Assembly (NCBI GenBank): GCA_006384855.1
Contig: VCJN01002477.1
Location: 124,001 to 188,000, forward strand
Direction of reading: 5' to 3'
Source: Tetraselmis striata
Lineage: Eukaryota > Chlorophyta > Chlorodendrophyceae > Chlorodendrales > Chlorodendraceae
Length of the DNA: 64,000 nucleotides
In this document: one piece after another, positions 1-64,000 of the stretch
Layout: each line of letters opens with the position of its first letter
How positions within the stretch are numbered: the first letter of the stretch is position 1
Made by a program: the position numbers and the translations under genes
Notes under the pieces: model-generated
What the model was told of the DNA's origin: nothing
Seen by the model: the letters and a program-made list of their open reading frames with translations, nothing else
Databases searched by the model: none

Positions 1-3000
1 CGTCCTGCGCCCCGGGCAGGCAAGGCCAGCTCAGCAAGGCAGGACTCCCGTGCTGCACGGGCGCCGCCATGGACGAAGCGAGCAGGGAGAAGGGGGGGGG
101 GGGGGGGTCACCTGTTTGATGACGAGGGAGTGCAGCGCCCGCAGGATGTCCAGGCGCTGCGCAGGCGTAGTGAAGCAGTACGTGCCGGCCTGCAGAAACT
201 GTGACGGCGGGGCGAGCGGGCAGACGCGCGGGGGGCTTGAGGACGCGCTGCCCCAGAGAGGCGACCGGCTGGCGGTCAGGCAGGGGGCCAAGGGATAAAG
301 CGAGTGGGGAGAAACACAGGGGTGGAGGCAAGTAAATGGGGACTGCTGTGGATAGGGACAGAGGGGGCGGCGGAGGAGGGGGCAAGAGGGTGCTGGGCGG
401 GGGCTACCTTCATTGCGTCCGGCAGCGCGGGGAAGAGCTCCGCCCAGTTGAGCTGGATGTCGTCTGCTTTGTTGAGCACGTCGTGCACGCGCTCTGGCCA
501 GAAGGGGCCGTTGCCCTCCACCGCCATGGGGCGCACGAATCGCGGTTGCGGCACGCCGCTCGCGTTCTTGGCGGCGCTCCCGTCCAGCACGGACAGCAGG
601 CCCAGGTGGATGTCGCGCATCAGCGCGCCGCTCGCCAGCCCAGCGTCGTCCACTATCGCCTCCTCAAGGCTCAGGGGTGCCGCATCAGGGACCTCCTCCG
701 CGATCTCCCCCGCCTCCTCCTCTTCCTTGTCCCTCTCCCCCTCGTCTTCGCCCTCCGCCAGTCGCGGCCGCTTGGGCGGCCTCTCTTCTCCACTGGCCAC
801 CTCCTCCCCGCTCGCCTCCCCACCGCCATCCTGCCCCGACGCGCACCACAAGCATCACACTCTGCCCCTCTCCGACCCCCGCCCCCCAAAAGGGGGAGAT
901 GCAAGGGCGGCGGCGCAGCGCAAACGTCGCACCTGTGCCGGGCGTCCTGGGGGCACCCCTGACGGCAGAAACTTGAGCGGCATTGGTGCCAGCGCCGCCT
1001 CCAGGCGCCACAGCGGGAAGGGCGGGATCTGCATGAGCGCGCCAAAGGTCTGCGTGCGGAGGTGTGCCGCCCACAGGGCGGACCGTCAGCGTCTTCAGGC
1101 GTTACACCCACGCCTAGTGGGCGGCCGAGGCCATCCGCCAGGGGAGGAGTGCAGCGAGGAGAGGGTGGGCAGGAAGGCAGGACAGCTGGGGGGAGGGGGG
1201 AGGGGGGGGGGGGGGGGGGGGGGGGTTCCACCTGGGTGAGGTCCCAGATCATGATGACATCGCCCATCCAGGACATGGGCAGCCGGTACGGCCGGCTGGG
1301 CTCGGGCGGCTCGCCGCGCGCCGCGTCCGCGTCCTCCACCCAGCCGTTCCACAACCGCAGCTCCTCCTGCGGCGCGGCACCGCCTCAGCGCCTGCCTGCT
1401 GCCGGGCGCAGTGATCATGCGTGGGGCAGCATCGACCGCCATCCTCAATGCGGCGCGGCGACCCACCTCTGCCGTGAGGTACTTGACGGCGGCCACCTTT
1501 GAGGTCCTCTTCCACCTACTTGGAGGCCGAGCAAGGCTGTCCTCAGGGCTGGGCACGTAGTCGTCATCGTCATCGCTGTCCGAGTCACGCTTGTAGGTGC
1601 TTTTCCGGGCCCTCTTACCCAGCGGCTGCGGCGTGAAAAAGTCCTTCCATTGCCAGGGGAGTAACGGGGGGGGGGGGGGGGGGGGGCGTTAGGCTGGCCC
1701 CGCGGCACACTTCGGGCTGGAAGAGAGGCATACGGAAACCGACAAAGCCCTTGCCCATGCCGCACCTGGCTGGGGCCCGCGTGCTTGCTGCTGTTCAGGC
1801 GCTCCTCCAGCTGCAGCACAAAGGCCGCCACCTTGCGGCTCATGTCGCGCCCGTACAGCTTACGCTCGGTCGCGCCCTCGCTGTACGCCTTCAGCTGCGG
1901 AACCAGGAAGCCCGCCTTCGACAGCAGCTCCTCCCGCTCCGCCAGTGTCTTGGGGTCCGTGCCGCGCTTGCCGGCCTGCACCACCTGCGCCACCAGCTCC
2001 GCGCTGAGCAGCGTCGCCTTGTGCAGGTCCTCGTACTCTGGTGCAGGCTCCAGCAGCTTGTACCTGCGCAAAGGGGAAACCCCGTCAGCTAGATGTCCTG
2101 TCCATGCCCCTACCGGCTCAACAGGGATGGCCGGGAGGGGGAGTGAGGGGGCAGGCGGGGGCTTCTTGGCTCACCACGCGTTTGGGGTGAGCACCCAGAT
2201 GGCCGGCGGGGAGCTGTACTCAATGCACCAGTCGCAGCATAGCGGCAGTGCAAGCTCAATCGGCTCTGCGTCAGGGTCGTCCAGGTGCGGCACGCGGCCG
2301 GCCACGGTGAGCTCGGGCCCGCCGCGCCGCCCCCAGGGAGCCATCTCCCGCAGTGACACCACCTCGTCCGGGTCGCTGGCCAGCGCCACGCTGAAGTCGT
2401 CCAGCAGCCTCAGCGGGAGGTCCCCTTCGTCTGAAGGGTAGGCGCAGCCAGGAGGGAGGGGTTTTGGTGGGGGGAGGGGGCTCAGGATGCCAGCCCTACC
2501 AGGCGGCGGGGCAGCGCTTGAGGTCTGATATTGCCGCACTCACCCGACGCCATTGAGTAGCCCTCCGGGAGCTGCTCCACATCGGCGTCAGACCCCTGAC
2601 CAGCCGCCTCCTCCCCCCTGTCCTCCTCCTCCTCCTCCTCCTCCTCCACTGCCTCCGGGGGCGGCGGCTGAAGCAGCGCAGCTGCCGGCCGGTGCAGCTT
2701 GGGGCGCGCCGCCTGCTGGCACTTGGGCAGCCCGGCCGACTCCCACAGCGCCTCGAACAGCGCAGCCACGTCGTCGCACATGCTGCGCACCTCCTGGTCC
2801 TCCACGTTGTACTCGTAGCAGTTGGACCAGACGAGGGACACCTCGCGGTGCACCTCCTCCACCGTCTGGCCGCAGCCGGGCGCAGGGGCCAGGATGGAGC
2901 GGAGTCAGGCATGGTTTGCCGAGAGCTCAGGGTCATGCAGATCTAAGGGCGGAGGAGATGGCGGGGGGGACCTTGTAGAAGCAAAACTTCTTTTTCTTCT

Positions 3001-3313
3001 TGTCTAGCCGTGAGTACACGGTCCCGAGGTCCATCGGCTCCTGAGGTGGCGGGGTTGGAGGAGGGGGGGGGGGAGGGCAAGGGTGAGGCGGGCTGGAGGG
3101 ATGATGGCAGTTTGGTGGGGCAGAGCCGGAGGGGGGAAGAGGGGGGAGGGGGCGGTTAAATGCACACACCTTGACGACGTCAAAGTAGTCCGGCAGGCCC
3201 AACGCGTCCGGGTCGACTGGCTCGTTGAACAGCATCTGCGCAAACTCGTGCTCCATCGTCTGCGCCACCACCCTGCGCGCCTTGGTGAGCAGCGGCCCCT
3301 GATCCTCCGCCAT
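1..3313 (-). CDS. Bromodomain - RFTS (DNMT1-RFD) - DDT - WHIM1 chromatin protein, partial (3' end off window)
   Basis: Exons on the minus strand: 3313-3170, 3040-2972, 2865-2544, 2430-2175, 2063-1766, 1625-1467, 1366-1232, 1049-933, 830-408, 198-112, and probably one opening at 4. All phases agree and about 670 residues are visible. The ATG at 3313 has the context gccgccATGG and lies just after a plausible 5'UTR acceptor. Residues ~5-115 form a bromodomain (GLPDYFDVV, EPMDLGTVYSRL, SNCYEYN). An acidic run and an RFTS-type module follow (LDDFSV, then TPNAWYKLLEPAPEY across the 2175/2063 splice). An Asp/Ser patch precedes a DDT domain (IMIWDLTQTFGALMQI split at 1232/1049, then GALMRDIHLGLL). 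The last full exon resembles WHIM1 (AQRLDILRALHSLVI). DDT/WHIM proteins usually partner ISWI remodellers and bromodomains bind acetyl-lysine, so a nuclear chromatin reader is inferred. The C-terminus is not visible. Confidence 0.8.
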
Positions 3314-5705
3314 GGCGGCGCCGGCAGCCACTGCAGAGAAAGGAGGGAAGCGGGCGCGGTGAGCGCAGGCGTCATCCCCCCCCCACACCCACCCCCCCTT
3401 GGTCCAGCTAGAGGATGCACGGCAGAGGACATCAACTTGGAAGGACAGTCAAACACAACAGTCTTCACTCTTCAGCACCATTCTTCGCAAGATGCCTGGC
3501 AGCAAATACATGAGAGAGAAGGTAAGGGGGTGGAGAAAGACCGTAGATGTAGTCATGGGTGTTTCCAGGGTCTCTACTATGGTTTCAAGGCTCATATATC
3601 AAGATAAGAATAGTCCCAGACCGTGTAGATAAGAACCCCCCCCCCCCCCCCCCCCCCCCCCCCTTGTTGATTTCGCCGGCCAACCCCCCCTGGACGTGGT
3701 CGAGGACAGGAAGGCATCGGGTCACGAGCGCGCGGAGCGACCCGAACGTCGCGGCCCCGCCTCCCCCCCCCCCCCCCCCCCCGCTTTGTGCGCCGAGAGT
3801 CCTGGCCGCCACCGTCGAGGGGAGTTGAGGGGGCGCCCGTTTGAAAATAATGCCCGTGATCTGCGCGGCTCACAGCGAGCCGACGGCGATGCGCCGCCCC
3901 TTCCCTGATACCCCCCCCCCCCCCCCCCCCCCCCCCCATCCTCTTCTCACCCCCTTGCGGTTATTCGACCAGCTGTTGCAGCGCAGTTTTGAATTTTCAA
4001 ATAACTCGGCGCGAGGGTCGATGAGGGAGGTGCTTTGTCGACGAGCCGGGGAGCACAGCCAAAGCTCCCCCTCCCCCACGGCTCCCCCTCGCCCGGCAAA
4101 CGTTGGCGGAGGACGAGGAGAAGGCTGGCGGGCGAGCGCGGCCAGCGCAGCGGCTACCGCGCAATTGCGGTGGAGCGGGGGGGCGAGGGGCGGGGTGGCG
4201 GGGGCGAGGGGTGCGGGGGGCGGCGCGACCAGCCGGCAGCAAGCGAGAGATCGGCCGCGGCGCGGCTCGTACCGGCGGCCTGGCGCGGAATGACGGGTGA
4301 CAGGCGGCCCTCGGCAGTCGCGGGCCGCTGCCACCGTGCTGCGCGTGCGGTGCTTCGCCGCGGGCAGCAAGGTATGTAGACAGATGTCCCGCTTGTGATG
4401 ATGAGGGCGATAGATAGCGGAGCGTCCGGTCGTCTCGGGGGGTCGGTGAGCGCATATCACAGGGTTGGCCGGTTGGGTCCAGCGGCAGCCGGAATACGAG
4501 GCCAGCGGCCGGAGCGGCAGCATCGTCCAGCATGCGCTTATTTCGGACGCCATTTCGGACGAACAAACGCGCGCAAGCATAGCAGGTGTTTTCACGGTGA
4601 CACTGCCCCTACAATGAACATTCGGGGCCCCTCGTCCCTGTTCACTAATCCTTAATTGTGGGTATCAAGTGAAGTATTAACCCGCGCTCGTTTTTGGCCC
4701 CTCGTTATGCCCCCAACTATGGGGGGCGATATTTTAATTACAGGGGGGTTAATTACAGTAGTTTTTCCCTACCCATTGCAGCGCCAGTCACTGTATTGCA
4801 CGGGATGCGCGGGCCGCTTTTAGGCCCTTGATGTGTTGATCTTTTAGTACTGCTGTTAAGAGGCAGGTAGGTCGTGGATTTGTTAATGTACAGCAGGTAA
4901 GGATTACCGGTACAAGTACTAGATAGCAGGCGCGCTATCCCCAGGGGGATACACGGCGCGCGTTGCGCGCAATATCATCAGCGGCGGCGGGATTCCACGC
5001 CCTTGGAACAGAGACTGTACGCAGTATACACGAAGTACCACCGGATCATCACGCGCCAATGCAGAATGACACACACATTCATAACGTACCTACCCTCAAA
5101 GTACGACTGTCAGATCTCATGTAATCGGCGGATATAAATAATATTTGTGAATTATTTATTATTATTTTATGTCCAGCGCTCGTACTGTAGAGTGTTAGTG
5201 TCCGTCCCAAGAAGCTTTCTGCGGTCCGATGATACTACGAGGGACACATAATCATTCTCACATAGATGGTAATAACATAATCACTACTCTCACATGGATG
5301 GTGTTGCCCATGTAATACTACGGGGGACACAACTACGCTACACACTACCGATGATACTGCGCGAGCCCAACGACCAGGCGCTCGCGCCTGCCCGGCGCCC
5401 GGCGCCTGAACTCGGCGGTGGTCAACGCTGGAGGTGGAAATGGCATGTTGACATCACTCCAGTCGTCTCATCGTCTAACCTCGTCTCGTCCCGTCCACCA
5501 GCGCAGCTGATACTGTCTGTAGTGGGATCTGAGCGGAGACGCAGTCTCAACAGCACGGTCGTCGTTAGTGCCGGCACTGAACGCCAACGCCTCACTCCCG
5601 ACTGCCCCGGTCTTGCAGCTAGCGAGCCGCTCAGAACCACTCGCGCCCCCCCCCCCCCTCCCCCCCCCACCTCACACACCCGTCTTTTCGCCGGGAATCG
5701 AGGAG
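3314..5705. other. Divergent intergenic region
   Basis: This stretch separates the minus-strand bromodomain gene from the plus-strand SPC24-like gene, so it must hold both promoters. Three long C runs (about 3637-3663, 3767-3782 and 3910-3937) and a further interrupted C tract just before the SPC24-like start are visible. The stretch 4600-5300 is AT-richer, with no open frame that looks coding. I see no clear TATA box or conserved element. Confidence 0.5.
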
Positions 5706-7511
5706 ATGGTTAACGCGATGCTGCCGCCCATCCTGCGGGAGAACCTGGACTACCTGGAGCAGCTGCAGCAGAGTTACTGCAGCCCGCAGGACCAGGAGCA
5801 GCTGCTGGACACGATGGCGGTGTTTGACGAGGTGCTGGGCCTGTGCCAGCGACGCGAGGAGGACGTGCGCGGCGCCATCCAGGGTGCCTCCCCCCGCCCC
5901 CCCCCCCCCTCCCCCCCACTCGCCACATACACACACTCCCACCCCCTCTACCTCGGACGCGACTCGGCCAGGGTTGGGCTGGACTTCGCTCAGGCTGCAG
6001 GGACTGAGCTGAACCCCGTCACGGGCTCCGCCGACCTAAGGCCAGGGTGATTTAGGATACAAAACTGGACGAAGTGAGGGTGAATTCAGGCCCCTGAGGG
6101 CCCAGCTCGCCGCCTTCAGCCTGATGGTCCGTACGGGACCGTGCTCAGCCTGTAGTCTGACTGAAGCGCGACGGTGGCCCGATTGTGCCGGGGTCAGGCC
6201 TCGCCGCTCAGGTGGCCTCCGTGAAGGAGGCGGTGCACGCGGCGAAGAGCGCGGGCAGCGTGGAGGAGCGGCTGCGCGGGCTGAACGAGGAGACGGCGCG
6301 CTCGCGGGAGGCCACCAGCTGCATGACCGCCCAGGAGAGGGGTGCGACCCCTCCCCCCCCCCCCCCCCTCGCGCTGCTGCGTCAACAGTAGGGTTGGGAT
6401 CGCACAAGTGCATAGCAATGCATGGCCTAAGCCTGACCGCTCGCCCGGCACAGCCAGCACAAAAGTGGCGGAACGCTCATAACGCCAGCAGTGTGCCAGA
6501 CAATCCCTACATTGTGCGGAATTGCTCCCGGCATATGTAAATATATATGTATATATACATATAAGCCAGTGGGAGCAAGCCCTGCGCATCCCAGCACTGG
6601 CCGCTGTCGGGTTGCTGGCACTGTAGTACCATTGGATGCCCGGGTTCGCATGCTGCACAAATACGGATGGATTGTTTCGCACCATTGTGTCGGGGTATCT
6701 GGAGGACGCGGCGTATGCTGAGTGATAACCAGACAGACAGACAGACAGAGGAACCCCAAGCGTGGATATGGGTAGTGCTAATGCGTATGCCATGAAAGCT
6801 GGTCGTGTGCACTGACTCCGCGCACTTGTGATGGGTCGATGTGCTCTTAGAGTTTATGCCCCACATATGTAGAGGGATGGATAAGTTACCTGTGTTGCGG
6901 AATACCCCCCCCCCCCCCCCCCTCTCTCACCCCCCTTCACCCCGGCGGGAACGTGTGCCTGACCCCGCCGCCGCTGGCGCAGAGCTGCGGGTGGCGGTGC
7001 AGCGGCTGCAGCAGCGCCTGCGCGCGACGGAGGCCGCCAAGAAGGCGGAGGCGGAGGGCACCGCCGACGCGATGGGGCGCCTCCGGTGCGGCCGCGGCAT
7101 GACTATTGTCCCGGGAGCCATGACCCCAGAGTCAACAGCATGCGTACACGCCCCGGCGGTGCAATTGCATCCACGACATGAATAGATGAATGTATAGTTG
7201 TGCATGTTTACGCACGTGCCCCCGGTACTTGTGCTAAAAGATCAGCACGTGCCCCCGGTACTTGCCCGCCGGTGGCTGACCCCCCCCCCCCCCCCCCCCC
7301 CTAACAACCCCACCGCCACGCAGGCACCAGCTCAGCCTATACGCGCACATCTCGCGGACCGCCTTTGAGGCGCACCCCACCAGCGGCGGCCTGCTGGCCA
7401 GCGTGTCCAAGCCCGGATCAGCGGGACGTCGTGCGCGTGGAGCTGTGCGCCGCCGCCGAGGGGGGCGTCGACCCGGCGGAGGTGGACCGCCTGTGGGAGG
7501 CCATCGCATAG
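5706..7511 (+). CDS. SPC24: SPC24-like kinetochore (Ndc80 complex) subunit
   Basis: Exons 5706-5883, 6198-6341, 6983-7085 and 7324-7511 join in phase. The protein has an acidic, Leu/Gln-rich helical N-terminus (EQLQQ, EEDVRGAIQ), a coiled-coil middle (LRVAVQRLQQRLRATEAAKK) and a small C-terminal globular part starting LSLYAHIS and ending DRLWEAIA. This layout, and the final LW motif, match Spc24, which anchors the Ndc80 complex to the inner kinetochore. The last exon breaks frame. Removing 19 nt with GT...AG ends (7403-7421) restores it and gives 197 residues, the usual length for the family. A one-base assembly error there would do the same. First in-frame ATG is 5706; upstream open frame lacks an ATG. 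Assignment is by pattern, not alignment. Confidence 0.55.
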
Positions 7512-7639
7512 AGGGGCGGAGCTGCCGTGTGGTACTTTCGCCGCCACTCTGCCCTCAGAGCGCCGCGCCTACGCCCCGCGGGTCTATCCCTGCGCGGGTG
7601 TCAAATGCCCCGGCTGGCACCCGCACCCCGTACTAGCGA

Positions 7640-8176
7640 CTATGTAACTGCCCTCGCCGGCCAACAGTGAACTCGTCCGTTTTGCAACAGCTGCAGCATC
7701 GCGTCGACACTGCTGTCGGCAACTGTTATTGTTGTTCTTTCCTGCCTTGGGATTGCATTCCGGGGCAGCCCCAGCATTGCCATTGGCCGCGCGCGGCTCG
7801 GAAGGCCCATCCCCAGATGTTTGGCATCGATGGCACAATGCAGACAATAGTTATAGAACCGCGCAGCCTGGCACCACGCGCTGAAGCACAACAAGCTCAA
7901 AGGAAAGTCGAACAAGGCAGCGCGGAGGCAGCGAATAAGACATGGAGTACTATTCTGATGTACTTTCGTAATTATCTGCTCAGGAGACCTTTCCACTATC
8001 TTATTCTCTTTATTCTCCTCGGGAGCGGGAGCAGGGGTCGGGGCTGGTGTTGGCACTCGCGTGGGAGCGGTGGTTTGGGATGGGGTGCGCGACGGAGTTG
8101 GTGCAGTTTGGGCTGGGTTGGGGGATGGAGTAGGTGTGGGAGTGGGAGCTGGGGTAGGGACATGAGTGGGGGCCAT
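7640..8176 (-). CDS. Hypothetical ORF with Thr-Pro repeat
   Basis: A 178-codon open frame from an ATG at 8176. Residues ~5-45 are PT/PA repeats (for example PTPAPTPTPTPSPNP), followed by a short charged segment (EENKENK) and an unremarkable tail. Pro-Thr runs occur in algal wall glycoproteins, but there is no signal peptide, no splice structure and no recognisable domain. The repeat may simply be a purine/pyrimidine-biased minisatellite that happens to stay open. Confidence 0.15.
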   Translation of the reverse strand: MAPTHVPTPAPTPTPTPSPNPAQTAPTPSRTPSQTTAPTRVPTPAPTPAPAPEENKENKIVERSPEQIITKVHQNSTPCLIRCLRAALFDFPLSLLCFSAWCQAARFYNYCLHCAIDAKHLGMGLPSRARPMAMLGLPRNAIPRQERTTITVADSSVDAMLQLLQNGRVHCWPARAVT

Positions 8177-9012
8177 CCGACCCTCCGCCAATCCAAAACT
8201 ACTATACGCTGCCAACGTTCTAGGGCATGTTATTCTTTACTCCAAATGTTTTTTGTGTATTTCTCGCCAGTGCTCGGAGTAAACTACTACGAGTAAGGGG
8301 CCGGGCATTCTTATCCTCTTCTTGAAAGTGCACGTTATTCTTACAATTTGCATTCTTAAAAAGGCACCCGTAGGGCCATCGTTGGAGGCCAGGACCAGTT
8401 TCTCGGTGCGGAAAGCTTGCATGCCCTCACTTGCTGAGTGCAATGCCGCTCCATGGCCAAATATCAGCAGCGGCTACATGGCATAGGCGAAAGGTGAGGC
8501 GGGCGGCGGCGCAAATCGGATTTCTACCGCCTGCTGCAAAGACTCGTTGGCCTGCGCGTGTGGGCGGGTGTAATATATAGCGCATATGATGAACGGTGAC
8601 AGGTCTATAATTCGACATATCATAGTGATTTGGCGGTGTATTTGGTGTATATATACCAACGCTGAATCGCTCATATGTATAATATATATATAGACATGTA
8701 ATACTTTAATTAGTGCATCCCATGATAAATATACCACTCCGCACAAAAGCCCCCGCAGTATATATAGCCCCCACTGATTTGTTCTCCCAGCGACGAAGAA
8801 TATCCAAGTTTACGAAATCATAGTAGCAGGGCAATCACGGAATACAATGCAGCTTTTGACCCGAAACCCTGGAAGGTAACCAATGTATGTTGCACACTAT
8901 TTTTGTTCAGTCTTGCTTATTTATGATCCTAACTAAAGGTTTTAAAACCCATAGTCCTTAGTGCTACGCGGGTGGTCCTGGCGCCGCAGATTGAGCGCTT
9001 CAGCAAGTGTCT

Positions 9013-9013
<1 letters not shown>

Positions 9014-9045
<32 letters not shown>
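9014..9045. repeat. (CA)n microsatellite
   Basis: A pure CA tract of about sixteen units in non-coding DNA. Confidence 0.95.
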
Positions 9046-9047
<2 letters not shown>

Positions 9048-11653
9048 ATATTGATAGTCCAAACGTGCCGTCGTCGCACGCATAGACTAACGCACGCGCC
9101 ATTTATGCTGAATGGCTGAGGAAACATGCTGTCCTGCGCGCGCTGTGGGCAAAGGGGCAAGGGCAACGTTTGGTGTGGTGCTGGCGTCGCCATGTGACTA
9201 CGTAAGCGCGAGCCACTCAGCCGCTACTGCGCGTAGTTATTGTGTGTTGACACCATCTTCGCAGCGCATTAACTCCAAGCCTGCAACGCTGCCGCCGTCG
9301 AGCGGGCTAACAGCGAGACACAGGGATATTCAGAGCGCTGCGGACGCGTCGTGGATTGCTCAGAACTTTATGAAATGCTGAGGATAAATCAGCACAGCAT
9401 AAAGTTTTACTTGCAAGTAGCCAACAAGGAAGAGCATGCATTTTCATTCCTTCTGCTAATGAGGGCATATCTGCTGGGCATGTTTATTATTAGGCGTATT
9501 TCGGGCTGAAATGCAAAACTAGGCCGATACGCATTATCGACATTCTGACGTTAATTGTGCTACTGTGACATAAATATGATGTGGCCACATAGAGGGCGGT
9601 TATATTTACAGCAAAAGGTGCGTGTCGTCAACGCCGAGTAATGCCCGGCATTTGGTGTGACGATAGCGTATACTGTCGCACAAACCACGCATAATATCGG
9701 CACATGCCCCATAATTGAGGAGCAACAGTGCACGCGGCCGGCGCCGTGCCTACTGACCCCCCCTCCCTTTTAAAACACAATTTCCACCAGCATCGACACA
9801 TAAAAGTGCACGCGCCATTCCCGTGTTGATCGGCTGATTGTCGTTGGGTCACGGTGCCAAATGCGGAATGGGCATGTAGCGAGGAACGACTGCTACATGA
9901 GTAAATGAAAGAAGGAAATCTTCATATCACCCTAGGTACGCCAATGAGGCCGAAGGTGCGGCGAGATAAGCTCTACTAGTCTACTACTCATGCTACGCGT
10001 GCGCATGCAACAATCACAGCAACTATTTCATTTTCCATGATTATTTACTACCGTTGCTGTATTGCTTGGAATAAACTATATAGCGGGATTCGTATATCGT
10101 GGGGCCTTGGCGCCCCATACCTTGAATGACCTATAATACATTGATGACATGACCACATGACCACAATGACATGGCATGACCACCATCTACTCACATATAT
10201 AGTGGGTGATTATTTGATATCATTATCATTATCATACCAATAAGGGTGATATGGTATGACCGCATATGCGTAACAGTACGAGTTGGGCAACAATAGTATT
10301 GTATGCGTCCCGGCATGGCCATATACGGCAGCATGCCGCAATATTGTGCACATACGGATGCCGCAATATGTGGTTTTGAATTTTGAAGCGCTAGCGCCTA
10401 ACCGCCGCGCCCACTGCCCCTTGTTCGTGAATGCACATGTCATGAATGAATGGGGTCAGTAACGGGTCCCATGTGGGTCTAACGTGCTATCTCACAGCAT
10501 TTGTCCCAAGCCACCGTGTGACAGCGTACGTAATCGGGATATGGGCGTACTTTTGATGCTTACAGACCCAAGAATCCGAAATCAATACCAATTGCCCCTA
10601 CGCAAAAAGAAAAGGCGGCTAAACCTGGAATAAAGCCGAAAGTATGGACAATGGTATTGTAAGCGGCGCGTTTGAACTAAACGTGTCAATACGACAATAC
10701 CTACAATTCTGCAAGTCGGCAGAACACCTTTCTATTTGCTTAACATACACGAATACTACACGAATGTATCACGGACGTGAATTTGAAATGTACGCCAATC
10801 TGCCCGATACGTACGTACGCCGGGTCTGCCGGCTACCCGTAGCAACATGCATGTATGAATGCGCAACCTCACTGCTGCAGCCCCGTATGGGCATAATTGA
10901 ATCCACGAGACCATTTATAATAGGTACAGCCGCTGCGGTATATATCATCCATCATCAGCAAACTACCATCGAAGTGGCTACCTAAGAACTCGCGGGGAGA
11001 GTGATGACTCATGAAGGTGTCATGGTGATGCGCTCTATATATGTGATGACATGTTAGATAGAGCAGCGCATACCTATCATTATACTCACAGATCATCATT
11101 CGAGTGCGTTGACCTGTGTATATTTGTAGATAGTGCGTTTATCTAACCAACTAATGACTACCAACATGCTTCCCTGACACTGTACTCAGAAGTTCTCATG
11201 CCCCTGCTTTCAAACAATTCACGGATGTCAAATAAGGATGTAGTTAGATGCAAAATTCCGGTGCAGTCTGCACTACCCGGTTTGGTCACATACTCCCTGC
11301 ACTGCACATCCTATTGGCCCGCACATTACGTAGTTGGCACATGTTTCCACCGCCAGCCGGCCGGGCAATCATAGTTGTGCTTTTCAGGGAGATCGCAGCC
11401 TATTCAGCAATGAGTGCGTGTGGCGCTCGGACACACGCGCACATACATGCATATGCCACGTGCATCCAGGAGGCATCATTGTTTTTACGTTTGCTTCACG
11501 CAGAGTTAAAATTCTAAGACTGTCGCCCGGCACATCTAACAGGCGTAGCAGCACCTGGTGGCTATGTGATTGCTCAAATTTACACTATACCGACTACCTT
11601 GCTTCTCATTGAACGCGCAGCACGGGGCTGGCATCCAGCCTTGCCCCAAGCGC

Positions 11654-13390
11654 TCACCGAGGAGGTGGGGGCATGTTGGGCGGGCCACCGGCATACGGAG
11701 GGTACCAGGCCGGGTTCTGCATCGCAGCATAGTAGTCCATGGCATACGGGGAGGCCATGCCGTAGGGCATGGCGCCCGGGGGCACGGGCATGCGCGGCAT
11801 CGCGCCTCCGGCAGCCATCTGCTGCAGCATGGCATGGTAGCTGTAGCTCGCGGCGGCAGCGGCTGCGTAGTCGCGCATGTAGTCTCTGCTGCCCGAGGCG
11901 GGGTAATCACGCGGTGCGCGCGCCTTCTTGTCAGGCCCGGCCTGCTCGGAATCGCTGCCTGCTGGAGAGCGCGCCGGAGTGGTGGGCACCGTGCGGCGTG
12001 CCTTAGGATCATCATCGCACGGCTCTCCATCCTCGTACGCACCCGCGGCACGCTTTCTGCCCACCACTGGCTTGTGCGTGTCCGCTCTCCGTTGGGGCGA
12101 GGGGGGCTGCTGGAGACAGGACTTCCCCGGGCGAGGCGCCTCGCGCTTGGCATCCATCTCGCCCTCAGCTGGATTGTTGGTGGGGGAGGCGTCCTCGGGG
12201 GTCGTCTTGCTCAGCATCAGCTTGCGCTGCGTGTCCACCACACGGTGCAGATCCTTGACTTGCTGAGCAAAGGCGTCCTGCTGCCGCATGATGAGGCTGC
12301 GCATCGAGTGGTAGTTTGCCTCTCCCAGGACGGACTTGGTGAGAGCAGGGTGCATGTAGGGGTACAGGCTCTTGTTCTTGCGGTCTTCGGCAGGGCCCTT
12401 TCCTCCGCGCAATGCAGCGTTGTTCGACGTGTCCCTGCTGTCCGGGCCGGTGTCCGTTGACCGTGTGCTCGGCAGGGAGAAATCCCTGCCCTTCCCGCCG
12501 CTGCTCTCCTCCACACCCTTGTCGTGCTTCGTGGCCTGCTTTGACGGAGCGTTGTGACGGGCCTGGGCCTTCTTCCGAGCGTTGCCAGTGACAAGCATCC
12601 CATCCACGCCAAACACGGCGTTGCGCTGGAAGGGCGACACCACGGGGCGATCCGCAAGCCTCCTCAGCCTGGCGTCCTTCTCACTCTCGGCCGCCGCCGG
12701 TGGCGGAGCCGAATTACCGGCCGCACCAGCGGGTTTTGCAGTGTCTCGCTGTTGATCCCGCTTCCGGGGCGGTTGCTCGTCTTGCGGGTCGCCCGTGCCG
12801 GCGCGGGCCGGCCGCTTGCCCTGCGGATCCTCGTCGGGCCAGTACTTGAGAGTGGCCAAGTACGCTTTATCAAACGCCTGATCGTGCGACCCCGGGCCCC
12901 GCGCCGTGCCGGGGTATCCTGCAAGCGGCCCCGGTGCATGCGGGCCGCCGCCTGGGTATTGCCCCTGCCAAAATTTCGAAGCCTGCGGAGACGGCGCGCG
13001 AGTGAACCATCAGCGGGCAGGCGATAGTGATTCCTCTCTCGCGACGGCAGAAAAAAACAGATGGAACGGTAGGAGAAATACAATTGCATCCAGCATCAGC
13101 GCAGGGCGTACCAGTTGCGCCCAGTGCGCCGAGTACTCCGGCTTCATCATGGCGGAGGCGTATTCTTGGTAGTTTTTCGCCATCGCGGCGGTGTAGTCGT
13201 CGACCGAGCCGGGAACTGCCGGGCCCGGGGGCGGGAAAGGCGCACCCGGGCCGAACTCCCCGAGCGGAAAGCCTGGGGGTGGTCCCCCCTTCGTCTTACC
13301 GCACTTGTGACGCCCAGTGCGGCGTGCGTGTTCCTGAGCAGCTTCCAAGTACGCTGGGCTGTATCGTTGAGGGGCTTCCCCCGGATACAT
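11654..13390 (-). CDS. Low-complexity nuclear protein with ELF3-like LHR motif
   Basis: Two exons: 13390-13112 and 12982-11654, joined phase 0 by a GT-AG intron; 535 residues if the ATG at 13390 (reads MYPGEAPQRYSP) is the start. The frame stays open upstream, so a 5' exon is possible. The N-terminal third is Pro/Gly/Tyr rich. The middle is charged and Ser/Lys rich with a KRKR-like basic patch. A helix near residue 290 reads AFAQQVKDLHRVVDTQRKLM, like the F-Q-V-ELH-LVQ block of plant ELF3 and related LHR proteins. The C-terminal ~90 residues are Ala/Met/Tyr/Pro rich (prion-like), another ELF3 trait. Homology is inference only. The TGA at 11654 is embedded in GTGAGC, a good donor, so the gene could continue into another exon. 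Confidence 0.5.
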
Positions 13391-14951
13391 CACGAGCCGG
13401 TCGTCCTCTGTAGAGCGGAGTTTCCCTGTCAACAAGCCTGCGGAGACAGTGGCGCAGACTGTAAGCCGCACGCTGCAGCAGAAAGCGCAACGCTGAGGCG
13501 CAGACTGATACCGCCGGGGGAAAGCAAATGCCAGTGCGGGGCTCCCAGCAAACTAGACGACAGGCGGTCGGTGGGAAACATCGACCAAGTGTTAAAGTGG
13601 GCAGAGGTGGTGCCACGCAACACGAAAATATCTCGCGAGATAGTCGATACATTGTCTCTGCCTGTTCAGGATTTACATCACGTACTGGTACCTGTTTGTG
13701 AGATAATGACGAATAAAATATCATTTTGGCCCAAAGCGTGCCACATCAGGGATACGCAGCAAGTTCGATCGCTACCGAGTCCCCTGCAGCCCGCGAGAGG
13801 AGGCCACGCCAAGGTAAAAAGCCTCGCAAAGCCTGCTGGGCCTCCTGGGTCACGCTGGCAGGCGAACGTATAGAAGCCCCGCGGGGGTCGACGGGATGGC
13901 GGCGACGCAGCATGGTAATAATTAATAATAATTAATACCTGTAAAATTTTGAGGGGCGGAGAAGGTGCACGTACACGCCTCTGTACCAGCAACTGGAGAC
14001 ACGCCAGGTGCCTCAACGTTCGCGACCGCGACCAGCAATTCAGGGAGCCATGGAAGAGCTATCACCGGCGAAGAACGCCGCGTGCATCCATTCCAAGTCT
14101 AATGTAGGGCGGCCGAACCGGTTCGTGGTGGGGGGGGGGGGGGGGGGGGGGGGTGAGCGCCAAGGACGGGTGAAAAGTCCACGTCGCTGTCGACGTCTAT
14201 CGGTCCGCGTAGGATGGATAAACACGAGTCACGGCACTGCGTCCGGGGCTAGACGCAGCGCTTTGGAGGCTTGGATGCAAGGGGGGCGCCGAGGGTATCG
14301 AAGGTCAGACACAACATGGAGCGTGTCGCACACTACCACTCGCGAAGCCGCGCAGCAAGGAGGCAAGCTCGAGGCGAAATCCACAGTCAGGAGGGGTTCG
14401 TAGGTGGACTGGTAGTCTTATACGTTGCCGCTTTGTGACAACGGTGGCCCGAGGCACGCAGCAACCACCGAAATCATGCCACCTACCGTGGATTCAGGAG
14501 CTATTGAGCGCCAGGCAGTTGCAGCGATAAAAATCCGTCGTGTGGCTGCTTCCAGGAGCGTGAGGTTCCGGTCGAGGGGTGGCCGGTGCGAGAAATGCTG
14601 GTTGTGGTGACCACTGTATTATGGTTACTTTCTAGATTCGTCCTGCACGGCAAGATACGGTAGTAGCGACCCGTCGATTCCCTCGGATACCGCCGCACAG
14701 TTACGGTATTAATACTGTACAGGTATAGCGACCCTGCAGCTCACGTCTGCTATGATACAGGTCGTCTTGCCGACGACGAACAGCGCTCATCGTCGCATAT
14801 TGATTGATGTTATCAGTGCACTGCATGCTGTATATGGTAGCGACTCTATATATATGATGTGATTCGAAGTACTAGTACTCGTACCGAAAAACGCGTACCT
14901 GTACATATGTAAATAGCGCGCGCGACGACGACCACGACAGGTACTCATATG

Positions 14952-14994
14952 TTTACATGAGCTAGCAGCAGAAGGCGATATATCGGAAATCACC
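14952..14994 (-). repeat. Dispersed repeat copy (GCTAGCTCATGTAA family)
   Basis: Reverse-strand copy of a short family whose 3' half reads GGTGATTTCC ... CGCCTTCTGCTGCTAGC then TCATGTAA. The same motif recurs near 23.16, 40.06, 40.20, 41.04, 41.26 and 46.68 kb. Confidence 0.7.
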
Positions 14995-15224
14995 AGATCA
15001 CAGGTACTCATATACTACCTGGTACTCGTCCGCCAACTACCAAACTACTGTACACCTTGGTACCCGTTCATACGCGGATCCTACCTGTACTGGAGGGTGC
15101 GAAGCCTTATCATTTTCACGAAAATCCTTCACTTTTATGCCTAGAAAACTACTGAGCGAAAGTTGTGAGGGAAATCGGGGGCGGGAGTGTGGAACACGGA
15201 AACGGAGACGGGGGGTATCTGCCG

Positions 15225-15440
15225 AAGGCAGCGACATGAAAGATGGTCAGGCGAATGGTGGTGGCTGCCCTAAGTAGCTTCCCGGCCGGAAGCGGAGCGT
15301 CACGGGCGGTGGGGGCAACCCGTACAGAGACCCGGCGCGGTACCGGTCATAGAACCGGATGGAACCACCAAACCGTAGTCCGGGAAGCGCTAGGGCAGCT
15401 AGCATGATGGGAAGAGGAAACCCCAAAAACAAGTTTAGAT
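15225..15440 (+). repeat. Degenerate dispersed repeat, copy 1
   Basis: About 215 bp similar to 18441-18652 in the same orientation. Shared blocks include TGAAAGATGG, GGCTGCCCTAAGTAGCTTC, GGCCGGAAGCGGA and GGGAAGAG. Divergence is moderate, so this is an old duplicated element or transposon fragment of unknown type. Confidence 0.75.
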
Positions 15441-16976
15441 GAAACGGTCACGAGTCGGGTTTCGATAGGCACACGCGGTCCGCGATGCAAATGGGGAGCG
15501 TGACGTAAACCGCCAAGCGTGCCATGCGATGTTGCGGAAGGCACGCTAAGCGCAGTCAGACGGGGCGAGGGCATCCGCTTGTCTTGTAGTTTTGTTGATG
15601 CTGTTGAGGTTGAACGGAGGGTGGTGCCAATTATGCAGGGGGTGTGGCGCGCACTGCAACACCGCGGCGTGGCGTAACACCGGGACTACTCATATGAGTA
15701 CAAAATACGCCCGCGTCGCATGACACTACCCGGCGCATGAAAGGATCAGAGGAGGCGCATCATGGCGGGAAGGGCGGAATAGTCTTGCGCCTCGTAACGC
15801 ACAACCGGTCGAGCAGAAGACGGCTTGGGAGGCCGGCTGATCAGAATGCACATGAGGACTCTTGTCTGGGACGAGGCTACACATGCAACCTTGTCGCAGG
15901 GCGGCGCCGCGCATGTCACGAACTCGAACGGCAGCAGTACGGAGCACATGTAAGTTGAAGCTAGCCCGGGCTTCAGTACGCAAACGGTGTCGCAGTTGAA
16001 ATTACCGACCGCCGCGTAAGCGTGTAACCAATGAGCGCAACAGACGGCACACATGCGAAGAACAAACGAACGTGGAGGCCTGGGGATGACACGGGTACCT
16101 CGTAGTGGGCGGAGTAGCGACTTGCTCATGTGCACATCCCCCGCCTCCCCGGGGAAACCCGTATGACATTTCGCGATCCAAATATTGTACGAATAATCCG
16201 CCCGCGCGCCGCGCCCCTGCACCGTGGGGTTATCGTCGCCGCCCGCGCAGTACCCGCGCCCGGCACTGTGGGCGGCGCATCACGCATCCCCTAGCACACC
16301 CTCGGCCAACCCACTAGCTCCCGCCCACTCCGTTGCCCTACCCCCTCCCCTTTCGAGGACATAGGGCTGTCATGGCTGGATGAGGGCGCGTGGATGTCCC
16401 GGGAGGTCCACCCTCGTGACTGCCGCCCGATTGACCACCCCTCATCACGGATTCACGTTTTGCTAACACCATACAGCACTGGGGCCAACGCCGCTCGGAT
16501 ATATAAACGTAGCTTAGTCAATAATAGAGGGCCTAGACAGTGTACGTTGTTCCATAACTCGTCCGATCGAGCCAGACGCACGATGGCGAATTTGGCGGAT
16601 GGCGACGGTACGCATATCGCCCGGTGCGGGGTCGCCACGTAGATCCCATGGCACGCCGCCTGCGCGGCCGTAGCGGTCGCGACCCGCCCACCATCGCCAC
16701 TTAATGGATAGTTTTCTGGCACTACCGGCGTTCGCCGTGTCGGGGGCTAAGAGTCGTGGGCTGGCAAGGGGCTAGAGCATGGGCAATGGGCCGCGCGATA
16801 TATATATGCGCGTGAGTTGCGATGTCACGGGTGCAAACTATACTAATGGCGCGAACGCATACCGGTACAACACATTCGGGAAGTTTTCGCACCGTCGTAC
16901 GGGATGATACCGCAGGAATTGATGTGTGCGGGAGGCCAACCAGTCGATGGCGACCAGTAGCGTCAACACTAAAAAG

Positions 16977-17120
16977 AAAATGCGGCGAGGCGGCTGCCGC
17001 TGGTGCTGCACCAGCGCCAACCGTTGTTGCGTACAATCTAATCTCAGAGTGAGAAACGTGACTGTCACCACGAGAAGCTTGGCGCGTCCAGTGGGTAAGC
17101 TGCCCCCGACGGGCACTCCT
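16977..17120 (+). repeat. Local duplicated segment, copy 1
   Basis: This segment and 17205-17345 share an ordered series of blocks: GAGGCGG, GCTGCTGCAC-like, GTTG(T/C)GTAC/CACAA, then GTGGGTAAGCTGCC against GTGGGTGGGCTGCC. It looks like a decayed direct duplication of about 140 bp. No coding content is recognised. Confidence 0.5.
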
Positions 17121-17204
17121 GTAGCAGGCGGGCGGGTCGCGGCTGGCTCATGCGGGATGTCAGCCGACGGAGTCAACTACCGGTAGCACGAAAAACCTCG
17201 ACGC

Positions 17205-17345
17205 GAAGTGTCGAGGCGGTTGCCGTTGCTGCTGCACTAGCGACAGTCGCCGTTGCGCACAACCCCGGCGCGCCAAACGTTAGGTCACCACCGGGCGCCT
17301 AGTGCGTCAAGTGGGTGGGCTGCCTCCGACGAGCCGCCATGCGTA
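17205..17345 (+). repeat. Local duplicated segment, copy 2
   Basis: Partner of 16977-17120, about 225 bp downstream, same orientation, diverged at many positions. Confidence 0.5.
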
Positions 17346-18440
17346 ATCGGATTCCGACGCGGGTGTCGAAGTGACGGCGGGGTGCAGTAGACGACGACGC
17401 CGTGTGACGCGGTGGGAACGCACGAGGCATGTCGATAGGGGCCACAACAACACATGTTGTTGCCGGACATTAGAGCGAGAGCAAAAGACGAGCTCTTTTA
17501 TGTCACTGGTGCATGAGCGGCACCATCAAGTCGGACAGTGCACTAAGCGGGTAGCGCAAAAGAGCGCCGCAACACACACCGAACGATGTCGCCACACCTT
17601 CTAAGGGCGCGCGACGCGGGTGATGATGTCTTGCAAGACAGCAAGGGCTGCTCCGACGGCACGGACGTCCTTCTTCCTCCGTACCGGTTTGCTGCCGCAG
17701 GCGTAGTTGTCGTCGTCGACAGTTGTGATGCTCGACGGGCATGGTATCGCGCGCGTCCGCCACACTAAATCATCATAGTTCGAATCACTGGAAGAGGTTG
17801 TTCCTCTACGGGAGCCCCGTAGGCCGGTGTTGTGACTCGCCTACGGGTGATGAGGTTTAAGCCCCCCCCCCCCCCCCCCCCCCCCCCCAGCTGGGACCCC
17901 TCGTGCATATGGTCACCAAAACTGTCTCGGCTGCCAGACCGGGGTAGGATTTGGAAACCACCTCGGGTGCATGAACCATGTAAACCACAAGTACCGGGGT
18001 GTCTTTGTCGCGGCCGATAAGTAACGCAGGAGCGTGCAAGACACGACAGCTCCACAGCAGCGTACATGCCGAGCAGATATATATATATAGGCGTACTTTT
18101 CAAATCCAAGTCCGTGATACATCCGTGTAGCATTCATGAATGTTAGGAAAACATAAATCTGTTATTTTGCCGATTTGTGATATTAAAGATCTTGAAATAA
18201 ATATACCGTTACAACATCGTTCGCCTGGTCAATTTTCCAGGTTATTTAGCCTTCCCGTTTTTCACAGGGCGGGTAGTTCTTGTTGACTTCGGACTCTTAG
18301 GTATGTGAGCATAACAAGTACGCATATATGTCGATTACGTACGCTGTGTCACTACACCAACAACGTGGTTCCCATGCGGACTTGATCAGCCATGAATCCA
18401 TGACCCTCACGCACATAAGTACGCGAAGCCGTTGCCAACG

Positions 18441-18652
18441 GCAGCGAGCTGAAAGATGGCATGGCGATGAGTAGTGGTATGGCTGCCCTAAGTAGCTTCT
18501 TGGCCGGAAGCGGAAGTCACACGCAAGGGGCCAGCATGGAGAGAGACGTGATGGTACCGGTGATACAACCGGGTAGAACCAACAACCGTGCGGGAAGCGT
18601 TGGCAGGGCAGTTAGCATATTGGGAAGAGAAACCCCGTTAACCAGCTTAGAT
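18441..18652 (+). repeat. Degenerate dispersed repeat, copy 2
   Basis: Partner of 15225-15440, same orientation, about 3.2 kb apart. The order of shared blocks is preserved and small indels separate them. Confidence 0.75.
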
Positions 18653-18785
18653 AAGCATACCTGCGCGATTCTGGTACAATAACAAATAAGGATATCAATC
18701 CTACCTGTGAGGATTACCGCGTATGTCCATTTATGGTCGTATGTATTGGTAATATAGAGGTTTGATTACACCGGGCTATTATGCG

Positions 18786-18830
18786 ACGGTACCAGTAACG
18801 GTACAAGCAACGGTACCAGTAACGGTAGCG
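18786..18830 (+). repeat. Short GGTAC-based minisatellite
   Basis: Four imperfect units of about 12 bp built on GGTACCAGTAAC. Similar GGTACC/TACCAGTA strings are scattered through the repeat-rich middle of the window. Confidence 0.8.
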
Positions 18831-19321
18831 ATTCTAGTTTGAATGTTAGCTACATGTACCCGTACGAGCACCGCTTGGACTTCCCGATGTTCAGCGGTGC
18901 CAGCGACAGCATGGGACAGCCTTGCTGCATGACGCACCCGCACCACGATGAGGGAGTCCGCCTTCAGCATGCATATGCGCCGGCTGACCAACCAGCGCGA
19001 ACCACCCACCCCGCTATGCTAAATTTTTCAGTGCGGACATTACGCCCCTAATCACTCCCAAAAATGTAAGATATTTGCATCTTTGCTGGCAAATGCGTGC
19101 CCACATACAATGGCTAAATGTAGTACGGGGAATAATCTTTCAACGCTTGTTTTGATTGTTACATGTGCTAGCTGCAACATTCAAGAAATCCATACATAAA
19201 TCGAGAAGGAAATCCAGCATGGCAAGAGATGCGCGATATGAACCGCCATGCCAACCATTGACCAGGCATCGCCACCCTCTAGCCGCCGTTCGATCCACGC
19301 AGTAGGGCGGACGCTCTCCCT

Positions 19322-19375
19322 AGCACACCATCCTGGGCCACTCCAATATCGGCACTAGGATGGAGGCACTACGAT
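19322..19375 (+). repeat. Short direct repeat, copy 1
   Basis: The block CACCATCCTGGGCCACTCC and following GGCACTAGG recur in diverged form at 19556-19605, about 235 bp downstream in the same orientation. Confidence 0.6.
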
Positions 19376-19555
19376 GTGAGATGGAGGCGCCGACAAAAAA
19401 GGAGCTCCGAAGAGGTCTCGCAGCAAGGAGCGGAAGTGGGGGGGTTCAACCCAGAAAGGGGCGCCATGAGCGGGTAGCCGACGCGGGCCTTCTAGCGCCA
19501 GATCCGCCGCCAGCTCAGTCGCGTCCCCTCCGCCGAACCTACCTAAAACTCCCTC

Positions 19556-19610
19556 CCCGGCACAACATCCCAGGCCAATCCAATATAGCGGCACTAGGCC
19601 GAATGTGAGG
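19556..19610 (+). repeat. Short direct repeat, copy 2
   Basis: Partner of 19322-19375 (CAACATCCCAGGCCAATCC ... GGCACTAGG). Confidence 0.6.
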
Positions 19611-20786
19611 TTGAGACGCAGACAGGAAAGGGAGAGGGTGCTCAACGAACAACGAACGGGGGGCTGACCGGACCAGCAACCACATAAAGCGCCGGGGTCC
19701 AGCTTGCACTGCTCCTTCGCAACAGTGGCAACACGGGCGGGGTCAAGGCTACCAAGGTGCCACCCGTGCACGAGCCCCGCCCCCATCATCCCCAGCCCGG
19801 GGTGAAGGCGGAGGGAGGGTTCGCGATTCATAGGGCCGACGACGGTCGTTGGGTTCACCCAAACAACGGGTGGGCGGGCGGGTGGGTGGATAATCTTTCA
19901 ACACTACTCATGCTACTTATAATACATATGGTACGCATGCGGGTAGGGTACCCGTACTACTGTATGGCACATAGGCCGCATGTAAAAGCAAGGCGAGCGA
20001 CTCGCGACAAACATAACCCACCCAGTGTCAGAATACTCTATAGTGTGCGGGATGGTGGTGGTGATGGGAGCGGCCCTTTGTCGGCCCGAGCGGCTGGTGA
20101 GGCGCACTGCGTCACTCTGCGTCGGTCGCCTTCGGCCGAACACAGGGCACCCCACCGCACTATTGCCAACAAATAGGTCCTCCCAGCACTACCGACCGCC
20201 CTCGACTAGTGTGAGGCTCCCGTGCCGAGCCATTGTGAGTTTGTAGCGCGATACGGTGGGACGGGGTGGGCTCACGGCCGCATTACATCGCGTCGGGTGC
20301 CCCCGTGGCGCTTTCGGAGACGGGGCAGGCGGTCACGGGCTCACGGCGGCCTCGGCATGCTAAGCACCTGCTACGCTATGTCCACCGCCGTGAGTAGGTC
20401 GGTGACGTCCTCACCAAGTGAAAGAGTCACTGGTTACCAAGTCGATGATGAACGACGACATTGGCACTGTAAGTTTTGGGGGTGGTGAGGGATCATGGGC
20501 TAATTACCAATGCTATCGCGAGCGCTGGCGGCGGCGATGTTCAGCTCCCGCGTGATTCTGCCGCCGGCGCGCGGCCCGTATGCTACCGTATGACGTATAT
20601 ATGTCCTCGAACTGGAAAGTGCTATATGGTATAGTCTCGTACGAAATCGCATGGTTTATCGCGAGCGCCCCGCGGCTATACCGTATACCTCAGGTCCGGG
20701 GGCTATGTCATCAAATAGCAGCCTTACAAAGCATTATAAGGTGGTATATTTGTTTCTCACTCTTTACATCAGTGCCTTTAACGTAT

Positions 20787-21000
20787 GCACATTAAAAGCA
20801 CTACTAAAAGCAATTGTGAAAGCTTGCCAGCAAAAGGGAGACATAAGCCCGAAACCAAGGGTCGGGAGGCCTTGGAGCAAAGAACCAAGGACTAGCCACG
20901 GGAACCACAAAGCCACCAAGTCGCCAAGGAACCAAAGGGTCTAGGGAAACACTGAAAGCCAAGAAACGACCAGGTAAAAAAGGAAGCCGAACGTCGGCCG
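20787..21000 (-). mobile_element. LINE 3' untranslated end, 5'-truncated copy
   Basis: On the minus strand this matches the 3' tail of the LINE at 34.8-34.99 kb block by block: GGTCGTT, CTTGGCTTTCAGTGTTTCCC, GGCGACTTGGTG, TTGGTTTC(A/G)GGCTTAT and TTGCTGGCAA. Only the non-coding 3' end is present, the normal product of abortive target-primed reverse transcription. Confidence 0.8.
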
Positions 21001-21404
21001 AACGCGAGCGCTGGCCCGGGCGCGTGTGCGCGGAATGGCGCGGAAGGAACACAAGTCCCTTTCCCCCTCCCCCGGCCTCTAGCTGAGGTACCGCGGCCCC
21101 GACCTTTACCCCCCTCGTTCGTCCTTCCCGCGCGCCATTGGAGCGTGCCGCGGCGGTGCTAGCCTGGCCGTCAGGTAGAGAACGCAATGCGCCTTGCGAC
21201 GCGTTACAAGGACCATCGGTGAATAAGGGAGAGCAATAAGCAATAAGACTCCAAATCCGGCATAGCACGGTGATCAGTATAAGGATCTTATCAATTAATA
21301 AGGAAAAAATCCTTTGACGAATATAAATAAAGCAATAAGCGGCGTAGCACCAGTAGCGTAAATCCATGGGCTAGATGCATGTAAGGATTTTGTATTCTTG
21401 CATC

Positions 21405-21416
21405 TGCAAGGAAGTA
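21405..21416. repeat. Target-site duplication of SINE copy A (left)
   Basis: TGCAAGGAAGTA, repeated exactly at 21670-21681 on the other side of the SINE. Confidence 0.9.
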
Positions 21417-21669
21417 AAAGTAATAAAAAGTAAAGTTCGCCCCGGGACATCGGCCGAAGCCGCCTATGCACGACCTCTTGCGCGAACTACTGCAGTCGTA
21501 TGTCTGGCGTAGCCCGCAGACCATTGCCTCATTCGAACTCCGAAGAGCTATTGCATCAACCGAGTAAATCCGGGACACGCCGGGACGATACTGCCGAAAT
21601 ACATCGACAAGGAGTCGATCCCGGGACTTCTCGCGTACGAGACGACCGCTCAACCGAGCGGACAAAGGA
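21417..21669 (-). mobile_element. tRNA-derived SINE, copy A (full or near-full length)
   Basis: A 253-bp element in minus orientation between perfect 12-bp direct repeats. Read on the minus strand, the head is tRNA-like: GTCCGCTCGGTTGAGCGG (box A region and D-arm), a CTCGTACGCGAG anticodon-arm-like palindrome, and GGATCGACTCC (box B). A conserved body follows, containing CGTCCCGGCGTGT, TTCGAATGAGGCAATGGTCT and GATGTCCCGGGGCGAACTTT, ending in an ACTTTTTATTACTTTT tail. Box A/B promoters imply RNA polymerase III transcription and mobilisation by a LINE. Three relatives lie at 23.37, 29.16 and 63.27 kb. Confidence 0.92.
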
Positions 21670-21681
21670 TGCAAGGAAGTA
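21670..21681. repeat. Target-site duplication of SINE copy A (right)
   Basis: Exact second copy of TGCAAGGAAGTA. Confidence 0.9.
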
Positions 21682-21770
21682 CTACCTGATAGCCGCGCTC
21701 CATTAAAAGCGCGGAGGATCCGTGGATGAGACACTGCGATTGTATCGTATATAGCTACTATATCGTGATA

Positions 21771-21784
21771 ATATCTCCTCTCAG
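21771..21784. repeat. Target-site duplication of LINE copy (left)
   Basis: ATATCTCCTCTCAG, repeated exactly at 22645-22658. Confidence 0.9.
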
Positions 21785-22644
21785 ATTGGCATGTTGCTCT
21801 GGGGGCGACTCAAATCACGCCGCACACGAGTGGGCGGCACATGGCCTTTCCGACATTTGCCACGACGTGATGTCCGCGCTGGGCGCGGGTGTCCAGACCC
21901 TCACGAACCCGTCGGTGCTTGTTTCTCTTCCGAAGGGCAGCGACGGCCGGCCGGCCGATGTTGGGCTTTTTGGGTATGGCGGTATCCGCGGGAACACGGT
22001 TGCTGTCGATACCACCATTGCCCCTATCCTCGGCGTGTCAAGCTCGGATCCAACGACTGCTTTGCGGGCTGCAGAGCGCCACAAAATCCAGAAGTATGAC
22101 GAGGGTGTCCGAAACGCCGCCGGCATGCTTCGCTTTGTTCCTTTCGCCGTTTCCGAGTTTGGCTCGCTGGCCCCGCACGCTGAGGCTTTCTTGGTGGAGC
22201 TCGCGAAAGCTAGCCACACACACACTTTCCAAAAAATCGGCCAGCTCTTGTCTGCGTGGCGCCGCCGTTTCCCCTTGCTCAACATCAACATGGCACATGC
22301 AGACAGCGTTCTTGGCGGGGTCGCGGCCGCGCGTGCGGCACGTGATGGTGCTCTTGCGCCTGCGTCGCGTCGCTCGTCGGCCTGTATGTGTTGCTATATA
22401 TGACCGGGGCCATTGGTTGCAAGCGTCCTCGCCGCGGTTGATAGCCTACCCCGGGGCGGTGGTCCCTTTGGTTTCTGGCAGCTAAGCGACTTCGTGGTTC
22501 CCTTGGCTCCTCGTTGGTACTTGGCTCCCTGGCCTCCTGCTCGACCTTGGTTTCAGGCTTATGTCTCTCTTGCTGGCGACCTTTCATAGTTGCTGTTAGT
22601 TCTGTTTGCAGTGCGCATCTGTGAAAGCCCTGATGTAATAAATT
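21785..22644 (+). mobile_element. 5'-truncated non-LTR retrotransposon (LINE) with target-site duplication
   Basis: An 860-bp insertion flanked by a 14-bp perfect duplication. The frame open to 22403 encodes the extreme C-terminus of a LINE polyprotein: HEWAAHGLSDICHDV, then GRPADVGLFG, GNTVAVDTTIAPILG, IQKYDEG and FVPFAVSEFG. This matches the conserved tail after the reverse transcriptase in many plant and algal LINEs (RPADV ... DVTVxSPL ... KY ... F.P.avE.fG). After the stop comes about 240 bp of 3'UTR shared with the copies at 20.8, 34.8 and 41.8 kb, ending TGATGTAATAAATT. The open frame and intact duplication suggest a fairly recent insertion. Confidence 0.9.
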
Positions 22645-22658
22645 ATATCTCCTCTCAG
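22645..22658. repeat. Target-site duplication of LINE copy (right)
   Basis: Exact second copy of ATATCTCCTCTCAG, directly after the LINE 3' end. Confidence 0.9.
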
Positions 22659-23369
22659 GATCGAGCATAAATACATTCCATACTCATGTCCGTACCCTTC
22701 TACGAGTAAGGATTACCAGTACTACGATGAATCGGTGTATATGGGGATACAGCAGGCGCGCAGAATGGGACTACGGGTACGGAAACGGGCAGGGTAACAC
22801 TCATCACACAATAAAGATCTGCCATCCGTGCTGTGCAATCGGATGAATGCCGCTGGACCGCTCGGCAGATCAGCATGCCAGCAGCAAGCCGCGTGTACCG
22901 TACTGGTGCCTACATCTGCTCATCGTAGTGATCTGCTTGATGCAATATGCGCTTTTTCACATTTTCGCTCCCCGAGGGCGGGCGGGCGATCGAGTGAGTA
23001 AGGATTTACCAGTAGTACGAGCGCGGATGATAGTCGCTAAGAAATCTGTGTGGATTTCTTGAATGTTGCGTCTAGCTCATGTAATCAATAGTCGCTAAAT
23101 AATTACAGTTCGCAGTTCCACCTCGCAATTGCTGTAGAGGACCTTTCCGATTGTTTATTACATGAACTAGCAGCAGAAGGCGATATCGGAAATCACCAAA
23201 AAAAAGGCACCTTTCCGATTGTCCTTTTCTAGTTTTGTGGTGATTTTCTGAACTACAGTACTTTCTTTAATGTTGCAGCTAGCACATGTAATCACATAAA
23301 CCACACACAGTACTGATCACCTTTTGCTGCTAGCCCATGTAAATAATAGAGTAATCCTTACAAGGTACA
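22659..23369. other. Repeat-rich non-coding stretch
   Basis: No gene. Contains fragments of the GCTAGCTCATGTAA family in both orientations (23060-23085, 23118-23198, 23265-23340) around a poly-A run near 23199. Confidence 0.5.
23118..23198. repeat. Dispersed repeat, rearranged copy
   Basis: The family head (CTGTAGAGGACCTTTCCGATTG) is in plus orientation and is followed at once by a minus-orientation tail (TTACATGAACTAGCAGCAG ... GGAAATCACC), making an inverted composite. A further CCTTTCCGATTGTCC head follows at 23210. Confidence 0.6.
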
Positions 23370-23642
23370 TCCTTTGCCCGCTCGGTTGAGCGGTCGTCTC
23401 GTACACGAGAGGTCCCGGGATCGACTCCTGGTCGATGTATCTCGGCAATATCGTCCCGGCGTGTTCGGGGTTTCCCCGGTGGATGCATTTAGCTCGTCGG
23501 GGTTCGTAAATTAGCTCTTCGGGGTTCGAATGATGCAATGGTCTACGGGCTACGCTGCCAGACCTACCGTACGACCGCAGTTGGCGCAAGAGGTCAAGGG
23601 CTGCTGGGGCGGCTGCGGCCGATGTCCCATGGCGAGCTTTAC
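23370..23642 (+). mobile_element. tRNA-derived SINE, copy B
   Basis: Same head and body as copy A in plus orientation: GCCCGCTCGGTTGAGCGG, CTCGTACACGAG, box B GGATCGACTCC, then the TCGGCAATATCGTCCCGGCG block and GGTCTACGGGCTACGC. It carries an internal duplication of about 30 bp around TTAGCTCGTCGGGGTTCG. The 3' end is cut at GGCGAGCTTTAC without the T-rich tail, and no duplication of the target site is evident, so it is an older copy. Confidence 0.88.
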
Positions 23643-23705
23643 GGACTACTGGTGTGAATTACAAAAAGCGCAGTACCAAATCCACGTACTGGCTACTGCA
23701 ACCTC

Positions 23706-23881
23706 TGGTCAGATGTAGTCATCTAGAGGTTTACAGTACTTAGCAATGTTGTACTGCGCACGATCCCCGCGGTCGGCGCACGGACTGGGGCCTGCCGGCC
23801 CGCACCAGCATCACGACCTGAGGGATCCGCCCTCGGGCACCGGCACTCTCTGCTTTGCGCTCGCCTCAACCGGCTCGCGCA
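23706..23881 (+). repeat. Split direct repeat A1
   Basis: First 176 bp of the element; matches 25264-25439 except for one visible T/C difference (CATCACGACC against CACCACGACC). Confidence 0.92.
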
Positions 23882-23925
23882 AGCAGTCTCGACTCTAGCA
23901 GTCGAGCAGAGTGTCAGCTTACTCT

Positions 23926-25179
23926 ATGCTGACTCGGACCCGAGCCTCAGCCTCCCGAGACGCTACACCTTCCCCACCCCGCGACAGCAGGATGCCCCCT
24001 CGTCCTGTACCGGAAGACGCCCTAGTCGACGACGCCCCGGGCGGCGCCACTGCGGCATCCATCGCGGAATTGGAGAAACGCCTGACGGCCCAAGCGGAAG
24101 CCCTGGAGAAGCGGCTGGCCGAGCAGTTCGAGGCGGCTACGGCCGCCTTACTCGCTCGACTGGCCCCTCCCGTGCTATCGCCTCCTCCCAAAGGCACCCA
24201 GCCAGCCATTCCCGCGGGCGCGCCTGCGCCCGAGGGTGGTGAGCAAGGAGCGCAAGAGCCCCTTCCTGCTGAGCTGGACGCACTCGACACCGAGCTCGAG
24301 TACGTCGACTTCGCCTACTTCGGTCAAGTCCCCCCTTCCGGTCTGGAGCCACCCCCACGCGACGGCGACGAGCCTCGCTTGTGGATTCTGACCGACGACG
24401 ACACCGAATTGGAAAAACGCCTGACGGCCCAAGCGGAAGCCCTGGAGAAGCGGCTGGCCGAGCAGTTCGAGGCAGCTACGGCCGCCTTACTCGCTCGACT
24501 GGCTCCTCCCGAGCAACCGCCTCCTCCCAAAGGCACCCAGCCAGCCATTCCCGCGGGCGCGCCTGCGCCCGAGGGTGGTGAGCAAGGAGCGCAAGAGCCC
24601 CTTCCTGCTGAGCTGGACGCACTCGACACCGAGCTCGAGTACGTCGACTTCGCCTACTTCGGTCAAGTCCCCCCTTCCGGTCTGGAGCCACCCCCACGCG
24701 ACGGCGACGAGCCTCGCTTGTGGATTCTGACCGACGACACCGCCGCCCGCGGCCTCGCGGAGCAGCGGGGTCTAACAGCGTACGACAAGTACCTGTATCT
24801 TCGCTGTTATGCTAAGGCCTGCGGCCAATCCCTGGCGGTACGGCCGTCACTGCAGTACAGTGTACAGTACCTAGGCCGCCCGTCCCGCGCACGGCGCCCG
24901 CGCCCGGGCTCTGGAGCGCCCTGGACGGTGTCGATGGCGGCCGAGCCCCACCTTCTTGCCGACCTCTCTCCGGCGCCGGCATGCCGACCAAGTTTTGGAA
25001 CGTCTCCCCGCTGGAGCCTTCCTCCACTTGGTCCTTTTCAGCCACTCCCACTGACTGGCTGCGGGACGCCCGCCTGGCGGCGGGCGCCCAGCCGCCCCCC
25101 AGTGTCACGTGGGCATCGCACAGGTTGCGCAAAGGCGCGGCCTCGGCAGCGAGCTGCTATGCTGCGTTTCTGCTGCTAG
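23926..25179 (+). CDS. Gag-like coiled-coil ORF of the split-repeat element, with in-frame 113-codon duplication
   Basis: A 417-codon open frame from the ATG at 23926. After a Ser/Arg/Pro-rich start comes a heptad-like coiled coil (LEKRLTAQAEALEKRLAEQF), a Pro-rich linker, an acidic segment (LDALDTELEYVDFAYFGQV) and RLWILTDD. The whole block is then repeated almost exactly. The frame ends in a unique region (YDKYLYLRCYAKACGQS) and a GC-rich tail that overlaps the recombinase remnant in another frame, so the last ~100 codons are probably not native. Position after the 5' repeat and the coiled coil fit an ORF1/gag that assembles particles. No zinc knuckle is seen. Confidence 0.6.
   Translation: MLTRTRASASRDATPSPPRDSRMPPRPVPEDALVDDAPGGATAASIAELEKRLTAQAEALEKRLAEQFEAATAALLARLAPPVLSPPPKGTQPAIPAGAPAPEGGEQGAQEPLPAELDALDTELEYVDFAYFGQVPPSGLEPPPRDGDEPRLWILTDDDTELEKRLTAQAEALEKRLAEQFEAATAALLARLAPPEQPPPPKGTQPAIPAGAPAPEGGEQGAQEPLPAELDALDTELEYVDFAYFGQVPPSGLEPPPRDGDEPRLWILTDDTAARGLAEQRGLTAYDKYLYLRCYAKACGQSLAVRPSLQYSVQYLGRPSRARRPRPGSGAPWTVSMAAEPHLLADLSPAPACRPSFGTSPRWSLPPLGPFQPLPLTGCGTPAWRRAPSRPPVSRGHRTGCAKARPRQRAAMLRFCC
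24067..24405 (+). repeat. 339-bp in-frame tandem repeat, unit 1
   Basis: Unit 1 of a head-to-tail pair; length is exactly 113 codons, so the gag-like frame is kept. A few substitutions distinguish the units, for example near 24168-24180 and an A/G at the start. Confidence 0.95.
24406..24744 (+). repeat. 339-bp in-frame tandem repeat, unit 2
   Basis: Unit 2, directly abutting unit 1 and nearly identical to it. Confidence 0.95.
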
Positions 25180-25262
25180 CTCGTCCCCGTCCGGCCGCTA
25201 CACTTCGCTACCTGTGCAAGCCTTTGGCTTTCTTCTCGGGCAAATCGTGCCTCCTTGGGTAA
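24981..25262 (+). pseudogene. Tyrosine recombinase C-terminal remnant
   Basis: This frame reads DWLRDARLAAGAQPPP, then TWASHRLRKGAASAA. The H-x-x-R box in the SHxLRKGA context is the catalytic motif of tyrosine recombinases in DIRS/PAT elements, and a similar block (TSHSLQKG) is present in the element at 42-46 kb. The core-binding domain, first catalytic Arg and active Tyr are missing, and the frame runs directly into B1. The fragment marks the 3' end of the ancestral pol region left after internal deletion. Confidence 0.65.
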
Positions 25263-25263
25263 A

Positions 25264-25439
25264 TGGTCAGATGTAGTCATCTAGAGGTTTACAGTACTTA
25301 GCAATGTTGTACTGCGCACGATCCCCGCGGTCGGCGCACGGACTGGGGCCTGCCGGCCCGCACCAGCACCACGACCTGAGGGATCCGCCCTCGGGCACCG
25401 GCACTCTCTGCTTTGCGCTCGCCTCAACCGGCTCGCGCA
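25264..25439 (+). repeat. Split direct repeat A2
   Basis: Near-identical to A1 and preceded directly by B1, as the split-repeat model requires. B1 covers about 25239-25263. Confidence 0.92.
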
Positions 25440-25536
25440 CCCACCCACCCACAGCCATCTTTCTGCGCTAGGAGACACCCAGGCCAAGCCTGTGGTTCTC
25501 GTCTTAGCCTCCAATGTAAGCGAGCTGACATTCTTT

Positions 25537-25561
25537 GGCAAATCGTGCCTCCTTGGGTAAA
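25537..25561 (+). repeat. Split direct repeat B2 (3' terminus of element)
   Basis: Matches B1 (25239-25263) over 25 bp and ends in GGGTAAA. It defines the right end of the element. Confidence 0.8.
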
Positions 25562-26775
25562 TGCTAGTGCTAAAAGACTACTGGTGCCAAAAGACTAGTC
25601 GCTACTATCGCTACTACAACCTGTAAGGATTGGTCGCGACATGAAAAAAAACTACCTCAACGGTATGATTACTACCAGTACGACGTTGTTATTGCCCTTT
25701 TGTAATTCACACCAGTACGACGCTGCTTCCTGCTCATTTTTTCCCCGCCCCCGGGACAGGACGGGCACCAGTGAAACCCTTGCAGCGTCTCTACGACGGC
25801 CGTTTAGGCAGCAATCCAGTTACGGAAAGCCCTGGGTAGGCGACGCTCCGTTATAGTCATCAAGCAAATTGCCGAAGCATTTCGCAAGAATAATTGGAGG
25901 CCAGTGACGGAATTCCTGCTCATGCTACACGCACTTACTTGCCTGCTGTGAAGCATTCATTTTGCGACTAATCCTTAATCGTAATTGCAATCCTCGCTGA
26001 TCAAACGGTGTGAATCACACAGGGCCAGCAGTAAAACAAATCCACCGGTAAAAACAGTGCGCTACCATTAATAGGAGACCAATTGCACGTAGTGTAATTT
26101 CAAATACTACAGTAGATATCCGCGTAACCTACGCTCGCCGTCATCTCAGGTACGGGTATGGCAGTCGTGATTTCGCGGAGGGAATTGGTTTCATCGGGTT
26201 GGGATATCGCCCAGGGAATCTGATGACTTTATGAATCGTTGATTTCCGAATCTGTCGGGGGAAATGACTTTAAAATTCGAAGATTTATTGTTGCATCGGC
26301 ATCGCCAGATAATATCGTACGAGGTGCTGCACGATACATCTCGTACCTGAGACGCAGTGATTGAGTATACCGGGCGGGGTAGCGACTATGTCGCCACTTC
26401 AATGAGAACCTGAAAAATGGGCAAACCCGCGCGGATAGATAGATAGGCTGGCTGGTCCCAGCTCGCCTCGGCCGTCTGTCCGGATTACTGGTACAGGTAC
26501 CTGTACCTGTACCCGTAATACCGACAGTTATAACTTTCCGGCTAACGCTAGATTGGTGTACCCGGGCTCACTAAACAGACACATGTCGTCGACCGGCCAT
26601 ATCACACTCAAGGTTTAATCGTTTTTCCTCGTCCTTCCAGTATGTTGATGCTAACTCATCTCTCTAGCTGCGGTAGAGAGTACAAACCCTAACAGGGTTT
26701 CTGGACCGTCATCTGGAAACCCTAAAATCGGGATATCGGCCAGATTTCGGCGATAATCTCAGCGAAAAACTTTAT
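25562..26775. other. Non-coding stretch downstream of the split-repeat element
   Basis: No gene. Holds a 30-bp motif (GCGTCTCTACGACGGCCGTT at 25785) that recurs at 29563, a GATA run near 26440, and an AAACCCTAACAGGGTTT inverted repeat at about 26689. The last could be related to the terminal structures of the piggyBac remnant that follows, but I cannot show that. Confidence 0.4.
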
Positions 26776-27046
26776 GCGCTGATTCCTCTATCACCCAGGG
26801 GGAGTGCCGCACCCAAACCACCATGATTCCCGGGCCTTTTGGTCCCTATTGGCCATGGAAGATGGGATGTTGGTACAGTGGGCGGGGTGGCGGCCATCGT
26901 CGGGGTCGACGGCGGCCGATAAATTATCGACAAAAGACAGAAAAATGCAAAAAAATACGTAAAATATTTCTGAAAATGCAAGACACTCATATAATGATAA
27001 CCATCAATGCCCAGAAAGATAGGATTACACATACAGAGGGATGAGT

Positions 27047-28899
27047 TTACATGTCCAGTACACGGTTGGTGTTGATGGTGGGAGGGTTGGCGGGTCCAAT
27101 CTTGGCCCATCCATCCGCCTGCAGGTGGGCTGCAACATGCCTGGCGAAGCATGGGCGGGTGCAGAGGGATGAGCACACAGGGGCGCCGCAGTCAGAGCAA
27201 ATGCTACGGACCAGGTTGCGGCGGCATTCCACACACTGCCTACGCTTGGCGCGTTCTTTGCCATCCTTGAACTTGCTGGGGGTGTTCTCAGGGTTGGGAG
27301 CGGAGTACATCGTAGCTGTGCGCTTGGTGCCTTTTGTGCGCCTGCCCTCATCAAATGCGCGGGGCACTCCAGAGGGTCCGTCACCTGTCTCAGTATCAAA
27401 GGGACTAGGAGCACTGCAATGAGAGCTCTTTGAGCTGCGGGTAGTTGCGCGGCTGCGGGGGACAGGCGATGTGCTGTTCAGGCCAGATGCAGAGCCCATC
27501 ATCTCAGCCCTCCCCTCCGCAACCAGCGCGTCCGCCATGGCGCACTTCCACTCATGACGCGTCATGTCCTTGTTGTTGGTGAAAGAAGTGTAGCACAGGT
27601 AGGCGTTGGATTCGGCCACTGCAACGGTGTACAGCCAGAACCGGAGCACAGCACTACGGGGGCCCCAGCCAGTGGCAACAGAGTGGGGGCCCACACTCAG
27701 CTTGTTGTTAATGTCCACCGCGTTGAAGTGCTGCCGATAGGTGGCGTGGCTCTCCCGTTGCTCCACCTCGTAGCGGTACTTGTGTACGCGGCCGTCCTTG
27801 TACTTGGACTGCAAGTCGCTCCACATGCGGTGTGATAGCATCACTGCAGCATGTATGCACAAGGAGCATGGGTTGGGTATCCTGCCAGACGGAGGCATAG
27901 ACCATGCAGCGCTCACCAGGCTTGCCAGGAACATCATGCTCCTTTTGCAGTGACGCGAAGTTGAAGCGCGCTCCTGCCACAGCAATAATGAGGCGTTGCT
28001 TATTCCTCTATCACCCAGTCCTGGCATGTCTCGCTGTACTGACTGTCAGGCAGGTCCCCAGGGTCGCCCCAGAAGCGAAAGTAGGCGCGCCACTCGTTGA
28101 AGCGGCGCTGTGTCATCAGCGCAGCGAAGCCATAGCGGGTGGGCAGCGCCTTGATGGAGGGCACTGCAGGGTTGTCCCACAGCTCCTCCAGCGACACCGT
28201 CGAGTGAAGCGTCATCGCGAGTAGAACCGCCAGGAAGACCTTGAACTCCGCCAGGGAGAAGGGGACGACACTGCTCCCCCCCTTCTCGGTGTGGCGGCGC
28301 TGGTTCATGGCATCGACGGCGCGCGACATCGCGCCGAGGGGGAACCACTGCCAGAAGTGCCATGCCACGCCCGCCTGCGCCGCCTCACTGTGGTTGCGGC
28401 GGTAGTGGCCGGAACGTGGGGGGTACGCTCTGGCATGCTCACGCTGACAGCGGTAGCAAGAGGCGGGTTCCTAGTCAGGCGGCGGAAGCTCGGTGGGGGT
28501 GGGGCGAGGGGTTGGTGCCGCGGGATATTCGTCGGGTTCGGCGGAGTCACAAGCGGGCTCGACATCGGCGTCCGCAAACGCATCCAGCAGCTGCTGGTTG
28601 GCCGCCTGCACCTCCTCCAAGTCAACGGTGGTCGGACCCACCCGCCTGTGCTCCGCGGGGGCCGCTGCTGGGGCGGGGGGTGCGAGGGCGGCAGCCTTGA
28701 GGCTGACCTCACGCTCTATCTCAGGGTGATCTTTGGCGAAAGTGACGCGATGCCACGCGCCAGAGTGGCCACATACGACGCCGCGCAGCGTGACACCCGC
28801 CACGGGCTCCACCGGGTGGGCAGCAACCCATACCTTCTTGGCGGCGTCGGTTATATCACCGAAACGGACAGTAATGGCCGTTCCGAGGGGCAGCCGCAT
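27047..28899 (-). pseudogene. piggyBac-type transposase, catalytic core deleted
   Basis: Minus strand, three parts. 28899-28471 (ATG at 28899) reads a small beta-rich segment (ITVRFGDITDAAKKVWVAA) and a Pro-rich linker. 28380-28008 carries the piggyBac N-terminal region (EFKVFLAVLLAMTLHSTVSL, LWDNPAVP, RFNEWRAYFRFWG) and stops just after DWVIEE. 27980-27047 carries the family tail: MVYASVWQDTQPML, YRQHFNAVDINNK (region of the third catalytic Asp), and a Cys-rich zinc finger (CVECRRN, ICSDCGAPVC, PCFARH). The central RNase-H-like part with the first two catalytic Asp residues is absent and a frame change lies at the join, so it cannot be active. The long uninterrupted tail frame is notable. 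Confidence 0.8.
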
Positions 28900-29161
28900 A
28901 GTGGGCAGGTGGTGGTGGTGGCGGCGGCGGAGCCCGTGATCTGCTGGGCCCATCGCATGCGCATTGTGGGTATATGGCCCACCCCCGCCCGCCGCGAAAA
29001 CTACATCCCATCTGCCTTGGGGTGTCAGCTACGAGGCCTGACCGTTGGTTACGGTTATGACGACCTCCGTTGCTCAGAAATTCTATTTAACTACTTAGTG
29101 CACCTAGGTGCACTATAGGTGTACCGGGGTTCACGTCCGTTAGCCGGAAAGATAAGGTACA

Positions 29162-29401
29162 TCCCTTGTCCGCTCGGTTGAGCGGTCGTCTCGTACGCGA
29201 GAGGTACCTGGATCGATTCCTGGCCGATGAATTTTCGGCAATATCGTCCCGGCGTGTCATGGGTTTCCCCGGTAGATGCATTAATCCTTCGGGGTTCGAA
29301 TGAGGCAATGGTCTACGAGCCATGCCAGAGCTACGACTGCAGTTGACGCAAGAGGTCAAGTGCCGGGGCGGCTTTGGGGCGAACTTTACTTCACTTTTAC
29401 G
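29162..29401 (+). mobile_element. tRNA-derived SINE, copy C
   Basis: Plus-strand copy with head GTCCGCTCGGTTGAGCGG, CTCGTACGCGAG, box B GGATCGATTCC (closest of the four to the tRNA consensus), the CGTCCCGGCGTGT body, TTCGAATGAGGCAATGGTCT and the GCGAACTTTACTTCACTTTT tail. Both this copy and copy B are preceded by AAGGTACATCC, so the true head may begin about eight bases upstream. No clear target duplication. Confidence 0.9.
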
Positions 29402-32344
29402 TCGTCACTTTTTCCGCCCCCCAAGACGACAGAACTTGCAACAACACTGAAACCCTTATCCCTCCATCATCCGTTCTATATACTACGCACTCACCGTCAT
29501 CCTCATCGTCGTCGCGTGTCCTAGTTTCCTAGAATACCTAGAATGACCCGGATTTATTGCAGCGTCTCTACGACGGCCGTTTAGGGAGCGATCCCTAGTC
29601 GGAGAGGCCTACAGGGCGGCGGCCGAGCGCATCGCAGACGCCGGCTCAGCCCCACACACCGCCGGTTCGCGTAGGCACTCGTTTCTGAAGACCGTAAACG
29701 GGTCTCAAATCCGAGATGTGTAGCTGGCAACGCTTTTTGGCTCCGTGGCACGCGCTACGTGCGTGATATTAGCACGTGACCGCTCGCCCTCCTCCCTCAT
29801 CATCCCGCCGCCAGCCCCATCCCTGCCCGCGACACACAAGACGAGGCACCTGAACGCCCCCGTATGCCTACGTTAGCGCGCTGCTACCGCGGTATGCGCG
29901 TGATGGTGCCGGCCGGTGTGTTCGATTGGCAGCGGTGGGGCGGGATGGGTTGGCGAGACGGGTGGTCACGTGGGCTCTGAGTTTTCATCAAGTGACGTTA
30001 TATTTGACTGTATCAACCGGATACTAATCGCTATTCGCTCTCGTTTCGGTAGTTGCATCTCAGGATTGTGACCCCGCTATACACAGCTTAAACCCCGGGA
30101 GGATTTTATTTAGCGAGTATCCGGGGAACCGGTGTGGCGGCCGAGCATCCGGCAGAATAAAGATATAACATGATGTATAGCTATGTATGTATGTATCTAT
30201 ATGTGTATACAAAGTGGGACCCATATACTACGATGACCGAATCGGCAAACCACTGCGAGCGAGGATCAAACGCCACGATTCCAAATAGGTGCGCGGCAGA
30301 TCGACCCCCAACGGGCGACACAAGGTATCAATAATGTGGCATGGCAAGGTGTGTATGACCGCGCACCTCCTTGGGAACAAGTCGAGAACCGCGCTTGCAT
30401 GTGGATTTATTGGTTTGTTATTTGTTTCATGTTTGTCATGTGGTCTCGTACTGTGTATCCGCCTGATTTTGACGAGGGACCTCGCGCCCCACCAAAATAA
30501 CGCTGCGATCGGCAACTTTTTTGGCGCCGGAATTGCCTTGGACGAAGCCGCGCGCTTCCACGCCTAAAGTACCCCCCGGAAACGCGCGGGGTTCGCACTG
30601 TCATCGAACGGCTTCCAAAGGTCGGTGGCGGGCCGCCGTGTGTACCTTAACGTGGGCTGCCTTCCTACCGCCCGCCGCTGCTCATGTGGGCGGCGCCATG
30701 TAGCGGGAGGCATTTCACTCGATCTGATGAGATATATCTTAGGGCGCTTGGGCGCCGCCGCCAAGCAGCGGCCCACCACGAGCGGAGGATCATGGGTGCG
30801 GCAGGCATGGCGGCACCACCCCCACTACCTCCACGTGGTGAGCGCTCGTAGCCCTAAGACTCGCGCCCGGATGGGCGCAGCAGGGGGCTAAGCGGGGTGG
30901 TCGGTCGTCGTCACGGGTCCTCGGATCCTGCAACGACCGGGGAGCCCTATGTGGGGAACTTCAAATAATACTTGTAGTCCCGGTAGCGCCTGCTTTTGGG
31001 GCCGCCGGGCAGCATCCATGTACGGGGGTCTGCAAAAAGAAAACATGTACGACCTCGGCCTTGCGTCGACCTCTCCAATACCCACCTACGGGTGGGGAGG
31101 GGGTGTGTATGACTTAGACGGAAGCAGCATATTCGCGAGGTATGTTCGAAATGAAATCATGTTGTCGTACTTATTCGGTACCACCCGCCCATTACGGGGG
31201 GTAGTATTACATTACTCGGCACAACCTTACTTGCACGGTGGCGGATGTAACAAATCCCACAGTGCACGGGGCCCGGTTTGCCGCCCTCGCTTCGGGCGGT
31301 GCCCTCGGCTAAGAGCGTGGGCAGGTGGCTGCCGCGCGTTGGGTGATTCGGCACGGGGGTGTGGAGCACAAGATCGGAGGGTAAATATACGGCCAACGGT
31401 GCATGGGGGTAGATGTCTTCCCCGCCTTTACCTCTAAACCCCGAGGACGTCCGGGGACACCGCTCGCAACAACTCAAGGCAGGGGCTCATATTAGCAGCG
31501 CGACGGCCGATCGGCCTCGCCGCTTGGCCGTAGCCCGTGGAGCACTGCGCTAGAGCATGCTGCGACTTCCGAGAGAGTAAACAACGGGAACATGCGCATA
31601 TACGGCGCGGTCACATGATCACGGGCTTCTGCGGCCGGGCTAGCGAGCACATCATGCCGGGCATGTGCGGGCAGAAGAAACCCCGTCGCAAGGCTCACGT
31701 GTGTACAGTCATGAGGTGTATACACTATAGTGTGCCGCACCACTGATGCGAAACTAGTACATGTACTACAACATAGCCACGAGGCCTACCGAGGCCCCGC
31801 CGTACGCACTTTATTTAAGCGCACCCTGTGCGGGTTGCTCAGCGGCGGGCCCCTCCCTGATGTTGGGTGAAGATAGGTTGTCAAGACTTCCACGTAATTC
31901 AGTGGTGAAAATCTTTAAATTTCAGATAGGGCGCCTCGCGAGCTGCGCGTGCGCACCAACTTCTTACGGCCCCCAAAGTTTCAGACTGTATACTGCGAGC
32001 GAAGCACGCGCGAGTGCATGTGGCGGAATGCATGTGGCATCGCGCCGCTCGCGCCAGGGAGCCCATGTGGGATTTCGAATATTTTTTAATATCCACGACA
32101 CACGGGGCCCACTCTATATATCCCTACATTGACATTAACGTAGATATATGGACTGCGCATACGCACTATAGGTAGTGCCGTGGCGTACATTTAGCAACTA
32201 TCGCTCCACGTATTAGATAATTTCAACAATAAATACCATTGACATTCATAAATGTCAACGACGATGCATGACGGCAGTGGTTTAACAGTGACTTAAGCAA
32301 TATAAACCGGAGAAGAAAATATTTTCCGAAAAGGAAGAGCCCCC

Positions 32345-32375
<31 letters not shown>

Positions 32376-32599
32376 GCACCTTTTCTTCCCAGATGTGGCA
32401 CTATCAGGTGCCTAAAACAAGAACAGTCGCAAATACTAATCTGAGCGGCCTACCAATAATAAACGAATAACAAGCAACACATGCATGGACTAATTCACTC
32501 GTTGGGCTAAGCGTCACCATTCGCAAACGACAAGCGTATTGTCTGCTTGGCTCCGTCCTCGGCCCCGTTCGGCGCCCTTCCTTGGCATTTGTTGAACGC
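29402..32599. other. Gene-poor region between SINE C and LINE
   Basis: No supportable gene. Open frames of up to ~160 codons near 30.95-31.44 kb lack domains. Includes the recurring GCGTCTCTACGACGGCCGTT block at 29563 and a 29-nt C run at 32347-32375. Confidence 0.45.
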
Positions 32600-34990
32600 A
32601 TGTGCATTTGTTGCATGGGGTTGCAGCCTCATCGTCCGGAATCAAGGTGCTTGGAGCCCATGTGGGCTCGGCTGCTTTCACTCGGGAGCGAAATTGGCTC
32701 CCGGCTTGTCGGTTTGGCCGACCACTCCCACTACTCCCACACCGCTACTCGTTTGTTGCAAGTTTGCGGCCGCCGTTTCGGCCACCACTACCTCCGCTCC
32801 ACGCCTCGGGGCTTGGGTCGCTCTGAGGGGTGTGGCGACAATATTATTTACGTTCATCCTAGAACATGCATACGCAGCCGCGTTTTCAACGCTCGCCGGC
32901 ATTTGCTGTGTTAGCCCCTATCACTTGTTTACCCCTTCCATGCGCACGTAGCTGTCCCTCGCGGTCCATTTCGGCGGCCTCGGCATCGGCGATGTGGTTG
33001 TCGCAAATGCCTCCCACGTCGGCGCTGCGGCCTTTGTGGTTGGCCAAGCTGCGACTTCATCCGTGCTCAACACGCCACCTTGAGCGATGCCGGTGCGTTC
33101 CTTTCCGAGCCGTCATACGTATCCAGCCCTCATATTTAGCCTCTACCCTTGTTGATGGGGCGTCCTCGATTCACTAGGCTTTGGCCACTTCAACGCTAGC
33201 GCCCGATGCCGACGCCAACGTGGGTTGTCGAGCTTCGCGCTGCTCATACCCGTGTCGTTGAATGACGAGTGTGGGGACGGGGTGCTCGATGATCTAGCGG
33301 GGCCATTGGCCTAGGCCTTAAAATTGCTCCTCTCCAAGCGCTCTCCCGTTGCTCGTGCCGGCTGCTCGGCCGCTGGGGCCGAGCCGGCGTCTGCGATGCG
33401 CTCAGCGGCCGACCTCCAAGTTATCCCGCATCATTACTCGGACTTCCGCCCTTGCGTTCCATGCGGAAAGTCCCGGAGACCATGAGCCACGTATCCACAC
33501 GGCCCGCTTCACAAAACTTGCTGCGCGTATGCGCGCAAGCGGCCATGGCAGTGCCCGCTTCCGGGGCCGCCCCTTACGCGCTGCGACGGAGTTCAAGGTG
33601 ATTGATCCTCCAAGTGAGGGTCGCCTCATCGGTGAAGTCCGTGAACGTTCCCCAAAGTATGTTACGATCTCACGTTCCGCGTTGCCGCTTGCCGCCCATT
33701 CGGCCTTCTGGCGCCTCAAGTCCTCTCCCTCGGCGAGCCCTACCCTTGTGCTTTTTGCTCCTTCTCGGTACAAGGCATGCATGTCCGTTTGGAATAACTC
33801 CTTTGCGGGCGTGGAATACACTCCTTCGGCTTGGGCGGTCGCGTACACTGATCGCATGGCACGTGGCTATGGGGGCGACTCCAATCACGGCGCACACGAG
33901 TGGGCGGCACATGGCCATTTCGACGTTTGCCACGACGTTAAGCTCGCCCTGGGCGTGGGTGTCCAGATCCTCACGGACCGCGTCGGTGCTTGTGACTCTT
34001 CCGATTTCCGGGTGATAGGGAAATCGCACCAGTGACCTCCTGGATCGCAGCCAAGGCTCCGAGAAACCTGTGAAAGCAATACAAAATATCCGAGAATGTC
34101 ATATACATGCGGGCAGCCGCATATATAGCCATATAGCCGGTACACGGGCAGCCGAGTATCGGTATAGTTATCGCGCCGTACTCGTATCGATAACGGGCAG
34201 TTGAGGTACGAGTATAGCTAATAACACAAGGTCAACGACGGCCGACCGGCCGATGTTGGGCTTTTTGGGTATAGTGGTACCCGCGGAAACACGGTTGCTA
34301 TCGATACCACCATTGCCCCTATCTTCGGCGTGTCAAGCTCGGATCCACCGACTGCATTGCGGGCCACAGAGCGCCAAAAATCCAGAAGTATGACGAGGGT
34401 GTCCGAAACGCCGCCGGCAGTTGCTTCGCTTTTTCCCCTTCGCCGTCGCCTCCGCCGAGTTCGGCTCGCTGGCCCCGCACGCCGAGGCTTTATTGGTGGA
34501 GCTTCCGAAAGCTAGCCACACGCACGCTAGCCGGAAAATCGGCCAGCTCTTGTCTGCATCGTGGCGCGCCGCCGTTTCTCCTTGCTCATCGAAACGGCGC
34601 ATGCAGACAACGTTCTTGGCGGGGTCGCGGCGGCGTGCGCGGCACGTGATGGTGCTCTTGCGCCTGTGTCGCATCGTTCGCCAACCTTTGTTTCTATGAC
34701 CCGGGCGGGTCATCGGCTGCAAGCGCACTCGTCGCGGCTGATGGCCCGCCCCTGGGCGGTGGTCCCCATTGGTTCTTGTTTCCCTTGCTTTCGGTTTTTT
34801 TCTGGTCGTTCCTTGGCTTTCAGTGTTTCCCGGGACCCTTTGCTTCTTTGGCGACTTGGTGACTTCCTTGTTCCCGTGGCTCTTCATTGGTTCTTGGCTC
34901 CCTAGCCTCCTGCTTGACCCTTGGTTTCAGGCTTATATCTCTCCTTTGCTGGCAACCTTCCACAACTGTTAGTTCTGCTTTTAGTGTGCA
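32600..34990 (+). mobile_element. Degenerate LINE, 3' half, interrupted by a ~220-bp insertion
   Basis: Frame-shifted remnants appear in order: GIKVLGAHVGSAAF (thumb region after the reverse transcriptase), FGGLGIGDVVVANASHVGAA (the conserved L-P-x-x-GGLG block, ~32965-33040), then HEWAAHGHFDVCHDV at 33895 and GRPADVGLFG at 34240, followed by the shared 3'UTR to about 34990. Between the last two blocks, about 34003-34226 is foreign to the family as judged against the 21.8 kb copy. Multiple stops and frameshifts make it inactive. It is the longest copy in the window and likely belongs to the family that could move the SINEs. Confidence 0.75.
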
Positions 34991-35955
34991 GATGTTTAAC
35001 CACTGTTGTAAATTTTCAAGAAACGAACAAGTAGCATAGGGAATTCGTACGTTGTGGTACGTCATAGGATGTCACAGCACGCCATGGTACGTCATGTTAC
35101 GTTTCCTGACGTGTCACTTATGTAAACAAGTACTCGGCAGTGTGGTGGGGCCTTGGGGGGCATTCAAGTACGAGTATAGCTGTACCTGTGTCGGAGGGAG
35201 ATTGTCGAAGTGATGGTTGAGTGGCACTGTCACTGATGGAAAGAGAGTCGGCGAGAGTCGCTTCGGCGCGCATGCGTCGAATCACGTCGAGTGCCAGCAA
35301 GCGAGATGCAAACTGGGAAGGCAAAGGGCTGCTATGAGCCGTGGGCGATGTACGAAAGGTAGTCGCTGTCGCCGTGGTGATGGCTGAGTGGCACTAGTGT
35401 CACGAGAGAGAAAGGGCGAGTCGGAATATTTCTGGAAAAGCAGTTGATTGAATAACAAGGAGCCGAGGCTGGCAATTTATACCAGCCGGCTAGGTGTCAA
35501 TGAGGAAGGACACCTCTCCGTCTGAGAAGGCCAACTAGCAAAGATGCCTAGGTGCCATGCTTTGGTGCCGTACTTCTGCCATACGGTCCAAATTAGGCAC
35601 ATGTACGGCAGCCAGACGAAAAATGCGGATTTCACAGAGAGAAAAAGCGGATTCGGGGTACCGGGGTACCCTGGGTCCAACAACCTGTATCATATGTAGA
35701 ATCTTACTGTATGGGACAAGGAGGCGCGGGGGGGGGGGGGGGGGGGGGGTCTCCGCCCGGCCTCTGCGCGCCTGCGCGCCACTTTATTTGAATTGATTGG
35801 TGCGCCCGAGGATCATCACCTGGACACCGGCAGGGCGAACAGCAGCCAAGCAAGACACTGTCCCGCCCGAAGCTTTGGCGCATACGGGCTATGGCAGGGA
35901 CGACAGGAACCGCTCACAGCCTCCCTGAAAAATTGTCTGCAGCATCGTCGGCGCC
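34991..35955. other. Upstream region of the transporter gene
   Basis: No gene. A poly-G run at about 35728-35749 lies roughly 210 bp upstream of the transporter ATG. A GTAC/CATGGTAC-rich patch lies at 35050-35100. Confidence 0.4.
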
Positions 35956-38900
35956 ATGTCATCTGAAGAGGGAAGAGTCGAAGGACAGCCGCCACTGCCT
36001 GAAACAAACCCTCGCTCTACACCCGTAGTTGTGACGCTACTTTTCAGCGTCAGCTTCACGTCGAATGTCATCATATCCTTACTCTATCCGGTGCGGCCTT
36101 CTCGCTCCTTCACAGCCACGGCCACCACGTGGTGGCGATGATCAGTTTTGGCCACCAGAAAAGGAGTCGCTGCTCTGTCCTTACAGCCCGTTGCCCGCGT
36201 CCCCGCTGTTTGCAGTTTGCGCCAGTCCACTTGGCCAAGCAGGGATACGGCCCGAGTTTCATCGGCATGATCTTCAGCATATACTCTTGGGCCATGCTTG
36301 TATCAACCCCTATTTCCGCTGCGCTAGTGGCGAGGTCATGATCGCTCTGATACCCCCCCCCCCCCCCCCTCACCAACACCTAACGAGCTGCTTTATTCAG
36401 GCTGGGTAGGCAGCCATCAGTGGGCTCTCTGTCTGACCTTTCGTGCCATGCCGCTTCAGGTTTGGGAGGAGCAAGATGCTGTGCCTGGGGATAGTCATGC
36501 TTTCCCTGTTTTCCTCCGCGTTTGGCTATGCTGAACAGCTGAGCATGGGCCGCAGGTACGTATGGGGCCATCGTGCCATGCGGAGGTTGCGCTTACTGAC
36601 TGCCCCATCCCTGGTAGCATCTACGCTCACCTGGCAGATTTTTTACTGGACTGTTCCGCAACTATGTGCAGGGTCTTGATGTCCTCCATATATGTGGCCT
36701 CACGGGTGCTGTCAGGCTTGGCTGCTGCATTAACCAACTTGGCAGGTCCGTGCCCCCCCCCCCCCCCCCCCCCCCCTCCCCCCGCCGAATGCGCATGCCT
36801 GGGACAGCCCGTCCCACACTCGAAAACCTCCGCGCTGACCCCGCCCCATGTGCCACCCCCCCTCACAATGAAGTTTTCAGCATGGCGAACAGACACTTGT
36901 CACGATGATCTGGGGAAGGTCATGGGCGCAAACGAGGTCATCATTGGGCTCGGCTTCACGGTTGGCCCGCCCATCGGGTACGCGCATCCAAGCCAGGCCA
37001 GTGCATGAGGAGTGCAAGTGCTGGATGGGGAGGCAATCTGTGCTTGCGCGGCGGACTGCCCGGAGGGTAGGAAAAGGAAGGATGGGGGGGGGGGGGGGGG
37101 GGGGGGGGGGGAATCCCCACTTTTGCGTGCAGGAGCGTCACCTGAGGTTGTTCTGTGATCAGGTCGCTTCTCTACGTCAACTTTGGCTTTGGCCAGGCGT
37201 TCCTGCTGGCGGCAGCTGCCGTCATGCTGTCCCTCCCTTTGGCTCTATACGAGGTGTGTTTCCCCGCCACTCGCAACAATAGCCTGCTTGGGGCGGATCT
37301 CGCAGTTTTGGGGATCGCATTCCTCAGCATTTTGGGGGAGCGAGCTACTCACACCTGAGGGACGCCATGTGCCCAGGCTGTTTCCAGGGATCGCCACAAT
37401 GCGGATGCAAAGCCCTCGGACGGCGGGGATGACGCCGTGAGTCTTGCTCGTGTGCTGCCGTGATGCCGCACGTGACGGCTGTCTCGTGGCAGCGCGCTGC
37501 TGAGGGAAATGGGCCGTGCAATGTGCAGGTGGCAGATCTCGAGGAGCCCCTGGGATTTGAGCGTGTGTCGCGGGTGTTCACCCTGCGCGCTGTCCTGGGG
37601 GGGCTCCTGTGCTTCAGTGGGACCTTTGTGTTTGGCGTCATGGAGCCAAACTTGGCGCAGCACCTGCACCAGGCGGCTGGCATGTCGCAACCGGCCGTGG
37701 GACTGGTGTTTGCCTGTATGCCCCGCCTCTGCCCGCTTGCTCCCTTGCCTTTCTACCCATACAAGGCAAGCCCGGATATCGGCGACTCTGGGAAAGCTTT
37801 GAGTCGCTAAGAGCTGCTTTATGTGCCTGCGGCCCTTCCTTGCAGTCTTCTCCGCCGCCTACTCAGTGTCGGGTGTGCCGCTGGGGTGGCTGGCGGATTC
37901 AAAAGGGCACTTTGGGGTGTGCACCTGCGGTGTCCTGCTGTCTGGCGTCATCATGGCACTGCTGGGGGTGCCAATCTGGGGGCAAGTCGCAGCGGCTACG
38001 GGTGCTGAGCTGGAGACAGGTGACACGCAGCCGAATGCAGTGCCGTGTGTCAGCCTTCATAGCGTCTGGACGGCCGTGTGTCGGGGCCTCTGAATGCTGA
38101 CACCGTGTCATGCCATGTGCTGCCAGTGGTGATGGTCAAGGACGTTGTGTTGCTGGGGATGCTTGGCTCGGCTCAGGCGGCCCTGCTTGTGCCAACGCTG
38201 CCCGCCATCAAGGGGGGCGTGAAATACGACGACCCAGCCACGACTGAGGTATGGCTGCCACGCGGCCCGTGCCGAGTCGCCATAGCTACAGTGCATGCTG
38301 GCCACACTTACTTGCGCTGTGCGAATTGCCTTTCTCGTGACGCATTCCATGCTCGGCGCTTCAGATGGTCGTCACTCTCTTCAACTGCTTCCAGCAACTT
38401 GGACTTGCAATCGGCCCGCTGGCGGGTGCCGCGATTGTCACGTACTCATCCTATGAAACTTCCCTGGCCGTCACCGGCGTCTGGCTGATGGGGATGGGGT
38501 GAGCGCCCGGCACCGCCTGACCCCCTCTGATAGGGCGCTGCATATGTACCTGTTGCTTGCTGTACATGGGGTGCAACTAAGCGGAGCATGCCATGCGCAG
38601 GGTGGTGTGCGTCATCAACATTGTGGCGACAAAGGCATCGCCATGCCCATTCAGGGAGCAGAACACTGAGAGCCAGCAAGGTATTGCCCGTCGGCATGCG
38701 GACCTTGCCCAAGCATGTTTCCTTCCGCTAGGGGACAGGAGACGCAGCGGGGCTGGGTCATACCAGCGCCCTTGTTGTACTGGACCATCTATTGCTGGAT
38801 GTCATGGTTGGGGTTGTGTCACTGACAATGCCCCCGGGAATGCCCCGCGCTGGTTGGCAGGCCTGCTGGATAACGGTGACGAGGACTGGCACGCTCCTCC

Positions 38901-39003
38901 AGCGTCTCCGGTGCTGATTGGTGGCATTGCCGGGCGGCGCAACAGTATCACAACTGCTCGGATGTCGAGCCTGACTCGCTCCCCGCCGATGAGCATCCAT
39001 TGA
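35956..39003 (+). CDS. Major facilitator superfamily transporter (SLC18B1-like)
   Basis: Thirteen exons in phase: 35956-36090, 36216-36334, 36460-36555, 36618-36745, 36881-36977, 37163-37253, 37377-37436, 37493-37715, 37846-38019, 38127-38248, 38365-38498, 38601-38680 and 38732-39003; about 576 residues. The ATG at 35956 opens a short polar N-terminus, then TM1 (VVVTLLFSVSFTSNVIISLL). The TM2 region is followed by the motif A-like loop ARFGRSKMLCLG. Later helices include ANEVIIGLGFTVGPPIG, the central cytoplasmic loop, then VPLGWLADSKG (second motif A) and LGLAIGPLAGAAIV. The layout resembles vesicular amine/SLC18B1-type drug:proton antiporters; the substrate is unknown. The third-to-fourth exon acceptor and the last exon (C-terminal tail) are the least certain. 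C or G runs sit in introns 2, 4 and 5. Confidence 0.85.
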
Positions 39004-40060
39004 TTGCCGGCCCCTCAGTGACGGCTCGTGTTGCGGCACCAACACGGCGGTGCAGACTACTGCCCCACAACCTAATTTCATTTGTATTCTAGTGGAATAC
39101 TCGCCTGCATGCTGTTCTGATAGGTGGGTGGATTCAGGATGTGCTACAGTAGGGCTGCGGCTGCGGGCATGATGTCAACAGACAGGACCAGTGACCCTCC
39201 TCCGCCCCCACACACACACTCTCCTCATGCGCGTCATTTTGCACGGCACACGCCGCACCGCCATTTTCAAATGCTCGGCAGATATTTCAAATGCAATGTT
39301 CCTGCCAGGCTCCTGCTACGGGTACTGATGTATAGCAATGGCGCCCCCCAGCTTCATGCTGCATGCGCAGCTCGAACATAAAACGTTCACACGCATTTTC
39401 CCACACTGTTAATATATATTGCCAATCATAAGCGCGACATTGTTTTTTCGCGGCCAGGACAGGCCTGGCAATGTTAGATCCTGGGGGTTATTGCCCCCCA
39501 GCCCGCCATTATTATTGGCGAGTGCCCGTGCAGCATGCATGGTAACACCGCGGGCCGTCATCGTCATCTGCTGAGGTAATCACGTGCCAGCAATTTCATC
39601 CGATGCACGTAAGGATTGCCCCTCATCCGTAGCAATTAATGACAACGATCCTTGATAAATACGATGACATTTCATCTTGGCATGAGACCGCTACGGGTAC
39701 TCATACCGGACGCGCAATGAGGGACTATTACATACCGTACATTGCGCCATCTTTTTTATTTGGATATGCACTGCTCGTACAGTCGTACAACGACGCGTAT
39801 TGCGCGGAGAAGCCGCGGCGCCCGGTGCTCACTCTTTCGCTTTTTCTCGGTAATAACGCGACCCGACTGCTGCGTTGGAAGGTTCTGTACGAGCAGCAGT
39901 ACCCGTGCGAGCGCTTTTTAGATATTCGTTATTATATTCCCGCAGCGCCGCCCGCCGCGCGGGACGACAGCGCAGGAGTAGGACCAATTGGAGGGCGCCG
40001 TGTAACGAAACGACAACCCGTCTTCCCGAAGTGCCTGATCGGACTACTCGTACTTTTTTT

Positions 40061-40106
40061 GGGTGATTTCCTGATATCGCCTTCTGCTGCTAGCTCATGT
40101 AATTAA
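40061..40106 (+). repeat. Dispersed repeat copy (GCTAGCTCATGTAA family)
   Basis: GGTGATTTCCTGATATCGCC followed by TTCTGCTGCTAGCTCATGTAA. The poly-T before it matches the family's T run. A shorter, diverged copy lies at 40201-40240. Confidence 0.8.
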
Positions 40107-41043
40107 TACTACTCGTACGACCGGCGAGTGCAAACTAATAAGGACGATTATTTATTATGAGTTCGGTTCATATGAATCGCCTATAGTCATTTGCCTCTCG
40201 GCTGATTTCCTGATCGCCCTTTGCAGCTAGCTCATGGAATTTAAAATATATCATCTACCCGTATCGCCTAAGAGTCGTACCCGTAGGACCTGTAGTCGCT
40301 ACTGATACAGGTAATAGTACTGTTGTCACGGGTAGACATTTTTTAAACTACTGGTACCTACGACCACTGGTATCTACTGCCTACTGGTAGCTACTTGTAG
40401 CTACCAGCAGTACAGGTAACTGCTACCAGTGCGCGTCTGAGTGCTTTTTTTTTGGCGAATCACACGAGTACCCGTACAGCGACTGTCAAGACCGGCTACT
40501 TCGGGCCGCTTGTGTGACGATCTCCGAGGATAAGTACCTTTACAGGTAAGGATTTACTTCTTTTAGTAGTGAGGTGGCTTTGTTAGAACTACAAGCGCTT
40601 TTGTCAATACGCATGCGGTGATCCGCTTTTGTTGCAGCTCGCACATAGCGACTGTGTAGTCATCGTAAGCATTATATAGGCTGTGAAGCGCAACAGCAAA
40701 AGTGATGAGCGCTATGGTCTAGACAGGTTGGCTAAGTAGTAGCTGCAGGTAGGCAGGGACACAGGTCGGGAGCTGGTGCGGTCGCGAGTCCGCTGCGCAC
40801 TGTCCCATCCTGGCGGAAGATTCTAGACAGAGCCGATGACTGGCTACTGTGCTATATTTTCCAGGTGGTAGTCGTTTGACCGCACAACTCGGTCCGTCGT
40901 CTGACTACACTCAGTTAAGTACTTAACAACGATGATACTTCACACGAGACCGGCGGAATCGCGGCCCGCGCGGTAGGGGGGTGCCGACCTTTTTTTAAAT
41001 ACAGATATATAAACTACTACCTGTACTGCTCATGTAACTATTA

Positions 41044-41080
41044 CTGATATCGCCTTCTGATGCAGCTAGCTCATGTAAAT
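41044..41080 (+). repeat. Dispersed repeat copy, tail only
   Basis: CTGATATCGCCTTCTGATGC then AGCTAGCTCATGTAA. Confidence 0.75.
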
Positions 41081-41254
41081 ATTATGTACAGGTATCTATT
41101 ACTAAGCATCCGGTTCTAAGCATGTACCCGTACCTCGTACGAGGTACTGATTTTGGCAGTCGATTCGATACGGTGCATATAGCACTTTTTAAAAAATTCG
41201 CGCCCGTGTGGGAGCGGAATCCTCACTGAACTGATTTGTCCATCGATATTCCTT

Positions 41255-41331
41255 GATGTAGAGGACCTTTTTGATTGCCTTTTATTTTGGTGATTTCCGA
41301 TATCGCCTTCTGCTGCTAGCTCATGTAATAA
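41255..41331 (+). repeat. Dispersed repeat copy, near full length
   Basis: Head TGTAGAGGACCTTTTTGATTG, T-rich middle, and tail GGTGATTTCCGATATCGCC ... GCTAGCTCATGTAA. Confidence 0.8.
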
Positions 41332-41778
41332 TATAATATGTATATATTCCTTGTACTGCTTCCTGATGCATCCTAATATACAGCGATACCTGATACCTGA
41401 TTTTGCGCTCGTGTCGCTGACGATATTCTCGCACACGCAATCACCAGCAGTTTACCGGAATCTGATTCTTCGCGTCGTCGTCACCATGATTCGATCCACT
41501 ACTACTTGTGGGGAAATCCCGGCGCGTGGCAGTATAACCAGCCAGCATTGCTGACGGCCACCTGTAATGCCGAATCTTACGCTTGTCAGGTATCGCTCAT
41601 TCGTTCGGTATATTCTAGGGGATTCTCCGTACCTTATGTAAGAACCAGTAAATACGCGTCGGGCAGCACCCATCTTGATGATACTTTCAAACCCGTACAG
41701 CTGGTAATACAGGTACGAGTACCCGTATTTTGCCACTGTACTCGTATAGCGACTGCTACCCGGGTACTATATCGACAT

Positions 41779-42110
41779 ATATTATGCAGACAACGTTCTT
41801 GGCGGGGTCGCGGCCGCGCGTGCGGCACGTGATGGTGCTCCTGCCCCTGCGTCGCGTCGCTCGTCGGCGTGTGTTGCTATGACCCGGGTCATTGGCTGCA
41901 AGCGTCCTCGCCGCGGCTGATAGCCTACCCCGGGGCGGGGGTCCCTTTGGTTCCTGGCAGCCAAGTGACTCCCTTGGCTCCTTCTTGGTTCTTAGCTCCA
42001 TGTCATCCTGCTCGACCTTGGTTTCAGGCTTATGTCTCTCTTTTGCTGGCAACCTTTCATAGTTGCTGTTAGTTCTGTTTGTAGTGCGCTTTTGTGAAAG
42101 CCCTCATGAA
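41779..42110 (+). mobile_element. LINE 3' end, 5'-truncated copy
   Basis: Starts inside the last coding codons of the family (GTTCTTGGCGGGGTCGCGG) and runs through the same 3'UTR as the 21.8 kb copy (CTCGACCTTGGTTTCAGGC, GTTAGTTCTGTTTG), ending at about TCATGAAAT. High identity to the 21.8 kb copy. No clear target duplication. Confidence 0.85.
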
Positions 42111-42270
42111 ATATTTTTTATTATGGAGACAATGTACCGATTACTCGCTTCAGACAGCTGAGCAACAAACAACAGGTGTGTCACTTTTATTATGGCGAGG
42201 TGCCCACATACACCGACTGTGCATGTAACACCGAGGGTATTGTACAAGGACGAGCGCTCGTACATGTATT

Positions 42271-42545
42271 AGCTGTATTCTTGGGGTTTCCTTCCCCGCC
42301 TTTTACCCTAGGGTATGCGGGGATCGACACCGGCCGCCGCCGGCTCCATCCGCGCCACGGCAGTAATCAACCGCCATGCATTCTTGCTGCGTAGTCAGCA
42401 TTGAAATGCCGATGTGTGGCACTTTGCGTGCCGCCCTCGGCGAAAACATCGGTCACCATGTACCCGTCGAATCGTAGAATCATATAGAACCATCATCGTC
42501 CGCTAGATGAGACCACACTCTTAGTTTTGTGATGGCCTCCGGCCC
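42271..42545 (+). repeat. Terminal direct repeat, left
   Basis: Diverged partner of 45923-46205; the most conserved part is the last 130 bp ending TCTTAGTTTTGTG. Confidence 0.8.
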
Positions 42546-42712
42546 GCTCAACACCAACTCGCGATTTCGGATCGTGCAGAGTGATCAAGCACCAAGAAAA
42601 CGGAACAAAACCTTCCACCTTCCGCTCTCGCTGCTACTACATGACCAGCTCAAGCTGAGACTCTTCTTTTCTTTCTTCTCCACACAGGTCCCTCCCAGAC
42701 GACACCTTCGCT

Positions 42713-42892
42713 ATGTCTGGCATCGGTTTACCCACCGACCCCAAGATGGTCGACGCTGGCAAGGCGGCCGCTGTCGATATCATTGAGACGTCGGCTATTG
42801 CACAAGATCATATTGAGGTTGGGCGTCGCACGGAGGAGGACGCGAGCATGAAGCGGCTGATCCGGGAGCAGCTCTCTTGCTTTGGGTCATAG
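42713..42892 (+). pseudogene. Gag-like N-terminal fragment of the retroelement
   Basis: A 59-codon frame starting MSGIGLPTDPKMVDAGKAAA and ending in SCFGS stop, about 170 bp inside the left repeat, where ORF1 is expected. It is cut by the inverted recombinase fragment that follows. Confidence 0.4.
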
Positions 42893-43113
42893 GCTCCACG
42901 TCGTCGTGATTGTTGTGGAAGCCGTTGATGTCTGGCATGATGAAGGGTTGCGTGCTCTTGGCCTTGACCGTGCATGGCAGTCCATGCAACGTAATGTACC
43001 GCGCGATGGTAGACACCGTGGCACCCGGGGGGTGCACCATGCTCCTTGGAGAACCGGAAGAAAGGCCTTATCGCGCTGCCGTACGTCTCGCCGGGGTCCT
43101 TGGACCATGCCAA
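42893..43113 (-). pseudogene. Inverted tyrosine recombinase N-terminal (core-binding) fragment
   Basis: On the minus strand, two overlapping frames read in order GETYGSAIRPFFRFSKEHG, then PPGATVSTIARYITLHGLP and TVKAKSTQPFIMPDINGF. This fits the SAM-like core-binding domain of element recombinases (Y-x-x-x-L-x-x-F-x-x-F-C, P-x-S, Y, L-x-P-x-L-x-x-I-N-x-x-H). One frameshift separates the two parts. The orientation is opposite to the surrounding element, so it is a nested or inverted piece. Confidence 0.45.
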
Positions 43114-44779
43114 GGTAAATATATTCAGTGCCGCTACTTCACCAAGCCGATCGGTGCCCTACAAAGTGCGCATGTTAGCATGTACATGCGCATTTTGTCT
43201 GCCCACGGATTGGTGCCACCGGGCTCAATGCCCATATAGTACTTCTGCTCGGAGGCGCGCGCCATCAAGTATCACAAGAAGGCCTCTTTTTCGCTACCCA
43301 AGAGACTCCTATGCCGCTGCCAACCGCCGGCGAAGTATTAGAGGGTGCCGCCATTCCGGGCGGGCGGAACGAGTCATGCGCCTGTGATGGTAAAGACCAG
43401 AACGGCGGTGCGGCCTTCGCTCCCTCGAGCCTTCGCAAGCCCCAAAACTGCCTTGGTTGAAAAACCGCCCTCGCAACTACTGCTCCGCCCGGTTTCGAGT
43501 AGAACGGGATGCCTTCCGGCAGTCTGTGAAGCCCGGGGCGATTCTTCCCAATATCGCCGTCGACCGCGTGCTCGAGTTCCTGCTTGGTAACCCTCGTCTT
43601 CAACCGGCAGCGGAGGAGTACTACCCCGCCGCGTGCTACAGGCCTTCATCGCCGGCTCGGCCGTCAAGCTGCGCAAGCTACTCGCTGCGGCGTTCATCGC
43701 CCACGGAAGCACGCCGGCCTTCGGGCAGCGGCTAGAGGCCGCCATCCACAGCATGGAGGCCGTCGACGACGCTCATAGGTTCCGCTTGCCTACCCCCGCA
43801 AGCACTTGGACACGAAGATGCACAACGGCGAAACCTTCGCTCTCGATGTCGTGCGAGAGTGCTACCATGGCACCGAGAACCTAGGGTCGCCCGAGCACGT
43901 CCGAGGTACTTGAGCTCTACAAGGACCGCGTCTACGACGCGAACATCGGAAGCGTTGCGAAGACGAGGGCTCGTCAACGCTTCGGCGGTGGCTCCCGACG
44001 CAACCACCGCAACCGGGACGGCGGCGGTAGGAACCACGACAACTTCAAGAACGCGGGTCCGGGGTGCGAGGCGGCGGCGCCACGAGCCACCTTCGCCAAG
44101 GACGCCGCCAAGGACACCGGTACGAGCAAGGCGAAGGTTGAGGCCCTCGTGGCCGACAAGCCGAATGACGACGGGGTGCTCCGCCGTGTTGTCCCTAGGC
44201 CGCTGCGTTTCGAAGAGCCTCCGGGCGCGCCTTCCATGCAACGTTGCACATGAGTCGTCGGCATGAGCGGGAATCCCTCACCATTGACCCCCTGCCCGGG
44301 TCTTATTCGTCTTTTCCATACCCTCGCTGCATTCAACCCCGCCGGCTGTATTTTGTCCTTCCACTTCTCGAGTCTACATTGATTCCCCCTTTCTGGCGCG
44401 CCCATCCCGGCATGTTGCGCTACTCCTCTTCGCTCGCAGGTGGCCCGAGTGCCTAGGTACTTGCTCAACGCCCTTTATGAGACCAGCGGCTACAACACCC
44501 TACCTTCCTTGCATCAACTTCGTGCTACACATGGCCTCGTTGTCTCCGCCCGGCGAGTGCCGCCGTCAAACCCGACAGCAACATAGGACGCGTTTTAGCG
44601 CGTCCGCCGCACTACGAAGGCACCTACCTACTTCATCGCCGAGGCCGAGGCGAAGCCCCCCCCCCCCCCCCCCCTATCCCCCCCGGAGTGAGCTCATATG
44701 TGAGGCAGCATCGGGGCTCTCTACGGTACATACGACTAGATAGGGCGCCAAGGTGCTCGACCTCCATACTACATCGCTC

Positions 44780-45790
44780 ACGGCTAGCACGGCCTACTCG
44801 AACCTACTACGCGGGCAAGATTCGCCTCCTCGCCGAGTTCTGCATCGACGAGGAAGGCATCTCCCCCCTTGAAAGCACCCGCTCTATGTGCGTCCGCTAT
44901 ACCTAGTCTAGATTGCAAAGCGCGGCATCATCGGCGCCGGCTCTCTGCAACCCAATCTCCCGGCCATCGACACCTTGCGTCACACCAATCGGGATGAGGC
45001 CCCAGCCATAGGTCCGGCCATCATCGACATGATGTGCGCGATGCAAATCCGTAAGCTCAAGCCCGTCGAGGCGCGCCCCTCTACCGTGCGACGTCACCAC
45101 CAACATCCTCGTCGACGACTTTGCTACCCTTCCCTCTACCACAGCCGACTACAACGACATCTTTCGCGACGGGGCAGCGGTGTGCTGGACGTGTATGTTC
45201 TGCTCCCATGGCGAGTTATAGCGTCTCCTACAGTTCTACCGACTCCACGACATGGCCGCCGTCGAGCCCCACAACATCACCTTCTTCGTCAACCGCGAGA
45301 AGGCGGGACATTGCAAGCATCGAGACGGGATCGAGCCCCTACTTCAAATCCCTGACATTGCCGTGCCCACTTGCACAATCCTTCTGCGCCGCTTCATCGC
45401 CTCCCGCGATGCGGCGTTCCGGGCGGCCCCCTCCGCGAAACAACGCGACCAACTATGGGCGCTCCCCGGCGACGGTACTACCCCACCCTTAATACGCGGA
45501 ACGCCGCTACCCTCGGCGAATGGCTCAAGCGGGCCGTCGGCCGCATCAATCGAGCACCCCCCCCCCCCCCCCCCCCCCCCCACCCCCTCCCCTTCCCGAA
45601 AGTTTCGTGTGGACCTCGCACTCCTTACAAAAAGGGCGCAGCGCCGCAACGCAAACGCAAATGTTTGCCCCGCCTGGACAAAATTCGCCACGGGGGCAAA
45701 TGGGCCCGCAATTCTGCGGTAATCAACGACTACATCGACCCGACTACGCCTCGTACCCACGCCGCCGAGCTATATCTCTACTGGCTCCCT
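44780..45790 (+). pseudogene. Tyrosine recombinase of the retroelement, frame-shifted and catalytically damaged
   Basis: Ordered fragments in changing frames: RTYYAGKIRLLAEFCIDEEG (core-binding), GAGSLQPNLPAIDTLRH (~44930), a middle part with LRRFIASRDAAFRAAPSAKQ, ATLGEWLKRAVGRINRA (~45505), VWTSHSLQKG (~45605), then a terminal NSAVINDYIDPTTP (~45710) that fits the active-site Tyr region. The H-x-x-R motif reads H-x-x-Q, a loss of an essential Arg. A C run of over 20 nt (45558-45580) sits between the last two blocks. Confidence 0.65.
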
Positions 45791-45922
45791 CCCACAGTGG
45801 TCCTTCGCCGCCTTCTCGGCAGCGCCCCCGCTCCGTCGGGGCCCGCCCCGCCCCGCCCCCTCCGCAGTCTTGAAGACCGAGGCGGCTAATCTCCCTTGCC
45901 TACCTCCCTTTGCAATATCTAG

Positions 45923-46205
45923 AGCTGTGTTCTTGGGGCTTCCTTTCCCTCCCTTAACCCTATAGTATGCGGGTATCGATACCGGCTGCCCAAGGCCTCT
46001 GCGCCACGGCAATTCGACGTGGCGGCCACAGAGCAAGGCATGCCTGCCGGGCATACTCGGTGCTTTTTAGCATTGAAATGCCAAAGTGCGGCACTGTGCG
46101 TGCCGCCCTCGGTGAAAACACGGTCACCCCAATACCCGTCGAGACTTATAAAACCATCATCGTCCGCTAGATGGGACCACTCTCTTAGTTTTGTGCTTGC
46201 CTCCT
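45923..46205 (+). repeat. Terminal direct repeat, right
   Basis: Partner of 42271-42545. The sequence downstream shows no obvious B-type repeat, so I cannot say whether this is a simple terminal repeat or a split one. Confidence 0.8.
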
Positions 46206-46625
46206 GCCCCCACAACCCGCCCTCACTCCCTCGCTTGTGGCTCTTATTTACCGAAGGTCCCCCGCCCTTTTCTGTGTAACTAAGCCTGCGCGCGTTTCGG
46301 GGGATCTGTCTTGCCCAGCACCTCCCTTATTGTTGAAACGCGAGCGGATGGATTCGCCGATGTCCATATTTCGGCCGCAAATCGCTATACCCGCCCGGGC
46401 GGGGCGGCGGCGCCTGCTACCGGTACCCTGTACCGGGTACAGGTACCGTAGCGACTACCTGTCAAAATCCGCCTTCCAGCAGCGATTAGTCGCTGTTTTT
46501 TTCGCCTGGGGCGGGACAGGACGGGCTTTGCTTACCCTGGACTCTTCCGTCTGTCATGATTACATGTGCTAAATGCAACATACGGAAATCCATATACAGA
46601 ATAAATCCAGAAGGAAATCCAGCAA

Positions 46626-46645
46626 GGTTTAGGGTTTAGGTTTAG
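46626..46645 (+). repeat. Interstitial telomere-like repeat
   Basis: GGTTTAGGGTTTAGGTTTAG: one perfect TTTAGGG and flanking partial units, the Arabidopsis-type telomere motif used by many green algae. Confidence 0.6.
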
Positions 46646-46675
46646 ACTCTTCCTGTGATAATTATTATGTCGATC

Positions 46676-46770
46676 ACACCTCGCAGTCGCTGTAGGGGAC
46701 CTTTCTGATTGTCCGCCTTTTTTTTGGTGATTTCCTGACATCGCCTTCTGCTGCTAGCTCATGTAATTAT
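46676..46770 (+). repeat. Dispersed repeat copy, full length (~90 bp)
   Basis: CACCTCGCAGTCGCTGTAGG, GGACCTTTCTGATTGTCC, a T run, GGTGATTTCCTGACATCGCC and TTCTGCTGCTAGCTCATGTAA. Best reference copy for the family. Confidence 0.8.
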
Positions 46771-46961
46771 AATTATGTCGATCGCCATCACTTGGCTCCC
46801 GGCCAGCAGGGGTGCTGGGACGTAAAACATCGTCTTTCTGCCGTACCTGCTGCTGACACCGGCCCGGGGCATCAGCAAACCAGGGCACCAGGCACGGTCT
46901 CATAAGCGCACGGCGCAGGTCGCCATCGGCCAGCCCTTTCCTGCTTTCAGGGCCGTCTGCG

Positions 46962-47119
46962 ATGGCTCTGCGGCGGCTGCTGCACCCTGCCACTGGCAGC
47001 GCCCTCCGCGGCACGGCGGCCCACGGCTGCCTGGGCGGCGGGGCGGCAGCTAAGCGGCCTGTCAGCGGCCTGGCGCGGGCGGCGGCAGCACACGCGGACC
47101 CTACGGACCACGCGGGTGC

Positions 47120-47150
<31 letters not shown>

Positions 47151-47498
47151 TTCCTCCTGCGCGCCCTTGTGGCTGCCCTGTTCCCACTCGATGGTATGCA
47201 GTGGCATGGGCGGTCATTCCATTTTCTCTCTTTTCCCTCTCCAAATAAGCCGCTTGATTTACGGCCTCCCTCCCTCCCTCTCTCCCTCCCTCTGTCTCTG
47301 TTTTCGAGGTGTTTCTGTGGCTGTATCTGCCCCTGTTTTAAACTGACTATCTGGCGGGCGGGCTGGCGGGGTCCTTGCAGCAGAGGACGCGTTCCCCACC
47401 ATCGCCGGGCTGTGGCGGGACACCTCTGGGTCGCGCCCATCCCGCGCCTTGCGGCGAGAAGGGCTACTCCCTGGCGCCCTGCAGGTGCGCATCCCTCG

Positions 47499-47529
<31 letters not shown>

Positions 47530-50098
47530 TTTCCTACCCTGCTCCCTCTCAGCAGCGCTTCCCTTTTCTCCGCCTGGTGGGAGCTGCTGCGCTGCTTGGG
47601 TGCAATGGTGTAACTGATGGCCTGCCGCGCCGGCACAGGGGCTGCCGGGAAACACCACCAAGAACATCGTCCTCAGCGACAGCTTGGTCAGCGGCAAGGT
47701 GAGCGCCGCGCAGCTGCCCGGCCGCCTGAATGCCTGATCATGTCCTCAGCGGGCCAATCGGTCGGGCTGTGGCCGGCGTGCCCCCCATCGGCGTCGCACT
47801 GCACTGAGCGCCATCCCGGGGGGGGGGCTGCAACCCTGCAGATAAAGAAGATGGGGCCACTCACCTTCAGCTCGCGGGCGTGGACGCTGGAGCTCTACGA
47901 CGGCGAAGGCGACACGCAGCCGCAGCATTTCCACGTGGTGGTACGCGCCGGCAGAGGCCAGGGCGGCCCGGCTGGGGCGGCCCAGCTGGGGAGGGACGGG
48001 CTCCCCCCCCTCCCCCCCCCCCCTCTCCCCACCACCATCACCACCGACACACCCGGCAGCACGGGGAGTGCTGAGTCCCCTCCCTCCCCTTCCCCCAATG
48101 GACCGCCCCTCCCCGGCGCAGCCTCGCCTGGTGCATGCCACCGCGGCCACGGGCAAGGTGGAGAACGTGACGTTTCTGGCGGTGGAGAAGGGCGCGCCCG
48201 TCAAGGTGGACGTCATGGTGGAGGTGCCCCCCCACCCCCCCGCACCCCCCCGCCCTTCCCTGCCACCATCCGCTGCTTCCCTAAAGCCGAAATTCCTCAA
48301 ACGCAGCGCCCATCCTGGCCCGCTGAATGCGCCACCGCTGAATTCCGTACTTTGCCTGCTGCAGATTCTGGGGGACGACGTGTCTCCAGGCGTGAAGCTG
48401 GGCGGCTTCCCCTTTGTGCTCATGTGCGCCCCCCCCCCCCCCCCCCCCCCCCTTACCCCCTGGTCCTCCCGCCGCACCGAGCTGCCACTCACCCGCTCCC
48501 ACCTAACCTGCATCGGCCTGGACCACACCGCCGGCCCACATGAACCGATCCCGGCCAGATAAGGCCATTCTCTCATATTCTTTGCTCGGCATGCCTGGGG
48601 CACCGAGGGGGGGGGGGGTGGGGGGGGGAGCGCTGTGTCATGCATGTTTGTACTCTTGCCGTCACTCGGCATCATGGGGACAGGGCGGATGGGCGGCGGC
48701 GGGGGATAGGTCGGGTCGGGTCGGTGGGGGGATCACGCATGACAGGCGCAAGGGGAGAGATGTTCCAGAGTCGCAAGCGTTTCCCGTTGGCCCACCTTGC
48801 GTTGCCATCAGCACGGGCCACGGGCAGCACCCCAGCGGCAGCGCGCACCCACGAGGCCCGCACGGTCCAAGAGACAACGATGCCCGGAGCACCATGGCGC
48901 ATGCCAACACTAGGCTCCCACTTCCCCCTGGCTGCTGCCCGCCTTGTACCGCTACCATGCAGAGGCGCAGCGTGTGTCTACATTTGTGTGTTCTGTTTAG
49001 GTTATGTGTATCTTCCGTGCTGTGCACGCTGTGATATACAATGCGCTTCCACAGCTTGCAGCAACTGGTGCCCTACCCCCCAGCTCTCCATCACGTGCTT
49101 GACCTGTCCCGGGGCCAGCAGAGCCCTAGACCCTAACAGCCGGACGCCTTCTTGACGAGAGGGAGGCAGCCGGCCCTCTCCGCTGATGACCCCCCCCCCC
49201 CCCCCCCGCGCCCTCCTCCCACCAGGCGCACGTTACCGCTGGTCTGCCCCAGCGACCGCATCCCCAAGACCATCCAGGTGCGAAAAGTCCCCCGAACGCA
49301 AGCTCTGTGTTTAGGGGTTTCCGGAATAGGCCCCCCGTAACGAACGCCTCAGAGCGGGGCTGCGCGCAAGTTAACAGCACGGTGAACCACCGATCCGTCC
49401 GCCGCTGGCCCCTGGCCGGTAGGGCCGGGTCTTGGTCGCGGCGTTCCCATTGCGGCGCCGGTACGTACGATTCAGTCGGTAGCAGCGGCCGGCGGCAGTG
49501 TACTTCAGTCCGCGCAAATCCAACGGCCGCGGCTTTGGTCTACACGGGTGAGTAGGGGCTATCATTCCAACATGTGGTCCGGTGGAGTGTGATACGGCGA
49601 TTGTGTATGTGGACACGCCTGAGTGCTTATGCGATTGCGAGCTTGCCCAAACCACAGCGGAAAGAGACGTGACGGGCCTGCCCAGTTATTTGGGGTGGGC
49701 GCCAAAGGGGGGGGGGGGCTGACGGGATGCCGTGGACGCGGCGCGCGGGGCAGGTGGATGTGTCACACCTGGGCACGGAGGGGAGGGTTCTGCTGGAGGA
49801 GGTGCAGCTCCCGGACGGCTGCTCCATCAACGCCAAGGTGGGACCCCCTCCTCCTTCGACCCCCCGCTCGCTCACCGTCCATGCACATGCAGACGCACAT
49901 AGCCGCCCACTGCCGCTTTGTCCACCCTGATCAACCATAGGCTTCCAACGCAGCTTAATGTGCCCCCCTCACCCCCCCCCCCCCCCCCCCCCCCCCCCCC
50001 GCCCCAAACCACCTCCACCTTGCCTCTTGGTGCAGAACCTGCACGTGCCCGTGGTGAAGGTCAAGGGCAAGGCGCGGCAGCCTCAGCCCGCAGCGTGA
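46962..50098 (+). CDS. Organellar (probably mitochondrial) large-subunit ribosomal protein bL25
   Basis: Nine exons in perfect phase: 46962-47115, 47381-47484, 47639-47698, 47842-47940, 48122-48223, 48365-48423, 49226-49277, 49754-49837 and 50036-50098; 258 residues. The N-terminal ~45 residues (MALRRLLHPATGSALRGTAA) are Arg/Ala/Ser rich without acidic residues, a matrix-type presequence. The body follows the TL5/CTC form of bL25: RPSRALRREGLLPGALQG (R-x-L-R-x-x-G-x-x-P), a first beta barrel (LELYDGEGDTQPQHFHVV), then the C-terminal domain GVKLGGFPFVLM, CPSDRIPKTIQVDVSHLG and a short basic end. bL25 binds 5S rRNA in the large subunit. C runs lie directly after the donors of introns 1, 2, 5 and 6. 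Plastid targeting cannot be excluded. Confidence 0.85.
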
Positions 50099-50532
50099 TG
50101 ACTCCAACGAGCCCCCCAGCCCGACCCGCCCTCGCCTCCCAACTGGTGTAACCACACTCTCCCGGTCGCCCCGCTCTCGCTTGTCACCACCAGCCTCGTC
50201 CCGTCTAGGCTGGGAGCGGCAGTCTGTGCGGACCACTGCTTGTCATTGCCCAGTAGTCGCACCCCGAGAGCCTCCATCTTGGCGGGCCCGGCGGGCTACC
50301 GGTGGGCCATCCATGCAAGGCCAACGTTGGGGTTGGCATTGTTCGAGCTCCTTGACGGTGATGTGCCGAGGATCGTGGGGTCTCGGTAGGTAGGTCGATG
50401 GCCGGTGGTATGTACAGTGGGAATGAGGCACAACAAGCCCTCCTGGCTCGCCCGCACTCCAGGGCACGCGCCGATCTTACAGTGTGCTCCTTAGGGAGGG
50501 CACCGAGGAGAGGCGGCTCTAGCAGGGCCGCT
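50099..50532. other. Convergent 3' intergenic region (bL25 / TPI)
   Basis: 434 bp between two convergent stop codons; it holds both 3'UTRs. No further gene or structured element seen. Confidence 0.6.
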
Positions 50533-54367
<3,835 letters not shown>

Positions 54368-55986
54368 AGTGCCGTGACCCAATGCGGTGGCGTGATACGA
54401 GAGAGAGTGTGTAGTTGTGAACGTGGGGTGCGAGATCTTGCTTGGCGGGTGAGAGTGGTGTCGGGCGTCGTAATCTGCTGGCCGCAGATGATGAGTAGTA
54501 ACGACTCCCGGCGACTGCGCGGCACCGCCGGTTCGATGGGGTGACGACTGCGCTGCGCCGCCGTCGCGGGTGGATCCAGCGGGGCATTTTAAATGCTGAC
54601 GCGGCCGCCGGCAGCGTCGTCGCGAAACGACGGTTGCGGTTCCGTACTTTATATCAATTTGGTTATAATTTTAAATTTCATCTTTGCCGCCGGATAACTC
54701 GTCGCCGCGGTTCGGCACAAACCCGCAGCTTTTCCGGCACTGCCGTCATCAGGGCCGTCTCGTGAGAGAAGGTTGCAGCAGCCCGAGTCGAGCTTATATG
54801 GTCGCAGCACAACTCATGTTCCCAATACCGGGAGAGCTGATTGTTGCCGCGACGGGTAGTCGTCCTCGCTGAGAATGGCCCGTCGCAGCGACTCCTCGCG
54901 GTAGGCGCCTTGATGGCCAGCGCCAGTTCTGGTGCGGCCGAGAAGCCATCACATTTATATTTAAAAAAGAAAGTAGCTCGTATTTTCAGCATGGACAAGA
55001 CAAAAACGCGCGAGACGCAGCAGTGCTGGCGTAGTCGTGCTAATAACGCGACCGTATCGGCTGTACCTGTCGTTTAAAGCAGCAGGGTCTTAACTTGCAG
55101 GTATGGTTGTTGCCGAGGCGATAGCTTTGTTTTGCCTGCAGAAGCAGGGGGCTGTATAGCTTCTCTACTCCCCCACCGCCACCCAATGATCTCCCACAGC
55201 CCGGGGATTCACTCCGTCGCTATGCATTAGAGGCCCCACGAAGGGGTGGGTGCACAATCGGTGGTCCGTAATCAGGTGACCCGGCAGCGGCCACCAAGAC
55301 TCGCATGCGCAGCAGCCCGCGGGGGTCGATCGCACAGCCACCGCGGGCTGGCGGGTCTATTATGCCAGCGCCGCATAAGAGGGGTCCGGGGGCATGTGCA
55401 AACTTCTATAGACAGATGGCGCCGCCCATGCACAGGGGCATCCGAGGGAAGACAGTCCCTGCAAGTCAGACGACTTGGGCGAGGCGCCTCTTGTGGGGCC
55501 AAGGGCAGCGGCGCGCTGTACAAAAGAGGGTTTCGGCCAAAGAGCCTTGAGGCCGAGGCTGGTCGGGAGTCGCGAGGGCTGCGCAATTGCTTCTGCTCCG
55601 ACGCCGGGCAGGAAAACTGTTGCCACCGCACCGGCCTGTGACAATTGCGATGTCTGCATACGCTACGAGTATGTGAACGATGTGCACCCGAGGCTACGGC
55701 GAGTATATGTAGGATATAACGCGGCCGCCTGGCAAGCGCTGTGCTTTTGAGACGGATGATTGTGGCACGCTGCACGGGGGCCTCCTTCATGGGATCGCGC
55801 CGCTGCTTACACCGCATTCTTCCTGCACCGCATTAAACAATGGCTCACTGCGCTGGGAGCTCACGACTCACCCTCACCCACCCCAGTCCCGCGACAGGTG
55901 CGGCCTTGTCACGGCTGGTTTGGGCGTACAAGCCACGGTCCCAGGCACCGCAACGTCGGCGTGACCTCCCCGCAGCGCACCAAGCA
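54368..55986. other. Region between TPI and the AP2-PHD gene
   Basis: TPI promoter side; the next gene upstream ends at 55987 on the same strand. Open frames of about 130 codons at 55.25-55.64 kb on both strands have no recognised domain. No repeats of the families above were seen. Confidence 0.45.
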
Positions 55987-58900
55987 CTACGGCGTGGCCC
56001 CGGCGTAGTCGGCGGCGGGGAAGTTGGTGATGGCCCGGGGCCCCTGCGTGTCCAGCACAAAGCGGTCGTACGCGCGCGCGGCCTCCTCCTCGCCGCGGTA
56101 CGCGCCGATCTCGGTGCGCTGCTTGCGGCCGCGGCCCGCGCGCTGCGTGGCGTACGCCGACCACAGGCCGCTGCGCTCACGGCGGGCGGCGGCGGGCGTA
56201 GTCAGGGAGGGGCCTCTGCGTTTATTAGCTGGGCGGAAACCGTTGAATAAGTGGCGTTTCTGCAACTGCGCGTTGTTGGTTGGTTAACAGCGGTATGCGA
56301 TGCCGACCGACCAACGGTTTTACCCGCGGCTAATGCCAATGCAATAGCGACGCAGTGCAGTGCCCCCCCCCCCCCCCCCCCCCCCCAGCAAATCGAGATA
56401 ATAATATATCAATGGAATGACCTGTGAGTGGCGGCACGGAAAGGAAATTGATGCACACCCAAATATCGGAAGCAAGTGCTATTTATGATGCTGAAACGAT
56501 GTCCACTGAAATGATGGCATATTTATGGATGGGCAGTACAGGCTGGGAGGGCGCGCACCTCCGCTGATTCCAGCTGACGCCCATGTACGTGGAGCGCCTG
56601 TCGGCGGCCGAGTCCCCGCCGTCGGCCGCCCGACTGCTCTGGGCGCCGGGTGCTGGTGGGGACGGCGCGCTGGTTTGGTACTGTTCCCTGCGAGACGATT
56701 GGGAGCAAGGCAGCCGGGTCGAAACTCGTGCAGCACCCTTTTCCGAGTTGAATACATCTAATTCAATCGAGTCGGAATTGGCTCGGCCGCTATCGGGCGA
56801 TACCTGCTGAAATTGAGCAGCGCTCGCCGGCCATACAGGTCGAGCGCGGCCCAGTCGTACGCTCGCGCGGCCGCCTCGGCGGTGTCGAAGGTGCCCAGCG
56901 GCTGCAGGTCGCCCTCGTACGTGATAAAAGCCGACCACTGCTCGCGGCGGCGCAGCCACTTGACGCCGCGGTACTGCCGCTCGCCGGCGCCGTCGTCGCC
57001 CTGCTGCGGCGGTCGCGCGGGCCGGCCGCGCTTCCGGGGCCGGGCCTCCGGAGACAGCTCCTCCTGGTCCCAGTCCCCCCGGTCCGTCGCGACGCCGGAT
57101 GACGCCGCCCTGGACATCGAGCTCGTGGCGGCGGTCCCCGCCGGTACCCGTGAAGTAGACGGCGCCGCCGGCGCCGACGCCCGCCCGACGGGAGGTGGCG
57201 GCCGCGCCTTCAATACCACAGTCGCGGCGTTCGTCGGCCTCGTCCTGGGCCGCTCGACAGGCCACGTCCAGACCTCTGTGCACGGCCCGCTCCCGTCGAC
57301 GGTGGAGCCACCCTGGGCCCCGGTTACGCTGATGGTGCCTGCTGCCGGCAAACCGACGAGTCTTGTGTTGAGACTCGGTACGGCTGATGTAGCGATTCAG
57401 CGGGTGTGAACGCCGTTGTGAACAAGAGGCACATCTGACAGCCTTAATCGCAAAATCAATGGGCTTGATTCGGAGCTAAAAAAACAGCAGTGGCCTGGTT
57501 GCTCGTCTTTTGTTTGGGTTCTTGGATGCTGTGTTTAGATTATATTCCTATGTATTGTTTTGGATAATCCCTTATCTTATATGCCGCATGACTCATACAC
57601 AATATTACTGTGATTTCTTACCATGGGTCCCAGCAGTCGGAGCCGTGATTCAGCGCCCGCCGGCGACGCGATATACCGGGCGACGGCGGTGTTGCGGGAT
57701 TTCGACCCGCCTCGAGCGCACCTTTGGGACAGCCGGCTATCCAGTAGTCCAGCGAGGCGCCCAAGCTGCCGTCGTCCATCACCGCGTGGACGAGCTCCAG
57801 TTGCCCTGCCAGATGACCTTTGTAGCCCAGACGCACAAAATCCCCGATGCCCACCTGCAACACGTGCGGGATGTCGGAGCATCCCCTCAGATGCGGCCAG
57901 CCGTCCACTCGCATTGCAGAGAGTTAGCTTTGGGTAGCGACTAAGATGTTTGTTCGTCAAAATATGAACAATGAGACGATGCGCGCCACCGTGAACATCC
58001 TTCATAAACCGCATTCGCGACGAGTAGAAACCGGCCGAATTGGACTTTCCCGCATGTACACCTCGGGACGAGTCCGATCGGAGTCGGCATACGACGATAT
58101 CGGCGATCGGAGTCGGCATCGATGATATCGGCGCCCGGAAAGCGGCCCGTTTAGTGCCACGCACCTGCGAGCTTCCACCATCGAGCAGCACCGTCATCGA
58201 CTCCGTCAGCAGCTGCCCCCGCGCAGTGCCGCACACCACCGGCAGGCAGTCCGGTAGCACCGTCGCCAGCGCATCCGCCCTGCGTCCTCCGCCGCCGCTC
58301 GATGAGGGCTTATCATCGCCTAGGCAGCTAGCGTCAACCTCCTCTCGAGCCAGAGCATCGGGTACGGTCTTGCATCGCATGTCGACGAGAGCCACGCCGG
58401 GTGTCGACTCGGCAGGTGCTGAGGCAGTCGGGGCTGCAATCCCCCGTGCGTCGGCGGCTTGGGGAGATGGTCGAGCACGCTCACCACGGGTGTACGCCGC
58501 CATCCAGGGGCTGCCCTCCGCATACTCCGCGATCGGAAAATTGAGCGTCGAAGGCGCCAGCGACGGCCACAGCCGGAGCATCATCATGTCATGCGCGCGC
58601 GCTGCCGCATCGGCGCCGCGAAAATGGCCGACGGCGCGCAACACGCCGCGAACAGGGACGGTGCTCAACCACAGTCCGGTGCCGACGATCGGCTCCACGC
58701 CGTGACATATCACGCGCACGCCAGAGGACGGCGCGGCGGCGCCCTGTGGCGACACGTCGGCGGCGGCCGCGACACCCGCATGCACCGCGGCCATCACCTC
58801 CGCAACCGCGTCCTCCGTCAGGCGATCCCCCAGGTCCCCCGTGGTGGCGGCCATCGCAGCTGCCTGCGGGCGAGGCAGGGGTAAACCTGAGTATTTGCAG

Positions 58901-61900
58901 TCCCCCATGTTCTCAGGGGGGGATCTTGTCGGGTCGACGTAATCATTGTAATCGGACTAGCCAACCATGTGAATCAGTGTTGATGTACTACACGTTTTAA
59001 ACACGATCAACGCAGTGGCAGCGACCTCGAATTGGGCACAAGTCGCGAGGGAAGCCGCGCCATCTTACCTCGGAGGCGCGCGCCAGGCGCTCTTGCGCGA
59101 CTTTCTCGACGACGCGCGTGGGAGCGACCCCGGTGTGCCGGGCAGCCCCCCCCAGCGGGGCGCCGGTGCTGACCGCCGACGCGAGACCCAGAACGCAGGT
59201 CAAGCACAGGATGTTGCGGTCGCCGGCGGTGTATGTGTTGGGCGGTAGGCACCGCGCGTGGTAGCAGGTGGGGCAGTTGAGGCAGCGCATCGCGGCCGAG
59301 GCACCCGTTCCCGCGCCCAGGGCCGGAACTGGCTGGCGGCACGAGGCACACGCGTGGGAGGGGCACACAAAGGGGGGCAGGCTGCGGCTCGACGGCGCAC
59401 ACGCGGGGCGGCGGACGCCGGAGGAAGTCGTGGCTGCCATAGGAGAGGCTGCGCCGACCTGCCAGCGGATGTCGCCGTGTGGCCGCTTGCGCAGGCAGCT
59501 AAGATGGAAGGATGCGCCGCAGCTCTGCACGCTACACTGGAACAGCTCCGACTCGGCTATCCCGACCTCGCCACAGTCCGCGCACACCGCCCAGCCGTCC
59601 CGGCACATGGGACAGAACCAGAGCATCCCCTCGTTGTCCGACGCGCTCGGCACGTCGGATGGCTCGAGGCACGCGGCGTGGAAGGCGCGCAGGCAGGTCC
59701 CGTCGCAGCAAAGCACGTCGCCAAGCTGCTTGCACACGGAACAGAAGTCGTCGTTCCAGTCGGCGTCCGCCGCGTCAGGGTTGTGCACCATGGTTGGCGG
59801 CGCCGGGCGGCCGGCGCGCTCGGCCGACCCGGTCCTGGCGGCCGATGCGGCAGCAGGAAGGCGCCGCGCCTGCGCCGACGCCGCCGCGGCCGCGGTGAGC
59901 AACGGGTCGCGCTGGTGCAGCGGCGGGCGGCCCCGGCCTCGACCACGGCCCCGGCCCCGGCCCCGGCCCAAGCCGACGCTCCCCGCAACAGCTGCCAGCG
60001 ACGGTTGAGTCGCTATCGGCAGGACTGTAGCCTTTCGAAACGACGGCGGCTCAAACCTGCATGCGTGGCGCCGCATTATCAGAGCAGGCAGTATCGCAGA
60101 AGGAAACCACCGCTCGACACTGCCAATCGAACGAGCGGAAATGGAAGTCGAGTGCAGCGCGGGCGGCCGCACCGCCGGAGTGTGCCGTCCATATTGGCGT
60201 CCACCCACGGCACCAGCCGCGCGTTCTGGCAGATGTACGCGTCCTCCTCCTCCCCGTCCGAGTCGTTCTCGCCCTTTCGGCAGCCGCGCACCGGCTCCAG
60301 CTCCCACACGCTCATCATCGTCACCACCTCCTGGCCCTCCTCCTCCTCGTCCCAGTACACCTGGCAATCCACAGCATCCACGGAGGCACGTTCAACCTCG
60401 GCCCCGCGTCGACGTGCAACACCACCACCAGCGCATGCCGCCCGCACCTGGATGTTCTCCCACGGCGAGAAGCGCATCGGGTCGCGCGGGTTGCGCTGCT
60501 GCTTGCCCATGATGCGGCCCGCCCAGTACGCACCCTGCGACTGCGCTCCGCCCCAATAAAGTCCGTACGTCAGCATTGCCCACAAGCGCTTCGCCCGCCG
60601 TTCTCCGCCACAATAAGAGGACACGCCGCGGAAGAAGGCGGACGGTGGGGCAGGGTCGGGGAGGGTTTGAGAGGAAGGGGGGGGGCACCAGGTCGTCGGG
60701 ACTCATGTAGAACACGCGGATTCGGTCGCCGATGTCCCACGAATGCGACACTGCCCTCTCGTACCGCGTCCTGTGCGCACGCCGGGGAGGACAATAGCAG
60801 GCCCGGGGTGGATCAGTTGGCAGCGCAGTGACAAAGCGATGCGGTGCGGCGCTTGTGAGCGCGGGTGGTGGAAGTTCCCATTCCACGGAGCGTCACGCGC
60901 TCGGCTTCCATTCAGATGATGGCCAGGCGAAGGTCTGCTGATGCCTCAGACTGGGCTCATTTCTGTGCACGGGTGTGGGCCTAGGTTCCAAACCCTAAAT
61001 AATCAACAAGGGCCCGCAGACCCGACCAGCCCCCCCCCCCCCCCTACACATACTACCCGTGCAAAGCCTTGCCCCCGGGAGAGCCCATCAGAGCCAGGGT
61101 GGAGTTTACGCTCAGCATGTATGTGGCCTGAACTCCGGCTGCATGTAGGATAGGGGCGGCGGTGGTGTGCAATTAAGCGCTCGGAAACCGCGCTTCCAGG
61201 GTTGCCCGTGCGATGCGGGTGCCAAGGGCCCTGCCGTGCCCTGCACCGACCATGCGCGGGGGCGCGCTGAGGACTGCCTTTCCCAAGCCACCATCAGGGG
61301 ATACACCCAGATGCGAGCTTGCCCCTAGCCCAGCACCACCACGCCAGCCCGCAGCAGCAGCAGCGGCAGCATGGCCCCCCTCTGCCCAGTGCGCTCATGG
61401 ACAAGGCAACGCACCGCTTGATGAGGAAGTCCGACACGCCGGTGTCCAGGTAAAAGTCCACTGTGGCGGTGACGGCCGCGTTGGTGCGCCGCCCCGCCGC
61501 GCACGGCAGGGTGCAGCGCCCCTGCTCCGCGCGCCGCAGCGTGAGCCGCACGAAGAAGCCGCTGTAGGAGCGCACCGGGCCACCTACCTGCGCACCACCC
61601 GCAATGGCTGGCCGCCATCAGCATCAGCACCGGCACTGGCGTTGGCCTTGGCACTGCCACGGACAACGCCCAGATCGGCAACAGCGCAAGCATCGCCACT
61701 GGCATCATCATTCGCCTCAGCATTGAAATCGGCATCGGCATCGGCATCGGCAGTGGTGGAGGTAGGAGCATTGTCATCCCCACCGACAACGTCGTTCCCA
61801 TTGCCGTTAACGCCGCCTGGCCGCCCGCCATGCTGAACCCCTCATTTCAGAGGGTTTCATGCGCACCTGGGAGGCGGGGCATCGCCGCATGTACTGCGCG

Positions 61901-62483
61901 CCCACCACCACGCAGTGCTCCACGAGGCCGAGGCGCATGAGCGGCTGCGCCCCGGCGCGCACCGCGGGCAGCAGCCCCGACAGCGCGCGCTCGCCCTGCA
62001 CCCGGCTGCGAAGGCTGCTCCAGCGCGGCTCCTCGTAGGGCAGCCCCAGCGCGCCCAGCTGCTGCTGGTAGCCCTCCTTGAAGAACACCACGGCCATGCC
62101 CAGCGGCGCCACGCTCTGCGTGAACTTGCGGATGAGGAAGCAGCGGTCGGGGTCCAGCGTGGGGTGCGCCAGCTCCACCCACACCGACGGCTTCACGCGC
62201 TCCTGGGCGGGACACAAAATGGTGCAACAAAAAACGATGATAACAGCAACAGCATCCAGGTTCAACCGCTCCTGGCGATAAAAAGTGAGATTTGCAAAAA
62301 AAAAAAAAACACAATTCAAAGTTTACAACAACAAACAGTACGAACAATAACATCCACGGTCCCCCGCTCCTGGCGGGGGCGAAAGGAACGGGAGGTGGGC
62401 GAGAGCGAGTACCCACTCGCGGGGCGGGGGAGGGGGGGGGGGGGGGGTACCTCGACGTGGAGCTCAGCACAGTCGCCCTCCAT
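55987..62483 (-). CDS. Predicted tudor-like / PHD / AT-hook / triple AP2 chromatin-transcription factor
   Basis: Twelve exons: 62483-62451, 62202-61867, 61587-61415, 60770-60689, 60534-60448, 60360-60173, 60056-59069, 58863-58165, 57854-57722, 57341-56804, 56687-56559 and 56170-55987. Every junction is GT-AG and phase-consistent, giving 1189 residues. Residues 1-180 are unrecognised. About 190-270 resemble the PHIP/BRWD cryptic tudor (DIGDRIRVFY, GAYWAGRI, VYWDEEEEGQEV, SVWELEP). An RG repeat lies near 330. PHD fingers span ~405-490 (FCSVC, CDGTC, FHAAC, WFCPMC, then a second) with an NSD-type Cys/His block ~530-575 (CPSHACASC, CPTCYHARC). AP2-like 1 is ~677-745 (AAARAHDMMML, LNFPIAEYA). An AT-hook (KRGRPARP) lies near 1005. 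AP2-2 begins QYRGVKW and AP2-3 STYMGVSWNQ, ending ITNFPAADYA. It may instead be two or three adjacent genes. Confidence 0.65.
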
Positions 62484-62668
62484 CGCGCCGCCACCACCAT
62501 GCAAAGCGCGCGCTCCGGCGTCGTCCGGGGGAGGGGGGAGGGGGCGCGCGCGGGCCGGCAGGGACGATCACGCCGGCCGCGCGCGCCTGCCTGCGAGGGG
62601 CTGACAGGGCGGCGCCTACGCCGGCACGCAGCCGCCGACCGCAAATAAGTCAGCGAGGGGGGGCGAGG

Positions 62669-62705
<37 letters not shown>

Positions 62706-63262
62706 GTGGTCGACGGCGATGAACGACCCCCCCCCCGTCCCCCCCCCCCCCCCCCCCCCCGGGGCAGCTATCCCATTCCACCCCTGGGCCGCCCGTGGCC
62801 CGTCGCCTCTCTCACCTGATGCCCTCCGATGTGCTGGCGAAAGCGGGGGGTGTGAGCAATCGGTTGTACAGGCAAGGCCCAGCGGTGCGTCCGGCGGGGG
62901 TCCTCGGCGGATGCGGGTCCCCGCTGGAGATATGATGAGCTGACCGTTGTGGCTGCTCGATTCCAGTCGGGGCCCAAACCCTAATTCTGCTAGCCCTGCC
63001 TCTTCTTCCGGGGAGAAAAACTCTACGCCCGCCACTGGGAGATGACGCTGCTGCGCGCTGTCTTTCTGAATTACGCTGCTCCCGTCCGTATAAATTATCA
63101 GTACAGGTACGCTTACCCGGGTATTATTGCTCATTCAGATTTAGCCACGACAACATGCAGTCGCTCTTTATGGGGCGTCTTGATTTCGTGATGATTTCGT
63201 GTCACACTGTCGCGGCGGCAGCCAAGCAGCGCAGGCGGTGTCGCGCGCGGCGGAGCAGATCT
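62484..63262. other. 5' flank of the AP2-PHD gene
   Basis: Holds the longest homopolymer in the window (31 G, 62672-62702) and a C run near 62743-62760. An open frame on the minus strand across this part is low-complexity Gly/Pro and not convincing. The right end borders a SINE. Confidence 0.45.
62672..62702. repeat. Poly-G run, 31 nt
   Basis: Uninterrupted G tract, about 190 bp upstream of the AP2-PHD start codon (C on the coding strand). Confidence 0.9.
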
Positions 63263-63274
63263 CATCGAGGCGGT
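63263..63274. repeat. Target-site duplication of SINE copy D (left)
   Basis: CATCGAGGCGGT, repeated exactly at 63485-63496. Confidence 0.9.
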
Positions 63275-63484
63275 AAGTAAAAGTAAAGTTCGCCCCGGGA
63301 CATCGGCCGAAGCCGCCCCAGCACTTGACCTCGTGCGCCAACTGCAGTCGTAGGTCTGGCATAGCCCAAAGACCATTGCCTCATTCGAACCCCGAAGGGC
63401 TAATGCATCAACCGGGTAAACCCGGTACACGCCGGGCCGATATTGCCGAAATACATCAGCCAGGGATCGAACCCGGGTCTCTCG
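63275..63484 (-). mobile_element. tRNA-derived SINE, copy D (5'-truncated)
   Basis: 210 bp in minus orientation between perfect 12-bp duplications. Read on the minus strand it starts inside the tRNA-like head just before box B, where the plus strand reads GGATCGAACCC, and it keeps the full body to the GCGAACTTTACTTTTACTT tail. Truncation at the head with intact duplication shows LINE-style insertion. Confidence 0.92.
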
Positions 63485-63496
63485 CATCGAGGCGGT
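63485..63496. repeat. Target-site duplication of SINE copy D (right)
   Basis: Exact second copy of CATCGAGGCGGT. Confidence 0.9.
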
Positions 63497-63857
63497 GTCC
63501 GCGACGATTGACGCGGCGCGGAGAGGACTGTCGCCGCCGGCGGTGAGGTCCAAATCATCGCGCCAGCGACGCCGGCGACTTAGTTAGCACTTCAGTCGAA
63601 GCGGGCCACCAGCTCGTACCATCCATATATTCAAGGTCTATCTATCCGCATCGCCGGTGCGATCCACCGTGAGTGCAGCAGCCGGCTGCTGTGGCTTGCT
63701 GTGGACTTGGCAGGAAGCAGGTCCGCAGATTCGGCGTCGGTTCGTCCTGCGCTTCGAACGCATTTTCGACCGCCGTGTATCGAGTTAGAGTGCAACCCGG
63801 CTGGCCTCTGCGGACAGGGCGGGGCGACATCGCCAGGGATCTGCGTTCGCGACCAGC
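63497..63857. other. Upstream region of the right-edge gene
   Basis: 361 bp with no coding signal; it should contain the promoter and 5'UTR of the secreted-protein gene that starts at 63858. Confidence 0.4.
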
Positions 63858-64000
63858 ATGCTGCGCCATTGGGCGTTCTGTGGCTCTGCGGCGCGGGTGC
63901 TGCTGGTCAGCCTGGCGCTGGCGGCCTGCGCGGGGGCTGCGCCCGGCGAGGCTGCGGGCGGTGGCGGCAGCGCGGGCACCTTCTCGTACAGGGGTACGCC
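63858..64000 (+). CDS. Secreted protein N-terminus, partial (off right edge)
   Basis: ATG at 63858 opens a clean signal peptide: a short basic start (MLRHWAFCGSAAR), a hydrophobic core (VLLVSLALAACAGAA) and a small-residue cleavage region, then a Gly-rich spacer and GTFSYRG. An FSYxG start after a signal peptide is seen in alpha-type carbonic anhydrases, but only three dozen mature residues or fewer are visible, so this is a guess. A possible donor (GGTACG) lies at the edge. Confidence 0.4.
   Translation, partial: MLRHWAFCGSAARVLLVSLALAACAGAAPGEAAGGGGSAGTFSYRGT

Follow-up and report, generated by a model that had tools for sequence, protein, structure and literature searches.

Among the described systems closest to the gene reported here are the auxin response factors (ARFs) and the PHIP/BRWD proteins. 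According to a 2024 study, the crypto-Tudor is common to the PHIP and ARF families, the ARF DNA-binding scaffold derived from the PHIP crypto-Tudor, and the timing of this PHIP-to-ARF recombination is unknown (PMC11685440). The same study states that the ARF DD carries an alpha-helix for dimerization and that the Tudor cage of ARFs is dispensable (PMC11685440). For chlorophytes, auxin-response domains are reported as absent in a survey from 2020 (PMC7226935), and a 2018 survey describes an AD beside an ARID (PMC5873896).

We analyzed a 64,000-nucleotide stretch of DNA from the chlorophyte Tetraselmis striata (contig C1997; hereafter, the window). Its minus strand carries what is probably a nuclear gene for a DNA-binding chromatin protein, belonging to a crypto-Tudor and AP2 family with two loci in this genome and having the PHD cassette, mechanism, and origin proposed below. 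RbcS points to the green lineage for this genome. The core that the family members share appears to consist of a crypto-Tudor, which is the DD-AD fold known from PHIP/BRWD and ARFs but lacks an inserted B3, and of several AP2 domains after it. To this core the window member is predicted to add three NSD-type PHD fingers between the scaffold and the AP2 domains, a pair of AT-hook cores, and perhaps a SAND-like remnant. The original prediction had placed a Tudor, PHD fingers, an AT-hook, and three AP2 domains in one gene, and this was supported. Its proposal that twelve exons could be joined without phase conflict, from 62483 to 55987, was also borne out. The exons form a single open frame that encodes 1190 aa (3573 nt with the stop codon), with GT-AG borders at 11 of 11 introns:

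55987..62483, minus strand: whole gene; 12 exons, 1190 aa; GT-AG 11/11; haplotig C2193 preserves both frame and splice sites
62451..62483, minus strand: exon 1; aa 1-11; start codon tentative; haplotig identical
61867..62202, minus strand: exon 2; ARF DD1-like first Tudor of the pair that forms the crypto-Tudor, aa 12-123; paralogue C1367 has a similar stretch at its N terminus
61415..61587, minus strand: exon 3; end of first Tudor and start of ancillary domain, aa 124-181
60689..60770, minus strand: exon 4; second Tudor/ARF ancillary domain, aa 181-208
60448..60540, minus strand: exon 5; ARF ancillary domain, aa 209-239
60173..60360, minus strand: exon 6; end of ARF ancillary domain and acidic linker, aa 240-302; ARF_AD aa 177-263
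59069..60056, minus strand: exon 7; AT-hook core in a Gly-Arg tract (aa 332-346), then the NSD-type PHD cassette of three fingers (aa 404-586)
58165..58863, minus strand: exon 8; divergent AP2, about aa 685-741; start of SAND-like stretch (aa 838)
57722..57854, minus strand: exon 9; second half of SAND-like stretch, tentative
56804..57338, minus strand: exon 10; AT-hook core (aa 1012-1015) and AP2 no. 2
56559..56687, minus strand: exon 11; linker and start of AP2 no. 3
55987..56170, minus strand: exon 12; remainder of AP2 no. 3 and stop; this AP2 (aa 1121-1168) crosses 56559/56170

The links singled out earlier as critical held: 61415/60770 is phase 2, as claimed, and 59069/58863 is phase 0, as is the correctly placed 58165/57854. 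The link 57722/57341 was correct as well, except that its acceptor is a NAGNAG, at 57341 or 57338, one residue apart; our gene model uses 57338. The last-exon acceptor had not been described before, and joining 56559 to 56170 was the choice that yielded a continuous AP2 domain. An alternative joining, in which exon 12 came from the open frame at 56267 and other borders also differed, ran into stops and was dropped.

Several observations set this gene model apart from a chance joining. In haplotig C2193, all 12 exons remained in frame, with one 6-nt in-frame insertion (exon 7), and all 11 GT and 11 AG borders were kept, while the length difference between haplotypes was not divisible by 3 in 6 of the 11 introns. 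Neither haplotype contained a frameshift or a stop, and dN was 0.0105 and dS 0.0301, for an overall dN/dS of about 0.35. Base composition followed the predicted frame. Third-position G+C ranged from 0.75 to 0.98 across the 12 exons, and the second codon position had the lowest G+C in every exon except exon 11. Among introns, the three-position G+C spread was ≤0.09 in 9 of 11, with values of 0.19 and 0.42 in introns 2 and 5. The Pfam matches above curated cut-offs and the domains that cross exon junctions, both described below, likewise speak against chance.

The amino-terminal domain had been described as a PHIP-like Tudor. A Tudor is present, and its identity could be refined to a complete crypto-Tudor, the double Tudor common to PHIP/BRWD and ARFs, whose second half is the part matching the Pfam Auxin Response Factor ancillary domain (ARF_AD, PF06507; aa 177-263). 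ARF_AD scored 39.4 bits on the whole protein and 42.2 on the isolated piece (curated cut-off, 27), and BRWD_AD scored 22.2 and 25.1, below its cut-off of 40. The scaffold of paralogue C1367 gave 32.2 for ARF_AD and 23.7 for BRWD_AD against the same cut-offs. A human PHIP control showed the reverse pattern (ARF_AD, 25.8; BRWD_AD, 124.5). Matches in the PDB at E ≤ 10 were ARFs in 5/5 cases for the window scaffold and 4/4 for that of C1367, a result that cannot separate ARF from PHIP because human PHIP also found ARFs alone. By pairwise score, the window scaffold was equally near human PHIP (98) and two ARFs (89 and 103), and its placement on the ARF side therefore rests on the profile models. 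Furthermore, it aligned across both Tudors to human PHIP with short inserts, well under the size of a B3, indicating that no B3 is inserted in the scaffold.

A Pfam search of the protein at E ≤ 10 returned no B3, PB1/AUX_IAA, WD40, BRWD1_N, bromodomain, SET, or PWWP. Like ARFs, the window gene would place a double-Tudor scaffold in a DNA-binding protein, with ARF_AD above the Pfam cut-off and ARFs as its PDB matches. Unlike ARFs, it shows no B3 in the scaffold and no Pfam-listed PB1, AP2 domains lying C-terminal of the scaffold would make the contact with DNA, and PHD fingers are added. With PHIP/BRWD proteins it shares a crypto-Tudor without B3 in the company of chromatin-protein domains, but Pfam lists no BRWD1_N, WD40, or bromodomain for it and BRWD_AD stays below its cut-off.

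Since the crypto-Tudor is reported to be common to both families (PMC11685440), the gene could in fact be a genuine PHIP/BRWD or ARF with further domains that escaped detection. We regard this as highly improbable. Beyond the absence of WD40, bromodomain, B3, and PB1 at E ≤ 10 and the subthreshold BRWD_AD score, inspection by eye of the 24 longest frames that lie upstream of exon 1 showed none resembling a WD40, and plus-strand frames, apparently of a divergent gene, begin there. The genome also carries a BRWD-type locus elsewhere (C1956), with BRWD1_N at 49.6 bits (cut-off, 27), one WD40 repeat at 30.4 over a cut-off of 27 and two other frames below it, and a bromodomain at 14.9, below 21.7. 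Because this separate BRWD/PHIP-type locus exists, the window gene is not a mis-called PHIP. When spliced by eye, the C1956 crypto-Tudor was assigned neither ARF_AD nor BRWD_AD by Pfam, and its Smith-Waterman score to the window scaffold was 56, versus 196 for C1367. Searches of the same genome with ARF_AD and BRWD_AD gave one weak match each, both in C1367; the window copy was missed because its exons are short. The human PHIP crypto-Tudor found no match in this genome, missing C1367 and C1956 too, and a B3 search likewise had no match, nor did its search controls, so that neither outcome speaks for absence.

Paralogue C1367, which was not part of the original prediction, encodes a crypto-Tudor and four AP2 domains without PHDs. 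The frame of its AP2 no. 1 has no preceding Met; given an ATG start, splicing must therefore connect it to sequence farther upstream, which is the location of the scaffold exon. Two loci of the family were found in this genome, C1367 and the locus represented by haplotypes C1997 and C2193. Any homologues whose PHD and AP2 parts are encoded by different genes had been named as evidence that would count against a single protein. C1367 does lack the PHDs, but scaffold and AP2 stay together in it. Beyond this genome, a search of viral and genome contigs, in collections of prokaryotes and viruses with few eukaryotes, yielded 0 confirmed loci.

The PHD fingers, three in number, are of the NSD type. 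PHD_NSD (42.4 bits), PHD-1st_NSD (36.3), and PHD (35.5) exceeded their Pfam cut-offs, and PHDvar_NSD, at 26.8, fell just below its cut-off of 27; NCBIfam gave no match on the PHD exon. These scores liken the cassette to that of NSD methyltransferases, from which the window protein differs in that Pfam lists no SET or PWWP. Elsewhere in the genome, the cassette recurred only in the haplotig and as a weak match at C1060 (E 0.0016).

Pfam recognized AP2 in two stretches (48 bits; cut-off, 33.3). AP2 no. 2 and no. 3 aligned as a tandem to WRI1 at 57.6 bits, compared with 20.2 for the RAV protein TEM1. This tandem resembles that of WRI1/AINTEGUMENTA-kind two-AP2 factors, and the window protein differs from them by its added Tudor and PHD, neither of which factors of that kind are known to carry. 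The first AP2 copy, in exon 8, is not listed by Pfam. That it is a real, degenerate AP2 was confirmed by a profile built from 18 AP2 stretches of the same genome, including the other AP2 domains of the window gene and C1367, on which it scored 32.0 bits versus 7.8 for the best of 1000 shuffles. The further claim that this copy is in decay did not stand: it is divergent, but the haplotypes differ in it by 0 amino-acid and 1 silent change, too few to tell.

Across exons 8 and 9, we tentatively recognize a SAND-like remnant. Pfam SAND gave E 0.24 and 11.6 of the required 22 bits, matching only 20/76 positions, and the KWK core is absent from the stretch. Alignment to a SAND stretch of the same genome (C216) scored 53, which 0 of 2000 shuffles reached; of three such stretches tried, this was the only one to align, and the other two lack the CG half. 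On a profile of own and PDB SAND sequences, the stretch scored 11.0 bits versus 6.6 for the best of 2000 shuffles, covering only positions 2-19 of 60, and the whole protein scored 6.9, near that best shuffle. The AIRE/SP100/SP140 architecture combines SAND with PHD. If the SAND call is right, the window protein would share this combination, differing in that its match is subthreshold and without the KWK core.

These divergent parts bear on the possibility that the locus is a real gene but a chance fusion, a lineage-specific oddity without joint function that is becoming a pseudogene. Such a history could account for the divergent AP2 no. 1, the long low-complexity linkers, and the SAND-like stretch, which besides missing the KWK core has 3 amino-acid versus 1 silent haplotype differences. 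It would also fit the finding that 21 of the 25 amino-acid differences between haplotypes lie outside the scaffold, PHD, and AP2 stretches, in a remainder with 16 silent codon differences. However, within those stretches (664 codons, with limits drawn by the analyst), only 4 amino-acid differences accompanied 10 silent ones. Together with the intact frames of both haplotypes, the overall dN/dS, and a scaffold-AP2 order common to two loci, this makes a decaying fusion very unlikely.

A more serious alternative, which we still consider unlikely, is that two or three adjacent same-strand genes, one for the scaffold plus a PHD protein and one for an AP2 protein, have been joined on paper. Domains do cross other junctions, with the crypto-Tudor spanning exons 2-6 and AP2 no. 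3 exons 11 and 12, but no domain crosses 60173/60056 (scaffold to PHD) or 59069/58863 (PHD to AP2). The corresponding gaps, of 116 nt (60172-60057) and 205 nt (59068-58864), could therefore separate genes, and possible start Met codons occur ahead of PHD1 in exon 7 and early in exon 8. Support for these two junctions comes only from splice consensus, phase, the haplotig, and order. Nevertheless, GT-AG borders and phase are perfect at both gaps in both haplotypes, the model of C1367 unites scaffold and AP2 with no Met of its own for AP2 no. 1, and 205 nt would presumably be tight for the end of one gene and the promoter of the next. In green algae, the poly(A) signal is TGTAA. This motif follows the stop codons of the two genes at 176 nt (the window gene) and about 136 nt and is absent from the 205-nt gap, although at 0.58 per kb its absence is weak evidence.

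What the sequence itself demonstrates is the open frame with its domains, the paralogue, and a BRWD-type locus elsewhere in the genome. For the single fused protein that we favor, we infer a function as a "self-contained DNA-and-chromatin reader," as originally proposed. The two ordinary AP2 domains would provide sequence-specific DNA binding, with minor-groove affinity added by the AT-hooks, and the PHD fingers, perhaps with the second Tudor, would dock on modified H3 tails. The factor would then be bound only where its motif and the chromatin state coincide. The case for histone reading by the Tudor is weakened because the ARF Tudor cage is described as not needed (PMC11685440), and, as in ARFs, the double Tudor may chiefly provide a rigid scaffold instead of acting as a reader. 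As to origin, the crypto-Tudor of an ancient PHIP-like gene may have joined an AP2 gene, after which one copy would have gained the PHDs (or the other lost them).

The architecture of the window protein is unusual; among the papers surfaced by our literature searches, no description of Tudor, PHD, AT-hook, and three AP2 domains together was noticed. A chlorophyte precedent is the AD-ARID protein of the 2018 survey, in which an AD also adjoins a DNA-binding domain, though an ARID instead of AP2 and with only the AD reported (PMC5873896). Our reading, based on predicted proteins, is that chlorophytes may have a family in which an ARF/PHIP scaffold is fused to DNA-binding domains, paralleling the origin of ARFs. 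Provided that the gene models are right, this scaffold became linked at least once to DNA-binding domains in a lineage other than that of the ARFs, and the PHD-bearing member would be a rare plant-type transcription factor with its own predicted histone readers. Sequences are now available for testing whether the fusion of scaffold and DNA-binding domain happened once or twice. Conceivably, the chlorophyte fusion predates the origin of ARFs. A bolder and unlikely proposal is that fusion of the PHIP crypto-Tudor to a plant DNA-binding domain is older than the chlorophyte-streptophyte split. The scaffold would then have entered transcription factors via an AP2 protein, not directly a RAV/B3 gene, and crypto-Tudor-AP2 proteins would be living relatives of the precursor of the first ARF, with B3 gained later. 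Against such an old-fusion origin, the scaffold-AP2 family was seen in one genome only, and the AP2 pair scores higher with WRI1 than with TEM1, a RAV protein (57.6 versus 20.2 bits).

Splicing the minus strand from 62483 to 55987 joins 12 exons into a single frame of 1,190 amino acids, with GT-AG borders in all 11 introns. The contig that holds it (C1997) belongs to an assembly of 224 Mb in 2,903 contigs. The original prediction had placed a tudor, PHD fingers, an AT-hook, and three AP2 domains in this one protein, and the exon links that it named proved correct on re-splicing, and one of these links has two NAGNAG acceptors to choose from. Placing the final acceptor at 56170 leaves the third AP2 domain uninterrupted. 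Third-position G+C ranges from 0.75 to 0.98 across the 12 exons, and the second codon position has the lowest G+C in every exon except exon 11. The spread of G+C among the three positions is at most 0.09 in nine of the 11 introns (introns 2 and 5 have larger values). Upstream of exon 1, plus-strand frames of a putative divergent neighbor run from ~63.8 kb in the window into C1997 at 188 kb; such a gene would bound the window gene at its 5' side. Introns and upstream regions carry long G or C homopolymer runs, both in the window (~62670 to 62760 and 56360 to 56385) and at L013, the paralogous locus (near 2421 and 3482).

A second-haplotype contig (C2193) is collinear with the window from 45.8 to 64 kb at 93 to 97% identity, and its copy of the gene keeps the frame and every splice border. 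The sole exon indel is 6 nucleotides long and falls within a Gly-Arg tract, while eight of the 11 introns contain alignment gaps and six differ in length by a number not divisible by three. Between haplotypes, dN is 0.0105 and dS is 0.0301; of the codon differences in the whole gene, 25 change the amino acid and 26 are silent. With domain borders drawn by hand and few differences per domain, the scaffold, PHD, and AP2 stretches (664 codons) hold four amino-acid and 10 silent differences, and the rest of the protein holds 21 and 16, including three and one in a SAND-like stretch. This pattern fits selection on the scaffold, PHD, and AP2 stretches, although the counts for each domain are small.

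Using Pfam, we found the ancillary domain model ARF_AD at amino acids 177 to 263 (39.4 bits on the whole protein against a cut-off of 27, and 42.2 on the excised piece), NSD-type PHD fingers at 404 to 586, and AP2 at 48 bits in two stretches. In its initial portion, the scaffold aligns with the first Tudor of human PHIP (hand-entered sequence) and with the paralogue, so the protein appears to contain a complete double Tudor without a B3 domain. RGRP cores of AT-hooks lie at 343 to 346 and 1012 to 1015. The first AP2 copy, in exon 8, is absent from the Pfam matches; against a profile of 18 AP2 stretches from the same genome it scores 32.0 bits (best of 1,000 shuffles, 7.8). We tentatively recognize a SAND-like stretch across exons 8 and 9. 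There, Pfam lists SAND alone (E = 0.24; 11.6 bits against a cut-off of 22; match over 20 of 76 positions), and the score of 53 against one of the three SAND domains tried from this genome was reached by none of 2,000 shuffles. A profile of own-genome and PDB SAND domains, matching at positions 2 to 19 of 60, scored the piece at 11.0 bits and the whole protein at 6.9 (best of 2,000 shuffles, 6.6). Elsewhere in the genome, three SAND matches, one below cut-off, lie within ~5 kb (G000:C216:4001-9174), possibly a tandem of SAND genes.

The best evidence that the scaffold and AP2 domains form one protein in this family comes from splicing the paralogue (C1367), which gives eight predicted exons, GT-AG borders in all seven introns, and 1,120 amino acids. 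Its scaffold, with a similar N-terminal stretch, is followed by four AP2 domains (85 bits, four stretches), and Pfam lists no PHD in the spliced protein. The exon carrying the first AP2 has no methionine ahead of the domain, so an ATG start would require splicing to sequence further upstream, which is the location of the scaffold exon. Genome searches with either scaffold returned the window gene with its haplotig, the C1367 locus, and a weak match at C2193:37587 (E = 0.3), locus counts that are lower bounds. The PHD cassette retrieved the haplotig, a weak match on C1060 (E = 0.0016), and nothing else. The architecture is very probably real, a predicted family of two loci in Tetraselmis striata.

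Judged by sequence comparison, the ancillary domain of the window protein is intermediate between those of PHIP and ARF, and it is recognized by the ARF model but not by BRWD_AD (22.2 for the whole protein and 25.1 for the piece). The corresponding ARF_AD and BRWD_AD scores are 32.2 and 23.7 for C1367, and 25.8 and 124.5 for human PHIP (hand-entered sequence). All five sequences of solved structure listed for the window scaffold at E <= 10 are ARFs; this list could not have favored PHIP, because even the human PHIP query retrieved no solved PHIP crypto-Tudor. Pairwise comparisons favored neither family: the window scaffold scored 89 and 103 against ARFs and 98 against human PHIP (hand-entered sequence), and the ARFs scored 72 and 71 against PHIP. 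A match to the ARF model alone is insufficient to call an ARF, since the red alga Chondrus crispus was also scored as gaining "ARF" in a model-based survey (PMC8304369).

The genome also contains a separate locus of the BRWD/PHIP type:

G000:C1956:118.5-131.7 kb (L051-L052): BRWD1_N, WD40, sub-threshold bromodomain, and crypto-Tudor as spliced by eye

BRWD1_N (PF25437) matches at 50.4 bits, one WD40 repeat exceeds the cut-off with weaker matches in two further frames, and the bromodomain match is below threshold. These matches lie around a crypto-Tudor, spliced by eye, that neither ARF_AD nor BRWD_AD recognizes in Pfam. This domain is far from those of the window protein and C1367 (Smith-Waterman scores of 56 and 75), whereas those two are closer to each other (196), to ARFs, and to human PHIP. 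The low similarity argues against recent copying into the two AP2 genes, unless the domain at C1956 has evolved rapidly.

The families involved have established activities: binding of short DNA motifs for AP2 domains, frequent binding of H3 tails for PHD fingers, and minor-groove binding for AT-hooks. On the simplest reading, the window protein would be a sequence-specific factor whose activity is tuned by chromatin state, and its double Tudor may act as scaffold or reader. According to one account, the PHIP crypto-Tudor binds methylated H3K4 and the ARF crypto-Tudor apparently does not depend on such activity; it derives ARFs from the joining of a PHIP part to a RAV/ARF gene in a streptophyte ancestor and describes the timing as unknown (PMC11685440). 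Other sources report no auxin-response domain in chlorophytes (PMC7226935) and an ancillary domain adjoining ARID in chlorophytes (PMC5873896), and one mentions the domain in brown algae (PMC11712027). In the mostly open-access literature covered by our searches, we found no description of a crypto-Tudor-AP2 or PHD-AP2 protein from a green alga. As far as these searches go, the combination is new and its parts are known. It matters chiefly as an independent, or perhaps ancestral, instance of the ARF scaffold within a DNA-binding protein.

Other genes were observed in the same genome, including one for RbcS:

L035 1315-1956 (G000:C1745:67761-68102), minus strand: RbcS gene

The genome belongs to the green lineage and is most likely that of a chlorophyte. 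RbcS loop length distinguishes chlorophytes from land plants. The top structure match was chain 7jfo_B, which we take to be Chlamydomonas RbcS (176.6 bits), with the loop region ungapped in the alignment; chains 4rub, 1aus, 4hhh and similar, presumably from land plants, scored about 110 to 127 bits. C-terminal to the ordinary domain, the gene encodes a proline-glycine-tyrosine repeat extension. For a light-harvesting protein, the matches are chlorophyll a/b binding proteins, and the best two of the 60 shown are LHCI repeat chains.

A SINE-like repeat of ~200 to 280 bp recurs as follows:

window 63285-63486: SINE-like repeat
window 21432-21671: SINE-like repeat
window 29154-29377: SINE-like repeat
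window 23362-23640: SINE-like repeat
L009 1654-1898: SINE-like repeat

It includes a GGGTTCGATCCC box, presumably an RNA polymerase III B box, and ARAGORN found no tRNA in it. Insertions are polymorphic between haplotypes: the L009 site and the window site at 63285 to 63486 are empty on the opposite haplotype, and the two copies are flanked by duplications of GTAGCTCGTA and CATCGAGGCGGT, respectively.
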